From Tritrichomonas foetus (taxonomy: Eukaryota > Parabasalia > Tritrichomonadida > Tritrichomonadidae): 64,000 nucleotides of DNA. Below, in pieces: positions 1 to 64,000 of the stretch. The stretch spans positions 53,650 to 117,649 of the forward strand of contig MLAK01000089.1 of NCBI GenBank assembly GCA_001839685.1, given 5' to 3'. How positions within the stretch are numbered: the first letter of the stretch is position 1; the number at the start of each line of letters is the position of its first letter. Below the pieces are notes generated by a model. The model was not told the DNA's origin. It was given only the letters and a program-made list of their open reading frames with translations, and ran no database searches. Position numbers and translations under genes: made by a program.

Positions 1-66
1 TTTTGTTTTTGATTTTAATTTTGTTTTGTTTAGTTTTTGATTTGTTTTTGTTTTTGTTTTTGCTTT
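1..66. repeat. T/G-rich low-complexity tract
   Basis: Runs of T broken by single G or A (TTTTTG units) fill the first 66 bases. It is simple-sequence DNA with no coding signal and continues off the window edge. Confidence 0.7.
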
Positions 67-1664
67 TAATTTATTGCTGTTGTTAGAGAAGAAGATCATT
101 AGAAGAAAGTGTTTGTGTTTTTGTTTCTCTTCTTGATTTGACTTGGCATTTACAGAAGGAATGTTTCTTTGCTTTCATGAGTTTGGAAATCGCATCGAGA
201 AACACATTATAGAAGTTAAAAATAATTAAGCAATGTGAATTCGATGATTGTGCAACATAGAAAATCACGTCCAATCTCAATTTAAGATTAGTAGGAATAA
301 CTATAATAAATGGTTTTTTTTCATAAGAAAAATAGGAATTAGATTTTTGTTCATTCAATATCTCATATTTCGAAAATTATGTATAATCATCTGTGAATTG
401 AGTGAAATGAAACGTATCATAATGATTCCAATCATTCAATGTAAATCTTCGAATTCACTGTTATCAGTTCATTTACATGTCGATAAATTCCTCATGACTG
501 ATATCCTGAGACATTTATTATTCAAAATTCTGATTCAAAAGGTTTTTATATTCATATATATCAATGAATAATGATTTATATTAAACTTTTGATGAATGAC
601 TATACAATTGGGAAGGTTGAATTTGAACAATAACGTAATGTTGATGAAAGAACTTGACATTCGTTACATTTTTGGTATAATAGTTTGAACTCATCAGAAA
701 AAATGAAATGATATAATTTAAGAAATAGCCAAGGTTAATACACATGCTAGTGTACAAACATTCGTTGTACAACACACATCATGATTCCATATTGTATCTT
801 AGCTAAAAACTTCACTTTCCAATATTTGAATCACCTCTAATTGAGTAATTACATCTGGATTTTTAAAAAAGTATATTTCGCCAAGTTTAGCATTAGATAT
901 AGATATTCTTGTATTTTCATCATTAAATTTTATTGAAATCTTTCATGCCCAATGATGAAGAAGTATTAATTGACGAACTCATGGAGGAAAAACACTATTA
1001 GATGCCAATGCTGGATTTCTAATGATAATCGTGATATATATTGTCAAAAGAGACATAACCACATCAATTATACTTCTGATATTGTATTGAAACATCACTT
1101 CAAGAAATCTGAATTGTATTTCTGGGAAAAAGACCACATAATTTGAATAGGCGAATAATTAGCTATCAAGAAATTTGATTCATCTGTTGTTTTTATAATG
1201 AGTTGACTCTCAAGTGAAAGTATAAATCGAATATTGTGAAGAAATGAGTATTAGTCTTAATTAAAGTTTGAAATGGACGTAATAAATATGTATTATATAC
1301 TCCGTATACTCATAATAACAACTTATATTTATATATGATTATGACAATTCTGTATCTCGGCTTTGGATACCAAATAATTCTTGATTGATGAAATATCATT
1401 TTGGAATGTAGATATCACATTTTGACCAATGAACAATGGCTCAAATTTATCTGGCAAATAACATAGAGATAATGAAAAACTTGTTAAAAACAATTATTTA
1501 ATAAAGACAGAATAATTTTGCCATGAGCGAATAAATAACATTGAGATTATGTAATGTTATTTTTTCAAATTATATTATTTTCTTTAGCTAGTATTAATGG
1601 AAATAAATCAGAAAGTTAAGTGAAATTAAGATAGTTTTATTAATAACACACAATTTTTTTAAAT
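67..1664. other. 1.6 kb AT-rich stretch without an intact gene
   Basis: Only short ORFs with biased, AT-driven composition are present on either strand and none resembles a known family. One 50-codon open stretch inside it (997-1146) looks more protein-like and is listed separately. The right part lies 3' of the minus-strand gene that ends at 1665. Confidence 0.6.
997..1146 (+). pseudogene. Possible decayed coding fragment with Cys/His cluster
   Basis: A 49-codon open frame ending in TGA has a C-x-C-x11-C-x3-H-x-H arrangement (RCQCW ... YCQKRHNH) followed by a charged aromatic stretch ending WEKDHII. This is unlike the surrounding random AT-rich translation. It has no ATG, and the downstream frame is broken by stops. 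It could be the remains of a zinc-binding protein or a transposase zinc finger. Support is weak. Confidence 0.2.
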
Positions 1665-3233
1665 TTATTCATCATCTTCTAGAGGCTCGAAAACAAAGCT
1701 TTTGAAACCTGTTGCAAGAAATCGAAATTCACTTTCTTCAGACATGATTAGTTCATCTACTGATGATAGAATTTCATATTCTTGTAAAATTTTCAACAAT
1801 TCATCATTTTGATTATTTTTTTTATACAAAAATGCAAACATTGATAAAATATTAAAAATGATTTCCATTTCATCATAAGAAATACCAGACATCATAAATC
1901 CAGCTAATTTTTCAAACAAGTCCAGATATTGATTGAAAAATGATAGCCTACTTGGTTCATCAATTTGATTCAAATAATGATAAATAGCAATAGTTATTGC
2001 TTTTTTGACAAGAAATGAAGATTCATCGAAATAATGTAATAAATAATTCTGAATTATTTCTTTTTTGATAATTTCTTGCATAAATTCTTTATTTGATTGA
2101 AATAAAATAACAAACAAATCAATCGCAATACCTCGAGTGATATCATTTTCTTCTGGTTCCATATGATGAATTAAATGATCTAAGAAATTTACATTGATAA
2201 ACATTTCAGACTCTAATTTGTTATTTTCAAGAATAGATTTAAATGTTAATAAGACATTTGATCGAACAGACATGAGTGGTGAAGTATCCAATAAATTTAA
2301 AAAGTATTGAAAGTATCCTTGATTTTTAAAAGTGTTCAAAAAATTCAAAAAAATAACAGAATTTTTCTTTGTTTGATCAGCTGCGAGAGAAACCCCATAA
2401 ATTGCAAGATCCATCAAATCATCATTTTTAATAAGCGACGCTTTCAAGATTTCATCAACAATTTCAGCTGAGTTTTGTGTTTTTGGTAAATTAATCGTAT
2501 TTACAATCGCCACTAAGAATTTTAGTAACAATTTTCTTAATTTTTGAGCTTCTGGGTCAGTTTCGAATGATTTTCCATTAAGTGCTTGAATTTCTTTCAT
2601 TATTGGATCTTCGTCATTCATCTGCTCAGAAAGAATATAGATGATACATGAAATTGGTGATTTGTTTTTAATTGTATGATTAAAAGGAATAGAAATATTA
2701 TTGAAACATATTAAAATATTATCTTTTGATTGACTTGCAAAATAATGAAGACATTCAGCAGCATAGATTTTGAATTTAGCTGGAATATTTTCATCTAATA
2801 AAACTCTACAAATGTTGATTAAGAGGTGATTTTCAAGAAGTGTTTCTGTTATTGTTTTGGAATATTGTATGAGAATGCTGAAAAATTGGAAAATGTATGA
2901 TTTGAATTCAGGCAAAACATCTGGAATAATTTCAGAAAGTGTGCTGAGTAATCGAAAATCGTATTTAATTAAGTTTATCAAAAAAGGATCGGTTTCAAGA
3001 TCGGCACAAAGTGTTACTAGTTGATCAGCTGGAAAGTCTTTTCTATCGATGTAATCAAATATTGAGCGAAATAATTCTTCATACAATTCAGTGTTTTCTG
3101 GAAATTCTTGATTATCGTCATCAAATTCACGATTAGATTTTAAAAAATTTGTCATTTCGTAAGAATGCTGCTGCGCTAAAAAAGCAATCCGCGCGCGACT
3201 ATTAACAGAATCATCATTTTTAAGTTGAATCAT
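1665..3233 (-). CDS. Armadillo/HEAT-like helical repeat protein
   Basis: This 522-residue protein starts at an ATG that is the first in frame. After an acidic N-terminal 50 residues it is almost wholly alpha-helical, with repeated Leu/Ile/Phe-spaced helices typical of the degenerate armadillo-like proteins common in trichomonads (for example the stretches around residues 95-125, 150-170, 295-340 and 340-400). There is no signal peptide, membrane segment or catalytic motif. It is probably a cytosolic scaffold; the partner is unknown. It is transcribed divergently from the pseudokinase at 3664, sharing a 430-bp spacer. The fold assignment is inference from helix periodicity, not from a recognisable sequence motif. 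Confidence 0.75.
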   Translation of the reverse strand: MIQLKNDDSVNSRARIAFLAQQHSYEMTNFLKSNREFDDDNQEFPENTELYEELFRSIFDYIDRKDFPADQLVTLCADLETDPFLINLIKYDFRLLSTLSEIIPDVLPEFKSYIFQFFSILIQYSKTITETLLENHLLINICRVLLDENIPAKFKIYAAECLHYFASQSKDNILICFNNISIPFNHTIKNKSPISCIIYILSEQMNDEDPIMKEIQALNGKSFETDPEAQKLRKLLLKFLVAIVNTINLPKTQNSAEIVDEILKASLIKNDDLMDLAIYGVSLAADQTKKNSVIFLNFLNTFKNQGYFQYFLNLLDTSPLMSVRSNVLLTFKSILENNKLESEMFINVNFLDHLIHHMEPEENDITRGIAIDLFVILFQSNKEFMQEIIKKEIIQNYLLHYFDESSFLVKKAITIAIYHYLNQIDEPSRLSFFNQYLDLFEKLAGFMMSGISYDEMEIIFNILSMFAFLYKKNNQNDELLKILQEYEILSSVDELIMSEESEFRFLATGFKSFVFEPLEDDE

Positions 3234-3411
3234 TCGTATGTGAAATTGATTCGACCAAATATACGCTCAAATGTGTGATCCACTTATTCACTTTTCTCTA
3301 TGAGGGAATTAACCAAGTATGAATTCATTTCCTAACCATTTAATGATTCAAAACCAAATGTGATAAAAAATACCGTTTATTTTATGCGATAAAAAAGTGA
3401 AACACATCTGT

Positions 3412-3441
3412 CAAAAAGTTATCATGATTCTCAAAAAGTTT
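3412..3441. promoter_or_regulatory. Paired CAAAAAGTTA/T motifs in divergent spacer
   Basis: CAAAAAGTTA (3412-3421) and CAAAAAGTTT (3432-3441) lie between divergent genes. The same decamer recurs upstream of several other genes here (6164, 37152, 49375, 49460, 34335), so it is a candidate promoter element. Function is inferred only from recurrence. Confidence 0.35.
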
Positions 3442-3663
3442 TTGTCTGAAAATAATAATGTCCGATTTCTTTCAATTTCATGATTCAGATATCTCAATAA
3501 TTTGAGAAAGATTCAAAAATGAATAGAATTTTTCCATAAAATCTTCATAAAAAGCGAACATGTAATCGAAACTTGAGAAAAGTGTATTCGATCAAATTGA
3601 AAGAAAAAAGTGGAAATAGGAAATTTGAATCTCATAAAAACGAAAAAAAAGCGGAAAGATATC

Positions 3664-5823
3664 ATGAATAATTTGAACTTCGATGGCCTAACAGGCACCA
3701 AAGTAAAAATCGACCAGGTGACCGTGACCATCGAAGAAAAAATCGCAGACGGAAAATTGAGTGTTGTCTATAAATGCTCCGATGATCGAGGAAAACAATA
3801 TGCTTTGAAAGTGTTTGGTGCAGATGATGTTGATGTTTTTCAAGCAATTATCGACAAAGCGGCAATTCATCGATCGATCGCCCAACATCCAAACGTTGTA
3901 TCCATATTCGGCCTATTAGTCAATCCTCAAGCCAAAACAGCGTTTGAGCTGATGGAACTATGCCAAAACAATCTTTCTGGCATAATGAAAGCTTCTACAG
4001 CTAAATTTGATATTCCCAAAATTATTGATATATTTCAATCAGTTTGCACAGCTGTTCATGGTATGCACACAAGTAGACCGATGATAGTGCATCAAAATAT
4101 TAAGAGCAAAAATGTTTTATTGTCAAGAGGAATCTGGAAAATTTGTGATTTCCAAATGTCTATGCAACCGTCTTATTTGTATACTCATGAACAAATACAA
4201 GCACATAAAATGATTGAAAAATATTCCAAAAAACGTGTTTTAGCACCAGAATCATTTCATGCACTTGATGATGAAAATGAAATCAGTTTAAACCAATCAA
4301 AAAGTCTGGCAAGTAGTCAACTAAGCAATCATGCAAGCTCAACAAAAAATATTCCTGCTCAAACTGATCTTGTTTTTCCATTAACCCTCAAAAAAGTGAA
4401 GCCGGAATCAAATTGTGTACATCCTTCTATTGATATATGGGCATTAGGTTGTCTTCTATTTAGGTTATGTACATTCAAACCTCCTTTTCATCATAATGAT
4501 AGAAAACGAATCGAATCTGTTCAATATAAATGGCCAAAGAACCAAGAAATTGATCAACGATTTAAATCTATTGTCGCACTTTGTCTACAACAAGATCCAT
4601 TAAAAAGACCAACAATTACTGAACTATTAGGCGAATTATATACTAGTTTCCCTGATATCGTTGACCAGAGATGGAAACCATCTAAACAGTCACCACAAAA
4701 GCCAACTCATGCTTTCGTTCTGATGCAAAGTACAGATAATAATACTTACTCACATATGAATAGTCCAGTTCGTGAAAATGACGTTTCTGCTGAACCTAGA
4801 GCACTTGGGCTCAATCGAAAAGTTTCATCGAACGATTTAAATCGATCTCGACAACATTTTGCAGGAATGTATGAGAATATTTCACTGAAAGATGGTAACA
4901 ATGCTGATGGAAATGAAACACCAACCTCACCTTTAAGTTTGCCGCCGACTAATTCACCAACGCCTTTATCACCAACGAGAAGACATCGAGCCAAATTAAA
5001 TAATTCAACATATAATTTATCAAGCAACAATCATATGAATTGTACAAATCTTCCAGCTTCAAACAGCGCAAGTCCAAGTCCAGCTCCATTTTCCCATCCA
5101 CAACATAATTCCAATCATAGATTACCATTGCCTGGACAACATAAAAAAATTTCGAAAGAAAATCATGAATTAATTCATCGAATGAAAAATGATGAAACCA
5201 ATCTTGCCGTTGAGCTTTTAGCACTAGAAAAAGATGAATTTAAGATGAAATTAATTATAATGAGATCTTTAGTCCCTCAAGTTTTATCTCATTTTGCTTT
5301 TCGTTTACTGCATTGCTCAAAAACTCGACTTTCTTACGTTCTTGGTGAAATTGATGAACTTTCTGATCCGCTTGCAAATGCTGTATGGGAATCACGAATG
5401 AATATTTACACAAAATATTCAATGATTGAAGGAAATTTCAGTATTGATACATTAAAAGCCAATCATGGAAATAAACCTTTAGTTATTGGTGATCCTCCAG
5501 TTTGTATTGAAACTGCTGTTCTTTTACAAGAACATTTGCAACTTGTTCTAAACTTACTGAATAATGATGTCCAAAAAGAATATTCAGATGAAATGTTGTT
5601 TACATACCAATTATTAACTTATATTATAAATAAATTAATTAATTGTGATAATAATACAGAGAAACTCAAAAATGAAGTAATTCCCAAGCTGAATAATGAA
5701 CAGTTTCCATCTATTGTCAAATATGTTAGAACTAACAATTTTCCAAGCGAACCATATAGATTCGAGAAGGGACAACTCAAGTCTATTCGTTCCCCTTCAT
5801 GTTTTAAAACTCCAAGCAAATGA
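3664..5823 (+). CDS. NAK-family-like protein kinase, predicted catalytically dead
   Basis: The 719-residue protein has a kinase domain (about residues 18-355) and a C-terminal helical domain (about 500-700) separated by a Ser/Asn/Pro-rich linker. The frame is open to a GTG at 3610, but the first ATG is 3664 and the upstream codons look like 5' leader. The VAIK lysine is present (YALK, K49), as are the catalytic-loop Asn150, Asp162, the APE motif and the D-x-W-x-x-G motif. The HRD aspartate is Asn (HQN, N145), the DFG glycine is Gln (DFQ) and the glycine loop is degenerate (ADGKLSVV). The lobe layout and HPNVV motif resemble Numb-associated kinases (AAK1/GAK), which act in clathrin trafficking. 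It is therefore probably a pseudokinase adaptor. Family placement is moderately sure. Confidence 0.8.
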   Translation: MNNLNFDGLTGTKVKIDQVTVTIEEKIADGKLSVVYKCSDDRGKQYALKVFGADDVDVFQAIIDKAAIHRSIAQHPNVVSIFGLLVNPQAKTAFELMELCQNNLSGIMKASTAKFDIPKIIDIFQSVCTAVHGMHTSRPMIVHQNIKSKNVLLSRGIWKICDFQMSMQPSYLYTHEQIQAHKMIEKYSKKRVLAPESFHALDDENEISLNQSKSLASSQLSNHASSTKNIPAQTDLVFPLTLKKVKPESNCVHPSIDIWALGCLLFRLCTFKPPFHHNDRKRIESVQYKWPKNQEIDQRFKSIVALCLQQDPLKRPTITELLGELYTSFPDIVDQRWKPSKQSPQKPTHAFVLMQSTDNNTYSHMNSPVRENDVSAEPRALGLNRKVSSNDLNRSRQHFAGMYENISLKDGNNADGNETPTSPLSLPPTNSPTPLSPTRRHRAKLNNSTYNLSSNNHMNCTNLPASNSASPSPAPFSHPQHNSNHRLPLPGQHKKISKENHELIHRMKNDETNLAVELLALEKDEFKMKLIIMRSLVPQVLSHFAFRLLHCSKTRLSYVLGEIDELSDPLANAVWESRMNIYTKYSMIEGNFSIDTLKANHGNKPLVIGDPPVCIETAVLLQEHLQLVLNLLNNDVQKEYSDEMLFTYQLLTYIINKLINCDNNTEKLKNEVIPKLNNEQFPSIVKYVRTNNFPSEPYRFEKGQLKSIRSPSCFKTPSK

Positions 5824-6222
5824 AAATATAAAAAGAAAAAATATGTAATAATAAATATTTATGGTAGGTACGAAATATTTCACTTTCTTTCTTTTGATTT
5901 ACTCAACATTTTTTTTATCTTTCGAGGTTTGTTTTTATTTAATATTCATATTCGAAATTGACAGTAGCCACATCTATAAATAAAGGCGTTTATGATTGTA
6001 CAGTAATTCATTTCAGAATCACGAAACCTCCAGTTCTAACCATATAACAATATGTATATTTAGTTTCTTCTAATATATACCAGATTATTTTAGGTTTTGT
6101 ATTAGTATATAAAATGACAGAGATTCGAGAAAACGTGAATCTAACATAATATTTCCACACTATGAAAAAGTTATGATGATTTATCAAAAAGTCAATTCGT
6201 TCTTAAAAATAAACGGTATCTA
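5824..6222. other. Intergenic spacer
   Basis: AT-rich, with no ORF of note. Near its right end it carries two copies of the recurrent upstream motif (GAAAAAGTTA at 6164-6173 and CAAAAAGTCA at 6185-6194), 30-60 bases before the next start codon. Confidence 0.5.
6164..6194 (+). promoter_or_regulatory. CAAAAAGTTA-type motif pair upstream of 6223
   Basis: Two near-identical copies of the recurring motif lie 29-59 bases upstream of the ATG at 6223. A TAAACGGTAT sequence resembling the second recurrent motif follows immediately before the start. Confidence 0.35.
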
Positions 6223-8043
6223 ATGGAAAATCGGGATGCTAAGGGCGCTGCTCCTCAGCGGCCTCAGCAACCTCAACGGCGAAAATCGCAGCATTCAAGT
6301 TCAGGATCACACAAAGATTCGTTTTTAATATCATCAGTTGCAGAACTCCATAACCATCTCAAAGAGGTTCTTGAATATGACAACAGCATTGTTGGAAAAG
6401 CCGAACAACTTATGGAAATTGCATCCAAAATCGATATTTTCGAAAACAGATTAAAATACAGACATAACAAATTAAGTGAAGAAAAACAGATTCTTGAAAA
6501 TAAAATGAAATCTTTGAATGGTAAAAAAGACGTTATTCGAAATAATATTGATGGTGAAATAATTGATCTTGAACAAAAATTTGATGTTTATGAGAACCAG
6601 TTGAAACATGTAATTGAACAATCAAAACTCATAACTCCAATTATAGAAGATGCAAAAAAACGATATCATGAACTTTGTAATCAATTGCTTGAATTAAAAG
6701 AAATAAAAAATAAAATACAAATCATTATTGAAAATCAAACTGAAATAGACATTTCAGAAATAAAAAACGAAGTTGAAAAGACGAAATCAAACATTTTGAG
6801 AATTTCACATAAAATTGAAAAGTTTGAAAAATTAGAAAGTGATATTGAAAGATATGAAAATGATATAAAACGAATTGATGGAAAAGTACAGAATAAAATT
6901 AACCAGAAAAAAGAAATATACGATCATATAATCAATCAGAACTGTAGCGAAATAAATAAAATTAAAAAATATATTCGAAAACAAAATCGAATATATGAAA
7001 AAATAGAAATTGATGAAAAAAAGAATCTTATTAATTCTATTATTCATAACATTTCCAATATTGGTGATCGATTAAATCATTTAAAAACTGAAAAATGGAA
7101 AATTCTTCAACAAATTGAACTCCAAAGACAATATTCAACATTTAAGAAAAATAAATATCAGGCAATGAGAGAATATTTTATTGATCAAATTGAAGCTTTT
7201 CCAACAATAGCTTTTCCGTCAAAAGAAACTTTATCTGAAATTAAAGAAACTTTTATGAAGAAACGCCGCTCAAATGATCGATTGCAAAGGATGGAAGCAC
7301 AATTGAAAAAATTAATTGTGACTGAATCAAAAGTAAAAAATAATATGAAAAAAGTCAATGAAAAAATTTTAAGAGAAGGAAATTTATCAATTTTGTTAGA
7401 TAAGCTTGATTCGAAATTAAATGAAATTTGCGACGAAAGTGTAAAATTCTCAAATATTAATCAAAAATATGTTCAAGAAAAAGCACTTCTTCAATTTTTG
7501 AATGAAATTCAACAAAATGTCTTTTTAAAAGAAAAAGAAGAAATTTATTTGAAAGAAAAAGACAAAGAATTAATTCTTCCTAAATTTCCAATTGAAAATA
7601 TTCAAATGAAGAATCAAAATGAATTAAAACTAAATAAACTTTCCACAAAATTTGAAGAAATCCAAAAGAAAATTTTATCAATGCTTTCTGATATTGATAA
7701 TTTGCAGAATGCTAATGAAAAAATGAAAAAACAGATAAATCAATTAACTGAACAGAAAAATAAGTTAGAAAAGAAAAATTATTATCAAAATCATCATCAC
7801 AATAATAATGTAAATGAAATGTATGCAGATGTTACCGATCTTTTAGCAGGAAAAAGAAAAGAAATATACGATTTAAGTCAACTTGTTGAAATGAAAAAGA
7901 AATCAATATCAAGTAGAAAAAAGAAACTAGAAAGAAGTTGTGAACACTTCTTTACTATAATTCAAGAATATGGAAGAACTTGGAGAGATGCAGCCACGAA
8001 TCCAAATCTCCCAAAGCATAAGCTCATATTTTATAATGAGTGA
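6223..8043 (+). CDS. Coiled-coil protein
   Basis: This 606-residue protein has a basic, Pro/Gln/Ser-rich N-terminal 30 residues followed by near-continuous coiled coil from about residue 45 to 570. The coil is dominated by Lys, Glu, Ile, Asn and Gln heptads, with a short His/Asn interruption near residue 525. The final 35 residues contain a conserved-looking aromatic segment (EYGRTWRDAATNP). There is no membrane segment or catalytic motif. Such proteins in trichomonads are often cytoskeletal, associated with costa, axostyle or flagellar structures, but nothing in the sequence proves this. The start is the first ATG, after a short leader carrying recurrent promoter-like motifs. Confidence 0.75.
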   Translation: MENRDAKGAAPQRPQQPQRRKSQHSSSGSHKDSFLISSVAELHNHLKEVLEYDNSIVGKAEQLMEIASKIDIFENRLKYRHNKLSEEKQILENKMKSLNGKKDVIRNNIDGEIIDLEQKFDVYENQLKHVIEQSKLITPIIEDAKKRYHELCNQLLELKEIKNKIQIIIENQTEIDISEIKNEVEKTKSNILRISHKIEKFEKLESDIERYENDIKRIDGKVQNKINQKKEIYDHIINQNCSEINKIKKYIRKQNRIYEKIEIDEKKNLINSIIHNISNIGDRLNHLKTEKWKILQQIELQRQYSTFKKNKYQAMREYFIDQIEAFPTIAFPSKETLSEIKETFMKKRRSNDRLQRMEAQLKKLIVTESKVKNNMKKVNEKILREGNLSILLDKLDSKLNEICDESVKFSNINQKYVQEKALLQFLNEIQQNVFLKEKEEIYLKEKDKELILPKFPIENIQMKNQNELKLNKLSTKFEEIQKKILSMLSDIDNLQNANEKMKKQINQLTEQKNKLEKKNYYQNHHHNNNVNEMYADVTDLLAGKRKEIYDLSQLVEMKKKSISSRKKKLERSCEHFFTIIQEYGRTWRDAATNPNLPKHKLIFYNE

Positions 8044-8374
8044 TGATAATTAATATAATAAATTGTTTGTATTTGCTCAATTGTTTTTAATTATAATTAT
8101 AATTATTTTCGATTAGCAACAGTTTTATTCATGATTGATATTTCTTTTTAAATGAGTTTCATTCATAGTTTTTTTGGACTGAGCGATATTTTGCTGCATT
8201 AGAAAATTGAATTGTCGGCGTTGCTTGATTTTTTTACCTAATATTATGAATAGATTACAAAATTTTTGATTAATATGTTTGTCAGTTTTAGTTTGGGAGA
8301 AAAATATGTCAGGTTAATTTGACATCTTAAATTCACCATTATTTTGACCTTGTATTTGCCTTTAGTTTGTAATC
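8044..8374. other. Intergenic spacer
   Basis: 331 bases of AT-rich sequence with no coding signal or distinctive repeat. Confidence 0.5.
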
Positions 8375-8737
8375 ATGGATTCGATGACAGTTCTGAAAGC
8401 ACAACAACTTTTGGAGAAGATTCCAACAATTTCCGCATGCTTTGAAAAATTACTTCACGATTCTCAATTTCAGCCTTCCGATTTAGAAAAAATCAAAGAT
8501 GAATTTGAAACTTACGTTCACCGAATCACAGATTTAATAAATAATTACCAACGCAGTAAAACCGGAGAAATTCTTCAACTTTTTAATCAAATTGCAGATG
8601 TTTTCACGCGCGCGTATGATAGCAATTGCGAAATCTCCAGCATTGAAAAACTTCATATCAGGCTCCAAGTTATTCCGATATTCAATTCGTTCAATCAATA
8701 CATCTGCTTATCGTCAGAAGGCATGGATAATTTTTGA
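8375..8737 (+). CDS. Small helical protein of unknown function
   Basis: The 120-residue protein begins at a clear ATG and is predicted to be mostly helical: an amphipathic stretch at residues 5-30, another at 33-60 and a third at 62-85, ending in a short hydrophobic/aromatic segment. It has no signal peptide or known motif. Codon use matches neighbouring genes, and the base composition is richer in GC than the flanking spacers, which supports it as real. No family is recognised. It could be a subunit of a larger complex. Its gene is convergent with the thiolase gene downstream. Confidence 0.6.
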   Translation: MDSMTVLKAQQLLEKIPTISACFEKLLHDSQFQPSDLEKIKDEFETYVHRITDLINNYQRSKTGEILQLFNQIADVFTRAYDSNCEISSIEKLHIRLQVIPIFNSFNQYICLSSEGMDNF

Positions 8738-9467
8738 TTTTTTTGATATAGATTTTTTTTTTTGTAATTCTCTTTGATAAAAATATATATTATTAATTAT
8801 CCTATTTATTATATAATATATATTATTATTGACTTTTTTTATTTCGATAGGAATTTTCGAATATTTGATGTTTCGCAAAATATATTGATAATTTTTCGTT
8901 TAAGGCATGATGCTAGTAACAGTCATAGGTTTCTTGTATTCAATAGTGAATGTTTCCCTTTTGAAAGATGATCTGTGAATATGTGAAGTGATCTTTGATG
9001 GTGCTTGATGCGACTTTGATATGGAGGAGATGCTGTTAAGTGAAGAAAGTAGATATAGTAATGTTATTCATAACCTATGATTTATACCAACCTCATACAT
9101 TTGGTAAATGTTGTTAGCAAGGTTAATTCATTTTTTCTCATTATTCAGAGTTATCGTTTTTCATTGGCAAATAAATCATGTTTCATATCAGAGTATGTAA
9201 CGATAAACCATGTTCTTTTTCATGCCATTACTCATACATGACACACCAATAGATATCGGAGTTTTGAGTTTTCACAAGGTTTTGGACAATCCATGGTTTA
9301 TCCATATTGGAGTCAGACATTTATGACTTATGAATTTTGGGTATTACATTAATTAGTTGGTAAAGAATATCTAAAGACATCGAATAATCAACAACACAGG
9401 AAGCAAATAGATTGTGCCAATAAAAAAAGCCCATAAAAGAAAGAAAGTGATTAAGATATTTTATATT
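8738..9467. other. 730-bp spacer between convergent genes
   Basis: AT-rich sequence including an almost pure A/T stretch near 8780-8830. Short ORFs here have no protein-like composition. No tandem repeat or RNA gene was seen. Confidence 0.5.
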
Positions 9468-10643
9468 TTATTGAACCAATTCAATAACAACAGCAGAAGC
9501 ACCGCCGCCGCCATTACATAATGTTGCAACGCCAGTTTTGAGGCCTTTGTACTTAAGTGCAGATATTAATGTGTTCACAATTCTTACTCCAGTGCATCCA
9601 AGTGGGTGTCCGATTGATACACCACCACCGAAAATGTTAACTTTTTCTTCGCTTATTTGTAACACCTTCATAAACATCAAAGGAACGCATGCAAATGCTT
9701 CATTAACTTCCCAAAGATCAACATCATCAATAGTTTTACCAGCTTTCTGAAGAGCTTTTCGGGCAGCATCCACAGGAGCCAAAGTGAATTCTGCTGGCTC
9801 TCTACCTGCATCAGCGTAACTCACGATTCTTGCAATTGGTTTGAGATTATGCGATTTAACATATTCTTCAGATGCTAGCACAACTGAAGCTGCTCCATCA
9901 GCAATTGCTGATGATGTTGCTGCAGTTATTGTTCCATCTTTATTAAAGCATGGTCTCAAATTCGGAACTTTTTCAATGATCAATTTTGGAATGACTTCAT
10001 CTTTGGTCACTTTTTCAAAGGGAATTACATCAAGTGAACCAGTATTCCATCCTTCTTCTGCGCGCTTGAAGGACTGAATCGCATAACGGTCCTGCTCTTC
10101 ACGAGTGATACCCATACTTTTGGCTGTGTTATCAGCTAGTGTTCCCATATGCAAATTATTAAATGAATCCCAAAGTCCGTCAACTATCATATCGTCTTTT
10201 GCATCAATTGGATTTTCTATACTTTCAATATGAGCGTTTCCCATTTTTTGAATCGATCTCGAATTCTCAATCAAATGAGGTGCCAAGCTCATGTTTTCCG
10301 TACCAACAATAGCAGCTGTATTGATTTCGTTTGCTTTGATTAACTGTGTGGCCAAAATTAAGGCCTTGAGCGAGGAGCAACATACTTTATTGACTAAAGT
10401 GGCAGGCGTAGTTGGCGGAAGACCGCCAGCGATGGCGACCTGTTTTGCTGGATTTTGACCGAGGTTGCAACTGAGTACGTTTCCAACAAAAAGCTCGTCG
10501 ATAGAATTTGGTTCGATTCCTGATTTTTTAACGCTTTCTTGGAGGACGGCACCACCTAACTTTGGAGCAGGAACCTTTGACAAACCTCCTAAGAACGATC
10601 CGAGTGGTGTACGGGTTGAGCTGAGGATGAAAACTTGCGACAT
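9468..10643 (-). CDS. Acetyl-CoA C-acetyltransferase (thiolase)
   Basis: The 391-residue length equals the usual biosynthetic (type II) thiolase. The enzyme condenses two acetyl-CoA into acetoacetyl-CoA or runs the reverse. The nucleophile is Cys88 in NKVCCSS, the NEAFA motif is at 314-318, the general-base His346 lies in GHPLGCTG and the second catalytic Cys376 in LCNGGGG. The protein starts directly at the thiolase core (SQVFILSSTRTPLG) with no N-terminal hydrogenosomal presequence, so a cytosolic site is likely. Trichomonads are not known for a mevalonate pathway or beta-oxidation, so its pathway role is unclear; lateral acquisition from bacteria is possible. Family assignment is very sure; the physiological role is not. 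Confidence 0.95.
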   Translation of the reverse strand: MSQVFILSSTRTPLGSFLGGLSKVPAPKLGGAVLQESVKKSGIEPNSIDELFVGNVLSCNLGQNPAKQVAIAGGLPPTTPATLVNKVCCSSLKALILATQLIKANEINTAAIVGTENMSLAPHLIENSRSIQKMGNAHIESIENPIDAKDDMIVDGLWDSFNNLHMGTLADNTAKSMGITREEQDRYAIQSFKRAEEGWNTGSLDVIPFEKVTKDEVIPKLIIEKVPNLRPCFNKDGTITAATSSAIADGAASVVLASEEYVKSHNLKPIARIVSYADAGREPAEFTLAPVDAARKALQKAGKTIDDVDLWEVNEAFACVPLMFMKVLQISEEKVNIFGGGVSIGHPLGCTGVRIVNTLISALKYKGLKTGVATLCNGGGGASAVVIELVQ

Positions 10644-10997
10644 TTAAAATTTAAATTTGAATGGCTCATCAATTAATTCAAAATTGAGATGATAATTTAA
10701 TTTTTTAATTGTCACTTCAAATTCACATTCAATAGAATTTTATGAATACTTTTTCTGATTCAATAAACACTGGATAGTGTGAGATTTTGATGGGACTTTT
10801 ACATCGACTCCAAATGAAATAACATTATCTCGATAATATTAAGTCAATTTCAGTAAACTGATAACCATCCTGTATTCGTTACTTGATCTTTATACATGGA
10901 GATCAATTTCTTGATATCATAAATTCTTGAAGATCAATTTTCTTGAAATCAATTGAAAAAAATGAAAGTTCTTATTCAAAAAATCCTAATGTTGCAG

Positions 10998-11017
10998 AAA
11001 AAGTTGATCAACTTTTT
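10998..11017. promoter_or_regulatory. Perfect 20-bp palindrome made of the AAAAAGTT motif
   Basis: AAAAAGTTGATCAACTTTTT is its own reverse complement and consists of two inverted copies of the AAAAAGTT core found upstream of other genes in this window. It lies 355 bases from the thiolase start and 590 from the next gene. A second small palindrome, GGTCGACC, follows at 11021. A dimeric binding site is a reasonable inference. Confidence 0.4.
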
Positions 11018-11589
11018 ATTGGTCGACCAAATAAACGATATTATCAATTCTTTTTTTTTATTCAATCTGACAATATGCCATTGCCCACCAAAACTTTGTC
11101 GTGGTAAAATCTTGATAAAGATTAACAAGCATATTTATATTTTGGTTCTATGATTCCACAGCTTCCATAATACATATGTTTATGTAAAATGAACACATCA
11201 ACTCCCAGAAGTCTTTCATTGTATTTTTATCATTCTATTTTTTCAAATTGAATAATGTTTAAATTAGGAGCTAGTGGTTATAGAATCATATTTTATTTTT
11301 TTCAATGAATGAATCATTCAGCTTCCAAATTTAGATAATCTTAATTCGTTTAGTTCGTTTCTTTTTGCAAATATCATTTAATTTATTTTATTATAGGTTT
11401 TATATACATGCATTTGTATGTTTTCTATTTTGATTTGTAAAGGTTTGAATGAGATGTCTTTTTTTTTTCATATATTTAATATTGCTAATGTCGAAATATA
11501 AAGAGATTAAACATGACATATAGTAATTAAATTTATTTATGGATTGATAACAACTTTCAAAATGATTTTTTCTTTGATGAAACATGCTT

Positions 11590-11598
11590 GTACGTTTA
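11590..11598 (+). promoter_or_regulatory. GTACGTTTA motif 12 bases before the start codon
   Basis: This nonamer, in either orientation, occurs shortly upstream of the starts at 11610, 17101, 35780 and 48309, and as AACGTAC upstream of 55907. The close spacing supports the ATG at 11610 and suggests a core promoter element. Confidence 0.35.
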
Positions 11599-11609
11599 AA
11601 AATCGTTGA

Positions 11610-13571
11610 ATGACAAACTTTTTTAATGGTTTATTCCTCCTTCAAAATCAAAAATTCGCTTCTTTTTGGAAAATGCATCGTGTTCTTTCTAGTAAAACCA
11701 TGAACACAACACGCCAAATTACAGACAAAGGTGAAATGGTTACGAAAAAGAAAGAAGAACTAGAAAAGCTTCCTTTTTCTGCTCGAACCCCTCGAATGAA
11801 CACAAGAGCAGCAACTCAGCTCGCTACAACCAACAAAAACAAGACAAAAACGATCGTCGCAGGTACTCCAACATCTTCGCTTCGCAGTAAATCAAAAAAT
11901 TCAAAGATGACGAATTATTCTGATCCACGACAGCAAGCACGAGATTTAATGTTCGAAGGTATTCATTGCACAGCCACTAATCAAAAACACGAAATTATAA
12001 ACCAATTGGGAAACTTGCTACTCCAGCAAATTAATCAGACAGAAATCTATCAAAGTGATGTTGAACGACTGGAGGCCAAAACACGAGAGCTTGAAATGAA
12101 AATCACAATTCAACAAGCAGATGCTGAAAAAATTCACAGAAATGTTTCACGCGTCACGAAATTAAGACATTTGAAAACACTTCGAACTGATGAAAGCTTA
12201 ATTGATGATATTAAAACAATAGAAAATGATGTTCAAAAATATGTTCATTTATCTGAGCCTTGGCTTTTACAGGAAATTTCTGATAGAAAAGATGAAGATA
12301 AGATTGAAGAATTAGTGAATTTGAAATTTAGAAGACTTGAAGATTTAGTTTATGCATTGAGACGTCAAGTTTTACAAGATCAAGATATTATTTCTGTTCT
12401 TCCAATTGTTAATGGAAGATTTGGATCAGTTCGAAACTTACTTATTAAATATGAAGATGCTCTACAAACAATTGAAAAACTCAAAGTTCGTGAATTTAAA
12501 GTATCATCAGATGAACTTACAAAAAGGAGACCATTGGCTTCATATGATAATCAATCACTTCATACTCTTATTATTGCTTTACAAAATGAGCTTATTGAAT
12601 CTAAAGCACAACTTAGATCAGCTTTGTTACTATCGAAATCACCAAAAGTTCAAAATATTGAAGAAATTAATGAAAATCCAATTGATTTTGATTTAATCTC
12701 GAAATATAATCAACTCGAAGCATTATATATTGATATGACTCATTGCTTCAAAAATCTAAAGAAAGATAATGAGCTTCTATTGGCTCAAACGAACTTAGAA
12801 TCTGACGTTTTGAAATCTGGATTATTTACTGTTGAAGATAAAATGAAAGCGAAATTAGTTGATGCAAATTCGAGAATAGCAGAATATTATGAAAAATTAA
12901 CAAAGATGCAAAATACAATTGAACTTCAACAAAGCCTTGTGAATCAATTCCAAAAAGAAAAAGCTGTTTACATGAGACAAAAAATGATTCTGAATGCTAA
13001 GTTCCAAGATATGAAAGAAAAGATAGCTCAAGCTGAGGCAAATGTTCGAACAACAGAACGAAAATTGGCATCAATTCGTGGAATTGCTCGAATTATGGCA
13101 GAAAATACATTGGCTATAAGAAAAGATTATACGAGAACTTTTGATCAAATTAATGACGTATTCTTTAAATCTTATCAAAGATATGATTCCGCTGCACTTT
13201 TAATCCAGAGATGTTGGAGGAAGTCCAGAAATCCAACATTTGAAAAACAAATTGTTCAACAGAATTGCTCCTTCCCGATTTCACAACTTATTTCTATTTC
13301 TGCACTCGATGTAATTGCTGGTAATATGAAGCCTGTGACTTATAGACAAATTGTGAAGCTTCTGAAATCATATAACAATGAAATCAAGCAAGCCACTATT
13401 GCACCTCTAGAAATAATGAAGAAGTTTATCCAGAAGAAGCACGCTGATATGAACATTGTAAGTGAGAGTGTATTATGTAAGCCCAAGAGATTCAATTGGA
13501 CGCAAACTCTCCCAGATAGATATGATGTTGATACACAAACAGAGAGAATTAATACACGTGGGAAAAAATAG
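11610..13571 (+). CDS. Coiled-coil protein with an IQ motif
   Basis: The 653-residue protein has a basic, Thr-rich N-terminal 110 residues, then helical and coiled-coil segments (about 115-250, 305-345, 365-500). An IQ calmodulin-binding motif lies near residue 530 (AALLIQRCWRKSR) before a C-terminal helical region. This layout is typical of eukaryotic flagellar/axonemal or microtubule-associated IQ proteins, but no specific orthologue is recognised. The ATG at 11610 is preferred because a GTACGTTTA motif sits 12 bases upstream; Met22 and Met31 are alternative starts. It is convergent with the Tubby-like gene beyond the minisatellite. Confidence 0.75.
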   Translation: MTNFFNGLFLLQNQKFASFWKMHRVLSSKTMNTTRQITDKGEMVTKKKEELEKLPFSARTPRMNTRAATQLATTNKNKTKTIVAGTPTSSLRSKSKNSKMTNYSDPRQQARDLMFEGIHCTATNQKHEIINQLGNLLLQQINQTEIYQSDVERLEAKTRELEMKITIQQADAEKIHRNVSRVTKLRHLKTLRTDESLIDDIKTIENDVQKYVHLSEPWLLQEISDRKDEDKIEELVNLKFRRLEDLVYALRRQVLQDQDIISVLPIVNGRFGSVRNLLIKYEDALQTIEKLKVREFKVSSDELTKRRPLASYDNQSLHTLIIALQNELIESKAQLRSALLLSKSPKVQNIEEINENPIDFDLISKYNQLEALYIDMTHCFKNLKKDNELLLAQTNLESDVLKSGLFTVEDKMKAKLVDANSRIAEYYEKLTKMQNTIELQQSLVNQFQKEKAVYMRQKMILNAKFQDMKEKIAQAEANVRTTERKLASIRGIARIMAENTLAIRKDYTRTFDQINDVFFKSYQRYDSAALLIQRCWRKSRNPTFEKQIVQQNCSFPISQLISISALDVIAGNMKPVTYRQIVKLLKSYNNEIKQATIAPLEIMKKFIQKKHADMNIVSESVLCKPKRFNWTQTLPDRYDVDTQTERINTRGKK

Positions 13572-13630
13572 TAATTGTTTTTAATAAATTTTTTGTGATT
13601 ACCAGTTTTTGATCGATTCATTTGATTTCA

Positions 13631-14554
13631 ATTTCTTTTTGTCATTACATTTCTTTTTGTCATTAAATTTCTTTTCGTCATTAAATTTCTTTTTGTCATT
13701 ACATTTCTTTTTGTCATTANNNNNNNNNNNNNNNNNNNNNNNNNNNNNNNNNNNNNNNNNNNNNNNNNNNNNNNNNNNNNNNNNNNNNNNNNNNNNNNNN
13801 NNNNNNNNNNNNNNNNNNNNNNNNNNNNNNNNNNNNNNNNNNNNNNNNNNNNNNNNNNNNNNNNNNNNNNNNNNNNNNNNNNNNNNNNNNNNNNNNNNNN
13901 NNNNNNNNNNNNNNNNNNNNNNNNNNNNNNNNNNNNNNNNNNNNNNNNNNNNNNNNNNNNNNNNNNNNNNNNNNNNNNNNNNNNNNNNNNNNNNNNNNNN
14001 NNNNNNNNNNNNNNNNNNNNNNNNNNNNNNNNNNNNNNNNNNNNNNNNNNNNNNNNNNNNNNNNNNNNNNNNNNNNNNNNNNNNNNNNNNNNNNNNNNNN
14101 NNNNNNNNNNNNNNNNNNNNNNNNNNNNNNNNNNNNNNNNNNNNNNNNNNNNNNNNNNNNNNNNNNNNNNNNNNNNNNNNNNNNNNNNNNNNNNNNNNNN
14201 NNNNNNNNNNNNNNNNNNNNNNNNNNNNNNNNNNNNNNNNNNNNNNNNNNNNNNNNNNNNNNNNNNNNNNNNNNNNNNNNNNNNNNNNNNNNNNNNNNNN
14301 NNNNNNNNNNNNNNNNNNNNNNNNNNNNNNNNNNNNNNNNNNNNNNNNNNNNNNNNNNNNNNNNNNNNNNNNNNNNNNNNNNNNNNNNNNNNNNNNNNNN
14401 NNNNNNNNNNNNNNNNNNNNNNNNNNNNNNNNNNNNNNNNNNNNNNNNNNNNNNNNNNNNNNNNNNNNNNNNNNNNNNNNNNNNNNNNNNNNNNNNNNNN
14501 NNNNNNNNNNNNNNNNNNNNNNNNTCATTTCATTTCTTTTTGTTATTACATTTT
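13631..14554. repeat. 18-bp pyrimidine-rich minisatellite enclosing an assembly gap
   Basis: Units close to TTTCTTTTTGTCATTAAA repeat five times from 13631 up to a gap of N (13720-14524), and degenerate units resume at 14525. The array lies between two convergent genes, just past the stop at 13571. The unknown bases are probably more copies. The open frames through it are artefacts of the repeat and the N run. Confidence 0.9.
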
Positions 14555-14637
14555 TTATTTACTCACCAAATGTTTGGGAAATGCAAATATAGAATTAAAA
14601 GAAGATACAAACGATAAGAAATAAAGAAAAAAGTGAT

Positions 14638-15393
14638 TTAGAAAGGACATACATTAACTGAAATCAAAAGCGCAAATACAAAAATATCCGGCATTGAACG
14701 AACCGCTTCACAGTTCATTTCCCACTCATCAAGCCTCCTGAACATCATCAAAGTTTCGCCAGTATTCTTATCTTCGAAAATCGCATTTTTAATGGAAGGT
14801 ACAGCAAATCTTCCATCAAAATCTAAAACATATTCACCTGTTTCTGATAATTCAGGTGGCTTGCTAACCACGTTGATTTCATCCCCATCTTTTGGCTTCC
14901 ATTTTGCAGTGATTCGTTTTGGAAATCCTTTAATTGGATTTTGGCTATTTTTTCCTGATGAGCTTTCATCTGAGTCTTTTTTATCGTCATTTTTCTCATC
15001 AGTTTTACTTTTTGCTTCATTTTTTTGAGATGATGTAATGTTTTCAAATTGTGCAGTAAAAACTTCAGTTCCGTTATCAGTTAATACAAATTGTTGGAAT
15101 CCTTTTGATGGAGTAAGAATGAAGCGATTTTTTCCACTATAATGAACTTCTTTTCCGATGCCGATTGGAATTGGTATTGTTTGATGTTTGTTCTTTAGTT
15201 TGACGAAATAAAGCTCTTCTTCATCGAGGGTAAATTGAAAAGTGAATTTTGAGCCGACTTTGAGGCGGATTGATCGGAATGTAATAAAATGGGGTACAAA
15301 CGTAAATTCGGTATCAGGCGAGAAAACTTCGGTCACTTGGCGTTTTTGCTGAGCATCGGAATCTGAAGAGGAATCATCGTATCTCTCCTCCAT
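14638..15393 (-). CDS. Tubby-like C-terminal domain protein
   Basis: This 251-residue protein is acidic at both the N-terminus and an internal Lys/Asp/Ser-rich linker (about 120-150). Its last 65 residues follow the Tubby signature: LDFDGRFAVPSIKN, then a strand with MMFRR, then a terminal helix FVFALLISV, corresponding to the phosphoinositide-binding barrel's final strands and central helix. The N-terminal part carries beta strands (TFVPHFITFRSIRL; KFTFQFTLDEEELYFVKL) that fit the earlier half of the barrel. Tubby domains bind membrane phosphoinositides. A second member is at 62609-63985. It is short for the family and lacks a large N-terminal domain. Confidence 0.7.
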   Translation of the reverse strand: MEERYDDSSSDSDAQQKRQVTEVFSPDTEFTFVPHFITFRSIRLKVGSKFTFQFTLDEEELYFVKLKNKHQTIPIPIGIGKEVHYSGKNRFILTPSKGFQQFVLTDNGTEVFTAQFENITSSQKNEAKSKTDEKNDDKKDSDESSSGKNSQNPIKGFPKRITAKWKPKDGDEINVVSKPPELSETGEYVLDFDGRFAVPSIKNAIFEDKNTGETLMMFRRLDEWEMNCEAVRSMPDIFVFALLISVNVCPF

Positions 15394-15889
15394 TGGTTAA
15401 TCAAACTTTATTGATTGAATAGCAATTCAAATCACTATAAGAAAATTTCGTTATCTATCAAAAAAGTAATCGTCTTGGAAAATCACCAATGTAATTGGCC
15501 ATTGACTGAAAAAGTTTCTTTTGTGAACAAATAATATGTCAAAACGATTGATTGAATACATTATCCAAATATTTGTATACTTAATTGGTCTATGACATTC
15601 AAGTACAGAAAACACAAAAATTTTGGTCTCAACAAAAAACATTCCAATTAGTAATGAAGCTACTTTTCATTATAAATCATATTGAATAAAGATCATAGAT
15701 TGACATTAATTCATGTATTATGAGCTGGTTTCAAATGCCTCATGAGTTTTCGCTGCCACGTGTGCGCCCATAAAAATTGACCAAATTCACAGAATTCTAC
15801 AGAAAATCCCCAAATTTTACTTTCAATTTAAAACTTTGCCATCAATAATTGAATGCACATAAATTTTCCATTTTTTGTTATTTCGACTT

Positions 15890-16285
15890 ATGCGCTTAAA
15901 TGGTGGATTCATGATTGGACCTTTCGGAATTTTTCAGACACCATTATTCGCCCCTGCTAGGACAGTTCGTGGGGAAGGAACCGAGGCCAAAAAGGTTGCC
16001 GAAAGACTCGCCGGGTTTGATGCCAAAAATTGCCCAGAATTGAAAGTACTGCATTCCTATTTCAGTTCTGGAATGACCCACAAAGAACTTAACTCAATTG
16101 CAGCAATTGTGTGCTTGCTCACTGGCTTGAAGCTTGACCGTCTTGCCTCACGCGACAACCGCGTGCTTGTGAAGTGGTTCTCAGAAAATTGGGACACAAT
16201 TTCTCCAGTTTTACCAAAAATTCACCTTCGCGATGAAAACCAACAAGTTATCTCATTGGAGCGCGAAATATCTGAGTTACAATGA
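15890..16285 (+). CDS. Small protein of unknown function
   Basis: The 131-residue protein is started at the first ATG; the frame is open slightly further upstream but without another ATG. It has a Gly/Phe-rich N-terminus, then a compact, probably all-helical domain (about 50-115) with conserved-looking stretches such as LDRLASRDNRVLVKWFSENWD. GC content is distinctly higher than the surroundings, which supports expression and constraint. No signal peptide or membrane segment is present and no family is recognised with confidence. The gene is convergent with the small CaaX gene, with a pyrimidine-rich minisatellite between them. Confidence 0.65.
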   Translation: MRLNGGFMIGPFGIFQTPLFAPARTVRGEGTEAKKVAERLAGFDAKNCPELKVLHSYFSSGMTHKELNSIAAIVCLLTGLKLDRLASRDNRVLVKWFSENWDTISPVLPKIHLRDENQQVISLEREISELQ

Positions 16286-16340
16286 ATTTCCCTAGCATGG
16301 CCGTGTGTCCAATCTGTAGATAAACGTGCGGCTTTATATA

Positions 16341-16426
16341 CTTCTTTTTTCTTTTTTACTTCTTTTTTGTTTTTTTCTTTTTTACTTCTTTTTTTGTTTT
16401 TTTCTTTTTTACTTCTTTTTTGTTTT
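16341..16426. repeat. About 28-bp pyrimidine minisatellite, three copies
   Basis: Units of the form CTTTTTTACTTCTTTTTTG plus a T run repeat about three times just 3' of the gene ending at 16285. It is purely C/T with rare A and G on this strand. Confidence 0.85.
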
Positions 16427-16849
16427 TGGTTGTTGAAAATAAAGAATATGCTTTAATTTGTTAAGCTAAAGTGAACCAATATATAAAGGTGGTTGATTAC
16501 ACATAACTACTGATAAAAGTGTCAGTTAATTTGCTGATTTTTTAATCATCATTGAGTGCTGCAAATTTTATTTCTTTCGAAATGAACGAAATATTCAACA
16601 TTATTTAGTGTTTTTAAGATTGAATTGGCAGAATTCATATTTTCGATCAACGAATTGATAAGAAATATGATGTCATAATCAAAAAATCATGATCGAAATA
16701 AAGAAAGTGATAATTAATGTAACATCAAATGGGGAATGAAAAATGTGTGGATATCTATAAAAGAAATCAAAAAGGAAATTGAAATTAAATTATCGATTTT
16801 CATTTTTATTCTATTTCAACAACAAAATTTACCGATATGATTAATTCAA
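16427..16849. other. Convergent intergenic spacer
   Basis: AT-rich sequence without coding signal. Confidence 0.5.
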
Positions 16850-17101
16850 TCATATTAATAAGCAGCAGGCACTTGCTTGATTTGCGTTCCTTGCAGTTGC
16901 TGGAGTTCTATATGAGCTTGGTTGGATTGATCCGAAAGGATAAGATGGATAATTGACTCGAGCTGAAATAGGCGCCATGGGCATTGTTTCTGAATCTGTC
17001 ATCATACTTTTTTTCTTAATTGGTATTGATGGAATTAAAACTACAGATGGGCATGTTACTTCTGAAGTGCTTGAGAGTTGATCACTGTTGAAGTTTTCCA
17101 T
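16850..17101 (-). CDS. Small protein ending in a CaaX prenylation motif
   Basis: The 83-residue protein starts at the ATG at 17101; upstream in-frame codons begin only with GTG. It is Ser/Pro/Thr-rich without predicted globular domains and ends ASACCLLI, that is CLLI with an extra preceding cysteine. This is a canonical CaaX box (terminal Ile favours geranylgeranyl transfer) with a possible palmitoylation site. The protein is therefore likely membrane-tethered on the cytosolic face. It has no GTPase domain. A GTACGTTTA motif ends four bases before the start codon, giving a very short leader. It may be a lipid-anchored signalling or cytoskeletal linker; that is inference. Confidence 0.6.
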   Translation of the reverse strand: MENFNSDQLSSTSEVTCPSVVLIPSIPIKKKSMMTDSETMPMAPISARVNYPSYPFGSIQPSSYRTPATARNANQASACCLLI

Positions 17102-17105
17102 ATGA

Positions 17106-17114
17106 TAAACGTAC
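17106..17114 (-). promoter_or_regulatory. GTACGTTTA motif just before start of the CaaX gene
   Basis: On the minus strand GTACGTTTA ends four bases before the ATG at 17101. CAACTTTTTG, the inverse of the other recurrent motif, lies just further upstream (17121-17130). Confidence 0.35.
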
Positions 17115-17288
17115 ACGATTCAAAAAGTTGTTATGAATTGATATATTTTTTTCAAAAAAAGAATCATACAAAGATTGATCCTTGGTACTACCAGGCTAGT
17201 AGACTTTTATTTATTAGTTCTGAATAAAGAGTGAAAGAATCAGAAAAATTTATGAAAATATAATTTTTTTATTACCATCTTTGATAAT

Positions 17289-17639
17289 TTAATGAGAGCC
17301 AAGAACTTTTTGGGCTTCCAAAAGTATTCCTTGAACTTCTGATTCTCTTGCACTAGCACTCTCGTAGGCGCTGTCTAACCATTCTTCAATTTGCGACAAA
17401 ATTACATATCCTTTTCCTTGCGCTGGTGTTAGAAAAACGAAAACATACATTCAATAGACGAGTTTACGTTACATTTAAAACTATCTATTTCAGAAATCAA
17501 AGCTGAAGGTTAGTTTTTTCAAAAGCGGAAAATTACTGTTCATTTTGTCACTCCAATCTGAAAAGGCAGACTGAACTTCTCCTTCAATCGCTGAATAGTC
17601 AGCCTCCACTTCTTGCTGTCCTGATAGGGGAGAGTTCAT
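17289..17639 (-). CDS. Three-exon gene for a 96-residue helical protein
   Basis: Exons are 17537-17639, 17449-17502 and 17289-17422. Joined they give 97 codons including TAA, a protein running from MNSPLSGQQEVEADYSAIEG to the C-terminus AQKVLGSH. Intron 1 (34 nt) begins GTAATT and ends ACTAACCTTCAG; intron 2 (26 nt) begins GTATGT and ends TCTAACACCAG. Both match the trichomonad pattern of a branch point fused to the 3' splice site (ACTAACACACAG in Trichomonas vaginalis), and 26 nt matches its short-intron class. All phases agree. The protein is almost entirely alpha-helical or coiled coil and acidic; no family is recognised. Without splicing the exons look like noise, which is why no long ORF marks this gene. 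Confidence 0.75.
17423..17448 (-). other. Spliceosomal intron 2 (26 nt)
   Basis: GTATGT...TCTAACACCAG, with a 5' site matching the trichomonad GTAYGT consensus. Removal joins T to CG in phase, and the unspliced frame hits TAA inside the intron. Confidence 0.75.
17503..17536 (-). other. Spliceosomal intron 1 (34 nt)
   Basis: GTAATT...ACTAACCTTCAG. Removal joins A to CT, keeping a continuous helical protein. The branch point adenosine is inside ACTAAC, six bases before the AG end. Confidence 0.7.
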
Positions 17640-17983
17640 TTCTTTGATTTTCTAATCTAAGCTTTCGATTCAAATTCCTGCATCAAAAATTCGAAATTCA
17701 ATGGTTTTGTTCACTTTCGAGTTTTAGTGAACTACAGCAAAATCTCAACACCAAAATCATTTTTTCATGAAAACAGCCCAAAATCTTTTTTCATATTCAG
17801 AAGAGAGTATTAATTGAACATACCATCATATTCTAATGCATTCTGTTCCGCTTACCAGAAAAGATATATGACCATTTAATCTCTCAAATAATGAATGAAG
17901 TGAAATATGATGATCGGTTAGTAAGGTGAATATGGTGAATTTAGTGGCCAAATAGAGAGTCTCTTAAGTTTGTCATTTGTGAG
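17640..17983. other. Divergent intergenic spacer
   Basis: AT-rich region between the three-exon gene and the methyltransferase gene. It presumably holds both promoters, but no recurrent motif is distinct. Confidence 0.45.
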
Positions 17984-18601
17984 ATGGAAAAGAAATTCGA
18001 GCAATCTTTTCAGACTCCAGATTACGAGACACCTGAATATTGGGATAATCGCTACTCGCAAACAACAGAAATGTATGACTGGTACCAAGAATGGGAGCAA
18101 CTCCTTCCTTTTTTGAAAGATATTCAATTCACAGGCGACGAACGAGTCCTGAATTTAGGATGCGGAAACTCGACATCATCATACCAAATGGTCGAAACAG
18201 TATTCAAAAGCGTTGTTAGCATCGATATTTCTGTTGTTGTCATATTTCAAATGCAGCAAAAATATGCAGACGATCCTCGATTGACTTGGGAAACAATGGA
18301 CTGTACAAACATGTCGTTCGATGACGAATCATTTGACGTTGTTTTTGACAAAGGAACTCTTGATGCACTAATTTGTTCAGATCAATCGATTCCCGTTGTA
18401 AAGGCCACCTTTGATGAGGTTGCCCGTGTTTTATCGCCGGGTGGAATTTTCATCGAAGTGTCATACGCGCCACCTGACCATCGTCACAAATTCTTTAAAG
18501 ATATTGGCGACCAGTGGATCCGACGGGACCTGATTCCGGTCCCACACCCCAGTGAAGAAGGGATATTCCACCACATATATGTGTTTGAAAAGGCAAAATA
18601 A
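17984..18601 (+). CDS. SAM-dependent methyltransferase, EEF1AKMT4/METTL13-like
   Basis: The 205-residue protein is a complete class I methyltransferase. Motif I is LNLGCGNST (about 57-64), the acidic ribose-binding residue is Asp81 in SIDIS, and post-I/IV signature stretches WETMDC and FDKGTLDAL (121-129) follow. The N-terminal EYWDNRY...YDWYQEW and the GTLDAL motif are hallmarks of the METTL13/EEF1AKMT4 group, which methylate lysines or the N-terminus of translation elongation factor eEF1A. The most likely substrate is thus eEF1A, in the cytosol; this is inference from family. Length equals the stand-alone EEF1AKMT4 domain. There is no targeting sequence. Confidence 0.9.
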   Translation: MEKKFEQSFQTPDYETPEYWDNRYSQTTEMYDWYQEWEQLLPFLKDIQFTGDERVLNLGCGNSTSSYQMVETVFKSVVSIDISVVVIFQMQQKYADDPRLTWETMDCTNMSFDDESFDVVFDKGTLDALICSDQSIPVVKATFDEVARVLSPGGIFIEVSYAPPDHRHKFFKDIGDQWIRRDLIPVPHPSEEGIFHHIYVFEKAK

Positions 18602-18862
18602 TAAATGTTTTTAGATATAATTGAATCCACTTTCATATTTGTAAATCGATTCCAATTCTAATAAATTCATCAAAGATTTTCATAAAAAAAAATATTTGCG
18701 TCACCAAAAATAAGATCGAATTTCTGATTTTACAATGCATTAGAAATTATTGTGACGCCTTAGAAAGAAGTATCATTCTTGAAATGTAGATCATTGGACT
18801 TTTTTCCATCAATAAGAAAAACAGCATCGGCTTTTCATTAAAGGGATTTCATAGCCAAGAAA

Positions 18863-19685
18863 CTAGTATAATCGATTTATATCATCAATCAGAGTGGATT
18901 TTTGTGATTCAATAAGCAACTTTCTATCATCTTCATTTTCATTTTCATTCATCCAAACATTCGGAAGAAGCATTGACAAAACCATATTGCATCTTTCAAT
19001 CGTTTTGTCGCCTGATTGTCTTTTACCAAACATTAAATCAATCCATTTATGTATCATTTCACTTACGATTTCACTTTCTAAAGCTTTTTGAAGTTTATAA
19101 ACAAGTTCAAATGTATTTTTACACCATTTTGGCATCATTACATCATCACTCCCAATTCCACTGATCTGATTTATGTTCAGAAAGACTTCAGGCTGACTAA
19201 ATAACGCAGGAGTTAATTCCCAGCAGGATGTGTTTATTTGCATTTGTTCAATTGCTTGTTCTAATGATTTCAATAATCTTGAAGAAAATCCAAAGCGGCC
19301 ATTTACAGCTGTAAATGGTTCCATTCTTATGAGCCAATGTGCAACAATTGTTGGATTTGATGGTGCATTTAAAAACATTTCATATTCATCACATGATGCC
19401 ATATTTTCATCAAATTTACTATGAATGATTGAATATGACGAAGGTTTGTGCTGCAATGGAATTGGATGAATCATGAAACATCCCAACATCATTTAAAGAG
19501 AATGCAGAAGGTGCATAGTCAGTGATAATCCATGAGGAAACTGGATAATTTAATGCATCACTAAAAGATTCACCACCAAAGATTGTAATTTTCATTGAAT
19601 ATTCGAAATTCGTTATTATTCGAAAAATCCAAGATTCAGAAGCATTATTGGCATTTTTACCAAAGTACCACGAATATTCTGTAGA
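18863..19685 (-). pseudogene. BEACH-domain gene fragment, frameshifted
   Basis: An intact ORF (18863-19492) encodes the C-terminal two-thirds of a BEACH domain: HWLIRMEPFT, ELTPALFSQPEVFLN, MPKWCKNTFELVYKL, IHKWIDLMFGKRQSG. The N-terminal third is directly upstream in another frame (down from about 19685): WIFRIITNFEYSMKI, FGGESFSDALNYPVSSWIITDY. The two must join around 19450-19470, where one nucleotide is out of register, and a TAA stop closes the upstream frame at 19686. BEACH proteins are normally over 1,000 residues, and here no PH, ARM or WD40 parts exist. The piece therefore looks like a truncated pseudogene, although an assembly error at the shift cannot be excluded. Confidence 0.75.
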
Positions 19686-20216
19686 TTAGCTGGCCAAATA
19701 AAAATATTTCGAAAGGTTAAATTATGATTTCTATAGGAACCTTACTGCACGTAGAAATTAAGTTTAAAAGACTTCTTTTATTATTGATAAAAGTGATATG
19801 TAGTGAGATATTTCAAATCAATAAGTTCAACACGGATGATTATTTGTGAATGTTTTACAAATAACCTTATCAATAAAAATTATTCAATTTATCACATTCT
19901 AACAAAAATAAAAATGGAAGCTATCATAATTCATTTCAATGTTTCTGATTTCGAATTGTGAATGAAACCGTCATATCAAGAAATGAATCAACTTTTTCAT
20001 AGTCTTACCCCGATGGATCTTTCAAAATTGGAATAAAGAGTTGTATTTTTTTTTCAGAAATCCAAAACCCAATATTGATTCACAAATTTGATAGATGATA
20101 TGAATGATACGATATCGAAAATTAAATATATCATTGAAATAAATGACACATAAATTGAATTTACCATCAGAATTCTATCAAACAAAATCTCGATATTTTT
20201 TCGTTAAGTATTCTCG
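19686..20216. other. Intergenic spacer
   Basis: AT-rich, no coding evidence. It may contain the decayed 5' part of the BEACH gene, but the similarity is not readable. Confidence 0.45.
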
Positions 20217-20897
20217 ATGATCCTTTTCGCAGCTTCAGTTATTTTCCACGTATTAAATTTCATTGTACTCACGGTCAATCTTGCACTCGGAAAAGGTGCT
20301 ACCTTCGGAAAATATCGATACATTTTCTTTTTCAATAAGGTCACTTTGGTGCCATCAATTGCGCTTATCTATCTTCAGGTTGCCGAATACTATCAGAGTT
20401 TCAGCAGAAAAATAGTTTTCTATATGATATTTGCATGGTTTGGTGATGTGTTCTTATTCTCAAACCAATTCGGCTTTACACTATTTGGCGCAATTTCATT
20501 TGCCATTAGCCACTTTGCTGTCATAAGCTTTTATGATATCCATTGGCTTTATGTTCCAAAATATTTCATATTATTAGTCCTTCCAGGAACTCTGTTTCTT
20601 TTTGCACATCTTATTCCTAAGATTAAGCTAGAATATAATCATGAATATTTTGTTGTATTATATTGTATAATTCTTCAATTCACATATGCATCTGCTGCTG
20701 CCAGGTGTTCGACTTATCCACTCACACATCCAAGCTTCTTGATGTGCTACATTGGATATTTCTTCTTTTTGGTTTCAGATTACTTCTTAATCAAAAAGGA
20801 ATTGAAGATTTCACCAAAACCACGAAGAGTTGAAATAATGTCAACTTATGCAATTGCGCAGACGTTGATCATATTAGGAACTGCACTTGCCCTATAA
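20217..20897 (+). CDS. TMEM86/YhhN-family membrane protein (lysoplasmalogenase-like)
   Basis: The 226-residue protein has about eight hydrophobic transmembrane helices and the family's conserved acidic positions inside membrane segments: FAWFGDVFLF (first Asp), GYFFFLVSDYFLI (second Asp) and a C-terminal YAIAQTLIILGT helix. TMEM86A/B and bacterial YhhN hydrolyse the vinyl-ether bond of lysoplasmalogens or lysoplasmenylethanolamine in the ER or plasma membrane. Trichomonads are known to contain ether lipids, so a role in plasmalogen turnover is plausible. The length fits the family. The start is the first ATG, leading straight into the first hydrophobic helix. Confidence 0.85.
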   Translation: MILFAASVIFHVLNFIVLTVNLALGKGATFGKYRYIFFFNKVTLVPSIALIYLQVAEYYQSFSRKIVFYMIFAWFGDVFLFSNQFGFTLFGAISFAISHFAVISFYDIHWLYVPKYFILLVLPGTLFLFAHLIPKIKLEYNHEYFVVLYCIILQFTYASAAARCSTYPLTHPSFLMCYIGYFFFLVSDYFLIKKELKISPKPRRVEIMSTYAIAQTLIILGTALAL

Positions 20898-21212
20898 AGG
20901 TATGTCATTGTGAAATATTGACTTAGATTTTATTATTATTTAAAATTTATTTCCAAATGATTATTCTCATTTTTTACTTTTTGTCTTCTTTTCTTTTTTC
21001 GATAAAATTTTTGGCTCATAAACGAGTATTACATTAATTAAACTCACATTTTATAGTACATCCTCTCTTTTTATTTCGTTTAATCTCTTTTAAATGTGAT
21101 GAGAAAGAAAATAATAATAATAAAAAAGGAATTCCATAAACGTTTTATTTACTTTTTTTTTTTCCCCTCTTTTTTTTCCTATCTTATACTCCAGTATAAT
21201 GATAGTGATTCT
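20898..21212. other. Convergent spacer with poly-pyrimidine tract
   Basis: Contains an almost pure T/C stretch around 21145-21185. No coding signal. It separates the convergent TMEM86-like and ankyrin genes. Confidence 0.5.
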
Positions 21213-23839
21213 TTAGCTTGATTTCCGTCGAAAATATGGGATAAGTTTCTCTTGATTTTCTTTGGAAAGCATTTGAAATGGAGTTTGATGAATTTATCAA
21301 GCAAACTTTATTAAAAACAATATTTCAACATTATAAAGAATAAGATAAAAACTTTATCTTTAAGAGTGGCATATACTCCTTCAATGGTAATCAAAGTTTT
21401 AATTGCTTCTAAGCAACCATTTCTAGCCGCAACATGAAGAGGTGTGCACTCATTATAAATAAGTTGGTAAAATATAATCACGATGATTTAAATCAAATCC
21501 ACCATGCTTAATAAGGAAATTAAGAATATCTTTGTAATCCCTTTCAGCAGCGATATGAAGGACAGTTTTATAAGTATTTATTAATGACTCCATCATTTGT
21601 AGTCAAATTAGGTTGAACAGATCTCAGTCCAATTAAATATTTAATTATTTCAAAGTTTCCTTTTTCAACGGCTAAATGAAAAGGTGTCATAGTATTTGAT
21701 TTCGCATTTACATCTAGGTCTTTAAGAGAAGCTAAAAATTGCGTCATTGCCAAGTTTCCTTCAATGATAGCATAGTGAAGAGCAGTTTGATTAGTAAATA
21801 TAATTCACTCCTTCTTTGTCTTTCGCATTAACATCGGCATACTGAACCAAAAACTTCACAATGTCAATTTGATTATATCTGGTTGCTACATGAAGACTTG
21901 TTCGATCTAAGTTATCTTTAATATTAAAATCAATTTTATCATCGAAAGTGGCTAAGTATTGAACTATTTCTAAGTAACCAAAACGAGATGCTATGTGAAG
22001 TGGTGTTTGATAACTGTCAAAAAATCAACACCAGTATTATCTTTGGCATTAATATTTGATAATGGTGCTATTAATTTTATGATATCCAGTGAGCCTGCAT
22101 TTACTGCTTCATGAAGTGGTGTTTGATAAGAATTATCAACAATTTGAACATCAATTGTTGGTAAAGTTATCAAATATTGAACCACTTCAACATGTTTGGA
22201 GGCAATTGCATAGTGAAGTGGTGTTTTTCCATTTATATCTTTTATATTTATATCTATTTTATTTGTGGTATCAGAGTTTAGTTCACACAAGTTCTTCACA
22301 ATATGAAGAAAACCAGATTCGGCTGCAACATGAAGTGGTGAAATTCCATTTTTCATTTTATGATTCACATCAACACGATCATTCTTAATCAATATCTCAA
22401 CAATATTATTATTATCTTTAGAAACAGCATAGTGAAGTGGCGATCTTTTGTCAATATCGTCAGCATTAACATTAACATTTTTATCATTAATTAAGACGAT
22501 TATGGAATCAATTGATCCTTTTTCAATTGCCACATGAAGTGAAGATCTATCTGCAAATGTTTTTTCATTTGGATCAACATCATCGATACTTAATAAGAAT
22601 TTGACTATTTCGGAGTAATTACATTCCGCAGCAATATGAAGCGCAGTCTTTGAAACCACATCTTTCGCATTCACATTGACGTTATCACATAATGATAGAA
22701 GTTCAAGAATTTCAATATTTCGATTTTTGGCAGCAATGTGAAAAGGCGTTTCATAAATTTTATTTCACAAACTCCATTTTTAATTTACAACAAAAAACTT
22801 CGCCTTTGCTAGATAAATCAATACTCTTTAGTGAAACTAATAGTCCCATAAACTCACTAAATCCGGTCCTTGAGACCATTTGAACGATTGATTCTCCTTT
22901 TTCTTTCTCATTTATTTGCTTCATATCAAATGATGCATCAAATAGAATTGATTCAATAATATGCCCAAATATGATAAGATTGTAGTTTCGAATACAATTG
23001 AATAAAGAATGAATGGTAAATTTCAAATTTTGTTTTTCCAAAAATGGAATAATTTCATTTCTTTGGAATTTAATAGCAATTTCTAAACAATCTCCATCAT
23101 ACTTGTTCCCTTCTATTGAAGAAACAAGATTAATTATTTCCATATTTCCACCAGCAATGGCATGGTATTTCAGTTTAGGACTTTTTAAAGATGTTACTTT
23201 TTCATGAAAGAGATATTTAAAAATTTGAACTGAACCAAAATAGGCAGATGCCTCAATAGGATAAGCATGTAAAACGTGAATTTTTATAAAATCGATTTCT
23301 TCTGGGACAATATTTTTTATTTCTTGATCAATTAATTTATGATTAGGCTTTATCAAATTTTGAAACTCGCTTAAATTGTCTTCTCTGATCGATTTGATGA
23401 AAGGGTCGTTATTTATTGCATCTACTATTTGACTATGTGATTCAATTTCAGGAACTCTAGTAAATCCCTTTTCATGAAAGAAATTTAAAATTGCATGATT
23501 ATTTATAATATGTGAAATTTCTTCATCAGAAAAGAAATCTTTTATTGATTTTAATATTTTTTCATCAAAAAGGGACAAAAGTAAAGAAGTTATTAAAGGA
23601 CGAGAGTTATAAGCAGATTCAATAGAACAAATTAACCTTGTAAGTCCATGCTTATTTCGAATAAACACTGACGATTGAATGAAAGAATTTACATCATCAA
23701 AATTTTTCTTGTTTAAATTGAGTAACTTTTCTTGTAATGATGCAATTTCACTAATTTCTTTCTCAGCCTTTTGCTTGATTGTTTCAATATCGCCTTTTGA
23801 CATGTCAACAAAAGTGATTTTATTCTGAATCCGTTCCAT
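21213..23839 (-). CDS. DUF3447-type ankyrin-repeat protein, frame interrupted six times
   Basis: The N-terminal part (22760-23839) matches the trichomonad DUF3447/ankyrin architecture: IEASAYFGSVQIFKYL, AIAGGNMEIINLV and a Cys-containing AI-type helix pair. Below it come at least eleven ankyrin repeats (TALHIAAE, SSLHVAIE, SPLHYAVS, SPLHVAAE, TPLHYAIA, TPLHEAVN and so on), ending in QTPFQMLS...RRKSS. The frame is broken at six places, each in the loop just before a T-P-L-H motif, but between breaks it is fully open and close to consensus. Removing 40, 20, 19, 19, 19 and 62 nt restores a single 815-residue protein with 32-34 residue periodicity. It may be a functional gene with unusual removable segments or a recently broken gene. 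Ankyrin repeats mediate protein-protein contacts; the partner is unknown. Confidence 0.7.
21288..21352 (-). other. Ankyrin frame interruption F (about 62-65 nt)
   Basis: It separates TLKDK from QTPFQML. It starts GTTTTT after AAA and ends ATTCAT before CAA, and contains in-frame stops. The exact ends can slide by one codon. Confidence 0.4.
21453..21477 (-). other. Ankyrin frame interruption E (19 nt within this span)
   Basis: It separates LNHRD from ECTPLH. Excising 19 nt, for example ATTTTACCAACTTATTTAT, leaves the canonical 12-residue spacing; the register is ambiguous because TAT repeats. Without removal the frame runs into TAA TGA. Confidence 0.5.
21570..21588 (-). other. Ankyrin frame interruption D (19 nt)
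   Basis: GTCATTAATAAATACTTAT sits between GGA and AAAACT. Removal gives NDGKTVLH; retention gives a TAA stop within seven codons. Confidence 0.55.
21790..21808 (-). other. Ankyrin frame interruption C (19 nt)
   Basis: GTGAATTATATTTACTAAT sits between GGA and CAAACT. Removal gives the textbook ankyrin loop KDKEGQTALH; retention gives TAA. Confidence 0.55.
22010..22029 (-). other. Ankyrin frame interruption B (20 nt)
   Basis: GTTGATTTTTTGACAGTTAT sits between GGT and CAAACA. Removal gives KDNTGQTPLH. Retention leads to a short wrong-frame tail. Confidence 0.55.
22750..22798 (-). other. Ankyrin frame interruption A (about 40 nt within this span)
   Basis: It separates LSSKGE from ETPFHIAAK. 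Removing 40 nt, twice the length of unit B, restores phase and the 12-residue loop spacing. The second half (GTTTGTGAAATAAAATTTAT) resembles interruption B in length and ends. Confidence 0.45.
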
Positions 23840-24038
23840 TCAAAAATCGAAAGATATTCAAAATTCAAATGTTTATGAAATGTTCGATAAAAATCCCACA
23901 TTTTGTTTTCCTAAAAAATAACATCATTTCTGAAAATATTAACAATTGATATTAATTATTATTCCTTCTATTAGCTATAAATTTTTCAATAGATACTCAC
24001 ATTATAATATATATATTCTCTAGTTATTGCTTTTATAA

Positions 24039-24640
24039 TTAGAAAATAATTCTACCTTCATCAAAATACTTGATGGTGTCTGGGATATTTTGTATTTGCA
24101 TATAACAATCACCAAAAGTCAAATTTTGTGTCACTTCTTTCATAATGTGTTTCAATGATTCGCATATTTTCTGGTAATCAAGTTCACTCACAGATGATGA
24201 TGGTTAACTTCTTAATATACACATACATTTGTAACTTGATGTGATAGTAAATCATTTGAAATTAATGGAAGTCCTTCATTTTATATTTTTATCCTACTTT
24301 GAGCCATTTTGGAAAGATGCTCGAAGTTGTTTCATTAAATTTTCAAATTTGTATTTTCTGCAAATACAGTTGTAGACACGAAACAATTACCAATTGATTA
24401 TAGATTATCTGGTGATAATGTTCCAACATAAATTTCCTTTATTGAATTTGGAATGAAAGGTCTTAAATCGACACAATTTCTTCATCTTGATTATTTTTAG
24501 AATTACCAAGAACAGCTGCTGGTAAGATTGCGGAAAGCAAAAGATATTCTGTCAAATGATGAACAGATTTTGTAGTATGATCAAAACATTGTAATTTAGT
24601 TAATTGAATCTCTATCATGAAATAACGATTGTCATATGCT
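24039..24640 (-). pseudogene. Decayed coding remnant, repeat-like
   Basis: Several clean, protein-like fragments follow in order but in different frames and with stops: a 57-codon piece (MIEIQLTKLQCFDHTTKSV ... LPAAVLGNSKNN), then RPFIPNSIKEIYVGTLSPDN, then ELDYQKICESLKHIMKE followed by NLTFGDCYMQIQNIPDTIKY. The last two have the look of FNIP-type leucine-rich repeat units (L-x-F-G ... I-P-x-T-I-K-Y), but this is tentative. Multiple shifts and stops indicate a pseudogene. It lies just 5' of the ankyrin gene. Confidence 0.4.
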
Positions 24641-24864
24641 TAACAAATTCATCATGATAATAATTTTTACGAAGAATTGAAACAAAGATTTTTTTGGGAA
24701 AAAAAAATTGTTAGGCTCAGTTAAAAGACTATAATTGAAAGAAAATTCTGGTTTTATATACTCACATATTTTTTCATTATTTCAAATGGAGGAGAAATTC
24801 ATGTTGATTTTTGGAGATAAAAATCAAAAGGGTAAATTTTTACGAATAATTTTTATAACAAAAT

Positions 24865-27800
24865 CTACAATTCAATAGACAAAATATCTTTTTCATCAAT
24901 TTGCAGCACAGGATTTTCTTTACGTTTGAATGGATCCTGTATCAATGACCTTTCACGACCATTATAAAGGAAGTATCCAAAAAGAATGAGTGAAACGATA
25001 AGTGTAAGTGTTGCAAAGAAGACGAACAAGAAAATCAACGAGAAAAATCGTTCAACTGATTTTTTCTCGTGAAGTTTATGTGATGATTCATTTGATTCAT
25101 TGACAACACTCGAAATTTCCATAAAGGTTTCAAATTCATCATTATTATTGCTTTGTGGTAATGATGAAATAAAATCAAAATGACACGAAGAAGTTTCAGA
25201 ATTGGGTTCGGTTATCAAAGGTGAATTTGGCTGAGGAGGTAACTCAGTATTTGTTGGAATATTCGTTGGTGTGACAGGTGAAGATATTTGTGTAACAGGT
25301 GAAGATGTTTGTGTATCAGGTGAAAATGTTTGTGTGACAGGTGAAGGTGTTTGTGTGATAGGTGAAGATGTTTGTGTGATTGGTGTTGTCATGTCTTGAT
25401 CTGTTTTTATGCTTGTAGTTATATTAATTATCATATTATATGCGGTATAAGAGACGCCTCGAATAGCAGCAAACACAGTTAGGTTTGCAGGGAGGTATTC
25501 ATCGGGAAGTATTAGTGTATCATTAGCAGGAATGTTGGAAGTTAAATATGTTGGAAGGAGTCCTTTACTCGATGTAGAATAAAATGGATTTTCAGACAAA
25601 TATATAAAGGCAGCTGCTTTTGAATCTGTTGTCATAATTTTGGCATTAAAGACTATTTTAGTTTTGGCAGTAACATGACCAACATATATCTTTAAAAATT
25701 CAATTTTTGGAGGTGATATTAAAACATTATGATTAATATTAGCATTATAAGTTTTCACTGTCGATGAACAATCAAATCCAGTATGATCTCTATCACATAC
25801 ACAGGTGCCATTTTCACATCTTCCACCATTTTTACATTCAAATTCACATCTTTCAACTTTGTGAATTGGAAGAGTTCCTGGATTAGTAATAAAATCAAAA
25901 TGATCAAATGGACCATTAATTACAAGAGAATATGAAATAGAATCAATAAAAGAATCAGAAAACTCAGAACACGATATTAAAATCGAATATTCACCAGTTT
26001 CTACTTGCTCTTTGTGAACAATTACTCTTTCAATAGTATTTGTCATTTCTTGTTGATTTTCTGGTCGTTGGTTTCCTGTGTAAACTTTTCCAGATGGTGA
26101 AATTACAATCAAATCTAGATCAGCAAATAGCGCAAAAAGAGAAAGTTCCGAAACAGGTGGATCCAAATAAGCCATTGTTATTCTTAATGGTGCATCTGTT
26201 TGAGTTATTGAAATAATATATTTATGTTTCTCACGAGATTTAATTTTTTCTTCTTTAATGATTCTCAGTGATTCTAAAAGTGTAGTTGACATGTTTGGAA
26301 TTCCAAAACCTGTTTCAATATTTGGTCCATAATTGTCAGATTTAAAAGGCCATGCAGAATTAATCATTGTTGCTCTTAGGAGAGAGGATGTTGGTATAAA
26401 TCCTTTATTTTCGGTCTTTTCTCTCAATGGGTAAAATCCATCTGTGTAAAACTGCCTGAAAAGTGCAAGCATGCCTGATGCTGCTGGTGTTGCCATCGAT
26501 GTTCCACTTTTTGAAACAAGTGAGCCTGTAGACAAGTCTCTTCTATTTCCAGCTGCACTAAAAGCATCACCTGTAACAAGAACATCTGGTTTACAAAAGC
26601 CAAATTCAGACGGACCAATACTAGAATAAGATGCTAGATGAATATGATAATTATCAGGTGATGTGTCAATTTTTTCATAAAGTGAAGCGGTTTTACCAAT
26701 ATAATTAAAGAAGTCATTTTGATCAACAGTTTGAAGAATTGGAATTGGAGCATGATAATTTGAATTATATTCTTGATCAAAATTTTGAATATTATGAACG
26801 ACTACGGAGATATTCAATTGATTAGCTTTTAATGCAACACTCATAATAAGTCCAGCATTAATAGAATCTCCATTATTTTCAAATACAACAATTGAACTAT
26901 CATAATCCGTAATATTCTGTGAATATCGCATTACAGTCATATTCATATAAGGTTTCATTGGATTTCCACGTGTTCGGTGTGTCAAAAGAGCACTATATTT
27001 AGATGCTTGGTTAATTTTTACAGTTGTTTGTTTTCCATCTGTTTCAAAAATATACAAATTAGTATTTTCAATTGAAACAAATCTTGGTCGGGTTACTCCA
27101 CCAATACTTAAAACGTTTTTCGAGTCACCTGGTGAATTAATTGTATAATATCTTGGATATCTGTTACCTTCATTTCCTGCAGCAAATGCAAATATTAAAT
27201 TAGGATGTAAATATGCCATACGATCATATAAAACAGTATCTGGACGAGTATAATCTTTTAAATCAAGTCCCCACGAATTTGAAGAAATACACACATTATC
27301 ATCATACATCATTTGATAAAGTTGATCATTATCGAATTCAGCTGACAAATCACTTGGTCCAAATCCAATATCAATGATATAAAGTTTCGCTTTTGGTGCC
27401 ATTCCATTATAAAGTGACAAAGCACTTGATTCAGAGTAACATTCACCAGCTGCAGTCCCAGCTGTATGTGTTCCATGTCCATTGGTGCCATCTTGGGCAT
27501 CAGCAAAGTTATAATAAGCATAAACTTTTCTATGATCTTCCATTGTGACATTAAACTGAACTTCTTTGTTTGGATCATGAAAAAAAGGATGAAAAATATC
27601 AACACCAGTATCAATAACAGCAATATATTGATTTTCTCCATGGATTCCCAAATCATAAATTGGATGATGACCAACTAATGATCCATTTTCCCAAACTGCA
27701 TCTTCTCTCCCACTTTGCATGAATCCTTTATTGTAGCGGTTTTTTGCAAAACGGCCTTTATAAGGCGATAGACTTATAATTCGAGAATCTCCTTCTAAAA

Positions 27801-28281
27801 GTGAGCAATCACAAAAAGCCACATATAAATCTGTAGATTTCTGTGTGTATTCAATTTTGGGATTTTGTGGTGACCAATAAGGAATTGATTTCACTAAACA
27901 TTTCTTAATAAATGGCGAATTTGATCGATCGTCATTATCTTCATAACCTAATAGTTTTGAATCTTTATGTAAAAAAATGTTTTGCGGCAATAATTCAATG
28001 GAAATTTCTGGAATTTTAATCAGGCATGAAAATTGCTCATTTGTTAAGAAAAACGCATAACAGCCTGGTTGGACTTGATTAACTGAAGTGAATGACAAAT
28101 CCGTTTGCGATTGAATTTCGAGAATTCTGGAGATTGTTAAAGCGACCAAAAATCGAACCAAATACCATCCTTCATTATGAGACAAGATGTTAGGTGAAAT
28201 TGGCGATGACTTAATGGCCAGTTTTGATGCAGCCAGAAATAAATTCGTCTTGAAAGTAAATTTGAAAGATAACAAATTCAA
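24865..28281 (-). CDS. Membrane-anchored subtilisin-like serine protease
   Basis: About 1,138 codons encode an I9-like prodomain (about 37-110; GWYLVRF ... GCYAFFLTNEQ), then a peptidase S8 domain with Asp224 (VIDTGVD), His269 (NGHGTHTAG), oxyanion Asn370 (AAGNEG) and Ser595 (SGTSMATPAAS). A C-terminal beta domain, one EGF-like module (811-837, six Cys), a Ser/Thr/Pro repeat stalk (TQTSSPVTQ-like units, about 965-1005), a transmembrane helix (about 1082-1106) and a 32-residue cytosolic tail follow. This is a cell-surface protease of the kind trichomonads use for adhesin processing and host protein degradation. The open frame begins at TTG right after TAA, and the first ATG is at codon 188, so the true N-terminus and signal peptide are unresolved. 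Confidence 0.9.
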   Translation of the reverse strand: MNLLSFKFTFKTNLFLAASKLAIKSSPISPNILSHNEGWYLVRFLVALTISRILEIQSQTDLSFTSVNQVQPGCYAFFLTNEQFSCLIKIPEISIELLPQNIFLHKDSKLLGYEDNDDRSNSPFIKKCLVKSIPYWSPQNPKIEYTQKSTDLYVAFCDCSLLEGDSRIISLSPYKGRFAKNRYNKGFMQSGREDAVWENGSLVGHHPIYDLGIHGENQYIAVIDTGVDIFHPFFHDPNKEVQFNVTMEDHRKVYAYYNFADAQDGTNGHGTHTAGTAAGECYSESSALSLYNGMAPKAKLYIIDIGFGPSDLSAEFDNDQLYQMMYDDNVCISSNSWGLDLKDYTRPDTVLYDRMAYLHPNLIFAFAAGNEGNRYPRYYTINSPGDSKNVLSIGGVTRPRFVSIENTNLYIFETDGKQTTVKINQASKYSALLTHRTRGNPMKPYMNMTVMRYSQNITDYDSSIVVFENNGDSINAGLIMSVALKANQLNISVVVHNIQNFDQEYNSNYHAPIPILQTVDQNDFFNYIGKTASLYEKIDTSPDNYHIHLASYSSIGPSEFGFCKPDVLVTGDAFSAAGNRRDLSTGSLVSKSGTSMATPAASGMLALFRQFYTDGFYPLREKTENKGFIPTSSLLRATMINSAWPFKSDNYGPNIETGFGIPNMSTTLLESLRIIKEEKIKSREKHKYIISITQTDAPLRITMAYLDPPVSELSLFALFADLDLIVISPSGKVYTGNQRPENQQEMTNTIERVIVHKEQVETGEYSILISCSEFSDSFIDSISYSLVINGPFDHFDFITNPGTLPIHKVERCEFECKNGGRCENGTCVCDRDHTGFDCSSTVKTYNANINHNVLISPPKIEFLKIYVGHVTAKTKIVFNAKIMTTDSKAAAFIYLSENPFYSTSSKGLLPTYLTSNIPANDTLILPDEYLPANLTVFAAIRGVSYTAYNMIINITTSIKTDQDMTTPITQTSSPITQTPSPVTQTFSPDTQTSSPVTQISSPVTPTNIPTNTELPPQPNSPLITEPNSETSSCHFDFISSLPQSNNNDEFETFMEISSVVNESNESSHKLHEKKSVERFFSLIFLFVFFATLTLIVSLILFGYFLYNGRERSLIQDPFKRKENPVLQIDEKDILSIEL

Positions 28282-28656
28282 TTATTTCTGATTCAAAAAC
28301 TTGTCACATTCAATTTGAAGGTTTCAAATCGTTTATTTAAGAACGATACGCATTCAAAAATAATTCATTTCTTATTTTACTGTAAAATATGCATAACCAT
28401 TATAAATTCACCAAGCTAAACAGTATTTACACATGTATACTAGTTTTAATTTATTAAAAAATATGAAAAATTCCAAAAAATTAAATTTTTTCCAAATTTG
28501 ATGTTTGAACCAAATTAAAATTAGACTTTTTAACATAATAATGTATCTTACTGAAATTAGTAAATATTAAATTTAATCTTTTGTGTCTGATTTGCTGATC
28601 AATCCAAAAATTTGGATACATTCGAAATCTTAAACGGACGTAGTTGATTTTTGTTC
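28282..28656. other. Divergent intergenic spacer
   Basis: AT-rich. It would have to contain any 5' exon or promoter of the protease (minus) and the promoter of the coiled-coil gene (plus). TAAACGGACGTAG near 28632 resembles the TAAACGTAC motif. No convincing upstream exon was found. Confidence 0.4.
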
Positions 28657-29847
28657 ATGCATCAGACACTGCACGATAATAACGATGAGTGGGATGCGCA
28701 AATCGCCGAACGCAGACTTGCTTTAGTTAATGAAGATATTGAAGCTGCTCAAAAACAAATCGCTTCACTCGAAAAACAAAAGATTCAATTAAATCGCGAA
28801 TATTTAAATCTCGAATTTACATTAAATGAACTTCAATCAAACTTAGAAGATCTTGAAAATGCGAATCAAGTTGAAGATGAAAATGATGACGATGATGAAG
28901 ATACCGAAGGCACTTTCTTCACTATTCTTTCAGAGTTGGAAAGTGAAGAAGCTGCTTTGAGAGGAGAGCTTCAAAGTTACAAAGATTTGCAAAGAGATTT
29001 AGGTCATCAAAAAGGCAAATATGCGCAACAGAATTTAAAGATGCAAAAAGATCTCGAATTTGAAAAAGAACGACTTGAAAATGAAGAAATGCGTTTAAGA
29101 GAATCACTGGATACTTTAAACACTCTTCAAGAAGAATACGATCAAAAATCATCTCTGTTGAATGGATTAATTCAGTCATGTGAAGAACTTGAAAATGAAG
29201 AAAGATTGTTATCAGAAGAATTGCAAAGACAAGGTGAAAATGTTGTAAAAGACCTTAAGTTAAGAGAAGCTGAGCTTAAGAAAGAACTTGAACAAGCATT
29301 AAAACAAGAAGAAAACTTGAAAAAATTGTTAGCAAATAATCAAAGAAAGTTGCAAAATCATGTCGATGAACTTAGCAGTAAATTAAATAAAAATCAAAGT
29401 ATTGCTAGCTGGAAGAATGATCGTGCTCTTCTTGCTGGTAAACTTAGGAAAGCTAAACAACAGCTTGTTGTTGAAATGGCAAGCCTAAACACAGCACGCC
29501 AGAGGAGAGAGGATTTGGCAGTCAGGTGTAAAACCCTTCTTGGCGAAGATGATCCTGGCGATGCCACTGGAATGCGTGCTAAACAGATGGTTCGAGCAGA
29601 AATAGAATCTCTTGGGTTACAAAAGCAGCCCGAAGTTGATGAAGAAGCACAAATTGAAACTCAGTACTTCGAGGAACTTAATGAGCAATTGAAACTTATT
29701 GATAATTCAATCATAGTTTTCACAAAGCATCGTAATGATACTTTAGCATCACTTAATGATGAATTACAAGAATGTTCACAAGATGGTTACATTAGACTTT
29801 TGAAAAGCGAAATGGATGAATTACAAGCTGCTGTCTCCAGGTTTTAA
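28657..29847 (+). CDS. Coiled-coil protein
   Basis: The 396-residue protein starts at the ATG at 28657. It is nearly all coiled coil: Leu/Glu/Lys/Gln heptads from about residue 12 to 285 with an acidic break at about 72-85 (EDENDDDDEDTEG). A short non-helical stretch near 295-315 (GEDDPGDATGMRAKQM) precedes a final helix. There is no membrane or catalytic motif. GC content is relatively high, suggesting good expression. The likely role is cytoskeletal or scaffold; no orthologue is recognised. It is convergent with the TTLL gene, separated by an 18-bp minisatellite. Confidence 0.75.
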   Translation: MHQTLHDNNDEWDAQIAERRLALVNEDIEAAQKQIASLEKQKIQLNREYLNLEFTLNELQSNLEDLENANQVEDENDDDDEDTEGTFFTILSELESEEAALRGELQSYKDLQRDLGHQKGKYAQQNLKMQKDLEFEKERLENEEMRLRESLDTLNTLQEEYDQKSSLLNGLIQSCEELENEERLLSEELQRQGENVVKDLKLREAELKKELEQALKQEENLKKLLANNQRKLQNHVDELSSKLNKNQSIASWKNDRALLAGKLRKAKQQLVVEMASLNTARQRREDLAVRCKTLLGEDDPGDATGMRAKQMVRAEIESLGLQKQPEVDEEAQIETQYFEELNEQLKLIDNSIIVFTKHRNDTLASLNDELQECSQDGYIRLLKSEMDELQAAVSRF

Positions 29848-30006
29848 TTATCTGTATCTTTTTATTTCGATATATTTTTTATTGATCATAAATATTTTTT
29901 ATTTACCAATAATAATTTTTTGATATATCATTTCTGCTTTCCTATTTTTTACTGTTTATATCACTATGAAAATATTGACATAATATAAACTTTCTATCCA
30001 TTCATA

Positions 30007-30071
30007 TTCATTTCTTAATTCTTATTCATTTCTTAATTCTTATTCATTTCTTAATTCTTATTCATTTCTTA
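30007..30071. repeat. 18-bp minisatellite (TTCATTTCTTAATTCTTA), about 3.6 copies
   Basis: Near-perfect head-to-tail units between the convergent coiled-coil and tubulin-ligase-like genes. Confidence 0.9.
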
Positions 30072-30257
30072 AACCTTTTTAGATAATCGAATTCAATAAA
30101 TTTGCAAACTTAAAATCCAAGTTAATATCTCTGACTCTAAACTTTACAGTCCCAAGAAATCATTTTCTCGAGGTAATATTTGTTCTCACAAAAAACAAAA
30201 TAAGATAGAAGTGCATTCATTTTAAACTCTATATATAACATTCTTACATCAATTTCA

Positions 30258-31784
30258 TCACACAGTGTTCATGTAGATCATTGGGACAGATTCCTTCTTC
30301 ACATGTTCCATTGTTTCTGTGTATGAGTCCCAACCTTTTGCTAAGGCTTCCATTCTTCCATCGTTTGTCAATTCAATCCAGTCGAAAAACACCTTATCAT
30401 TGTATTCAATTTTGTCAAAGCATGGCAAAAACATTTTATAGTTTTTGCGCTTCGGGAAAATCTTTTTGAATCCACCCTTTCGTGAACTTTCTTCAACATA
30501 GTCTCTGATTAGCATCATATCGTGAAAAGTTGGATTATCCCATGCGTTAATTCGATTTTCGGCAACATCGCGTACACGTGATGGTGTTATTGAGTGGTCA
30601 CATGCTCTCTCAATTTCACGGATTCCTGGACAAGGGTCATTTGATTTTGCATTACAATCAATGATTCTGGCAATTTGCAAAAGTTCTAGCATTAGTCTCC
30701 TTTTGATTTGATAATCTAAAGAAGAGTCCATTCCACTCATTGCTGGACTGATGTTCACCTCCATGACATACGGATGAAGATCTTCATCAAGAAGGATATC
30801 TATTCCATACATTTCATAAGATGTATGACGGTGTCTAATTAGCCTTCTATGGTATTTTCTAATTTCACATTCACCTGCAATAATAGTAGCTGTAATCACA
30901 CGATGAATTTCAGTTTGGAGAGCATCAACATCAATTCCTTGACCATTTAAATATTCAAAAAGATAAGGAAGTGACCATTTAGAATTTTCAACGCATTCTT
31001 GGTCGGCAACCGCACGTTTAAAATTTTTATCTTGCTTATTTAATGAGAAATTAGTGAGATGCATCTTTAAATCACCAATTTCTGAGTCATCGTATTTGTA
31101 TAGATGTGTACAGAAACGCGCTAAGCCACTATCATGAATGTAAATTCTTAACGGCGTTATCGACGGAACCAAAACGTAAAGCCTGATATCGAACTTTCGT
31201 CCAGTTATTAGCAGAGGCCTTTCAAGATAGAATTGAACAATCCCATCGTCAGTTGGTGCTCGACAATCATTCGATAATAAGCGAATTCCTTTTCCCCGAG
31301 ATGAAGCAGACGGTTTGACAATCCAGACTTTGTGGTCATTCCAGTGGTCACTGAGCGAGTCTTGGTCCGCGGGGAGATGATATGACTCGGGATAGAAATT
31401 TGCGAAATCGCCAACTCGTTCTTTCAGTTCGGCCATTCGAAAATTGAAATTGTCTTTTCGTCCCATGAGGAAGGCTCCTGCCCAATGGTTGATTTTTTGC
31501 CATGCAGCGCACGCGGCATATTCTGTAGATTTGTACTGTCTTCCCCACGAAGCATTCCATACGCGAGAGTCAGTCGTTCGGCTGAATCCGGCGTGGTGGA
31601 AGGCTTCGGAAGAGAGGGTTGTGATTACGCGATTGACATAGTAGAAGAGAGGAGTAGTTCGATTTGCGGGAGGATCGTTTGGTCCCGGAACCTCCACATA
31701 TTTGTATGGGAGTGGGACAGTGTTATAAAGCTCGATGAATTGCTGAATTTTGCGGATTTGGCCAAATTCACCATCGAATTCAAT
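30258..31784 (-). CDS. Tubulin-tyrosine ligase-like (TTLL) amino-acid ligase
   Basis: The protein of about 508 residues carries the TTL ATP-grasp fold. N-terminal elements are VNRV...FHHAGF and a W-rich segment ending INHWAGAFLMGRKD. The ATP loop is VWIVKPSASSRGKGI, followed by DIRLYVLV, HLTNFSLNK, EMYGIDILLDEDLHPYVMEVN and the metal-binding E-x-N in EVNISPAMSG. TTLL enzymes add Glu or Gly chains to tubulin in flagella and axostyle microtubules; a polyglutamylase is most likely. The frame is clearly coding up to 31787 but has no ATG: an in-frame TAA lies at 31788-31790. A near-cognate ATT at 31784 (giving xEFDGEFGQIRK) or a missed upstream exon is possible. The first ATG would truncate conserved sequence. 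Confidence 0.9.
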   Translation of the reverse strand: MEFDGEFGQIRKIQQFIELYNTVPLPYKYVEVPGPNDPPANRTTPLFYYVNRVITTLSSEAFHHAGFSRTTDSRVWNASWGRQYKSTEYAACAAWQKINHWAGAFLMGRKDNFNFRMAELKERVGDFANFYPESYHLPADQDSLSDHWNDHKVWIVKPSASSRGKGIRLLSNDCRAPTDDGIVQFYLERPLLITGRKFDIRLYVLVPSITPLRIYIHDSGLARFCTHLYKYDDSEIGDLKMHLTNFSLNKQDKNFKRAVADQECVENSKWSLPYLFEYLNGQGIDVDALQTEIHRVITATIIAGECEIRKYHRRLIRHRHTSYEMYGIDILLDEDLHPYVMEVNISPAMSGMDSSLDYQIKRRLMLELLQIARIIDCNAKSNDPCPGIREIERACDHSITPSRVRDVAENRINAWDNPTFHDMMLIRDYVEESSRKGGFKKIFPKRKNYKMFLPCFDKIEYNDKVFFDWIELTNDGRMEALAKGWDSYTETMEHVKKESVPMIYMNTV

Positions 31785-32352
31785 ACTTTATAATACGATC
31801 AAAATATATTCAATCTCTAAATGAAGCATCAAAAAATGAATCATTTCCTTGATTTTCGAAAGTAAACTATCAGTCGTAAAATTAAAAAAATTATTAATGT
31901 GTATCTGTAGAGGTTTAGTGAATTAATGACAGTCTTTAATGCCTACGATGTAGAGCATGCAACTCTATTCATTGGACAGAGATGAAGTTCACTACTTTAT
32001 TAATCAGATCACTTTTGTATCAGTCTTTCATATCAACTAGATGAAATATTTAATAATAGTCATTTTTAATGTTAATATAGGCATTAGATAAATCCATGGA
32101 AAAACCAATGAAAAGCATTTATGAATCGATTGTTTGAAACCAATCATTAAAATATATCATATAAAAATACTTTGATTATTCTAATCTCCTTTGGTTATGC
32201 TGAAAAGTATTATCATGTATCAGTGATGATTAAAAGAAGAATGAATTATATATTTTTTATATAAAATTTAATCAAAATGATGTTTCAGTTTTATAATTGC
32301 GATTATTATTGAAAAATTAATCGATTGTTTCATGATCTTCATAACGAATTTC
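31785..32352. other. Intergenic spacer
   Basis: AT-rich spacer. It holds a 19-codon plus-strand mini-ORF (from about 31926, MTVFNAYDVEH...) of protein-like composition that ends after 19 residues and may be a chance or decayed fragment. No intron signals matching the trichomonad type were found upstream of the TTLL gene. Confidence 0.4.
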
Positions 32353-34245
32353 TCATAGTGCTTCAACAATTTCTCGATTGTTATCTTGGTTTGTATTTTT
32401 CTTTATTTTTTCAAAAGAGTTTGCATTTTGAAGAATCTCACAAATGCCATTCCACATTCTTTCAGGGGCGACTTCAACAATGTCTGTCAAACAGTTGACA
32501 ATAGTATCAGTACTTTTCCAGATGCGATTTTGTCTGAAAAGTGGCTTTCTATTCTTTAAAGTATAGTACATTTCTTTATTCATTTTAATCATTGTTTTGG
32601 TGATTGAAACCGCTGACAAAGCTTTGGCGGAGTCTTTTGAAGTATTCACAAAAATCATAATTGAAGATCCTTTCTTTCCGATGATTTGCGAATATGTACA
32701 GAATGGTAAGGATTTAAAAGTGTCATTTTTCTCGGAAGTTATTTTTTCAGGCACAAATGATATCATTAAGTTGAACCAATCAACTGCAGAAAGAATCTCA
32801 AAAATTTGTTCTGAGTTTGCTTGTTGTGGAATTCCGTCGAGAAAATAAAAGAAAAGCATACGTGGTTTACCATTATGAGTGATATGAATGACAGTGGAAG
32901 TTGATTTTGCATTTATTGCGTCATTTTCTTCAGTGTGAGCGAAAGAATGTCGAATTGAACAGGGAAACAAAACTTCAGCAAGATCATCCATTCGATTTTC
33001 GGATTTTGGGATATTCAATAAGGTGGATTCACTACCAAAATTTATATTTAAGGAATTACTTGGACAAAAAGTCATTTGGATGAGTGATTTAAGAGAAATT
33101 TCAGAAATTTCCTGTATTAAATCACATTTTGCAATGAAGGAGATTGAGTGGTCACTTAAACATTGGAGATGATTGGGCTGATCATCTAATATTGTTTTTT
33201 GATTAGCAGAAATGAAGTCCGATGTCAAATTTCGGATAAAATTGTCATTAGAGTCTTTTTTATGCTTTCCAGAAAAATTGTTAAGATTATAGGACTCATT
33301 CAATGTGTCCTTTTGATTCAGAAAACCATTGTTTACTCCATTGAAGTTAATATTTTCATTGAGGTTATTATTTTCATGGAAGTTATTATTTTCATGGAAG
33401 TTATTATTTTCATGGAAGTTATTATTTTCATTGAAGTTATTGTTTTCATTGAAGTTATTGTTTTCATTGAAGTTATTGTTTTCATTGAAGTTATTGTTTT
33501 CATTGAGGTTATTGATTTGTTCTTCTTTGTTATTTTGTTCTTCTTTGTTATATAGAACTACAACTTGGTCATTTTCGGAACAATGTGGATAAAATGATTC
33601 ATTGGTTTCATTTTCTTGATCTATACAATGCCTATTGTCTTCAATGTTATCTTCTACCTTTCCTGGTTTCTCGTAATAGATATTTTCTATATCGAAACCG
33701 TTTATAGTATTGGTTAAAGGGTCGAGCAGATAAGTTACCACCTCATTTCCGTTTCTCACTTTGATGTGGCTTTCTTCATAGGATTCACACGATGACACTC
33801 TAATTTCAGTTCCAGTGAGTGCTGTTAAAATGGCTTGAACTGTTTCAATTTGAATAGGATCCGAATCATATATCTCATTATCACGATCTAGACAGTCTTC
33901 CGGAGGAGTTCGAAGAATTTGATTGTCAATGATATTGTATGCATTTTGCGGTTGAAAGGTAAGAATTATCCCGAAAATGTCATTAGAAATTGGCGATAAT
34001 GTAATCAACATTTCATCAGAAATTTGAAGCTGTAGAACTCTTTGAATTAGGCCATATAAATTGATGCTATTACTGTTTCCTGATGTAATTGGCACAAATG
34101 GAAAAAAGCTGAATATCTTTTCGAAATTGAGTTGAGATGGACAATTGTCGTGTTGGAAAGGAACAGAAGCGTGTTTTTTCCATCTTTCATCAGCTGGTAA
34201 TTGATTTGTTATGTAACCAAGAAGAGAATTAATGTTGTCAATCAT
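32353..34245 (-). CDS. Unknown protein with Asn-rich hexapeptide repeats
   Basis: The 630-residue protein has an ordered N-terminal region (about 1-190) and an ordered C-terminal region (about 370-610). Between them (about 245-302) lies a run of roughly ten N-E-N-N-N-F or H-E-N-N-N-F hexapeptides encoded by an 18-bp minisatellite. The flanks contain mixed hydrophobic segments (FSFFPFVPITSG; ILSAVDWFNLMISFVPEK) that suggest globular domains, but no motif is recognised. There is no signal peptide. The C-terminal helical segment (ERMWNGICEILQNANSFEKIKK) is amphipathic. The repeat number probably varies between strains. Confidence 0.7.
   Translation of the reverse strand: MIDNINSLLGYITNQLPADERWKKHASVPFQHDNCPSQLNFEKIFSFFPFVPITSGNSNSINLYGLIQRVLQLQISDEMLITLSPISNDIFGIILTFQPQNAYNIIDNQILRTPPEDCLDRDNEIYDSDPIQIETVQAILTALTGTEIRVSSCESYEESHIKVRNGNEVVTYLLDPLTNTINGFDIENIYYEKPGKVEDNIEDNRHCIDQENETNESFYPHCSENDQVVVLYNKEEQNNKEEQINNLNENNNFNENNNFNENNNFNENNNFNENNNFHENNNFHENNNFHENNNLNENINFNGVNNGFLNQKDTLNESYNLNNFSGKHKKDSNDNFIRNLTSDFISANQKTILDDQPNHLQCLSDHSISFIAKCDLIQEISEISLKSLIQMTFCPSNSLNINFGSESTLLNIPKSENRMDDLAEVLFPCSIRHSFAHTEENDAINAKSTSTVIHITHNGKPRMLFFYFLDGIPQQANSEQIFEILSAVDWFNLMISFVPEKITSEKNDTFKSLPFCTYSQIIGKKGSSIMIFVNTSKDSAKALSAVSITKTMIKMNKEMYYTLKNRKPLFRQNRIWKSTDTIVNCLTDIVEVAPERMWNGICEILQNANSFEKIKKNTNQDNNREIVEAL
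33343..33515 (-). repeat. Coding 18-bp minisatellite (NENNNF repeats)
   Basis: About ten tandem 18-bp units in frame with the gene, drifting between Asn-Glu and His-Glu versions. Long opposite-strand ORFs across it are a by-product of the period being a multiple of three. Confidence 0.9.
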
Positions 34246-34334
34246 AAAATCATTCCATCATTTTTTGATGTGATAGTCATTGTTTGAGTAATTACTTTTC
34301 GAATATTTCATTTTTATAAAACCATTTAAAAAGT

Positions 34335-34344
34335 CAAAAAGTTT
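34335..34344 (+). promoter_or_regulatory. CAAAAAGTTT motif upstream of gelsolin-like gene
   Basis: The recurrent motif lies 85 bases before the ATG at 34429, in a spacer shared with the divergent minus-strand gene. Confidence 0.3.
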
Positions 34345-34428
34345 TATTTATCTCGTTAATCATAACTTTTTTATAATATTTTTTCCAGTAAGGCCGAATA
34401 TTAGGATAAATATTTTGGTTTACTAATT

Positions 34429-35427
34429 ATGGATGATTCTTTTTCTGAATTTTCGAATGCTCTTGCCCAAAACAAAAGCCGAGTTCATGTATGGCGTGTT
34501 GAAAATGGTATTTTGACAGAAATCGCAGATCTTGGCACATTTTTCTCTCAATCGATTTATCTCGTTCTCGAAGTTCTATTCCAGCAAGATATGAAGACAA
34601 AATACACAATTTATTTATGGTGTGGCGGTTTTTCGATACCAGACGATGAAGGGCCTGTCACAGAACGAATTCAAGTTTTATTCGGATTATTAAACAACGT
34701 TCCCTCAATTCACCACGAATATGAAGGATTCGAATGCGAAAGTTTCTTGAAGGCTTTCATTCCTTACGGCGGAGTCAGGCATCGAACGCCTTTATTAGAA
34801 TATGTTACCAATCGTGGGTTTTCCTCACTTTTCACACTCAAAACTGATCCAGTTCCACATTGGAAAGAAATTCCAGCCTCGACATCTGCTTTACAACCAG
34901 GTGATGTGAATTTCTTACGAACTCGAACATCATTTATTTTATGGTTTGGTTTTGAATCTCCACTCCAGGCCAGAATGCGAGCGACTGAATTATGTGGTGC
35001 ATTTAGACTATCAGTCAGTCGAAAAGATGAAACAAGAATGGTCTATCAAGGATCGGACGATAGAGAATTTGTTCGTGCTTTATGTCCAACATCAATTGAA
35101 GTTCCAAAAAGAGCAGAAATCAAACCAGACCCAGACCAAACACGAAAAGAAATCTACCAAGTGATTTCAAAAGGCCAGGATCTTGATTTCACTTTACTGG
35201 CATTCAAAAATGACGCAAGCTTGAATATTTGCTTGAATGAAAACGCATATATTTTGAGAGACCCGAAGAATGTCTATGTGTGGTTTGGAAAACAACAAAC
35301 TAAAGAAGCAATGTCAATTGGATTAGTTGTTGCAATCATGTTTATGAATAAGCTGGGAGTACCCAGGAATGTTCATATTCAGATTGTAAAGGCAGGTGAA
35401 AGCTTTTCATCGATTTGGGAAACATGA
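34429..35427 (+). CDS. Gelsolin-repeat actin-binding protein
   Basis: The 332-residue protein reads as three gelsolin-like modules. The first (about 15-115) has VHVWRVENGILTEI, a YTIYLWCGG strand and an F...FIPYGG end. The second (about 125-220) includes LQPGDVNFLRTRTSFILWFGFES. The third (about 230-328) has LNENAYILRDPKNVYVWFGKQQTKEAM and a final VHIQIVKAGESFSSIW. This is the size of a CapG/severin/fragmin-type protein, which sever or cap actin filaments in a calcium-dependent way in the cytosol. The calcium-site residues are only partly readable. Trichomonad amoeboid transformation depends on actin, so a role in motility or adhesion is plausible. Confidence 0.85.
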   Translation: MDDSFSEFSNALAQNKSRVHVWRVENGILTEIADLGTFFSQSIYLVLEVLFQQDMKTKYTIYLWCGGFSIPDDEGPVTERIQVLFGLLNNVPSIHHEYEGFECESFLKAFIPYGGVRHRTPLLEYVTNRGFSSLFTLKTDPVPHWKEIPASTSALQPGDVNFLRTRTSFILWFGFESPLQARMRATELCGAFRLSVSRKDETRMVYQGSDDREFVRALCPTSIEVPKRAEIKPDPDQTRKEIYQVISKGQDLDFTLLAFKNDASLNICLNENAYILRDPKNVYVWFGKQQTKEAMSIGLVVAIMFMNKLGVPRNVHIQIVKAGESFSSIWET

Positions 35428-35779
35428 AATGTTTGATTTTATTGTTGTTTAATAAATGTATTTTTATAGATTTTATTATTAACGCTTATTTTTTGTTACG
35501 TTGATTATTTATACAAGTCAAATTCTGATTTCATATTGCAAGAAATGGGTAACAGTGAATAAGTAAATATCACATTTGATGGCTGATCGGTGTTCTCATG
35601 TATGAATGACTAAAAAACAAGATTTAATGATGATAGTGATTGCGAAACCTCATTTCATAATATATAATTTGCTGATCAGCATTTAAAATTGGATTTTTGA
35701 GTATTTCACATCACTTCATATCCTTACGTTATGACTTTTTGAATGAATATCGTCATTAAACGTACAGATCATTACCAAA
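35428..35779. other. Intergenic spacer
   Basis: AT-rich. It carries TGACTTTTTG (35732-35741, inverse of the recurrent motif) and TAAACGTAC (35757-35765) close to the Myb start. Confidence 0.5.
35757..35765 (+). promoter_or_regulatory. TAAACGTAC motif 14 bases before the Myb start
   Basis: Same element as at 11590, 17106 and 48326 but in the opposite orientation relative to the gene. Candidate core promoter or Myb-type site. Confidence 0.35.
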
Positions 35780-36715
35780 ATGGAAGATTCTGCTTTGGCT
35801 CCAACTAGGATGAGAAAACAACAAGTTAAACAGACATCAAAGACAACTTGGACCGCAGAAGAAGATGAATTATTATCCAAATTAGTTTCACAGTCGCAAC
35901 AAGCAAATTCGTGGAGTGTAATCGCAAAGTATTTTCCAAATAAAACAGCTCCTCAGATAGCAGGCAGATGGGAAAAAGTTCTCAATCCATGCTTGGTCAA
36001 AGGTTCATGGACAAGAGAGGAAGATCAAGTTATTCTCAACTTTGTACAAACAAATGGCGATAAAGATTGGGCAAAACTCGCTTTATTACTTAATGGTCGC
36101 ACAGGAAAACAATGCCGTGAACGCTTTAAGAACCATCTCGACCCAAATCTTGTTCGCAATCCATGGACGCCTGAAGAAGATCAGCATTTAATTGACCTTC
36201 ACTCTCAATATGGAAATCAATGGACAAAAATTTCATCATTTTTTTCATCAATAACAGAGAAATTCTCAGATACTTTTAGAATCAATCTTTTGGACTTGAT
36301 AAATGATCCAATAATTTCCAAAACGTTTTTAATTTCAAAAATTTCATCATTTTTTGAAGGAAGGACAGACAATTGTATTAAAAACAGATGGAACTCCACT
36401 TTAAAGAAGAGGCTCGAAAGAATAGAGAAAGGTGAACCACTTGTACAGAAGCGTGGAAGAAAGCCTAAAAATTATTATTGTTCACTTCCGAAACCCAATA
36501 TTGATGAAAACACATTTGCAGACTCACATGATAATTCAGAAGCGTGCTCTTCACCTGTTGTTCCACGTATTGGAACAACGCAAGTTATTCAGATGATGCC
36601 ATTGGCCTTGGATCAAATCAGTTTGATTCGTCCCCGGAAAGAAACATCATTTAAGATTTCTTCTCTTGAAGAAAATCGTTTAGATCTTAAGCGTATGTTA
36701 AGTGCTATAGACTAA
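35780..36715 (+). CDS. R1R2R3 Myb DNA-binding protein with insertion in R3
   Basis: The 311-residue protein has three Myb repeats: R1 (W-x-W pattern from TWTAEEDELL), R2 (GSWTREEDQVIL ... GRTGKQCRERFKNHL) and R3 (NPWTPEEDQHLIDL ... EGRTDNCIKNRWNSTLKKR). It resembles the animal/plant c-Myb type, acting in the nucleus on AAC-containing sites. R3 is split by a 37-residue in-frame insertion between ISSFF and EGRTDN; without it the tryptophan spacing (18 and 18 residues) is canonical. The insertion is bounded by a perfect 20-bp direct repeat. Downstream are a basic patch (KRGRKPKNYY) and a Ser/Glu-rich tail. R3 function may be impaired unless the insertion is removed. Confidence 0.9.
   Translation: MEDSALAPTRMRKQQVKQTSKTTWTAEEDELLSKLVSQSQQANSWSVIAKYFPNKTAPQIAGRWEKVLNPCLVKGSWTREEDQVILNFVQTNGDKDWAKLALLLNGRTGKQCRERFKNHLDPNLVRNPWTPEEDQHLIDLHSQYGNQWTKISSFFSSITEKFSDTFRINLLDLINDPIISKTFLISKISSFFEGRTDNCIKNRWNSTLKKRLERIEKGEPLVQKRGRKPKNYYCSLPKPNIDENTFADSHDNSEACSSPVVPRIGTTQVIQMMPLALDQISLIRPRKETSFKISSLEENRLDLKRMLSAID
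36225..36355 (+). repeat. 20-bp direct repeats flanking a 91-bp insertion in Myb R3
   Basis: CAAAAATTTCATCATTTTTT occurs at 36225-36244 and again at 36336-36355. Deleting one copy plus the intervening 91 bp (111 in all) restores a perfect R3 repeat. No GT-AG pair bounds the segment. Confidence 0.85.
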
Positions 36716-37190
36716 AGTCACATCAATGTTCTTGTTTTCTGATAGTGATGAAAAAAATCCGAATATTATATATTTTTAATAAAAAGCTATATGAACCATA
36801 AATCTAATTGTTATTAATGATAACTTATGATTTTTTTTGTTTTATTTGACAAAGAAAGAATATCTGAAAGATTTTTTATCATCAATTACATATTAAAAAT
36901 GATTTATATTTATTTGAGAGTAAATGAAGGATGTGTTTAAAGTGAAAAAAGTTATGAAATTACATTCGGTGATGATTTTGGAGATGATCTTTTCTTGAAG
37001 GAAAATTTTTGATTCACTTTTTGTGAATTTATTTGATTGAGTTCGTTCAAAATTTGGAATATGGCCATATATACTTTAAAAAATTAATAGTTGGCTCAGA
37101 ATCGTTAATATTCTTTAGAAAATTGAAAGACGATATTGATCGCTTTATATTCAAAAAGTTAATTAATTGATCGGAGAAACATTATCCATC
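36716..37190. other. Intergenic spacer
   Basis: AT-rich. The recurrent motif CAAAAAGTTA is at 37152-37161, 29 bases before the SEC23 ATG. Confidence 0.5.
37152..37161 (+). promoter_or_regulatory. CAAAAAGTTA motif upstream of SEC23
   Basis: A perfect copy of the recurrent decamer close to the start codon of a highly expressed-type gene. Confidence 0.4.
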
Positions 37191-39518
37191 ATGGACTTTA
37201 ATCAAGTTGAAGACCAAAACGGCATCCGTTTTGCCTGGAATACTCTTCCCACTAATCGAGTTGATGCTTCTTCAAGTGGCCTTCCTCTCGGATGCCTTTA
37301 TACACCTCTGAAACAAATTCCAGATCATCAGCCAAACAAATACGGCCCAGTTGTTTGCCAAAGGTGTCACAGCGTCTTAAATCCATACAGTCGAATTGAT
37401 TTCGCCAACAAAACGTGGAGTTGCCCAATTTGTAAGACAATCTCCCCATTACCATCGACATATCATGGAATGACTCAAGAATGTCTCGTCGCCGAATGCC
37501 ATCCAAACTACACAACAATCGAATACACGCTTCCAGAAGCAGCCTCCTTCCCACCAATCTTCCTATTCGTAGTCGATACCTGTTTGACCGAAAAAGAGCA
37601 CCAAGCTCTCAAAACTCTTCTTCTTCAAGCAATAGGAACGCTGCCGCCTTCATCCCTTGTCGGTTTCATCAGTTTTGGTAAGCTTGTATATATCCATGAA
37701 TTGAGATTCAGCGAATGCCCACGTAACTTCGTCTTTAATGGCCTCAAGACATATGACGTTGCTAAGCTCAAGCAATGCCTTTCACTCAATTCTGTTTCAG
37801 GACCAAATAGTAATGATGGTCAAAACGACTTCATTTTACCTGTTTCTGATGCTGAGCAAATGCTCAACTCTATTGTTGATACACTCGAAGTCGACCCCTT
37901 CGTTGTTGAACGTGGAAACCGTTTTGAACGATGCACAGGTGCAGCAGTTGATATTGCAGTGACACTTTTGGAGTCACTTTTCCCACGCGCGAGTGCCCAG
38001 ATTGTTCTTTTTTCTGGAGGTCCGATCACACGTGGGCCGGGTTCAATGGCTGCTTTGAAGCGATCTGACGTTGTTCGTCAACATCGTGACATTGAAAGCG
38101 GCAAAGCTGAAATGACAACAAAATCACGTGAGTTCTTCTCACAAATCGCTAAAAGAGCTTGTTTAACGAACGTTGCTGTAAACGTAATAAGCGCATCGTT
38201 TGAAGAATCGGGCCTTTATGAAATTTCCCCTCTTGTTCAACAAACTGGTGGTTTCATGCTTGCTAATGAATCGTTTACAGAAGAGAATATTTCTCGAACA
38301 CTCATTAAATATTTCAAAGGTGGTGTTTTCCAGAATTCTGGTGCAGATGCAGCTATTTCATTCCGTTCATCAAACGCTATTAAAGTTACTCATGTTGTTG
38401 GTCCTTGTGCACCAATGAATGCTTTAAATAGTATCATCAATAACAACAATAATTTGAATTCTTCAAATTCAGGTGAAAATCAATGGAAAGTTTGCGGACT
38501 TTTACCAACAACAACTTTCTCATTCTTCTTTGAAATTACACAATCTAAAACTGAACCTGTTCCTGATGGCGAATTCGCATTCATTCAATTCCAAACCCGT
38601 TATCGTCACATTTCTGACGGTGATTTAAGACTTCGTGTAACAACAGCAACTTTACAATTCGCTGATCTTTCAACAAACAAACAAATGCTTATTAATGGCT
38701 TTGATCAAGAAGCAGCATCTGTTCTTCTTGCTAAACAAGCAATGTATAGCATTCAAAATACTAATACTGGAACAACTGGAAGTGGAGCTTCTTCAATTGC
38801 ATCTACAATTTCATCAACAATTTCTTCATCATCTGCAGCAACAACTGCAGCAATCGTTGAATCAGTTGATCGACAATTAATTCGATTCTGTCGAACATTT
38901 GGTGATTATACACCAAAACAACCTTCATCCTTCCAACTTGCACCACAATTACAATTTTTACCAATGTTTGTTTTCCATTTCCGTCGTTCACCATTCCTTT
39001 CCACTTTTAATAGTACTCCTGACCAAACTGCATCATTAAGACATGCACTTATGTGTGAAGATGTAACTAATTCATTATTCATGATTCAACCAACTCTGAT
39101 GAAGTATTCACTTGATCAAGCACCAACACCAGTGATACTTGATACTTCATCATTAAGAAATGATTGTGTTTTATTACTTGATACATACTTCCGTGTACTA
39201 ATTTGGCATGGTTCAACAATCGCTGCTTGGAGAAACCAAGGTTATCAAGAACAAGAAGAATATCAAAACTTAAAAGCAGCACTTGAACAACCAAAGAGTG
39301 AGGCACAAGCACTTGTTGATGAAAGATTCCCAACACCTCAATTCGCATCTTGTGATCAAGACTCCTCACTTGCTAGATACCTTCTTGCACGATGTAATCC
39401 ATCAACAGATGCATCATTCGCAAGCGCTTATGGACCTGGTGAGAATTTGAGCACAGATGAACCATCACTCGCAAACTTCACCCAGAAATTAAAGAATGTT
39501 GCAGTGAATGGAAAATAA
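37191..39518 (+). CDS. SEC23: COPII coat GTPase-activating protein SEC23
   Basis: The 775-residue length is right for Sec23, the inner COPII coat subunit that stimulates Sar1 GTP hydrolysis at ER exit sites. Visible parts: an N-terminal strand FAWNTLPTNR; PLGCLYTPLK; a zinc finger C56-x2-C59-x18-C78-x2-C81; a trunk domain from about 125 (FLFVVDTCLTEKEHQALK ... VGFISFGKLVYIHEL); a beta-sandwich and helical region; and a C-terminal gelsolin-like domain (LLLDTYFRVLIWHG ... ARYLLARCNPS). A Ser/Thr-rich insert lies around residues 528-555. The first in-frame ATG is 37191. GC content and codon bias are high, as expected for a strongly expressed gene. Confidence 0.95.
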   Translation: MDFNQVEDQNGIRFAWNTLPTNRVDASSSGLPLGCLYTPLKQIPDHQPNKYGPVVCQRCHSVLNPYSRIDFANKTWSCPICKTISPLPSTYHGMTQECLVAECHPNYTTIEYTLPEAASFPPIFLFVVDTCLTEKEHQALKTLLLQAIGTLPPSSLVGFISFGKLVYIHELRFSECPRNFVFNGLKTYDVAKLKQCLSLNSVSGPNSNDGQNDFILPVSDAEQMLNSIVDTLEVDPFVVERGNRFERCTGAAVDIAVTLLESLFPRASAQIVLFSGGPITRGPGSMAALKRSDVVRQHRDIESGKAEMTTKSREFFSQIAKRACLTNVAVNVISASFEESGLYEISPLVQQTGGFMLANESFTEENISRTLIKYFKGGVFQNSGADAAISFRSSNAIKVTHVVGPCAPMNALNSIINNNNNLNSSNSGENQWKVCGLLPTTTFSFFFEITQSKTEPVPDGEFAFIQFQTRYRHISDGDLRLRVTTATLQFADLSTNKQMLINGFDQEAASVLLAKQAMYSIQNTNTGTTGSGASSIASTISSTISSSSAATTAAIVESVDRQLIRFCRTFGDYTPKQPSSFQLAPQLQFLPMFVFHFRRSPFLSTFNSTPDQTASLRHALMCEDVTNSLFMIQPTLMKYSLDQAPTPVILDTSSLRNDCVLLLDTYFRVLIWHGSTIAAWRNQGYQEQEEYQNLKAALEQPKSEAQALVDERFPTPQFASCDQDSSLARYLLARCNPSTDASFASAYGPGENLSTDEPSLANFTQKLKNVAVNGK

Positions 39519-39985
39519 AATAATGAATATATTTTGGTTTTCTAAATAAAACGTAATTCTTTCCAATATTTTACCATTATTTAGCCATTTAGAAAACCAA
39601 AGGGAAATTTTCCCCACAGTTACCTCAACATTTCTACAATTTGCAAAAGGCTATTTTCAATATTTCGTCTCAAACGAACATGTAGAATCATAATGTTAAG
39701 AAATGTAACAAAGATGTTAGAAGAAACTTATAATCGACCAATTAAACAATAAAAGTCTTTCTTAGGGAATATAAGAGTGAGAATAATTATATAAGATCCA
39801 GAGATGCTTCTGCTCATAAATGATGCAGTTTCATAAATGATGCAGTTTCATCAACAATAGAAAAAGTTAGTATGAAAAATGGATTCGATTCGCTCAAATT
39901 AATGAAAGATCGTTATAGGTAAATAGAAATAGAAAAAGAGACGAAAAATTAATAGTTATCTTATGCGGATATTTTTATTAATTTT
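39519..39985. other. Convergent intergenic spacer
   Basis: AT-rich spacer. A short tandem duplication (ATAAATGATGCAGTTTC, two copies) lies around 39817-39853. No gene seen. Confidence 0.5.
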
Positions 39986-40519
39986 TTAAAATCCGCAAAC
40001 AGTTGGGCGTTTGTGGCTGAGGATCTTCTTCTGGTATGAGTGTGTTGGGCGGATTTCTGTCTTAGAGATTGGATACTTGACAACACTAGTTTCGTCAACG
40101 AATTGTCCGACGTGGCGGTGCTTGACATCCTTTGGTTGGATTTCTGCGATACGGATGATTGAGATTTGGTGTTGGTGGACGTTGTGTGTTCCGGCCATTT
40201 CTTGGTAGAGGCGGACAACGGCACCTTCGGTTGTTGTGTCACGGAATTCCTTATAGATGTTGTGTGTGCCACGGACTGAGTTGAATGTGAGCCAGATTCC
40301 GTAGCTCTTGACACGTGTTGGTTCTGGTTCGATGACTTGCTTCACAGCAAGAATTTCACCATGAACTGGCTTTAGGCGAGCAATGCGGGAAGCAACTGTC
40401 CAGAACTTAGACTTTGCGACAACCTCGTCATTGGCGAAAACTTGAACACGAATTGCTGGTGGATTTGGAACCTTCTCTGTTGGGTTTGGACGAGCAATGA
40501 CTTCGTAGTTTTTCAGCAT
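39986..40519 (-). CDS. RPL18A: 60S ribosomal protein eL20 (L18a)
   Basis: The 177-residue length matches eukaryotic eL20. Diagnostic stretches include YEVIARPNPTE, VFANDEVVAKSKFW, HGEILAVKQVIE, VKSYGIWLTFNSVRGTHNIYKE and GAVVRLYQEMAGTH, with a C-terminal SHKRPTVCGF. It is a constituent of the large ribosomal subunit near the 5S RNA/P-stalk region. The coding sequence is the most GC-rich and codon-biased of the window, typical of ribosomal protein genes. The start is the only plausible ATG. Certain. Confidence 0.97.
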   Translation of the reverse strand: MLKNYEVIARPNPTEKVPNPPAIRVQVFANDEVVAKSKFWTVASRIARLKPVHGEILAVKQVIEPEPTRVKSYGIWLTFNSVRGTHNIYKEFRDTTTEGAVVRLYQEMAGTHNVHQHQISIIRIAEIQPKDVKHRHVGQFVDETSVVKYPISKTEIRPTHSYQKKILSHKRPTVCGF

Positions 40520-41033
40520 TGGAAAGGTCGACCAAACCGGAAAATTGAAAGAAGTGTGTTTGATTTTTATTATTTTTCATATCAAATGTCACATAGTAGC
40601 TTTTTCGCCATACAATTTTCATTGATTATCTCGGCTAGCAAATTAGTTTTTAATAATTTTTTAGTTGTTATATCGTTTATATATTATTTTATTATCAATT
40701 TTCACTTTGCATGAAGGAAAATAAAAAGTGATCAAATTGGTCGATATCTTTCCATGCTTTGACCCATAATATTTTTAGACTGGATATTATATCATCTTAG
40801 GATTGTAATACTTGAATGTACCAAAAAAATTACCTTTCATTCGATAATAATTCGATAGAAACGCGATCAACTTTTTGGATCGGTTATGGTTAAAATTTCA
40901 CCATTCATTACATAAATTTTTACGGTGAAGAAAACGATTTTCGATAGAAATAAAATTTTTTACTCCATCAATTGAGCAAAGAATTTCAAACTTTTTGTGA
41001 TAAGCTTATCTTGCTATTTTATTTTTTTGAACG
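40520..41033. other. Divergent intergenic spacer
   Basis: It should contain promoters for eL20 and the Pro/Gln/Tyr-rich gene. AAACTTTTTG (inverse of the recurrent motif) is at 40988-40997. Confidence 0.5.
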
Positions 41034-41660
41034 ATGTACCCAGGACAAATCTACGAACAACAAAAGAAAATGCAAAAGCAGCAATTGAAGCAAGCCAAAG
41101 CACAAGTTAAAGCCCAAGCCTACGCCGCAGCTGGACAAGGTATCAGACCTTATCCAGGATATGCTCCACCACCAGGCCAGCCAGCTCCATACGGACAACC
41201 ACCAGCTGGGTATCCAAGCCAGCCACCATATGGAGCATACCCGCCACAACAAAATCCTTACGCTCAGCCAAATCCCTATCAGCAGCCAAATCCTTACCAG
41301 CAACAGCCAAATCCATACGCGCAACCAAACCCTTATCAACAGCCAAATCCTTACCAACAACAACCGACATCAAATCCATACGCACAACCAAATCCATATC
41401 AACAGCAGGCTCCACCACCACAGCCAGCTCCATATGGACAACCACCAGCCGGATACCAGCCACCACCACAACCATCGCCTTATGGTGCTCCACAAATGCC
41501 ACAATCCGCACAAATGTCTCAGCAGCCGCAGCAATTCCAAGCACCAATGATGCAGCCAGCTCAACAACCACAACAACAAAACACATACGGCTATCCAAAT
41601 CAACAACAACAGCCTCAGATGCAACAAAATCAATATCCAAGCGTGCCAACTATCTTTTAA
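41034..41660 (+). CDS. Pro/Gln/Tyr-rich low-complexity protein
   Basis: The 208-residue protein has a short basic/Gln coiled segment (residues 7-32), then over 150 residues of P-Y-x-Q-P and N-P-Y-x-Q-P repeats, ending Q-rich (VPTIF). The base composition is strongly biased and codon use is optimal-looking (CCA, CAA), suggesting high expression. Proteins of this kind in other eukaryotes are annexin/ALG-2-type N-terminal tails, shisa-like or phase-separating adaptor proteins. Here there is no attached folded domain or membrane segment. The function is unknown; a role as an adaptor for WW/SH3-like or penta-EF-hand partners is only a suggestion. Confidence 0.7.
   Translation: MYPGQIYEQQKKMQKQQLKQAKAQVKAQAYAAAGQGIRPYPGYAPPPGQPAPYGQPPAGYPSQPPYGAYPPQQNPYAQPNPYQQPNPYQQQPNPYAQPNPYQQPNPYQQQPTSNPYAQPNPYQQQAPPPQPAPYGQPPAGYQPPPQPSPYGAPQMPQSAQMSQQPQQFQAPMMQPAQQPQQQNTYGYPNQQQQPQMQQNQYPSVPTIF
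41255..41405 (+). repeat. Coding repeat (NPYxQP units)
   Basis: About nine imperfect 18-24 bp units encode Asn-Pro-Tyr-Gln-Gln-Pro variants in tandem, the likely site of length variation. Confidence 0.8.
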
Positions 41661-41707
41661 TGTCTTTTTAAATTAAGTTTAAATTTATTTTCCTTCTTTT
41701 TGGATTT

Positions 41708-41945
41708 TTCCATTTTCATTTCTTTCCCATTTTCACTTCTTTCCCATTTTCATTTCTTTCCCATTTTCANNNNNNNNNNNNNNNNNNNNNNNNNNNNNNN
41801 NNNNNNNNNNNNNNNNNNNNNNNNNNNNNNNNNNNNNNNNNNNNNNNNNNNNNNNNNNNNNNNNNNNNNNNNNNNNNNNNNNNNNNNNNNNNNNNNNNNT
41901 TCTTTCCCATTTTCATTTCTTTCCCATTTTCATTTCTTTTCAATT
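41708..41945. repeat. 17-bp pyrimidine-rich minisatellite enclosing an assembly gap
   Basis: Units of TTTCTTTCCCATTTTCA flank a 130-base gap (41770-41899). It is located between convergent genes, just 3' of the stop at 41660. Confidence 0.9.
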
Positions 41946-42291
41946 TTCTCTTATTATTATGTTGATCTATCATGAAATGATAAGAAATTATATTCAAAAT
42001 AATAAGATACACGTATAGAATGTTAGAGAATATGTGAAGATCAAAAGGTTGATGAGTTCATAAAACAATTGTGTCTACTTACTATAATTTTTCAGTGATC
42101 TTATTGATGTGATGATTAAATCTTTAAAGGATTTTCTTTTACATTAGAAAACAAAATAATGCTGACTTGATAATGAAACGAATCAAGAAAACAGAATTTT
42201 ATGTATTAAAGTAATAACGACTAATATTTTATAATATCAAATACTTTATTCGTAAACAAACAGAAAAATAAAAGTTTGAATGAAGGAAATG
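41946..42291. other. Convergent intergenic spacer
   Basis: AT-rich. Nothing recognisable. Confidence 0.4.
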
Positions 42292-43593
42292 TTACACTTC
42301 GGATAACACAACATCAACCATTTGATCCATTTCATCTGTAAGGGTAAACTTACTCATACTATGACTCTGATTTTCATCTATTTCCGCATTATCTTCACTA
42401 TCACCTTGTTCCTCTTCTTCAAGTTCTTGATATACATTATCATCATCATTTTCACTGGTAAAATGAAATATTTCTCTTGAGGAATCATTTGTATCATGAC
42501 TAATTTCTTGAATCTTATTCGTAATGTTTTGAGCATTTGAAGCATCTTTCAATTTTGTTTTTCGATTAAAATGTTCTCCTGCAGCAGTAATTACAACTGC
42601 AGAGTTATTTGAGCTACTATGAATGAATTTGGGCTTTTGTTTATTCGACATTTGACATGTTTTTAATTCTATTGTTCTTTCCATCCAAAAAGTAAATATT
42701 TTGGCTCTTCGTCGAAATTGTGAAAGATATCGAAGAAGTTCAAATTTAGTAAATCCATTAAATTGTTGATAATGAACACTTCTGTATATTTTCTCAGATT
42801 TGTTTATATTTCTTTTGACTCGTATATTATTATCAATGTGGTTATCAATATTATCATCAATGTTTTCGTTTTCATTTTCATACTTCTTAGGCTTTATTGG
42901 CTTATTTTGTTTTTTCCTATTTTTATTGGCTTTAGCAAGTTTTCTAGGATATTCTGCTTTTTTCTTCGATAGTTTATGATATGATTTGCGATTCGTTTTA
43001 GTGGATTTGTTTGGTACGATTAAATCATCAACATTATTTTCATTATCAGGAAGATTATTATAGTTATTATTATGATTATTATAGTTGTTATAGTTATCAT
43101 GATTATTATTATTATAGTTGAGGTTATTATTATTGGCATTTTGCTTCGGTGGAATTCTCGGATAAACATAATCATCATCAATATCACCACCATTTCCACC
43201 AATTTCATAATTTTTTACTTTTTGGTAGATTTCATTAGCAAAATATTTCGGTGGAGCTTTTGGATAAACATAATCATCGTCTTTATCACCTCCATTTCCA
43301 CCTATTACATTTCCTTCATTGTCGACATTTTTAAAGTCGTTTTTTACATAGGGCCTTTCTTCCCATGTGCATAACCTCGATTTTTTGGGCATTGTCCGCT
43401 TGACAATTTTATTTATATTGAGATAAGATTCAATTTTGTCGTCTTCTTTCGGTTGTCGATTTTCTTTCACATTCGAAACAATGCGGTTTTCTTTGATTGG
43501 TTTCTTACTTTTTACTCTCGCATGACTTCGTTTTTCCATAGAATGACGATTTTGGAACTGTACGTTAATTGATCTCGCAAAGTTATTAGACAT
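42292..43593 (-). CDS. Asn/Lys-rich protein of unknown function
   Basis: The 433-residue protein is highly basic at the N-terminus (about 10-55, with KRSHARVKSKKPIK) and acidic at the C-terminus (about 370-415). Two direct repeats of a 35-40-residue module share the core GGNGGDxDDDYVYP followed by PPK (about 97-145). An Asn/Tyr/His-rich run follows (about 150-185), then a basic stretch that could be a nuclear localisation signal (KANKNRKKQNKPIKPKK). A predicted helical segment (FTKFELLRYLSQFRRRAKIFTFWME) around 275-300 is the only ordered-looking part. No family is recognised. Confidence 0.65.
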   Translation of the reverse strand: MSNNFARSINVQFQNRHSMEKRSHARVKSKKPIKENRIVSNVKENRQPKEDDKIESYLNINKIVKRTMPKKSRLCTWEERPYVKNDFKNVDNEGNVIGGNGGDKDDDYVYPKAPPKYFANEIYQKVKNYEIGGNGGDIDDDYVYPRIPPKQNANNNNLNYNNNNHDNYNNYNNHNNNYNNLPDNENNVDDLIVPNKSTKTNRKSYHKLSKKKAEYPRKLAKANKNRKKQNKPIKPKKYENENENIDDNIDNHIDNNIRVKRNINKSEKIYRSVHYQQFNGFTKFELLRYLSQFRRRAKIFTFWMERTIELKTCQMSNKQKPKFIHSSSNNSAVVITAAGEHFNRKTKLKDASNAQNITNKIQEISHDTNDSSREIFHFTSENDDDNVYQELEEEEQGDSEDNAEIDENQSHSMSKFTLTDEMDQMVDVVLSEV

Positions 43594-43620
43594 TTTCTCA
43601 AGATTTTGGAGAAGCCCAAT

Positions 43621-43684
43621 GAAACATTGGTCTAATGGTTGAATGTTACCTTGAAAAGGTCTGGGTTCGATTCCATGATGATTT
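43621..43684 (+). tRNA. tRNA-Phe(GAA)-like sequence, probably a pseudogene
   Basis: GAAACAT at the 5' end pairs 6 of 7 with ATGATTT at the 3' end. An A-box-like TGGTCTAATGGTT, an anticodon loop TTGAAAA (anticodon GAA) and a perfect B-box GGTTCGATTCC are in order. The total is only 64 nt: the variable loop is absent and the D, anticodon and T stems pair poorly. It is best read as an internally deleted tRNA pseudogene or a tRNA-derived element in the spacer between divergent genes. Confidence 0.35.
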
Positions 43685-43979
43685 AAAATTTTTGTCTCAT
43701 GATTTTTTTGTGCACGTTAATTATATTTCTTCCATTTCGTCAAAAAAGCATTTTCTTGTCATTCAAACATTATATTTCATTTTAAAAATGATTTTTCTTT
43801 TATAAATAGATGAAAAAAAGAAATAATCAAAAAATATAATATCGTATAAATTTATTAGTTGATCTTCAATTAAAATTCTAGATTACATCATAACTGCTAC
43901 TCCTAATGATAATTATTGGCAAGTTTTATTTTTCGTTTTTGTGGAAGTTTTGATTTTGTGTCGGTTTAAGAATTTTCGA

Positions 43980-44990
43980 ATGCTCGCCGACGAAAATCGC
44001 TTCTTCAAGTGCGTCGACAACACCGATTTGAAACAACAGGATAACTGCCAAACAATCACCAGCGAGATTCAGGAGGGCGAAGATAGCGAATACAGTGATC
44101 CAGAATTTAATAGCGATAGTGAATACGAAGATTCAGAAGAAACGGATGAGACAGCAGATCAAACAAGTAGCGAATATAACAACTTTGTTGATAATACGAC
44201 ATTATTCGATAAAATTCATAGTCAAATGTTGATTGATGAAAAATCGATGAACATTTCGGTCGACAGAATTCTTTCAATTCAGCCAGAAATCACATTAAAT
44301 GATCGAGATAGGGTCGTCAGTTGGATTTTCAATGCTCACAAAAAGCTCGAATATACAAGTGTGATAATTCATAACGCAATTGCGTTTTTGAATATTTTGA
44401 TTTCGAATCTTCCTGTTCAGTTAAGCGAGTTGAAATTAATGACATTGGTTTGTTACGGTCTTGCGTCAAAACTGGAAATAAAATCGCAGAGCACGATCAA
44501 CGAAATTTGCCAAATAACCGGTGAGAATTTTGACCATGAAAAAATTATAATGGCTGAATACAAAATTTTGGAGGCCCTTTCGTTCAAATTATCATATCCA
44601 ACAATAAAATCATTTTTGAAAAGATATTTGTTCGTTGCCCATAGTACACAAGACAATATTGAAGTGACAAACGTTGTTGATTTCCTGACAGAATGTTTCA
44701 TTGAAAAAGCTGTCATTAATAATCTGTATTTGAAATATCGTCCGTCAATAATCGCTTCTGCTGCAGTCGCTGTTGGATATGCAAGTACTGGCGACTTTGT
44801 TACTGCTAAGAAAGTTATAAGTGACGCACAATGTGATGAAAGCTGGCTGATGAAGGAATGCGTATCGAATTTCACAGTTATTGGACAGAAAATTGTAAAG
44901 GCGTTGAAGCACTTCAATGGAACATCAGATCCAATCGTTAGGTTGCTTGGTAACGTTAATTTTGATTATGATTTTTCTTTTTGTTGCTAA
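43980..44990 (+). CDS. Cyclin (cyclin-box protein, A/B-like)
   Basis: The 336-residue protein starts at the ATG at 43980; the upstream frame opens only with GTG. An acidic Ser/Glu/Asp-rich N-terminus (about 30-70) leads into the cyclin N box (about 90-215): RVVSWIFNAHKKLEYTSVIIHNAIAFLNIL, KLMTLVCYGLASKLE, and EYKILEALSFKLSYPTIKSFLKRY. A probable second cyclin fold extends to about 310 (LYLKYRPSIIASAAVAVGYA). It should bind and activate a cyclin-dependent kinase in cell-cycle control. The MRAIL-type hydrophobic patch is replaced by DRVVSW. The acidic N-terminus lacks a clear destruction box. Family call good; subtype unsure. Confidence 0.85.
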   Translation: MLADENRFFKCVDNTDLKQQDNCQTITSEIQEGEDSEYSDPEFNSDSEYEDSEETDETADQTSSEYNNFVDNTTLFDKIHSQMLIDEKSMNISVDRILSIQPEITLNDRDRVVSWIFNAHKKLEYTSVIIHNAIAFLNILISNLPVQLSELKLMTLVCYGLASKLEIKSQSTINEICQITGENFDHEKIIMAEYKILEALSFKLSYPTIKSFLKRYLFVAHSTQDNIEVTNVVDFLTECFIEKAVINNLYLKYRPSIIASAAVAVGYASTGDFVTAKKVISDAQCDESWLMKECVSNFTVIGQKIVKALKHFNGTSDPIVRLLGNVNFDYDFSFCC

Positions 44991-45273
44991 CTAAAAATGA
45001 TGCCGTTTACTAATTTGTTTTTTTTGAATGCAATAGGTCAAATTTTGAAACAAAAGGTAAATTTATTGAATGACAATATTCAAATAATCCATTCAAAATT
45101 TTGAATAAATAACCCAAAATCATATCATATCACATAAAACTAATTTCTCGTGATAAAATCAATAATATAATATAATGTGTATTATTAAATCGAATAAACG
45201 ATGGTGCCAATCAATATGAAATGAAATTAAAATTTGGAAAAATGCATTAGAATGGAAAATTCAAACATTTTTA
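44991..45273. other. Convergent intergenic spacer
   Basis: Short AT-rich spacer without features. Confidence 0.4.
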
Positions 45274-48200
45274 TTAACAAATAGATTGATAATTCATTGA
45301 ACGATACTTTCTTGCAATATCCTTAATGGCCATTTGGAAATTAACACTGTTAACTTCATCAACTTCAAAATTGTTCAATTCATCAAACTCTTCAAGAAAT
45401 GTCAAAATAATGCTATTTTTTTCATTGGTTAATTTTGTTTTAATGGAATTTAGTTCTTCTTTATATTTGGTTTCTGTTGCAAGTGATTTAAAAGAGAACT
45501 GAGAGTTTAAAACATCAATTTCTCTTTTAGCTTGTTCTTTTACGGATTGTAGCTGTAATTCAATTGCTTTTTTAGCAAGAACAAGTTTATTCATCTCTTC
45601 ATTCATCATTTTTGTCTGATTTTCGTTAACAGTTATTGATTCCTGGAATTTATTTGACAAAATTTGGTTTTCTTCAACTTGTTCTTTCATAACTTTTATA
45701 GATTCCCTTAATTTTGTCTTAAGTTCATTTTGAATTTTTACGAGCTGAATAATTTCAGCTTTTTTGGATTGTTCTTGTTGACTCAAACTCGAATGAAGCT
45801 GTTGAATCTTTTCTTGTAAGAGTCTAACAGTATTTTGATATTTCTCTTCTTTAACAGTTAAATTTTGCATGAGCTCATCATTTGATTTTTGCAAAGTTTT
45901 ATTTTTTTCTTCATTTTCAATAGAAATTTTAGAGATTTTGATTGTTAAATTTTTAAGTTCTTGATTTCTTTTTTCAAGAGATTCTTCATACCTGTGCAGT
46001 TCTTCAATATGCTTTGATTTTATTTGGGATGATTCAATTTGAAGCTTTTCGTAGTTTTTTTGAAGGGATTCTAGTTGTGATGTTTTTATCTCCAATTGGG
46101 TTTGTAAAACAGTTGCATCATTCACAAGTGTTCGCATATTATCTTCAAGATTCTGGACTTTTTCATTTTGCTTATTAAATTGATCATCAGAAATATTATT
46201 TCTTGATTTCTTAAGCTTTTTGATTTTCTGTTTATAATTATCAATTTTATTACTAATTTCAATAGCTTGTTGTGAACCAAAATGATACTTAAAATCCTCT
46301 ACAAGTGAAGACATTGAATTAACTTGATCATTAAGTTTGTTAATTTCTTCATCTTCTTTTACGTTAATGATTATTTGTATGGTTAACAGATCAACTAATT
46401 GTTGTGTTGTTAATTCGCCTTCAATAAGCTTATTCATTGATTTTATTCTATTATCCAAAGATCCAGCAAACAAAGAATTGGGAGAACAGTACTTATTTTC
46501 AAAATGAGTTGTAACTAAATCAACTAATGACTCTTTGGAATATTTATGATCAACAATTAGAGAAATTGATTTTATTAGTGAATCTGTATTAAAAATAGAA
46601 CCTTTTTCGTTCGAATTTAACATTATACCAATTTCTTTACAAACCAATTGAAGTTTCAATGATGGTTGAATTGTTTTTTCGTTTAAAATATTATTTATTT
46701 TCTGTTGTAAATTGGAATTTATATGTGGGAAGATTAACGATGTTAGAATATTTAATATTTGAGGCTCAGGCGTTTTATTTTTTATTTTATTGAGAAGTTG
46801 TATTATTTTTTGATCTTGATTCTTAGATAGAAGTTCATATAAACTCAACATTTGTGTCTGAGTTTGTATAATATTTACAAACTTTCTTCTTTCATTTGAT
46901 AATAATGATATTTCATCTTTTTGTTGATTAATTAGGTTTTCAAATTTATCAAAAGTTGATATATATTTCATTTTATCATCATTTTTTTCCAAAGGAGAAT
47001 AATCAGAAGATTCATCTTGTCTAAAAGTTGATAATGCTTTTACTTGAGATTCTAAAAGCTCTTTTTCTCTTTCTAATTTTTTATTTATCTCTGCAGATTT
47101 ATCAAGTTGATCTTTAATATTTCCTAATTCTTTATCATTCTGTTTATATAATGAACTCAGATGATTAATTTTTTTAGATAATTCAGTATTGCCACTTTGA
47201 TATTGTTGAAGTTTCTTTGCAGCAAAAATGGCTTTACTTTTATATTTATTGGAATTTTCAGTTTGTAGTTTAAGTTTTTGATTTAAATCACTATTTTCTG
47301 CTTTTAATGTTCCCAGTTCTTGGATAAGTTTCAGATATTCTTTATCTTCATCATTACTTGGATTAGTTAATCTTTCTTGAAGTTCACGAATTCGTTCATC
47401 CTTACTTTTAATCATTTGTTCAAATTTCTCGATTTCATCCTTTCTATCTTCGTGAAGCTGATTAATAATATTTTGTAAGCTTTGTTCATGTTCTTTATCA
47501 GTTTCACTTTGTTTAACAAGTATTTGCAATTTGGTTGTCTGATCGGAGCATGTAACTTTCAAGTTTTCATTTTCTTTTTTTATATTATTTAATTCTTCCT
47601 TTAAATCTGAACACTTTTGCGAGATTCTAGCGCATTTTTTCTTCAAACCAGAAACAAGTGTTTTATTTTCTTGCAGCTGAGATTGAAAATTGAGTATTTT
47701 CTTTGAATATTCATTTATTTGCTCAGTTTGAGACTGAATTTGTGCCGTATTTTTGTTTTCTCTTTCTTTCCTATCATTTTCTATATAAGTAATGAGTTGT
47801 TCAAAAGAAGTGTAATTTGTATTGAATAGATCATTTAATTCTTTGAGAAATTTTTCCTTTTCAAGCAAGTAATTGTTACCTTGATTATTAAGAATCGTGA
47901 TTTTATCTTCAGCTTGTTTTATTTTTAAAATCGTTTCTTTTAATTGATTTTGGATTTCTAATTTCTGTTTGTTAAGCTGCTGATATAAAAAAGATTGTTC
48001 TCTGTTCTTTTCTTCTAAGTCTTGATTTTTTTGCTGTGAAATTCGAAGTTTTTGTTGGTATCCATCAACTTTTAATTTTGTTTCTTGAAGTTGCGTTAAT
48101 AACAGTGAATTTTTGGCGTTTACCTTTTCTATTTCTTCTGTAAATTTTAGTGCTCTATCGAGTTGATTTCTTAAAGATTGATTTTCGGTAATTAATGCAT

Positions 48201-48309
48201 TATTATCGTTTTGAAAGCGAGAAAATTCGGATTCTTCTAACAGGGTACTTGAAAGTGAAAGGTTTGGATCTGAGTCATCAATTAGTCTTTCATTTGACTC
48301 AGAATCCAT
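45274..48309 (-). CDS. Long coiled-coil protein
   Basis: The 1,011-residue protein is coiled coil from about residue 30 to 475, a more compact non-coil region from about 480 to 625 (with LLSKNQDQKIIQLLNKIK and SLIFPHINSNLQQK), then coiled coil again from about 640 to 960. The terminal 45 residues form a short conserved-looking helical tail (FQMAIKDIARKYRSMN). Heptads are rich in Leu, Ile, Gln, Lys and Glu. No kinesin, myosin or SMC head is present. This fits a golgin, centrosomal or flagellar rod type of protein; no specific orthologue is claimed. A GTACGTTTA motif lies 16 bases upstream of the ATG. Confidence 0.8.
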   Translation of the reverse strand: MDSESNERLIDDSDPNLSLSSTLLEESEFSRFQNDNNALITENQSLRNQLDRALKFTEEIEKVNAKNSLLLTQLQETKLKVDGYQQKLRISQQKNQDLEEKNREQSFLYQQLNKQKLEIQNQLKETILKIKQAEDKITILNNQGNNYLLEKEKFLKELNDLFNTNYTSFEQLITYIENDRKERENKNTAQIQSQTEQINEYSKKILNFQSQLQENKTLVSGLKKKCARISQKCSDLKEELNNIKKENENLKVTCSDQTTKLQILVKQSETDKEHEQSLQNIINQLHEDRKDEIEKFEQMIKSKDERIRELQERLTNPSNDEDKEYLKLIQELGTLKAENSDLNQKLKLQTENSNKYKSKAIFAAKKLQQYQSGNTELSKKINHLSSLYKQNDKELGNIKDQLDKSAEINKKLEREKELLESQVKALSTFRQDESSDYSPLEKNDDKMKYISTFDKFENLINQQKDEISLLSNERRKFVNIIQTQTQMLSLYELLSKNQDQKIIQLLNKIKNKTPEPQILNILTSLIFPHINSNLQQKINNILNEKTIQPSLKLQLVCKEIGIMLNSNEKGSIFNTDSLIKSISLIVDHKYSKESLVDLVTTHFENKYCSPNSLFAGSLDNRIKSMNKLIEGELTTQQLVDLLTIQIIINVKEDEEINKLNDQVNSMSSLVEDFKYHFGSQQAIEISNKIDNYKQKIKKLKKSRNNISDDQFNKQNEKVQNLEDNMRTLVNDATVLQTQLEIKTSQLESLQKNYEKLQIESSQIKSKHIEELHRYEESLEKRNQELKNLTIKISKISIENEEKNKTLQKSNDELMQNLTVKEEKYQNTVRLLQEKIQQLHSSLSQQEQSKKAEIIQLVKIQNELKTKLRESIKVMKEQVEENQILSNKFQESITVNENQTKMMNEEMNKLVLAKKAIELQLQSVKEQAKREIDVLNSQFSFKSLATETKYKEELNSIKTKLTNEKNSIILTFLEEFDELNNFEVDEVNSVNFQMAIKDIARKYRSMNYQSIC

Positions 48310-48325
48310 GGAAATAATTAATTAA

Positions 48326-48334
48326 TAAACGTAC
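48326..48334 (-). promoter_or_regulatory. GTACGTTTA motif upstream of the coiled-coil gene
   Basis: In the sense orientation, ending 16 bases before the ATG at 48309; one of five occurrences near starts. Confidence 0.35.
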
Positions 48335-49502
48335 TTAAAGAAGGTCAAATTTAATTGACGAGTTTTTTTTGCATTGAAAAAGTGATAGTTCAACATTGAA
48401 TACTTTACATCATCTAATAATGATGAACAAACTTCATGATGGAGTTAAAATTATTAGATTGATTTCATCTACACCAAGAAATAAGCATTAACAAATTTCC
48501 TATTGAAAAATTGCCCTTTTGGTGAATAAATATTCGTCGATTCTGAAATTTGAGAAAGACGTAAAAAATGATTTGATTCAAAATTCAAGGTCAATTTTTA
48601 TCGAATATGTCAATTGTGAACTCCCCATCAATTCCAAAAGGGAGTGATTTTGGTATCAATTAAAAAGATTATTTCTTGATGATTTATGTGTAATATCCTA
48701 TTCTCTAAACACATTGAAAAAGTTCCATCTACACTATAAATGCTGATGACAATTTAATCGAACAACTACCCTAGAGGCAGTTTTGAATCCAGTCAAACAA
48801 TGTTTATTTTGTTTGGTCAAAATGCCGAGATATGAGATGAGGTGAGCCTACCAAATTTTTCAAGAACAAAATATTCGTATATGATGAAATCTATAATTAA
48901 ATAGGCAGGATTCCTGTATGAGAAATGTTTGTATACAGAAACTTTTTGTTTTCATTATACAGTCACAAATGAAGAATATCAATAGAATCATTCTGACCTT
49001 TTTTGAAGAATTAAGTCATTTATGATTATGATGTATATCCAAAATATTTCTGACCTTCAAATTCTTGGTTTAATGAGCTTCTCCTTGATTAATCTGTCTG
49101 CAATTGAATTAAAATGTGCTAAAAATTAATTTGAAAGATTCAATTTCTGATAAGAAAATTTGTTATCATTGAATTTTATCAAATTTATAATTTGAATTAT
49201 TGAATTCAGATTCAATGTTTTTTATTTTATCAATGGATTTCAATATAATTCAATATCTAATTTTCTCGGAGACTAATCTAGATAGTGTTAATATAGCTGA
49301 TTAATCATGCCAAAAATAGGATGATTGAAAAAGTGTTAAGAATTATTGAATTATGGATTCAAAATACGATATCATAAAAAGTTAAGATCCACACAAATCT
49401 TCAAATCAAATTAGGGATTTTCACACACGATTGTTTAAGAAAAAGTTGAAAATGATCATCAAAAAGTTAATAATTTGATTGAAAATTACGCTCAATCATC
49501 AT
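48335..49502. other. 1.2 kb divergent spacer
   Basis: The largest ungapped spacer in the right half, AT-rich, with no supported ORF. It has several AAAAAGT cores, including TAAAAAGTTA (49375-49384), GAAAAAGTTG (49439-49448) and CAAAAAGTTA (49460-49469), clustered upstream of the surface-protein gene. Confidence 0.5.
49375..49469 (+). promoter_or_regulatory. Cluster of three AAAAAGTT motifs upstream of surface protein
   Basis: Three copies in 95 bases, the last ending 33 bases before the ATG at 49503: the densest cluster of the recurrent element in the window. Confidence 0.4.
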
Positions 49503-52500
49503 ATGCTTCTCCTATTTTATGCATTATCGAGTGTAGTTGCAAGATCTTACTGTATAGCCTGCACTGATATGACAACAAGTTGTGATGGGGGAACAATCTT
49601 AGACCCGAACAAAGTTAATCTCGACGATTTTTTTACCGCTCTCCCTGATCAATCGATTTTTCTCAACTTTTCAAGCTGTAAAACAACTTTTTCTATTAAT
49701 GCATTTGCGGAAAAGACAGTATTTCTCAATTCAATCGTTCCTACCAATATTTTAGGGGAATCTAATTCACAAATTTCAATATTGAGTAATTCAAAACCAT
49801 CGTCAGCAAGATTCACAGTTTATGACAATATCGAACTTTCTCTTATTGGTCAGGATATTGGATTCAATGCAGATTTTTTCAATTTTTCGAGTTTAAAATC
49901 TTCTCTTAAAGTGGAAGTTAAGCAGTTTTATGTGAAAACCGTAATTTTGAATGAAAATTTCAAAGAATTTAAAGAAATATTTATTGATAATGGATATTCT
50001 GAATACGACTTAATTCTCGAAAATTGCAATCTAAATGAAATTGTCATTCATGAAAACCAGTCAATCACCATCAATCAAAACACTGTTATCTATTTTCTAT
50101 CAATTAATAAAAGAAGAAAAGTAAAAATTAAACCAAATTCAAGTTCTATCATTAATATTAAAAGTTTTCTTAATTCAAATACCAAAACCACAAAAAAAGT
50201 ATCATATAATAATGAAATTCATGATGAATTCACTGATGAAACCAATAATCTTCATATTCAAAAGAAATCAAGCAAAGAGGCAGCAAAAAAAAGCGATTTT
50301 AGAAATGAAACAAATCTTGAAGAAATTGATGATCTAGAAGATATTTTTGAAATAAATAATTTGGAATTTGAAATAATTAATGCTTCACAGCTTACTTTTT
50401 CAGGTGTTTTTAATGAAAGTCTTTCATTTCATCTTTTTAATTGTACAACAATCAAATTAGACACAGAATATATTCAAATGTCAATTTTTGATTCATCAAA
50501 TGCCGATTTGATTTTAACTTCACCGAAAAGCATAATTTCAGGAAGTATTTCCCCCACTTTTTCTCTCAACGTTGAACATACAAATGATCAAACGAATATA
50601 CTTAGATTCAATTTATGGATAAAAGGATCAGTTTTTAATTCATTTAATATAAAAAATTCGTTCATTGATCTTGAAATTGATGATTTGGATGTAAAAAATC
50701 CCCAAAGTATAAAGTTTTGTGTAGGCAAAGGTGGAATTTCTACTTTGAAAGCAACCACATCAATTGAATCTTTACATTTCTCAATAATCAATTTAAATCG
50801 AGATTTTGATTCATATTTAGACGATAATTCAATGGCAAGTTTCATATTTCAAAGAATTTTCTTTATCTCTTTGAGAACCGCAGACAGTATTTTTTTCCCA
50901 AAAAAAGAATTCATTTACCCAATTATTAATTTTATAGATAAATCCTATATTCATGGATTTTATTTCACTGATTCAATATTGTCAATAGAATTTTTTAATA
51001 ATACACAAGAATTACTATATGCAATGAATTTTGAATCACCAAATAAAAAACCTTTAGAATTATGTTATAGCCAAGCACCTATAATCGATTGTAATGGAAC
51101 AAATTCTGTTGAGCTAAATGATTTAGCTAATTTATTAGAAAATTGGATTTTTGAAGGTATTGAAGTTGTTGAAATATCTCTTTTTCATCAAGTTGATTTG
51201 ATTGATTTCTCACATTTTCCAAAAAATATAAAAGTAACAATAAAAAATATGAACTCAAACAAATCTCGTATTTTTTCAATGAAATTTGATGCTCAAAACA
51301 GTATTAAAGAATTGAATTTAATTGACGTTGAAATAAATTCCTGTATTTTTAGTGTTTCAAATACTTTATCAATTTATAAAACCAAAATAAATGGAAATGT
51401 TTCATTATATAACAAAGTTAATAATTTAATTATTGATGAAAGTTTGGCATTTATGAATTCCAAAGCTTTATTTACCAATGCGGATGATGTTCAATTTGAT
51501 AGTCCATTACTAAGTAATTATAAGCTTTATTTTCATAATGAAAGCATTGTTTTGGTCGATGTATCCTCACAGGAGTATCCAAACGAAAATGATGATAATA
51601 GTTTATTTAATAGTGGCAGTGTTTCGAACTATATTTCTCATATACCTTATCATGATAATTTAACTATCAATTTGAATTTTGCGAATAACAACAATAAAAC
51701 TCTGCTTTTGAATTTAATGAATTCAAATTATCAATTTCATGACCATGTAACAATGAAAATGAATTTAGATAATGAAGATGAAAATCACAATATTTTAATT
51801 GACACTAGTGCTAACAAATATAAAGATAGCAAGCCATTCATCATTATACATCATGGTGATATTGATGTAGATTTGGTATATGACTTTGTAAACTCGATTA
51901 ACATACCCCATGAAAATATCTTGTCATTTATTGGATTTGGGGAAATACGAAAAAATTATCGATTTTCAAATGGAACAACAAAAATTTGCCTATATAATGA
52001 GAAAAACCATAATAAGGATGAAGCCACTGATGATGATGATAGCAATGATCAGGGTGATAAAGATGATGAGCTGTATTGTGGCGAAGGCTTCATTAATGTA
52101 AAATATTCATTATTTGAATCGATCATGAAATCAACTAATACAGATTCTGAAATTATTGTGTCTGTGATTGAAACGACAGATGACAACTATCCAGTAATCG
52201 ATTTATCTGCCATGCATAATAAAAATATTAAACTTATTGGAAATTCAACTCAACAACGCCTTGGATTACTTTTCAATACCAATTTTCTAAACAATCCAAA
52301 AATCACTCTTACATCAGAATTAATAACGTTTGTTTATATTTCTAATTCTGATGACCAATACAAAGAAAATAATGACAAGTTAGAAAATTCATTGTTCATT
52401 GATGAGTTTATAGGATACAATACTGAGTTTTTATATTTTTCATCAATGGAACCTTATTTATCGCAGTTGTTAAAGGTTCCATTGGGGCAAAATTTAGGAA

Positions 52501-55357
52501 ATAGTTTTTATATTTTTCATCAACCAATATTACTTTTAATTATGTTGAATGTTCTTATTCGATGTTTCAGTTTTTCAACACAGTTAGGATCAATAGTCAT
52601 GCTAAAGTTATTGTTGATTCCCTCATAAATCTCAATGATATCAATTTTGAAATTGTGTTTGAAACAAATGACTTTTCAATCATTGTTGAAAATTCATCAA
52701 GCTCTATAATTATTGGAGATAATTCCATTAATATAAACAATGCAATTTTTACCGTTAAAAAATACACAGAAAATGATAAAATCATAATCCAAATTCCAAA
52801 AAATACAAATGTTCAATGTGAAAATCCAGAAAACAGTAAATTCTGTGTATTTTTAGAGTCTGAAGAAGAAAATCCTTCAGTTTCTTTTCAAGGAAAGTTC
52901 ACTCAAAGCAATAAATTTGTTCTTAACAAATTAAAAAATCCATCAATTTATATTCATGATACACCAATTTTATGCTGTTCAATAATTTCGAAATCAAATG
53001 ATCTTTCAATCATTTCCAAAGTTTATAATTTAGATATCTTCGGTAATTTCTTTTTTTCTTTCTCTAAAACTTCAAACTTATATATAAGTTATCAAAATGA
53101 TCCCAATTCTGACAATGCTTTGAAGTCAAACTATAATAAAAAGAGTGATTCACTTCATGAAGTTCATTTGAATGGCTGTATTATGGGAAATTCTAATGTT
53201 CACATTACTTTTAATCAACCGAATATTACTTTTATTGTAGATACAATTCTTTTGGATAAAATTGATTCAACTTTAGCAGTTCACAGTTTTTTATCACTTG
53301 AAGGATTTTCTAACTTTGAACTTCGAAATAAAACTATTCAAATTTCACAATTTAATCCAATCATTAGAGTTAATTGTCCAATTGATGAAGCAATTAATTC
53401 AAATAAAGTCCTGGACTTTCTCACAAAAGAGGAAGTTCTGATTAAACTTCCATTCAAACTTCCGAGACAAATTCTAACCTTTTCAAGAAGTCCTGAAACT
53501 CATGGCTTAAAAAGTTCAGTTTTTATTTCGCAAAATCCGAATTATGAAATAGTATTCGCAGTTTTTAGAAATCCACTTGAAGAGCCTGTGAGAATCTGCT
53601 ACAACCTACCAGGTGAATGTGATATCGAAATCAACAATGATACTTTTTTATATGACATTCGAAGTTTAATTACACCAAATGTTACACAATTTGATTTTGA
53701 ATTTGGAATTGGAAATCCACCCGAATTTCCAATAAATTTCGATTATGATGAATTCAATGGGGCCACAATTACGATGTTTTGTCGTACACAAGAAATTGCC
53801 CATTTTAAAGTTGGTTTCAATCGAATAAATGAATTGTATTTATCAGATTGTAATATTAAATTTAGTGATGAAGAAGATTATTCCATAGATAAAGTTATCA
53901 TTGGCGTTGCTTCATCAATTGAAGGTAATGCAAATGGGGTTAAAGTGATCGATTTTGCATATTTTTCGGATTATCATAATATTAAATCATTCAATAATAA
54001 AATTATATTAAACTATGATGGAGACTCAATCACATTTGAAAGAACTGGAATTAACATAGGCAACCTGATAATAGAATCAAACCGTTATAAAGAAATACTT
54101 TTATGTTTCACTAGTGAAGGCCCTAAAACTATAAATATTGGTCCAAATATTTTAGAAATTCCAAGTTTCATTCATCTTTCATTAAATAAAAGTAACAAAG
54201 TTATCCTCAAAAACTGGTGTGAAATGACAAAAGCATCGAATTTGCTGATTTCTTCACCATTTTCAAAAACTATATCATTAAAAGTGACAGAATTTCCAAT
54301 TTATACGCTTCCTGAAATTTCTTCTGAAAATGATAGAATGATAATCATTGATGAATCTATTCTGCCTTTAAAAATCCGCAAGTTTGATTTCTTTAACGAT
54401 GAATTATTATTTGATGTATCTAATTATTCTTTAAATGGGAGCGATTTTGCAGTTTTGATAAGTTTGGTGGAAATGAGTGGTTCATCAGAAATTGAAACAA
54501 GTAAAACTGGTCAGTTGAAAATAGATAACTTGAAAATTAACGATGGTTCAAACATTCGAGTGAATAATGCGAAAATCGGTTCATTGTTATCAATTTCTGG
54601 AAATTCCAGTTTAAATGGACACTTTTCATTTGATGAAACATTAAAAATTGAATTTAGATTTTCATTAAACGTCCTTCCATCAATCTTATTCCCGATGTTT
54701 CCAGACTCTATTCCTTCAAAAATAACTATTGTGAATGATACATCAAGTACTGATGAAAGCATTAAAGAAATATCCGAGAATGATCATCACTTCGATGCAT
54801 ATCCCACTTGTACTTGTCATGCTGAACATCAATTTATTCCTTATCATGAAGCAAATATTGGATTAAATGAAAATAGTATAAATGAAACTGAAAAGAATAA
54901 TCGAACATTTATTTTAGCTAATATTGGATTAAATTGCTTATATTGGCAAAAAAATATCGAACTTGTTGGCTTTGAATCAGAAATTTACAATTATTCCATT
55001 CATTGCAATGACGGCTTTTTAACTATGGAGCAATTTATATCCGTCATCGACATTCCTGACGAAATCACACCTAACATTGAATCACCACCAACGCCGATTT
55101 TTACATTACCTGGTCATGAACATGAACCAATTCCGACTGGTGAAAGTTACAAAATGCGGGGGTTGAGTATCACGGCAATCACTGGAATTATATCTTCATC
55201 TATTTGCGCATTATTAATTATTATTGTTTTGGTGGTCGTAATCACATTGAAACAGAAATACAAGAAAAGGATCCAAAACTCAACCGAAATATCAATTGAA
55301 CATGTGGAAGCAGAACTAGAAGAAAGCTACATTGAAGATGGTACAACAATTTTGTAA
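49503..55357 (+). CDS. Giant type I surface protein, frame split by a 77-bp insertion
   Basis: Two overlapping frames (49503-52628 and from about 52503 to 55357) form one gene. The first starts with a signal peptide (MLLLFYALSSVVARS). The second ends with a transmembrane helix (about 60 residues from the end, ICALLIIIVLVVVITL), a basic stop-transfer (KQKYKKR) and an acidic tail. The ectodomain is Asn/Ile/Phe/Ser-rich with many N-glycosylation-type sites and at least three modules beginning with a Cys pair (CTDMTTSCDGG; LCYSQAPIIDCNG; ICYNLPGECD), consistent with repeated beta-solenoid domains. A 77-bp insertion flanked by 21-bp direct repeats shifts the frame at 52426-52523; removing it gives a seamless 1,924-residue protein. 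Probably a trichomonad surface adhesin-like protein; no named family is claimed. Confidence 0.8.
52426..52523 (+). repeat. 21-bp direct repeats flanking a 56-bp segment (frame-shifting insertion)
   Basis: A 21-bp sequence beginning AGTTTTTATA and ending TTCATCAA occurs at 52426-52446 and 52503-52523. Both copies read FLYFSS in their own gene frame. Deleting 77 bp joins the frames exactly. The unique part holds a 10-bp inverted repeat (ATGGAACCTT / AAGGTTCCAT, 52446-52455 and 52473-52482). Confidence 0.85.
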
Positions 55358-55413
55358 GTAAATATAGAGTATGCAATTTCTATTTATTTTTTTCACATCT
55401 CCTTCATAAAATT

Positions 55414-55455
55414 TTTTGAGTTAATGAAATTTTATATAATTTTATTAACTCAAAA
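55414..55455 (+). terminator. AT-rich stem-loop 3' of the surface-protein gene
   Basis: TTTTGAGTTAAT (55414-55425) and ATTAACTCAAAA (55444-55455) form a perfect 12-bp stem with extra internal pairing, 57 bases after the stop and 11 bases before the transposon end. It may be a 3' UTR structure; function unknown. Confidence 0.35.
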
Positions 55456-55466
55456 GATTTAAATTA

Positions 55467-55480
55467 CAGTCGTTTTCGAA
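55467..55480 (+). repeat. Left terminal inverted repeat of the transposon
   Basis: CAGTCGTTTTCGAA, preceded by TA; matches the right end perfectly over 14 bp. Confidence 0.92.
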
Positions 55481-55590
55481 TTGGTTTTCTTTGTGTTTNG
55501 AAATAGAATTTCAGTATTTCAATGGTTTATATAAGAAACTAGAATATTTTTCGAAAAGCTTTCAAAATGTTTCGATTTGCTTTCCAATGT

Positions 55591-55706
55591 TTTCGAAATA
55601 GAATCTTAACCGATTTTTTTTTCGAAATAGAATTTTAAAATTTGAATAGTTTACAAAACAACCATAATTTGTTTCATAATAAAATTTTTTTGTTTCGAAA
55701 TAGAAT
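55591..55706 (+). repeat. Subterminal TTTCGAAATAGAAT repeats, left side
   Basis: Exact copies at 55591-55604, 55620-55633 and 55693-55706, with a copy containing an ambiguous base near 55497. They are likely transposase-binding sites by analogy to other Tc1/mariner elements with internal direct repeats. Confidence 0.8.
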
Positions 55707-55838
55707 TTTTTTATTAGTGGAATAGTAGATTATTTATCATTTTTGTTAGATGAAATTTTATACCNGACATAAAATATAAACACGAAACACACAAAAATAA
55801 ACTAAACCGACGAGTAGAATTCTTCTTAATTTAATAAT

Positions 55839-55845
55839 AACGTAC
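55839..55845 (+). promoter_or_regulatory. AACGTAC motif upstream of the transposon ORF
   Basis: It lies 61 bases before the ATG at 55907 and matches the core of the host-gene motif TAAACGTAC, suggesting the element uses host-type promoter signals. Confidence 0.3.
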
Positions 55846-55906
55846 GAAGATCAACACACTCAATCACCTTGAAGATTATCTAATTTTTAACACTTCATTT
55901 TTTAAA

Positions 55907-58084
55907 ATGCTTGGACATAAAATCGGCATAAGAAATTTGGGCAACACTTGTTTTGCAGCCTCTGTTTTGCAGCTAATGCTTAATATCACCAAGTTTAACA
56001 AAACATTGCAACAACTCGAATATAAAGATGAAGAAGGAAAACAGATTCTCAAGTTTTTTTCACATACTGAAAATTTCCAAAAGGAAGATCTTGAAGCACT
56101 CCTTGTTACCGGAATGAAATTTGTTGAAAATATTAATCAAATTGAACAAAAAGACGCGCACGAATTTCTTTTAAAATTTTTGGAAAGTATCAATGAACAC
56201 TGTCGTGATCCTAACTGTAGCGATTTATATAACTTGTTTTTAATAGAAAAACAGATTATAACATATTATTCGAATGGTACTGACGAAGAAGAAAATATTT
56301 CCAATGAAAAATTTATTTTCGAAAATGTAAGCCCTGAAATTGGTGATTTACAAAAGCATATCAATTCAATCGCAGAAGCACCACATGTATTAATCTCAGA
56401 TGCTCCTGAACGAATTTCACAGTCGATACGCATTATCAAATCCCCATCAGTTTTGTTGTTCATGATTCGAAGAGTGGAGATCGATGGTGACAATGCACAA
56501 CGAAACACTACACCTGTGAAATACTCTCCTGAAATCATGTATCATGGAAAACAATATCGATTATATGGAGTAATCAATCACAACACAAATCAAATTACTG
56601 ATCCCCAATGGGGCCATTATATTACACACTGTTATGAATTTGCTACAAGCAAAGTATATACTTTCAATGATTCATTAGTGATCGAAGATCAACCAAATGT
56701 TCTATACATCGGACAAGGAAATATGACACCGCAAACTCTTGCTTATATTGTTGCATATATTTCACAAGATGAAATAGATTCATTATTTAGTGCATCAGAA
56801 GGAAGCAACAATCAAAATGGAATACAATACGTAGCACCAGAAGTTAATTCATGTATTCAACAAGTGAACTTTTTAGATAGTCGACAAGAAGATGCACTTG
56901 AAACATTTATTAGAAATGCCCCAAACCCAGAAAGTACACAAGCAACGAGAATTGCATCACAAGATCTTAATGATCTATCAACGCCCATCATTCTTTCGTT
57001 TCCAGAATCAACATCACCCACAGAAGAAAGTGCATCACAAGAAAAGAGAGCATACCAAAAAACAACAAATGACGCAAGAAGATTATTAACAAAACTTTAT
57101 CAAGTAAATGGTGACAAAAAAACACCACTGGAATATTCGGCAGAATCAGGAATTAAGCTTGGAAATTGTAAAAAGTTATTATACCAGCTGAAAAAAGGAG
57201 AATCTATAGAAATTAAACAATATAAAAGGGGAAGAAAATCCAAAATCACACCTCATTTCGCACAATTAATTCATGATGAACTTGAAGAACATTCTACAGA
57301 GTCACTCAGAGAAGTAGCTCGCCAAATTGCTCTTCAAAACGACAGTACCAGTAATGATCAAATTCCATCGTATTCATCCATTTATCGTTATGCAACATCT
57401 CACAGGATTGCTGATGATTTTGGTTGTAATGTTTATTCTTTCAAAGTAGCTTCAATTCGCGGCCCATCATCAAATGCTGAATCAAATAAAGATCTAAGAA
57501 TTGAACGAATTAAACTGCTTAATCATTATATTACTGAGGGATTTGTTTGGTCAGCAGTTGATGAAGTGTCGATCGAAATTGGAACAATTCGCAGAAGAGC
57601 TTGGTCACAAAAAGGAGAAAAAGCCTTTATTAATGTTAAACCACAAGCATATAGATGTTCTGCGATTGCTTCCATATCAAACAATGGAATGTCTTATTGT
57701 CTTCTTGTCCCAGGGACAGTGAATGGAGAACTTTTTCAAGCTTTCATGAAATACTTGATTAACTCACTGCAGAAACAAGGAAATATTGTTTTTTGGATGG
57801 ATAATGCCAAGATTCACAGTCGAATTGAAAATATTGTCCAGAAAGGAAATCATGTTGCTATTTATAATGCTGCATATTCACCAGAGCTCAATCCGATTGA
57901 GCTCATTTTTGGTCATTGGAAGAGTATCATCAAAAGAGAAGTGAAAGACTGGTCAAATGAAATGGATTTATATCAAAAGATAGCTAATTGTTTTAATCAT
58001 ATCGACCCCACTGAAATTCGTAAAGTTATGACTCATGTATCAACCAAGGTATTTGCCAAAGTATTAAACCGTGAAAACATATGA
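55907..58084 (+). CDS. Ubiquitin-specific protease / DDE transposase fusion
   Basis: The 725-residue protein has two enzymes. Residues about 5-285 form a compact USP (peptidase C19): Cys box IGIRNLGNTCFAASVLQ with Cys15, QKDAHEFLL, and His box GHYITH with His237, followed by FND (Asn254-Asp255). After a Ser/Thr-rich linker come two helix-turn-helix-like domains (about 395-435 and 445-500, separated by a GRKSK hook). An IS630/Tc1-type DDE domain follows: Asp552 (AVDEVS), Asp632 (WMDNAKIH), Glu665 (SPELNPIE), spacing DD32E, with a final W-K-x-I-I-K helix. All catalytic residues are intact and there is no stop, so it may be active. The USP could deubiquitinate the transposase or host factors; this is inference. 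Confidence 0.93.
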   Translation: MLGHKIGIRNLGNTCFAASVLQLMLNITKFNKTLQQLEYKDEEGKQILKFFSHTENFQKEDLEALLVTGMKFVENINQIEQKDAHEFLLKFLESINEHCRDPNCSDLYNLFLIEKQIITYYSNGTDEEENISNEKFIFENVSPEIGDLQKHINSIAEAPHVLISDAPERISQSIRIIKSPSVLLFMIRRVEIDGDNAQRNTTPVKYSPEIMYHGKQYRLYGVINHNTNQITDPQWGHYITHCYEFATSKVYTFNDSLVIEDQPNVLYIGQGNMTPQTLAYIVAYISQDEIDSLFSASEGSNNQNGIQYVAPEVNSCIQQVNFLDSRQEDALETFIRNAPNPESTQATRIASQDLNDLSTPIILSFPESTSPTEESASQEKRAYQKTTNDARRLLTKLYQVNGDKKTPLEYSAESGIKLGNCKKLLYQLKKGESIEIKQYKRGRKSKITPHFAQLIHDELEEHSTESLREVARQIALQNDSTSNDQIPSYSSIYRYATSHRIADDFGCNVYSFKVASIRGPSSNAESNKDLRIERIKLLNHYITEGFVWSAVDEVSIEIGTIRRRAWSQKGEKAFINVKPQAYRCSAIASISNNGMSYCLLVPGTVNGELFQAFMKYLINSLQKQGNIVFWMDNAKIHSRIENIVQKGNHVAIYNAAYSPELNPIELIFGHWKSIIKREVKDWSNEMDLYQKIANCFNHIDPTEIRKVMTHVSTKVFAKVLNRENI

Positions 58085-58147
58085 GAATAATTAATATATT
58101 CAACAGAAACATACACTAATAATAAACAATTACATATCAACAGTTTT

Positions 58148-59141
58148 NNNNNNNNNNNNNNNNNNNNNNNNNNNNNNNNNNNNNNNNNNNNNNNNNNNNN
58201 NNNNNNNNNNNNNNNNNNNNNNNNNNNNNNNNNNNNNNNNNNNNNNNNNNNNNNNNNNNNNNNNNNNNNNNNNNNNNNNNNNNNNNNNNNNNNNNNNNNN
58301 NNNNNNNNNNNNNNNNNNNNNNNNNNNNNNNNNNNNNNNNNNNNNNNNNNNNNNNNNNNNNNNNNNNNNNNNNNNNNNNNNNNNNNNNNNNNNNNNNNNN
58401 NNNNNNNNNNNNNNNNNNNNNNNNNNNNNNNNNNNNNNNNNNNNNNNNNNNNNNNNNNNNNNNNNNNNNNNNNNNNNNNNNNNNNNNNNNNNNNNNNNNN
58501 NNNNNNNNNNNNNNNNNNNNNNNNNNNNNNNNNNNNNNNNNNNNNNNNNNNNNNNNNNNNNNNNNNNNNNNNNNNNNNNNNNNNNNNNNNNNNNNNNNNN
58601 NNNNNNNNNNNNNNNNNNNNNNNNNNNNNNNNNNNNNNNNNNNNNNNNNNNNNNNNNNNNNNNNNNNNNNNNNNNNNNNNNNNNNNNNNNNNNNNNNNNN
58701 NNNNNNNNNNNNNNNNNNNNNNNNNNNNNNNNNNNNNNNNNNNNNNNNNNNNNNNNNNNNNNNNNNNNNNNNNNNNNNNNNNNNNNNNNNNNNNNNNNNN
58801 NNNNNNNNNNNNNNNNNNNNNNNNNNNNNNNNNNNNNNNNNNNNNNNNNNNNNNNNNNNNNNNNNNNNNNNNNNNNNNNNNNNNNNNNNNNNNNNNNNNN
58901 NNNNNNNNNNNNNNNNNNNNNNNNNNNNNNNNNNNNNNNNNNNNNNNNNNNNNNNNNNNNNNNNNNNNNNNNNNNNNNNNNNNNNNNNNNNNNNNNNNNN
59001 NNNNNNNNNNNNNNNNNNNNNNNNNNNNNNNNNNNNNNNNNNNNNNNNNNNNNNNNNNNNNNNNNNNNNNNNNNNNNNNNNNNNNNNNNNNNNNNNNNNN
59101 NNNNNNNNNNNNNNNNNNNNNNNNNNNNNNNNNNNNNNNNN
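58148..59141. other. Assembly gap inside the transposon
   Basis: 994 N bases. Any second ORF of the element would be hidden here. Confidence 0.99.
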
Positions 59142-59253
59142 TCGAATATAGTTTTTTATTTCTCTACATAAAAGTCAACTAAATCGTTATTCATAAGCTA
59201 AATCTCTACGATTTTTTGTATTTTTTTATTTTTATGCCAAAGTGTGTGGTTTT

Positions 59254-59280
59254 CGCGAGGTGAGCTTGGCTCACCTCGCG
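59254..59280. repeat. Perfect GC-rich hairpin in the transposon
   Basis: CGCGAGGTGAGC and its exact reverse complement are separated by TTG, a 12-bp stem with a 3-nt loop, the most GC-rich structure in this region. It lies between the gap and the right end. It could be an RNA terminator, a binding site or a remnant of another insertion. Confidence 0.85.
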
Positions 59281-59387
59281 ATTCAATTTTGAACTTTTTG
59301 AGATAACTCATAGAAAAAGATTGATTTTTGTGAAATTTTAAATCGGAACAAAATTATTTTATTTTGAAAAATTTTTCGGTTAATGAA

Positions 59388-59496
59388 ATTCTATTTCGAA
59401 ACAAAATAATTCAATTTCGATAAAAAAAAANTTTATTTNGAAANATAAAACCGATAGGAAATTCTATTTCGAAAACTGAAATATTCTATTTCGAAA
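59388..59496 (-). repeat. Subterminal TTTCGAAATAGAAT repeats, right side
   Basis: Inverted copies at 59388-59401, 59461-59474 and 59483-59496, mirroring those at the left end. Confidence 0.85.
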
Positions 59497-59503
59497 ACGA
59501 CTG
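59490..59503 (-). repeat. Right terminal inverted repeat of the transposon
   Basis: TTCGAAAACGACTG on this strand, followed by TA. Confidence 0.92.
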
Positions 59504-59505
59504 TA

Positions 59506-59850
59506 CATATAATGAATATTAATTCATTTATTTACATTAACATAGAGTTTGACTTTATTTATGGCATATTGTGACAATAATTACAAATAGGTTGTTGATG
59601 TATGCAATATGTGATAGATATGAGAAAACCAAAAAACAATCAGGTTTAGGGAAAGTTTAACGCAATACTATTTTTATTTAAAAACACAAACAAAATTGCA
59701 TCAAAAATGGCAATTCTGTTCTAAAATAATCTATTGTTTATCATATATGGCTTCTATTCTATTACATTTATAAAACCTCTATATAATATTTAATTAGAAA
59801 AATATAACACCTATATATTTGAAAAGAATATAAACTTAGTAAATGATGTA
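59506..59850. other. Spacer between transposon and kinase gene
   Basis: AT-rich, no coding evidence. Confidence 0.4.
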
Positions 59851-61767
59851 TTACTTACCAAGCCTTGGAATTGGAGGCTTTTTGGTCGGAGGCATTTTGA
59901 ACTTTGTTAGTCCAGGAGTTGAGCCCACACTTGCTGGTGGATTATTTTTCGCCAACAAAGAAGTTGATCTTTTCCTTTTCATGTCATTTAGAAAACTTGA
60001 TGATCCATGTGGTGCACCTTTATAGAACTGTCTGTTTTTTACGACATCCATTGCGCTTGGAACAACACTTTTTTGATTTAAAGTTGGCAAACTTGAAGAA
60101 TTTGCTTTTGAATTAAATAAATCGGCATCTTTCGTCACCTTTTGAATGTAGTCAAATGTTTTTTCACAAAAAGATGCGGTTTTTCTGACTCGAAACTTAA
60201 CATTTAAACTATTTAAAGTATTGTTGATATTTTTGCTAAAGTTCAAAAAAGCGAAATTCGCAGATTTTATTGTACTCAACTGTTTAAAGTCTTTATCGTT
60301 CAAATTTTGATTATTTAAGTTATTATTGTTTTGATTGTTTGCGAAATTAAGTTCAGAAATGTCTTTATGAAAGAAATTGTCGAGGAATTTAAGGGAAACA
60401 CCAATTGGCTGTTCTTTTTGAAGAGTAAGTGAATCTGCGCCTTGGATCCATTTATGCTTAAGTACCTGTTCGGCTGTTAAGCGATCTTCTGGATTAACTG
60501 TTATCAATTTTGAAATTAATTCTCTTAGGTTTTCGCTTAAATAAGAAGGAATTTTGTATTCAGCTGATTTAATTTGTTGAATGATTTGCGCCTGATCTTT
60601 ACTGGTCCAGGGAAGTTGTCCAGTTACCATTGCAAAGAGAATTACACCAATAGACCACATATCGCTCTTTTGCCCATTGTATGGTGATCTACTGATGCAT
60701 TCTGGTGATGCATAAGAAGCAGTTCCACATGGTGTTAAAACTAAATTACTGTCAGTATCTTCATTACTTTCTATTTCATTTTTCAATTCATTGTTATCTT
60801 CTTCTTTTAGGTTTTCATCATTTTTGTTGTTTTGGCATTGATTTTCATTTGAATCTTCCTGTTCTTCTGCTTCCTCTTCCTCTTCTTCCTCATATTCATC
60901 TTCTTCGTCTTCGGAATTTGGATTATCATCAAAAATTCTCTTAATTTCTTTCATTTTCATTCTCATACTTTTCGAAAGCGAAAAATCTTCATATTCGGGA
61001 TCATTTTTCATTTTATTATTTTTTTTATCATCTTTGTTGTTATTATTTCTTTTTGTTTTCTTTCTTCTTTTCTTCTTTACTATTTTATTATTTAAATTTT
61101 CGTTTTCATTTTCTTCATTTATTGAAAACTGTTTCATATTATTTGTTTGTTCGTCATTATTGATAATTTTGTAATTATTTTTCATTATCGAGTTTCTTGA
61201 AATGGAGCAAGGCTTATTTTCTTTTTGTGAATTTTTTGAATCCCTTCCAGTCACTTTTTGTGAACTTTTTAAAGGAACATATCTTGCAAACCCGAAATCA
61301 CTTATTTTTGCTGCTCCTGTTTCATCGAGAAGAATATTTTCTGGCTTTAAATCTCGATGCATAGCCCCGATTGAGTGAATATAATTTACGCCATCCATGA
61401 TTTGTTTAAAGAGGAATTTGGCCTCTTGCTCGGAGAGAAACTTTTTATCGATGATGTGATTGAATAAATCGCCGTTTGGACAGTATTCCATGACCACATA
61501 AATATTAAAATCGTCGCGCAAAATATCAACAAACTGGACGATGTTTGGATGCCTCATTTGGTGTAGAACTCTTATTTCGCTTTCGAAGTGCTCGAGAACT
61601 GACGTCTTTGAGAAGGAAGATTGAGGGACAATTTTGATTGCATATTCGCGGCCATCTTTAACGTGTTCGGCGAGATGGACAACTGAGAATGATCCAGAAC
61701 CAAGAAATTTGTGTAGTTTGTAGGGTCCAATTTGTGAAGGAACCTTTGTTTTGCCTCTATCTTTCAT
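59851..61767 (-). CDS. CAMK-like Ser/Thr protein kinase with large activation-loop insertion
   Basis: The 638-residue protein starts at the ATG at 61767; codons upstream begin with TTG. Kinase motifs are intact: glycine loop LGSGSFSVV, Lys45 (YAIKI), HRDLKPEN (Asp139), DFG (Asp157), SPE, DMWSIGVILF and a C-terminal HKWI motif typical of CAMK/AMPK-related kinases. Between DFGFARYVP and LTPCGTASYASPE lies an extra segment of about 180 residues (roughly 165-343): basic Lys/Asn-rich (KKKRRKKTKR) then acidic Glu-rich. Normal loops have about 10 residues there. The Asn-rich and Pro/Lys-rich C-terminal tail has no known domain. It is an active kinase by sequence; the insert may regulate it or localise it to the nucleus. 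Confidence 0.9.
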   Translation of the reverse strand: MKDRGKTKVPSQIGPYKLHKFLGSGSFSVVHLAEHVKDGREYAIKIVPQSSFSKTSVLEHFESEIRVLHQMRHPNIVQFVDILRDDFNIYVVMEYCPNGDLFNHIIDKKFLSEQEAKFLFKQIMDGVNYIHSIGAMHRDLKPENILLDETGAAKISDFGFARYVPLKSSQKVTGRDSKNSQKENKPCSISRNSIMKNNYKIINNDEQTNNMKQFSINEENENENLNNKIVKKKRRKKTKRNNNNKDDKKNNKMKNDPEYEDFSLSKSMRMKMKEIKRIFDDNPNSEDEEDEYEEEEEEEAEEQEDSNENQCQNNKNDENLKEEDNNELKNEIESNEDTDSNLVLTPCGTASYASPECISRSPYNGQKSDMWSIGVILFAMVTGQLPWTSKDQAQIIQQIKSAEYKIPSYLSENLRELISKLITVNPEDRLTAEQVLKHKWIQGADSLTLQKEQPIGVSLKFLDNFFHKDISELNFANNQNNNNLNNQNLNDKDFKQLSTIKSANFAFLNFSKNINNTLNSLNVKFRVRKTASFCEKTFDYIQKVTKDADLFNSKANSSSLPTLNQKSVVPSAMDVVKNRQFYKGAPHGSSSFLNDMKRKRSTSLLAKNNPPASVGSTPGLTKFKMPPTKKPPIPRLGK

Positions 61768-62320
61768 CTTCGATAATTTCAGATCGAATTTCAATAGATA
61801 TGGTTAGAGATTTTTCATTACGAAATAGAATTCAATCCGTTAATTGAATTAATATTGGTGTGTCGGAATTTCCTAGAAGAAAATTGAAACATTAATTGAA
61901 TTTTTGAATCATCTTCGAATAAATATATTATAAAGCAGTGAAAAGATAATTATATTCTTAAGAAAACCAAATAAAATTCAATGAAAATCTATCTAATTAT
62001 ATAATTCAGAGGGAGAATCATTTTCATATCACTTTTCGCCTACTTTGAAGCTGATGTCTTGAAGCAAAATGGAAGCATTTTCTTGTAGATTAATCTACTG
62101 CTTTCTTTTTTGAATGCATTTTTTCCGATAATAATTTGTTTTGAAATCCAATGATATTAATAATTGTGTTGATTATCATCCATCCTTTTACAATAAATTA
62201 GTTTATTTCTTTTCTTGTTTTTCTGTAAAGTTCAATGTTTCATCATTGCCATGATAGCTGTTATCATCTAAAATCAGATTTCAAATCCTCCTATATGAAA
62301 GGTTTACATCGTGGTCCCCC

Positions 62321-62353
62321 AAAGGTTTTTGTGGGACCATCCCATAAACCTTT
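62321..62353. repeat. Stem-loop in intergenic spacer
   Basis: AAAGGTTTTTGTGGGA and TCCCATAAACCTTT pair around a CCA loop with one or two mismatches or wobbles, in an unusually G/C-rich patch. It could be a small structured RNA or a remnant of an element. Confidence 0.5.
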
Positions 62354-62390
62354 GTCCTACCACTCACACTACCACCATCACTACCACCNA

Positions 62391-62525
62391 AACACTAATA
62401 AAGAATAACAAACACTAATAAAGAATAACAAACACTAATAAAGAATAACAAACACTAATAAAGAATAACAAACACTAATAAAGAATAACAAACACTAATA
62501 AAGAATAACAAACACTAATAAAGAG
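62391..62525. repeat. 20-bp minisatellite (AACACTAATAAAGAATAACA), about 6.7 copies
   Basis: Essentially perfect tandem units, preceded by a C/A-rich stretch of CACTACCACC type and an ambiguous base at 62389. Unlike the other arrays it lies between co-directional genes. Confidence 0.95.
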
Positions 62526-62608
62526 TTTATCGGATAGTTCGATTCGGTATCAAATAATAATTTAGATATTAAATAATAATTCATTTTTACATGATTTTAC
62601 TATTACAA

Positions 62609-63985
62609 TTATTTCATTGTGGTAACAAGGGCAATACTTAATCCAAAAGCGATGTATGGGGTGATTGGATACTTGCATCGAACACCATATGACCCTTGTG
62701 ATGTTTTATATAAAGCATAAATCATTTCACCTTTTTCATTATTAATTAAAACGTTTTTATGACTAGGAATCACAAAAACTTCACCAAAATCGACCATTAG
62801 TTTTCCTTTGGCATCTAATTGAGGTGCTTTCGATGAAAACTTGATGAATTGCGAGTCAGGAACTGTTTCCTCATTTTGGGCAAGTGTTGACAAACTCAAT
62901 CTTTTCGAAATTGCAAAGTGTGGAGATCCGTCCTTGGTTAGACATATTCTCATTTGTTTGCTTTTAGCTTTACCCATAGCAATCTGTATTAAAGAAACAC
63001 CACAAAGTTCTCCTTCACGATCATCATGAGGAATTTCATCTTTGGAGATGATTAAGAATTTATCATTTTTCGGATTAACTCTCACAATTCCTTTATAATT
63101 CGGTGCGCCGTAAACAATTGGTTGGCTCGAACCGACGATATGAAACTTTCCGATATGGTCTTTACTTTCTGTAGAAAAGAAAATGGCTTTTTCGTTTTCA
63201 AGCATTCTTAATTCTTCTTTCCTGAATTTCGAGAAAGCCTTAATCTCTCTAAACAAACTGAAAAACCTCACAGTATCATCAATTTCTTGATGCATTTGAA
63301 CAGGCGCTGGCAAATTTTGTGGAATATGATTTACAATGTCATTTGATTTCACCTTATTTTCATCATTTGCATGATTTTCATTAACATTCTGCTGATTTTG
63401 ATCATTTAAATGATTTTCATTTTCATTCACATGATTTTCTGCCTGCTCGTGCTTCGGCGGAAGATGCGGATGGATGATGTGCGTTGGCCCCCTTCCTGGC
63501 GGATGAACAGCGTGCAAATGTTGAGCAACAGGCTGTTCATTTTGCTGCAAAGGAACCTTAACGACCACAATATCATCATTTGATTCGGTTTCGTCGTTGA
63601 AGTCGTCGTCAATCGCGCGAATATTCTGCTTCGGCTGCAGACTCTGGTTCCTTGGCGATGTTGACCGTTTACGCACAACTTTCTTCCTTCGCACGTATTG
63701 GTGCTGCGCAGGGGACGAATTGTTCACGTGATTTGAATTATTTGTGATATGCGAATTATTAGATTTTTCAACATTTCCCGGGTTTCTTGATGCGGGCGAG
63801 GCCCAGCTGATTTGGTTGCCTTTTTCGCCTGACGTTGAGTATGAGTTTTTGGATGAATCTGAATCGTCTGAAATGAGATCATTTTCTGAGATGTCTGACG
63901 ATAACAAAACTGGCTTGCCGTTTGCACCACGACTGATTGATGCAATCATTGGAATATCGTCGCTGTCTGTTGATTCTGAGGACAT
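62609..63985 (-). CDS. Tubby-like C-terminal domain protein, larger paralogue
   Basis: The 458-residue protein is placed from the ATG at 63985; the frame remains open to the window edge, so a more upstream start is possible. The first 250 residues are disordered: acidic/Ser-rich, then basic (RRKKVVRKRS), then Asn/His/Gln-rich. The C-terminal 210 residues fit a Tubby barrel: FRKEELRMLENEKAIFFS, GIVRVNPKNDKFLIIS, GVSLIQIAM, then VDFGEVFVIPSHKNVLI, a MIYALYK strand, YGVRCKYPITPYIAF and a hydrophobic last helix. Tubby domains bind PI(4,5)P2 and couple membranes to transcription or ciliary trafficking. It shares its C-terminal signature with the protein at 14638-15393 but is not a close copy. Confidence 0.75.
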   Translation of the reverse strand: MSSESTDSDDIPMIASISRGANGKPVLLSSDISENDLISDDSDSSKNSYSTSGEKGNQISWASPASRNPGNVEKSNNSHITNNSNHVNNSSPAQHQYVRRKKVVRKRSTSPRNQSLQPKQNIRAIDDDFNDETESNDDIVVVKVPLQQNEQPVAQHLHAVHPPGRGPTHIIHPHLPPKHEQAENHVNENENHLNDQNQQNVNENHANDENKVKSNDIVNHIPQNLPAPVQMHQEIDDTVRFFSLFREIKAFSKFRKEELRMLENEKAIFFSTESKDHIGKFHIVGSSQPIVYGAPNYKGIVRVNPKNDKFLIISKDEIPHDDREGELCGVSLIQIAMGKAKSKQMRICLTKDGSPHFAISKRLSLSTLAQNEETVPDSQFIKFSSKAPQLDAKGKLMVDFGEVFVIPSHKNVLINNEKGEMIYALYKTSQGSYGVRCKYPITPYIAFGLSIALVTTMK

Positions 63986-64000
63986 ATCAAAATTCACCTG

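Follow-up and report, generated by a model that had tools for sequence, protein, structure and literature searches.

A transposon of Tritrichomonas foetus whose single protein joins a predicted ubiquitin-specific protease to an IS630/Tc1/mariner transposase

A stretch of 64,000 nucleotides from the cattle parasite Tritrichomonas foetus (C71:53650-117649, hereafter the window) contains a reading frame in which a ubiquitin-specific protease (USP) precedes a DDE transposase. The locus raises the question whether this join is the conserved product of a real mobile element, and what a protease would do for a transposon. The genome searched comprises 63.7 Mb in 1064 contigs.

Structure of the element and its protein

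The element occupies window positions 55467-59503. Its features are listed by coordinates and strand.

55465..55466, no strand: left TA target-site duplication
55467..55480, + strand: left terminal inverted repeat CAGTCGTTTTCGAA (14 bp, perfect)
55496..55706, + strand: left subterminal repeats TTTCGAAATAGAAT, starting at 55496 (one N), 55591, 55620 and 55693
55907..58084, + strand: single ORF, USP-transposase fusion of 725 aa (725 codons)
55907..56776, + strand: USP / peptidase C19 domain, residues 1-290 (C15, H237, N254/D255; Pfam UCH; USP2 boxes aligned; indications of purifying selection)
56777..57040, + strand: linker, residues 291-378; conservation between the two lineages is lowest here
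57041..57532, + strand: putative HTH region of the transposase, residues 379-542 (Pfam HTH_32, model helices, Mos1 alignment)
57533..58081, + strand: DDE domain (D552, D632, E665), predicted mariner-like fold
58148..59141, no strand: assembly gap, 994 Ns (about 242 bp in the C627 copy)
59388..59496, - strand: inward right subterminal repeats, inverted TTTCGAAATAGAAT, starting at 59388, 59461 and 59483
59490..59503, - strand: right terminal inverted repeat
59504..59505, no strand: right TA target-site duplication

Direct reading of the sequence confirmed the 14-bp perfect inverted ends, the TA duplications and the inward repeats on both sides that an earlier note on this DNA had described; the right end reads TTCGAAAACGACTG and then TA, up to 59505. 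The element has the features of IS630/Tc1/mariner (ITm) transposons, namely perfect 14-bp terminal inverted repeats at both ends, a DDE/D catalytic domain and a TA target-site duplication, the last found in the five long copies with both ends (C71, C202, C340, C627, C826). A TA lies beside the USP-side end in all nine long copies, each with a different flank. The 16-base pattern of TA plus terminal repeat occurs at 48 sites in the 63.7-Mb genome, and its reversed control at none. The C627 copy has six occurrences of a 12-base core, TTCGAAATAGAA, in its non-coding ends, against none in each of 500 dinucleotide shuffles. The TTTCGAAATAGAAT repeats are candidate transposase-binding sites, to which the HTH part would bind.

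The intact 725-codon ORF of the earlier note, with C15, H237 and N254/D255 followed by D552/D632/E665, was borne out by the frame at 55907-58084, by Pfam and by alignments. Pfam UCH covers profile positions 1-254 of 254 in the 725-aa protein at 6e-24, and DDE_3 matches it at 6e-23; neither Ulp1 nor OTU, nor transposase_11 / DDE_Tnp_1, was found by Pfam in this protein. The full UCH profile together with the Cys, His and Asn/Asp boxes assigns the N-terminal part to USP / peptidase C19, and N10 stands at what we take to be the place of the USP oxyanion Asn. D552, D632 and E665 are invariant across six of six aligned proteins. ITm subfamilies are named by a fixed D-to-E/D spacing, e.g. DD34E and DD34D. 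The spacing is 32 residues in the window protein, as the label DD32E given earlier implies, but 45 in its relative P0003; DD32E therefore cannot define a group, and the fusion family falls in no named, spacing-defined subfamily such as DD34E or DD34D.

The HTH_32 match (E 0.007) lies below the Pfam cut-off. The region is helical in the AlphaFold model (residues 388-498), and Mos1 complexes align from residue 382-385 of the model at an rmsd of about 26. The model was built with six sequences (mean pLDDT 53.5; residues 110-328 below 50). By structure comparison its DDE part has a predicted mariner fold; the USP part of the model is poor, and no USP was among the best 50 structural matches.

The 994 Ns do not represent the true length of the gap and match about 242 bp in the near-gap-free C627 copy. 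In that copy the element measures 3285 bp with 2 Ns and has TA on both sides, with the ORF at 441-2618 and 667 bp behind it. Other ATG-started frames of at least 40 aa in the C627 copy reach at most 90 aa, and none above 40 aa overlaps the 242 bp or so that replace the gap; a second gene hidden in the Ns was rejected for this copy. Upstream of the element in the window lies a 931-aa ORF (52562-55357) without a Pfam match at 1e-3, and on the other side a protein kinase (59851-61767, other strand).

Copies, divergence and selection

The earlier note had proposed a genome search for the ends and the fusion. The protein search listed 33 matches. Eight of them, each on its own contig (C21, C71, C169, C202, C281, C340, C627, C849), cover all 725 aa at 100%; their 2178-nt ORFs show no nucleotide differences outside Ns, and their left flanks are all different. 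Because the N runs start at shared element positions (2682 in five of nine long copies, 2782 in two of nine), the identity among copies may come partly from the assembler having used a single repeat contig more than once. The remaining matches include an internally deleted copy (C826, residues 1-677), a 5' fragment of the gene (C393), diverged copies (two matches on C373, one on C226), a decayed copy with stops that retains parts of both halves in order (four matches on C580) and fragments on C438 (two matches; one fragment of 261 bp, transposase only, 75% identity) and C615. Thirteen of the 33 reach the USP part only, at 19-35%.

Grouped by eye, the sites of TA plus terminal repeat form 5 long pairs, 13 pairs of 754-758 bp, one 1600-bp pair and 10 single ends. 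In the two of the 13 short copies whose sequence was examined (L065, L066), the left end is retained over about 250 bp and the right end over about 220 bp; neither holds anything matching the ORF or an ATG-started frame above 61 aa. Such end-sharing short copies are probably non-autonomous and moved in trans, and the family was therefore probably mobilised in trans. At C281 a full copy immediately follows 65 bp of a second left end (92% identical) and looks inserted into it; the far side is in an N gap. The joined flanks of the window copy match only their own places at C71, and no paralogous empty site was seen in the genome. The element has apparently been mobile recently.

At C373 the diverged copy retains the same design in an uninterrupted ORF of 651 aa, with both domains and 64% identity to the window protein. 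The catalytic residues of both enzymes are intact in it, and C15, H237 and N254/D255 are identical. It is probably immobile, because its transposase carries in-frame deletions of 65 and 12 residues and its ends are worn. C226 is a sister of C373 (94% in the USP), with one recognisable end and the transposase half in an N gap. The name TRFO_27008 has been given to a diverged relative of the fusion protein in T. foetus.

Selection was estimated by NG86, as ML values were unstable; dS is near or past saturation between the two lineages, and the ratios are approximate. For C71 vs C373, dN/dS is 0.16 in the USP (dN 0.34, dS 2.1; bootstrap 0.09-0.28, 83 of 100 replicates computable), 0.24 in the linker (0.12-0.43, 85 of 100), 0.14 in the HTH region (0.07-0.23, 95 of 100) and 0.02 in the DDE part (0.02-0.08, only 58 of 100, dS saturated). 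The USP of C71 vs C226 gives 0.15. For the USP of C373 vs C226 the ratio is 0.48 (0.23-1.05; substitutions by codon position 14/3/10), which shows no clear constraint and is uninformative or reflects relaxation. USP substitutions by codon position number 101/59/152 (chi-square p 9e-10), a bias that by itself argues for selection on the USP reading frame. Identity between C71 and C373 is 56% in the USP vs 82% in the DDE part. The comparison of the two lineages indicates selection on both enzymes, purifying in the case of the USP, and hence that the USP mattered to the element.

Relatives and known systems

Outside T. foetus, protein searches returned P0003 (ENA, 587 aa, on a 3508-base contig), with 32% overall identity. 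It matches the C-terminal half of UCH at 2e-16 and DDE_3 at 9e-24, in the order UCH profile positions 142-243 with the His and Asp boxes, a linker of similar length, and the DDE_3 transposase. Its gene model starts after the half bearing the catalytic Cys, which may lie upstream. Since P0003 has UCH and then DDE_3, the fusion is probably older than T. foetus. The start of P0005 (482 aa) aligns to the USP tail without a UCH match of its own, that of P0004 lies in the HTH, and P0006 to P0008, which lack a UCH domain, are DDE_3 proteins at a greater distance. A viral-contig search with A4 gave six loci, each of which matches nothing but the transposase part (residues 516-686), and the same search with P0003 gave none. 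The linker score was reached by the following fractions of 2000 shuffles: 0.10 (P0001-P0003), 0.36 (P0001-P0005), 0.02 (P0002-P0003) and 0.0025 (P0002-P0005); for a longer piece of P0001-P0005 the fraction was 0.21. Scored against P0003, the C-terminal USP halves of P0001 and P0002 lie above all 2000 shuffles, as any two USPs may. Linker similarity is thus only suggestive of a single origin of the fusion.

Within the genome, two of the 20 other DDE_3 loci compared (L039-L058, with 43 further listed matches left out) match the element transposase, at 27-32%; by this comparison it appears far from these other DDE_3 elements. Compared with ITm transposons of solved structure (Mos1, Metnase/SETMAR, Sleeping Beauty), the element adds an N-terminal USP and the DD32E spacing. 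With USP25/USP28 and USP2 (peptidase C19) its USP has the Cys, His and Asn/Asp boxes in common; these are cellular enzymes without a transposase, and their sequence matches to the element are weak.

DNA transposons make up about 30% of the T. foetus KV-1 genome, and in the main text of that paper the words "mariner" and "ubiquitin" are absent (PMC11415386). IS481EU transposases, of another superfamily, are described from T. foetus in PMC10045372. According to the 2010 Ginger paper (PMC2836005), Ulp1 and OTU domains occur in Ginger1, Mutator elements (MULE) and Helitrons, which are thus, like the present element, mobile DNA with a ubiquitin- or SUMO-removing cysteine protease. They differ in protease family and in transposase, and in Ginger1 the protease is C-terminal. 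The same paper mentions a T. vaginalis protein, XP_001314237.1, that combines transposase_11 with Peptidase C19, likewise a parabasalid join of a ubiquitin-specific peptidase and a transposase; by that description, the sole basis of the comparison, its transposase (PF01609) belongs to another superfamily. Transposase_11 (PF01609) has no match in the T. foetus genome. The novelty claimed by the earlier note accordingly holds for a C19 protease on a Tc1/mariner/IS630 transposase, of which no example was found in the literature covered (subscription papers mostly lay outside it), but not for C19-transposase joins as such, for which XP_001314237.1 is a precedent (PMC2836005). On our reading the element is the first protease-bearing transposon on a Tc1/mariner/IS630 chassis, protease-bearing transposons themselves being known.

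Proposed role of the protease

A misassembly or chance join was rejected on the basis of copies at distinct sites, their differing flanks and P0003, and the fusion is upheld as the conserved product of a real mobile element by many copies at different sites, the diverged C373 and the relative P0003. The doubt that the USP might be restricted to this one copy is contradicted by its presence in other copies, in C373 and in P0003. None of the copies among the matches listed in the genome has its USP and transposase in separate genes. Among 73 DDE_3 and 143 UCH matches listed, inspected by eye and leaving out on the UCH side the copies at C627, C849, C826 and C373, no other DDE_3-UCH pair lies within 5 kb; of the unrelated pairs noted, the closest are separated by 5.5 kb at C481 and by 5.8 kb at C121. 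The C826 copy has a USP about 5.5 kb upstream. The host does offer material for capture, with at least 143 UCH matches (well over 100 USP matches; six of those listed are this element), but the other USPs of the genome match the element USP at only 19-35% among the matches listed. It is extremely improbable, and already contradicted, that the USP is a host exon which was taken up and rides along with no function, or that the join is an assembly artefact, given the many distinct sites, a diverged lineage under apparent purifying selection and a distant relative in the same order.

We consider it probable that the element is a cut-and-paste IS630/Tc1/mariner transposon whose single protein uses its N-terminal USP to remove ubiquitin in cis, prolonging or licensing transposition. 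The HTH part would bind the TTTCGAAATAGAAT repeats, and the DDE part would cut at CAGTCG and insert at TA. The predicted USP, held on the same complex, would strip ubiquitin in cis from the transposase or from adjacent bound proteins, and this removal would prolong or license transposition where the host would clear the transposase. The substrate would most likely be the transposase itself or its neighbours on the transposon-DNA complex. The earlier note had suggested that the protease may protect the transposase or alter chromatin where the element inserts. A USP directed not at the transposase but at chromatin or repair factors, such as ubiquitinated histones and damage-response proteins, at the donor or target site seems rather unlikely. 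USP28 is a nuclear DNA-damage deubiquitinase, and USP25/USP28 is the best PDB match of the family profile (1.5e-9); this match, however, is limited to the C-terminal half of the USP, a part of the profile influenced by P0003, and in a PDB sequence search with only the window protein USP2 is preferred over USP25/28. Repair factors were also suggested by Bao and colleagues (PMC2836005) to lie downstream of transposon-borne Ulp1/OTU proteases. It is quite improbable that the USP serves as a ubiquitin-binding targeting module, or has lost its activity, and guides the complex to ubiquitinated sites: at about 290 aa the domain is short, and it diverges from the USPs of solved structure (1.5e-6 for the best PDB match of a single sequence), but its Cys, His and Asn/Asp boxes are intact in both the window copy and C373, the opposite of the usual pseudo-enzyme.

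More tentatively, two unrelated parabasalid transposase superfamilies may each have taken up a USP, in which case ubiquitin would govern transposition there, the transposase would outlast host turnover by means of its own deubiquitinase, and the fusion would have persisted across distant lineages as one ancient class of mobile element. With the protease and the transposase on one chain, a single active-site change would separate the two functions, and the compact element would offer a practical way to ask whether the movement of mobile DNA draws on the ubiquitin system, which makes the proposal directly testable.

Upstream region of the fusion ORF

The ATG of the USP-transposase fusion ORF (55907-58084, + strand) is immediately preceded by ACACTTCATTTT (55887-55906), which is common to the window copy, its diverged relative on contig C373 and the sister of that relative on C226, whereas much of the non-coding DNA around it has diverged. 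This stretch contains TCATTT, which resembles the trichomonad initiator, and is possibly a core promoter. That reading is tempered by the presence of TCA[CT][AT] within 30 bases upstream of only 5 of the 22 long ORFs of the window, the fusion ORF being one of them.

Relatives and insertion sites

A short way to the left of the element lies an imperfect palindrome at 55409-55460, with two 26-bp arms side by side (88% complementary). On contig C281 (locus L025, 2818-2885), 65 bp of a second left end of the family are followed immediately by a full-length copy, as if the latter had inserted into another member's left end.

The C373 relative (locus L022, 2607-4562; annotated TRFO_27008) is old, with worn ends. 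Its reading frame is still open despite two in-frame deletions, making it a candidate for domestication, unless the frame has simply yet to decay.

Host USP set

At least 143 UCH matches were found in the T. foetus genome, well over 100 of them outside the fusion element. By these matches, the USP set appears large for a protist.
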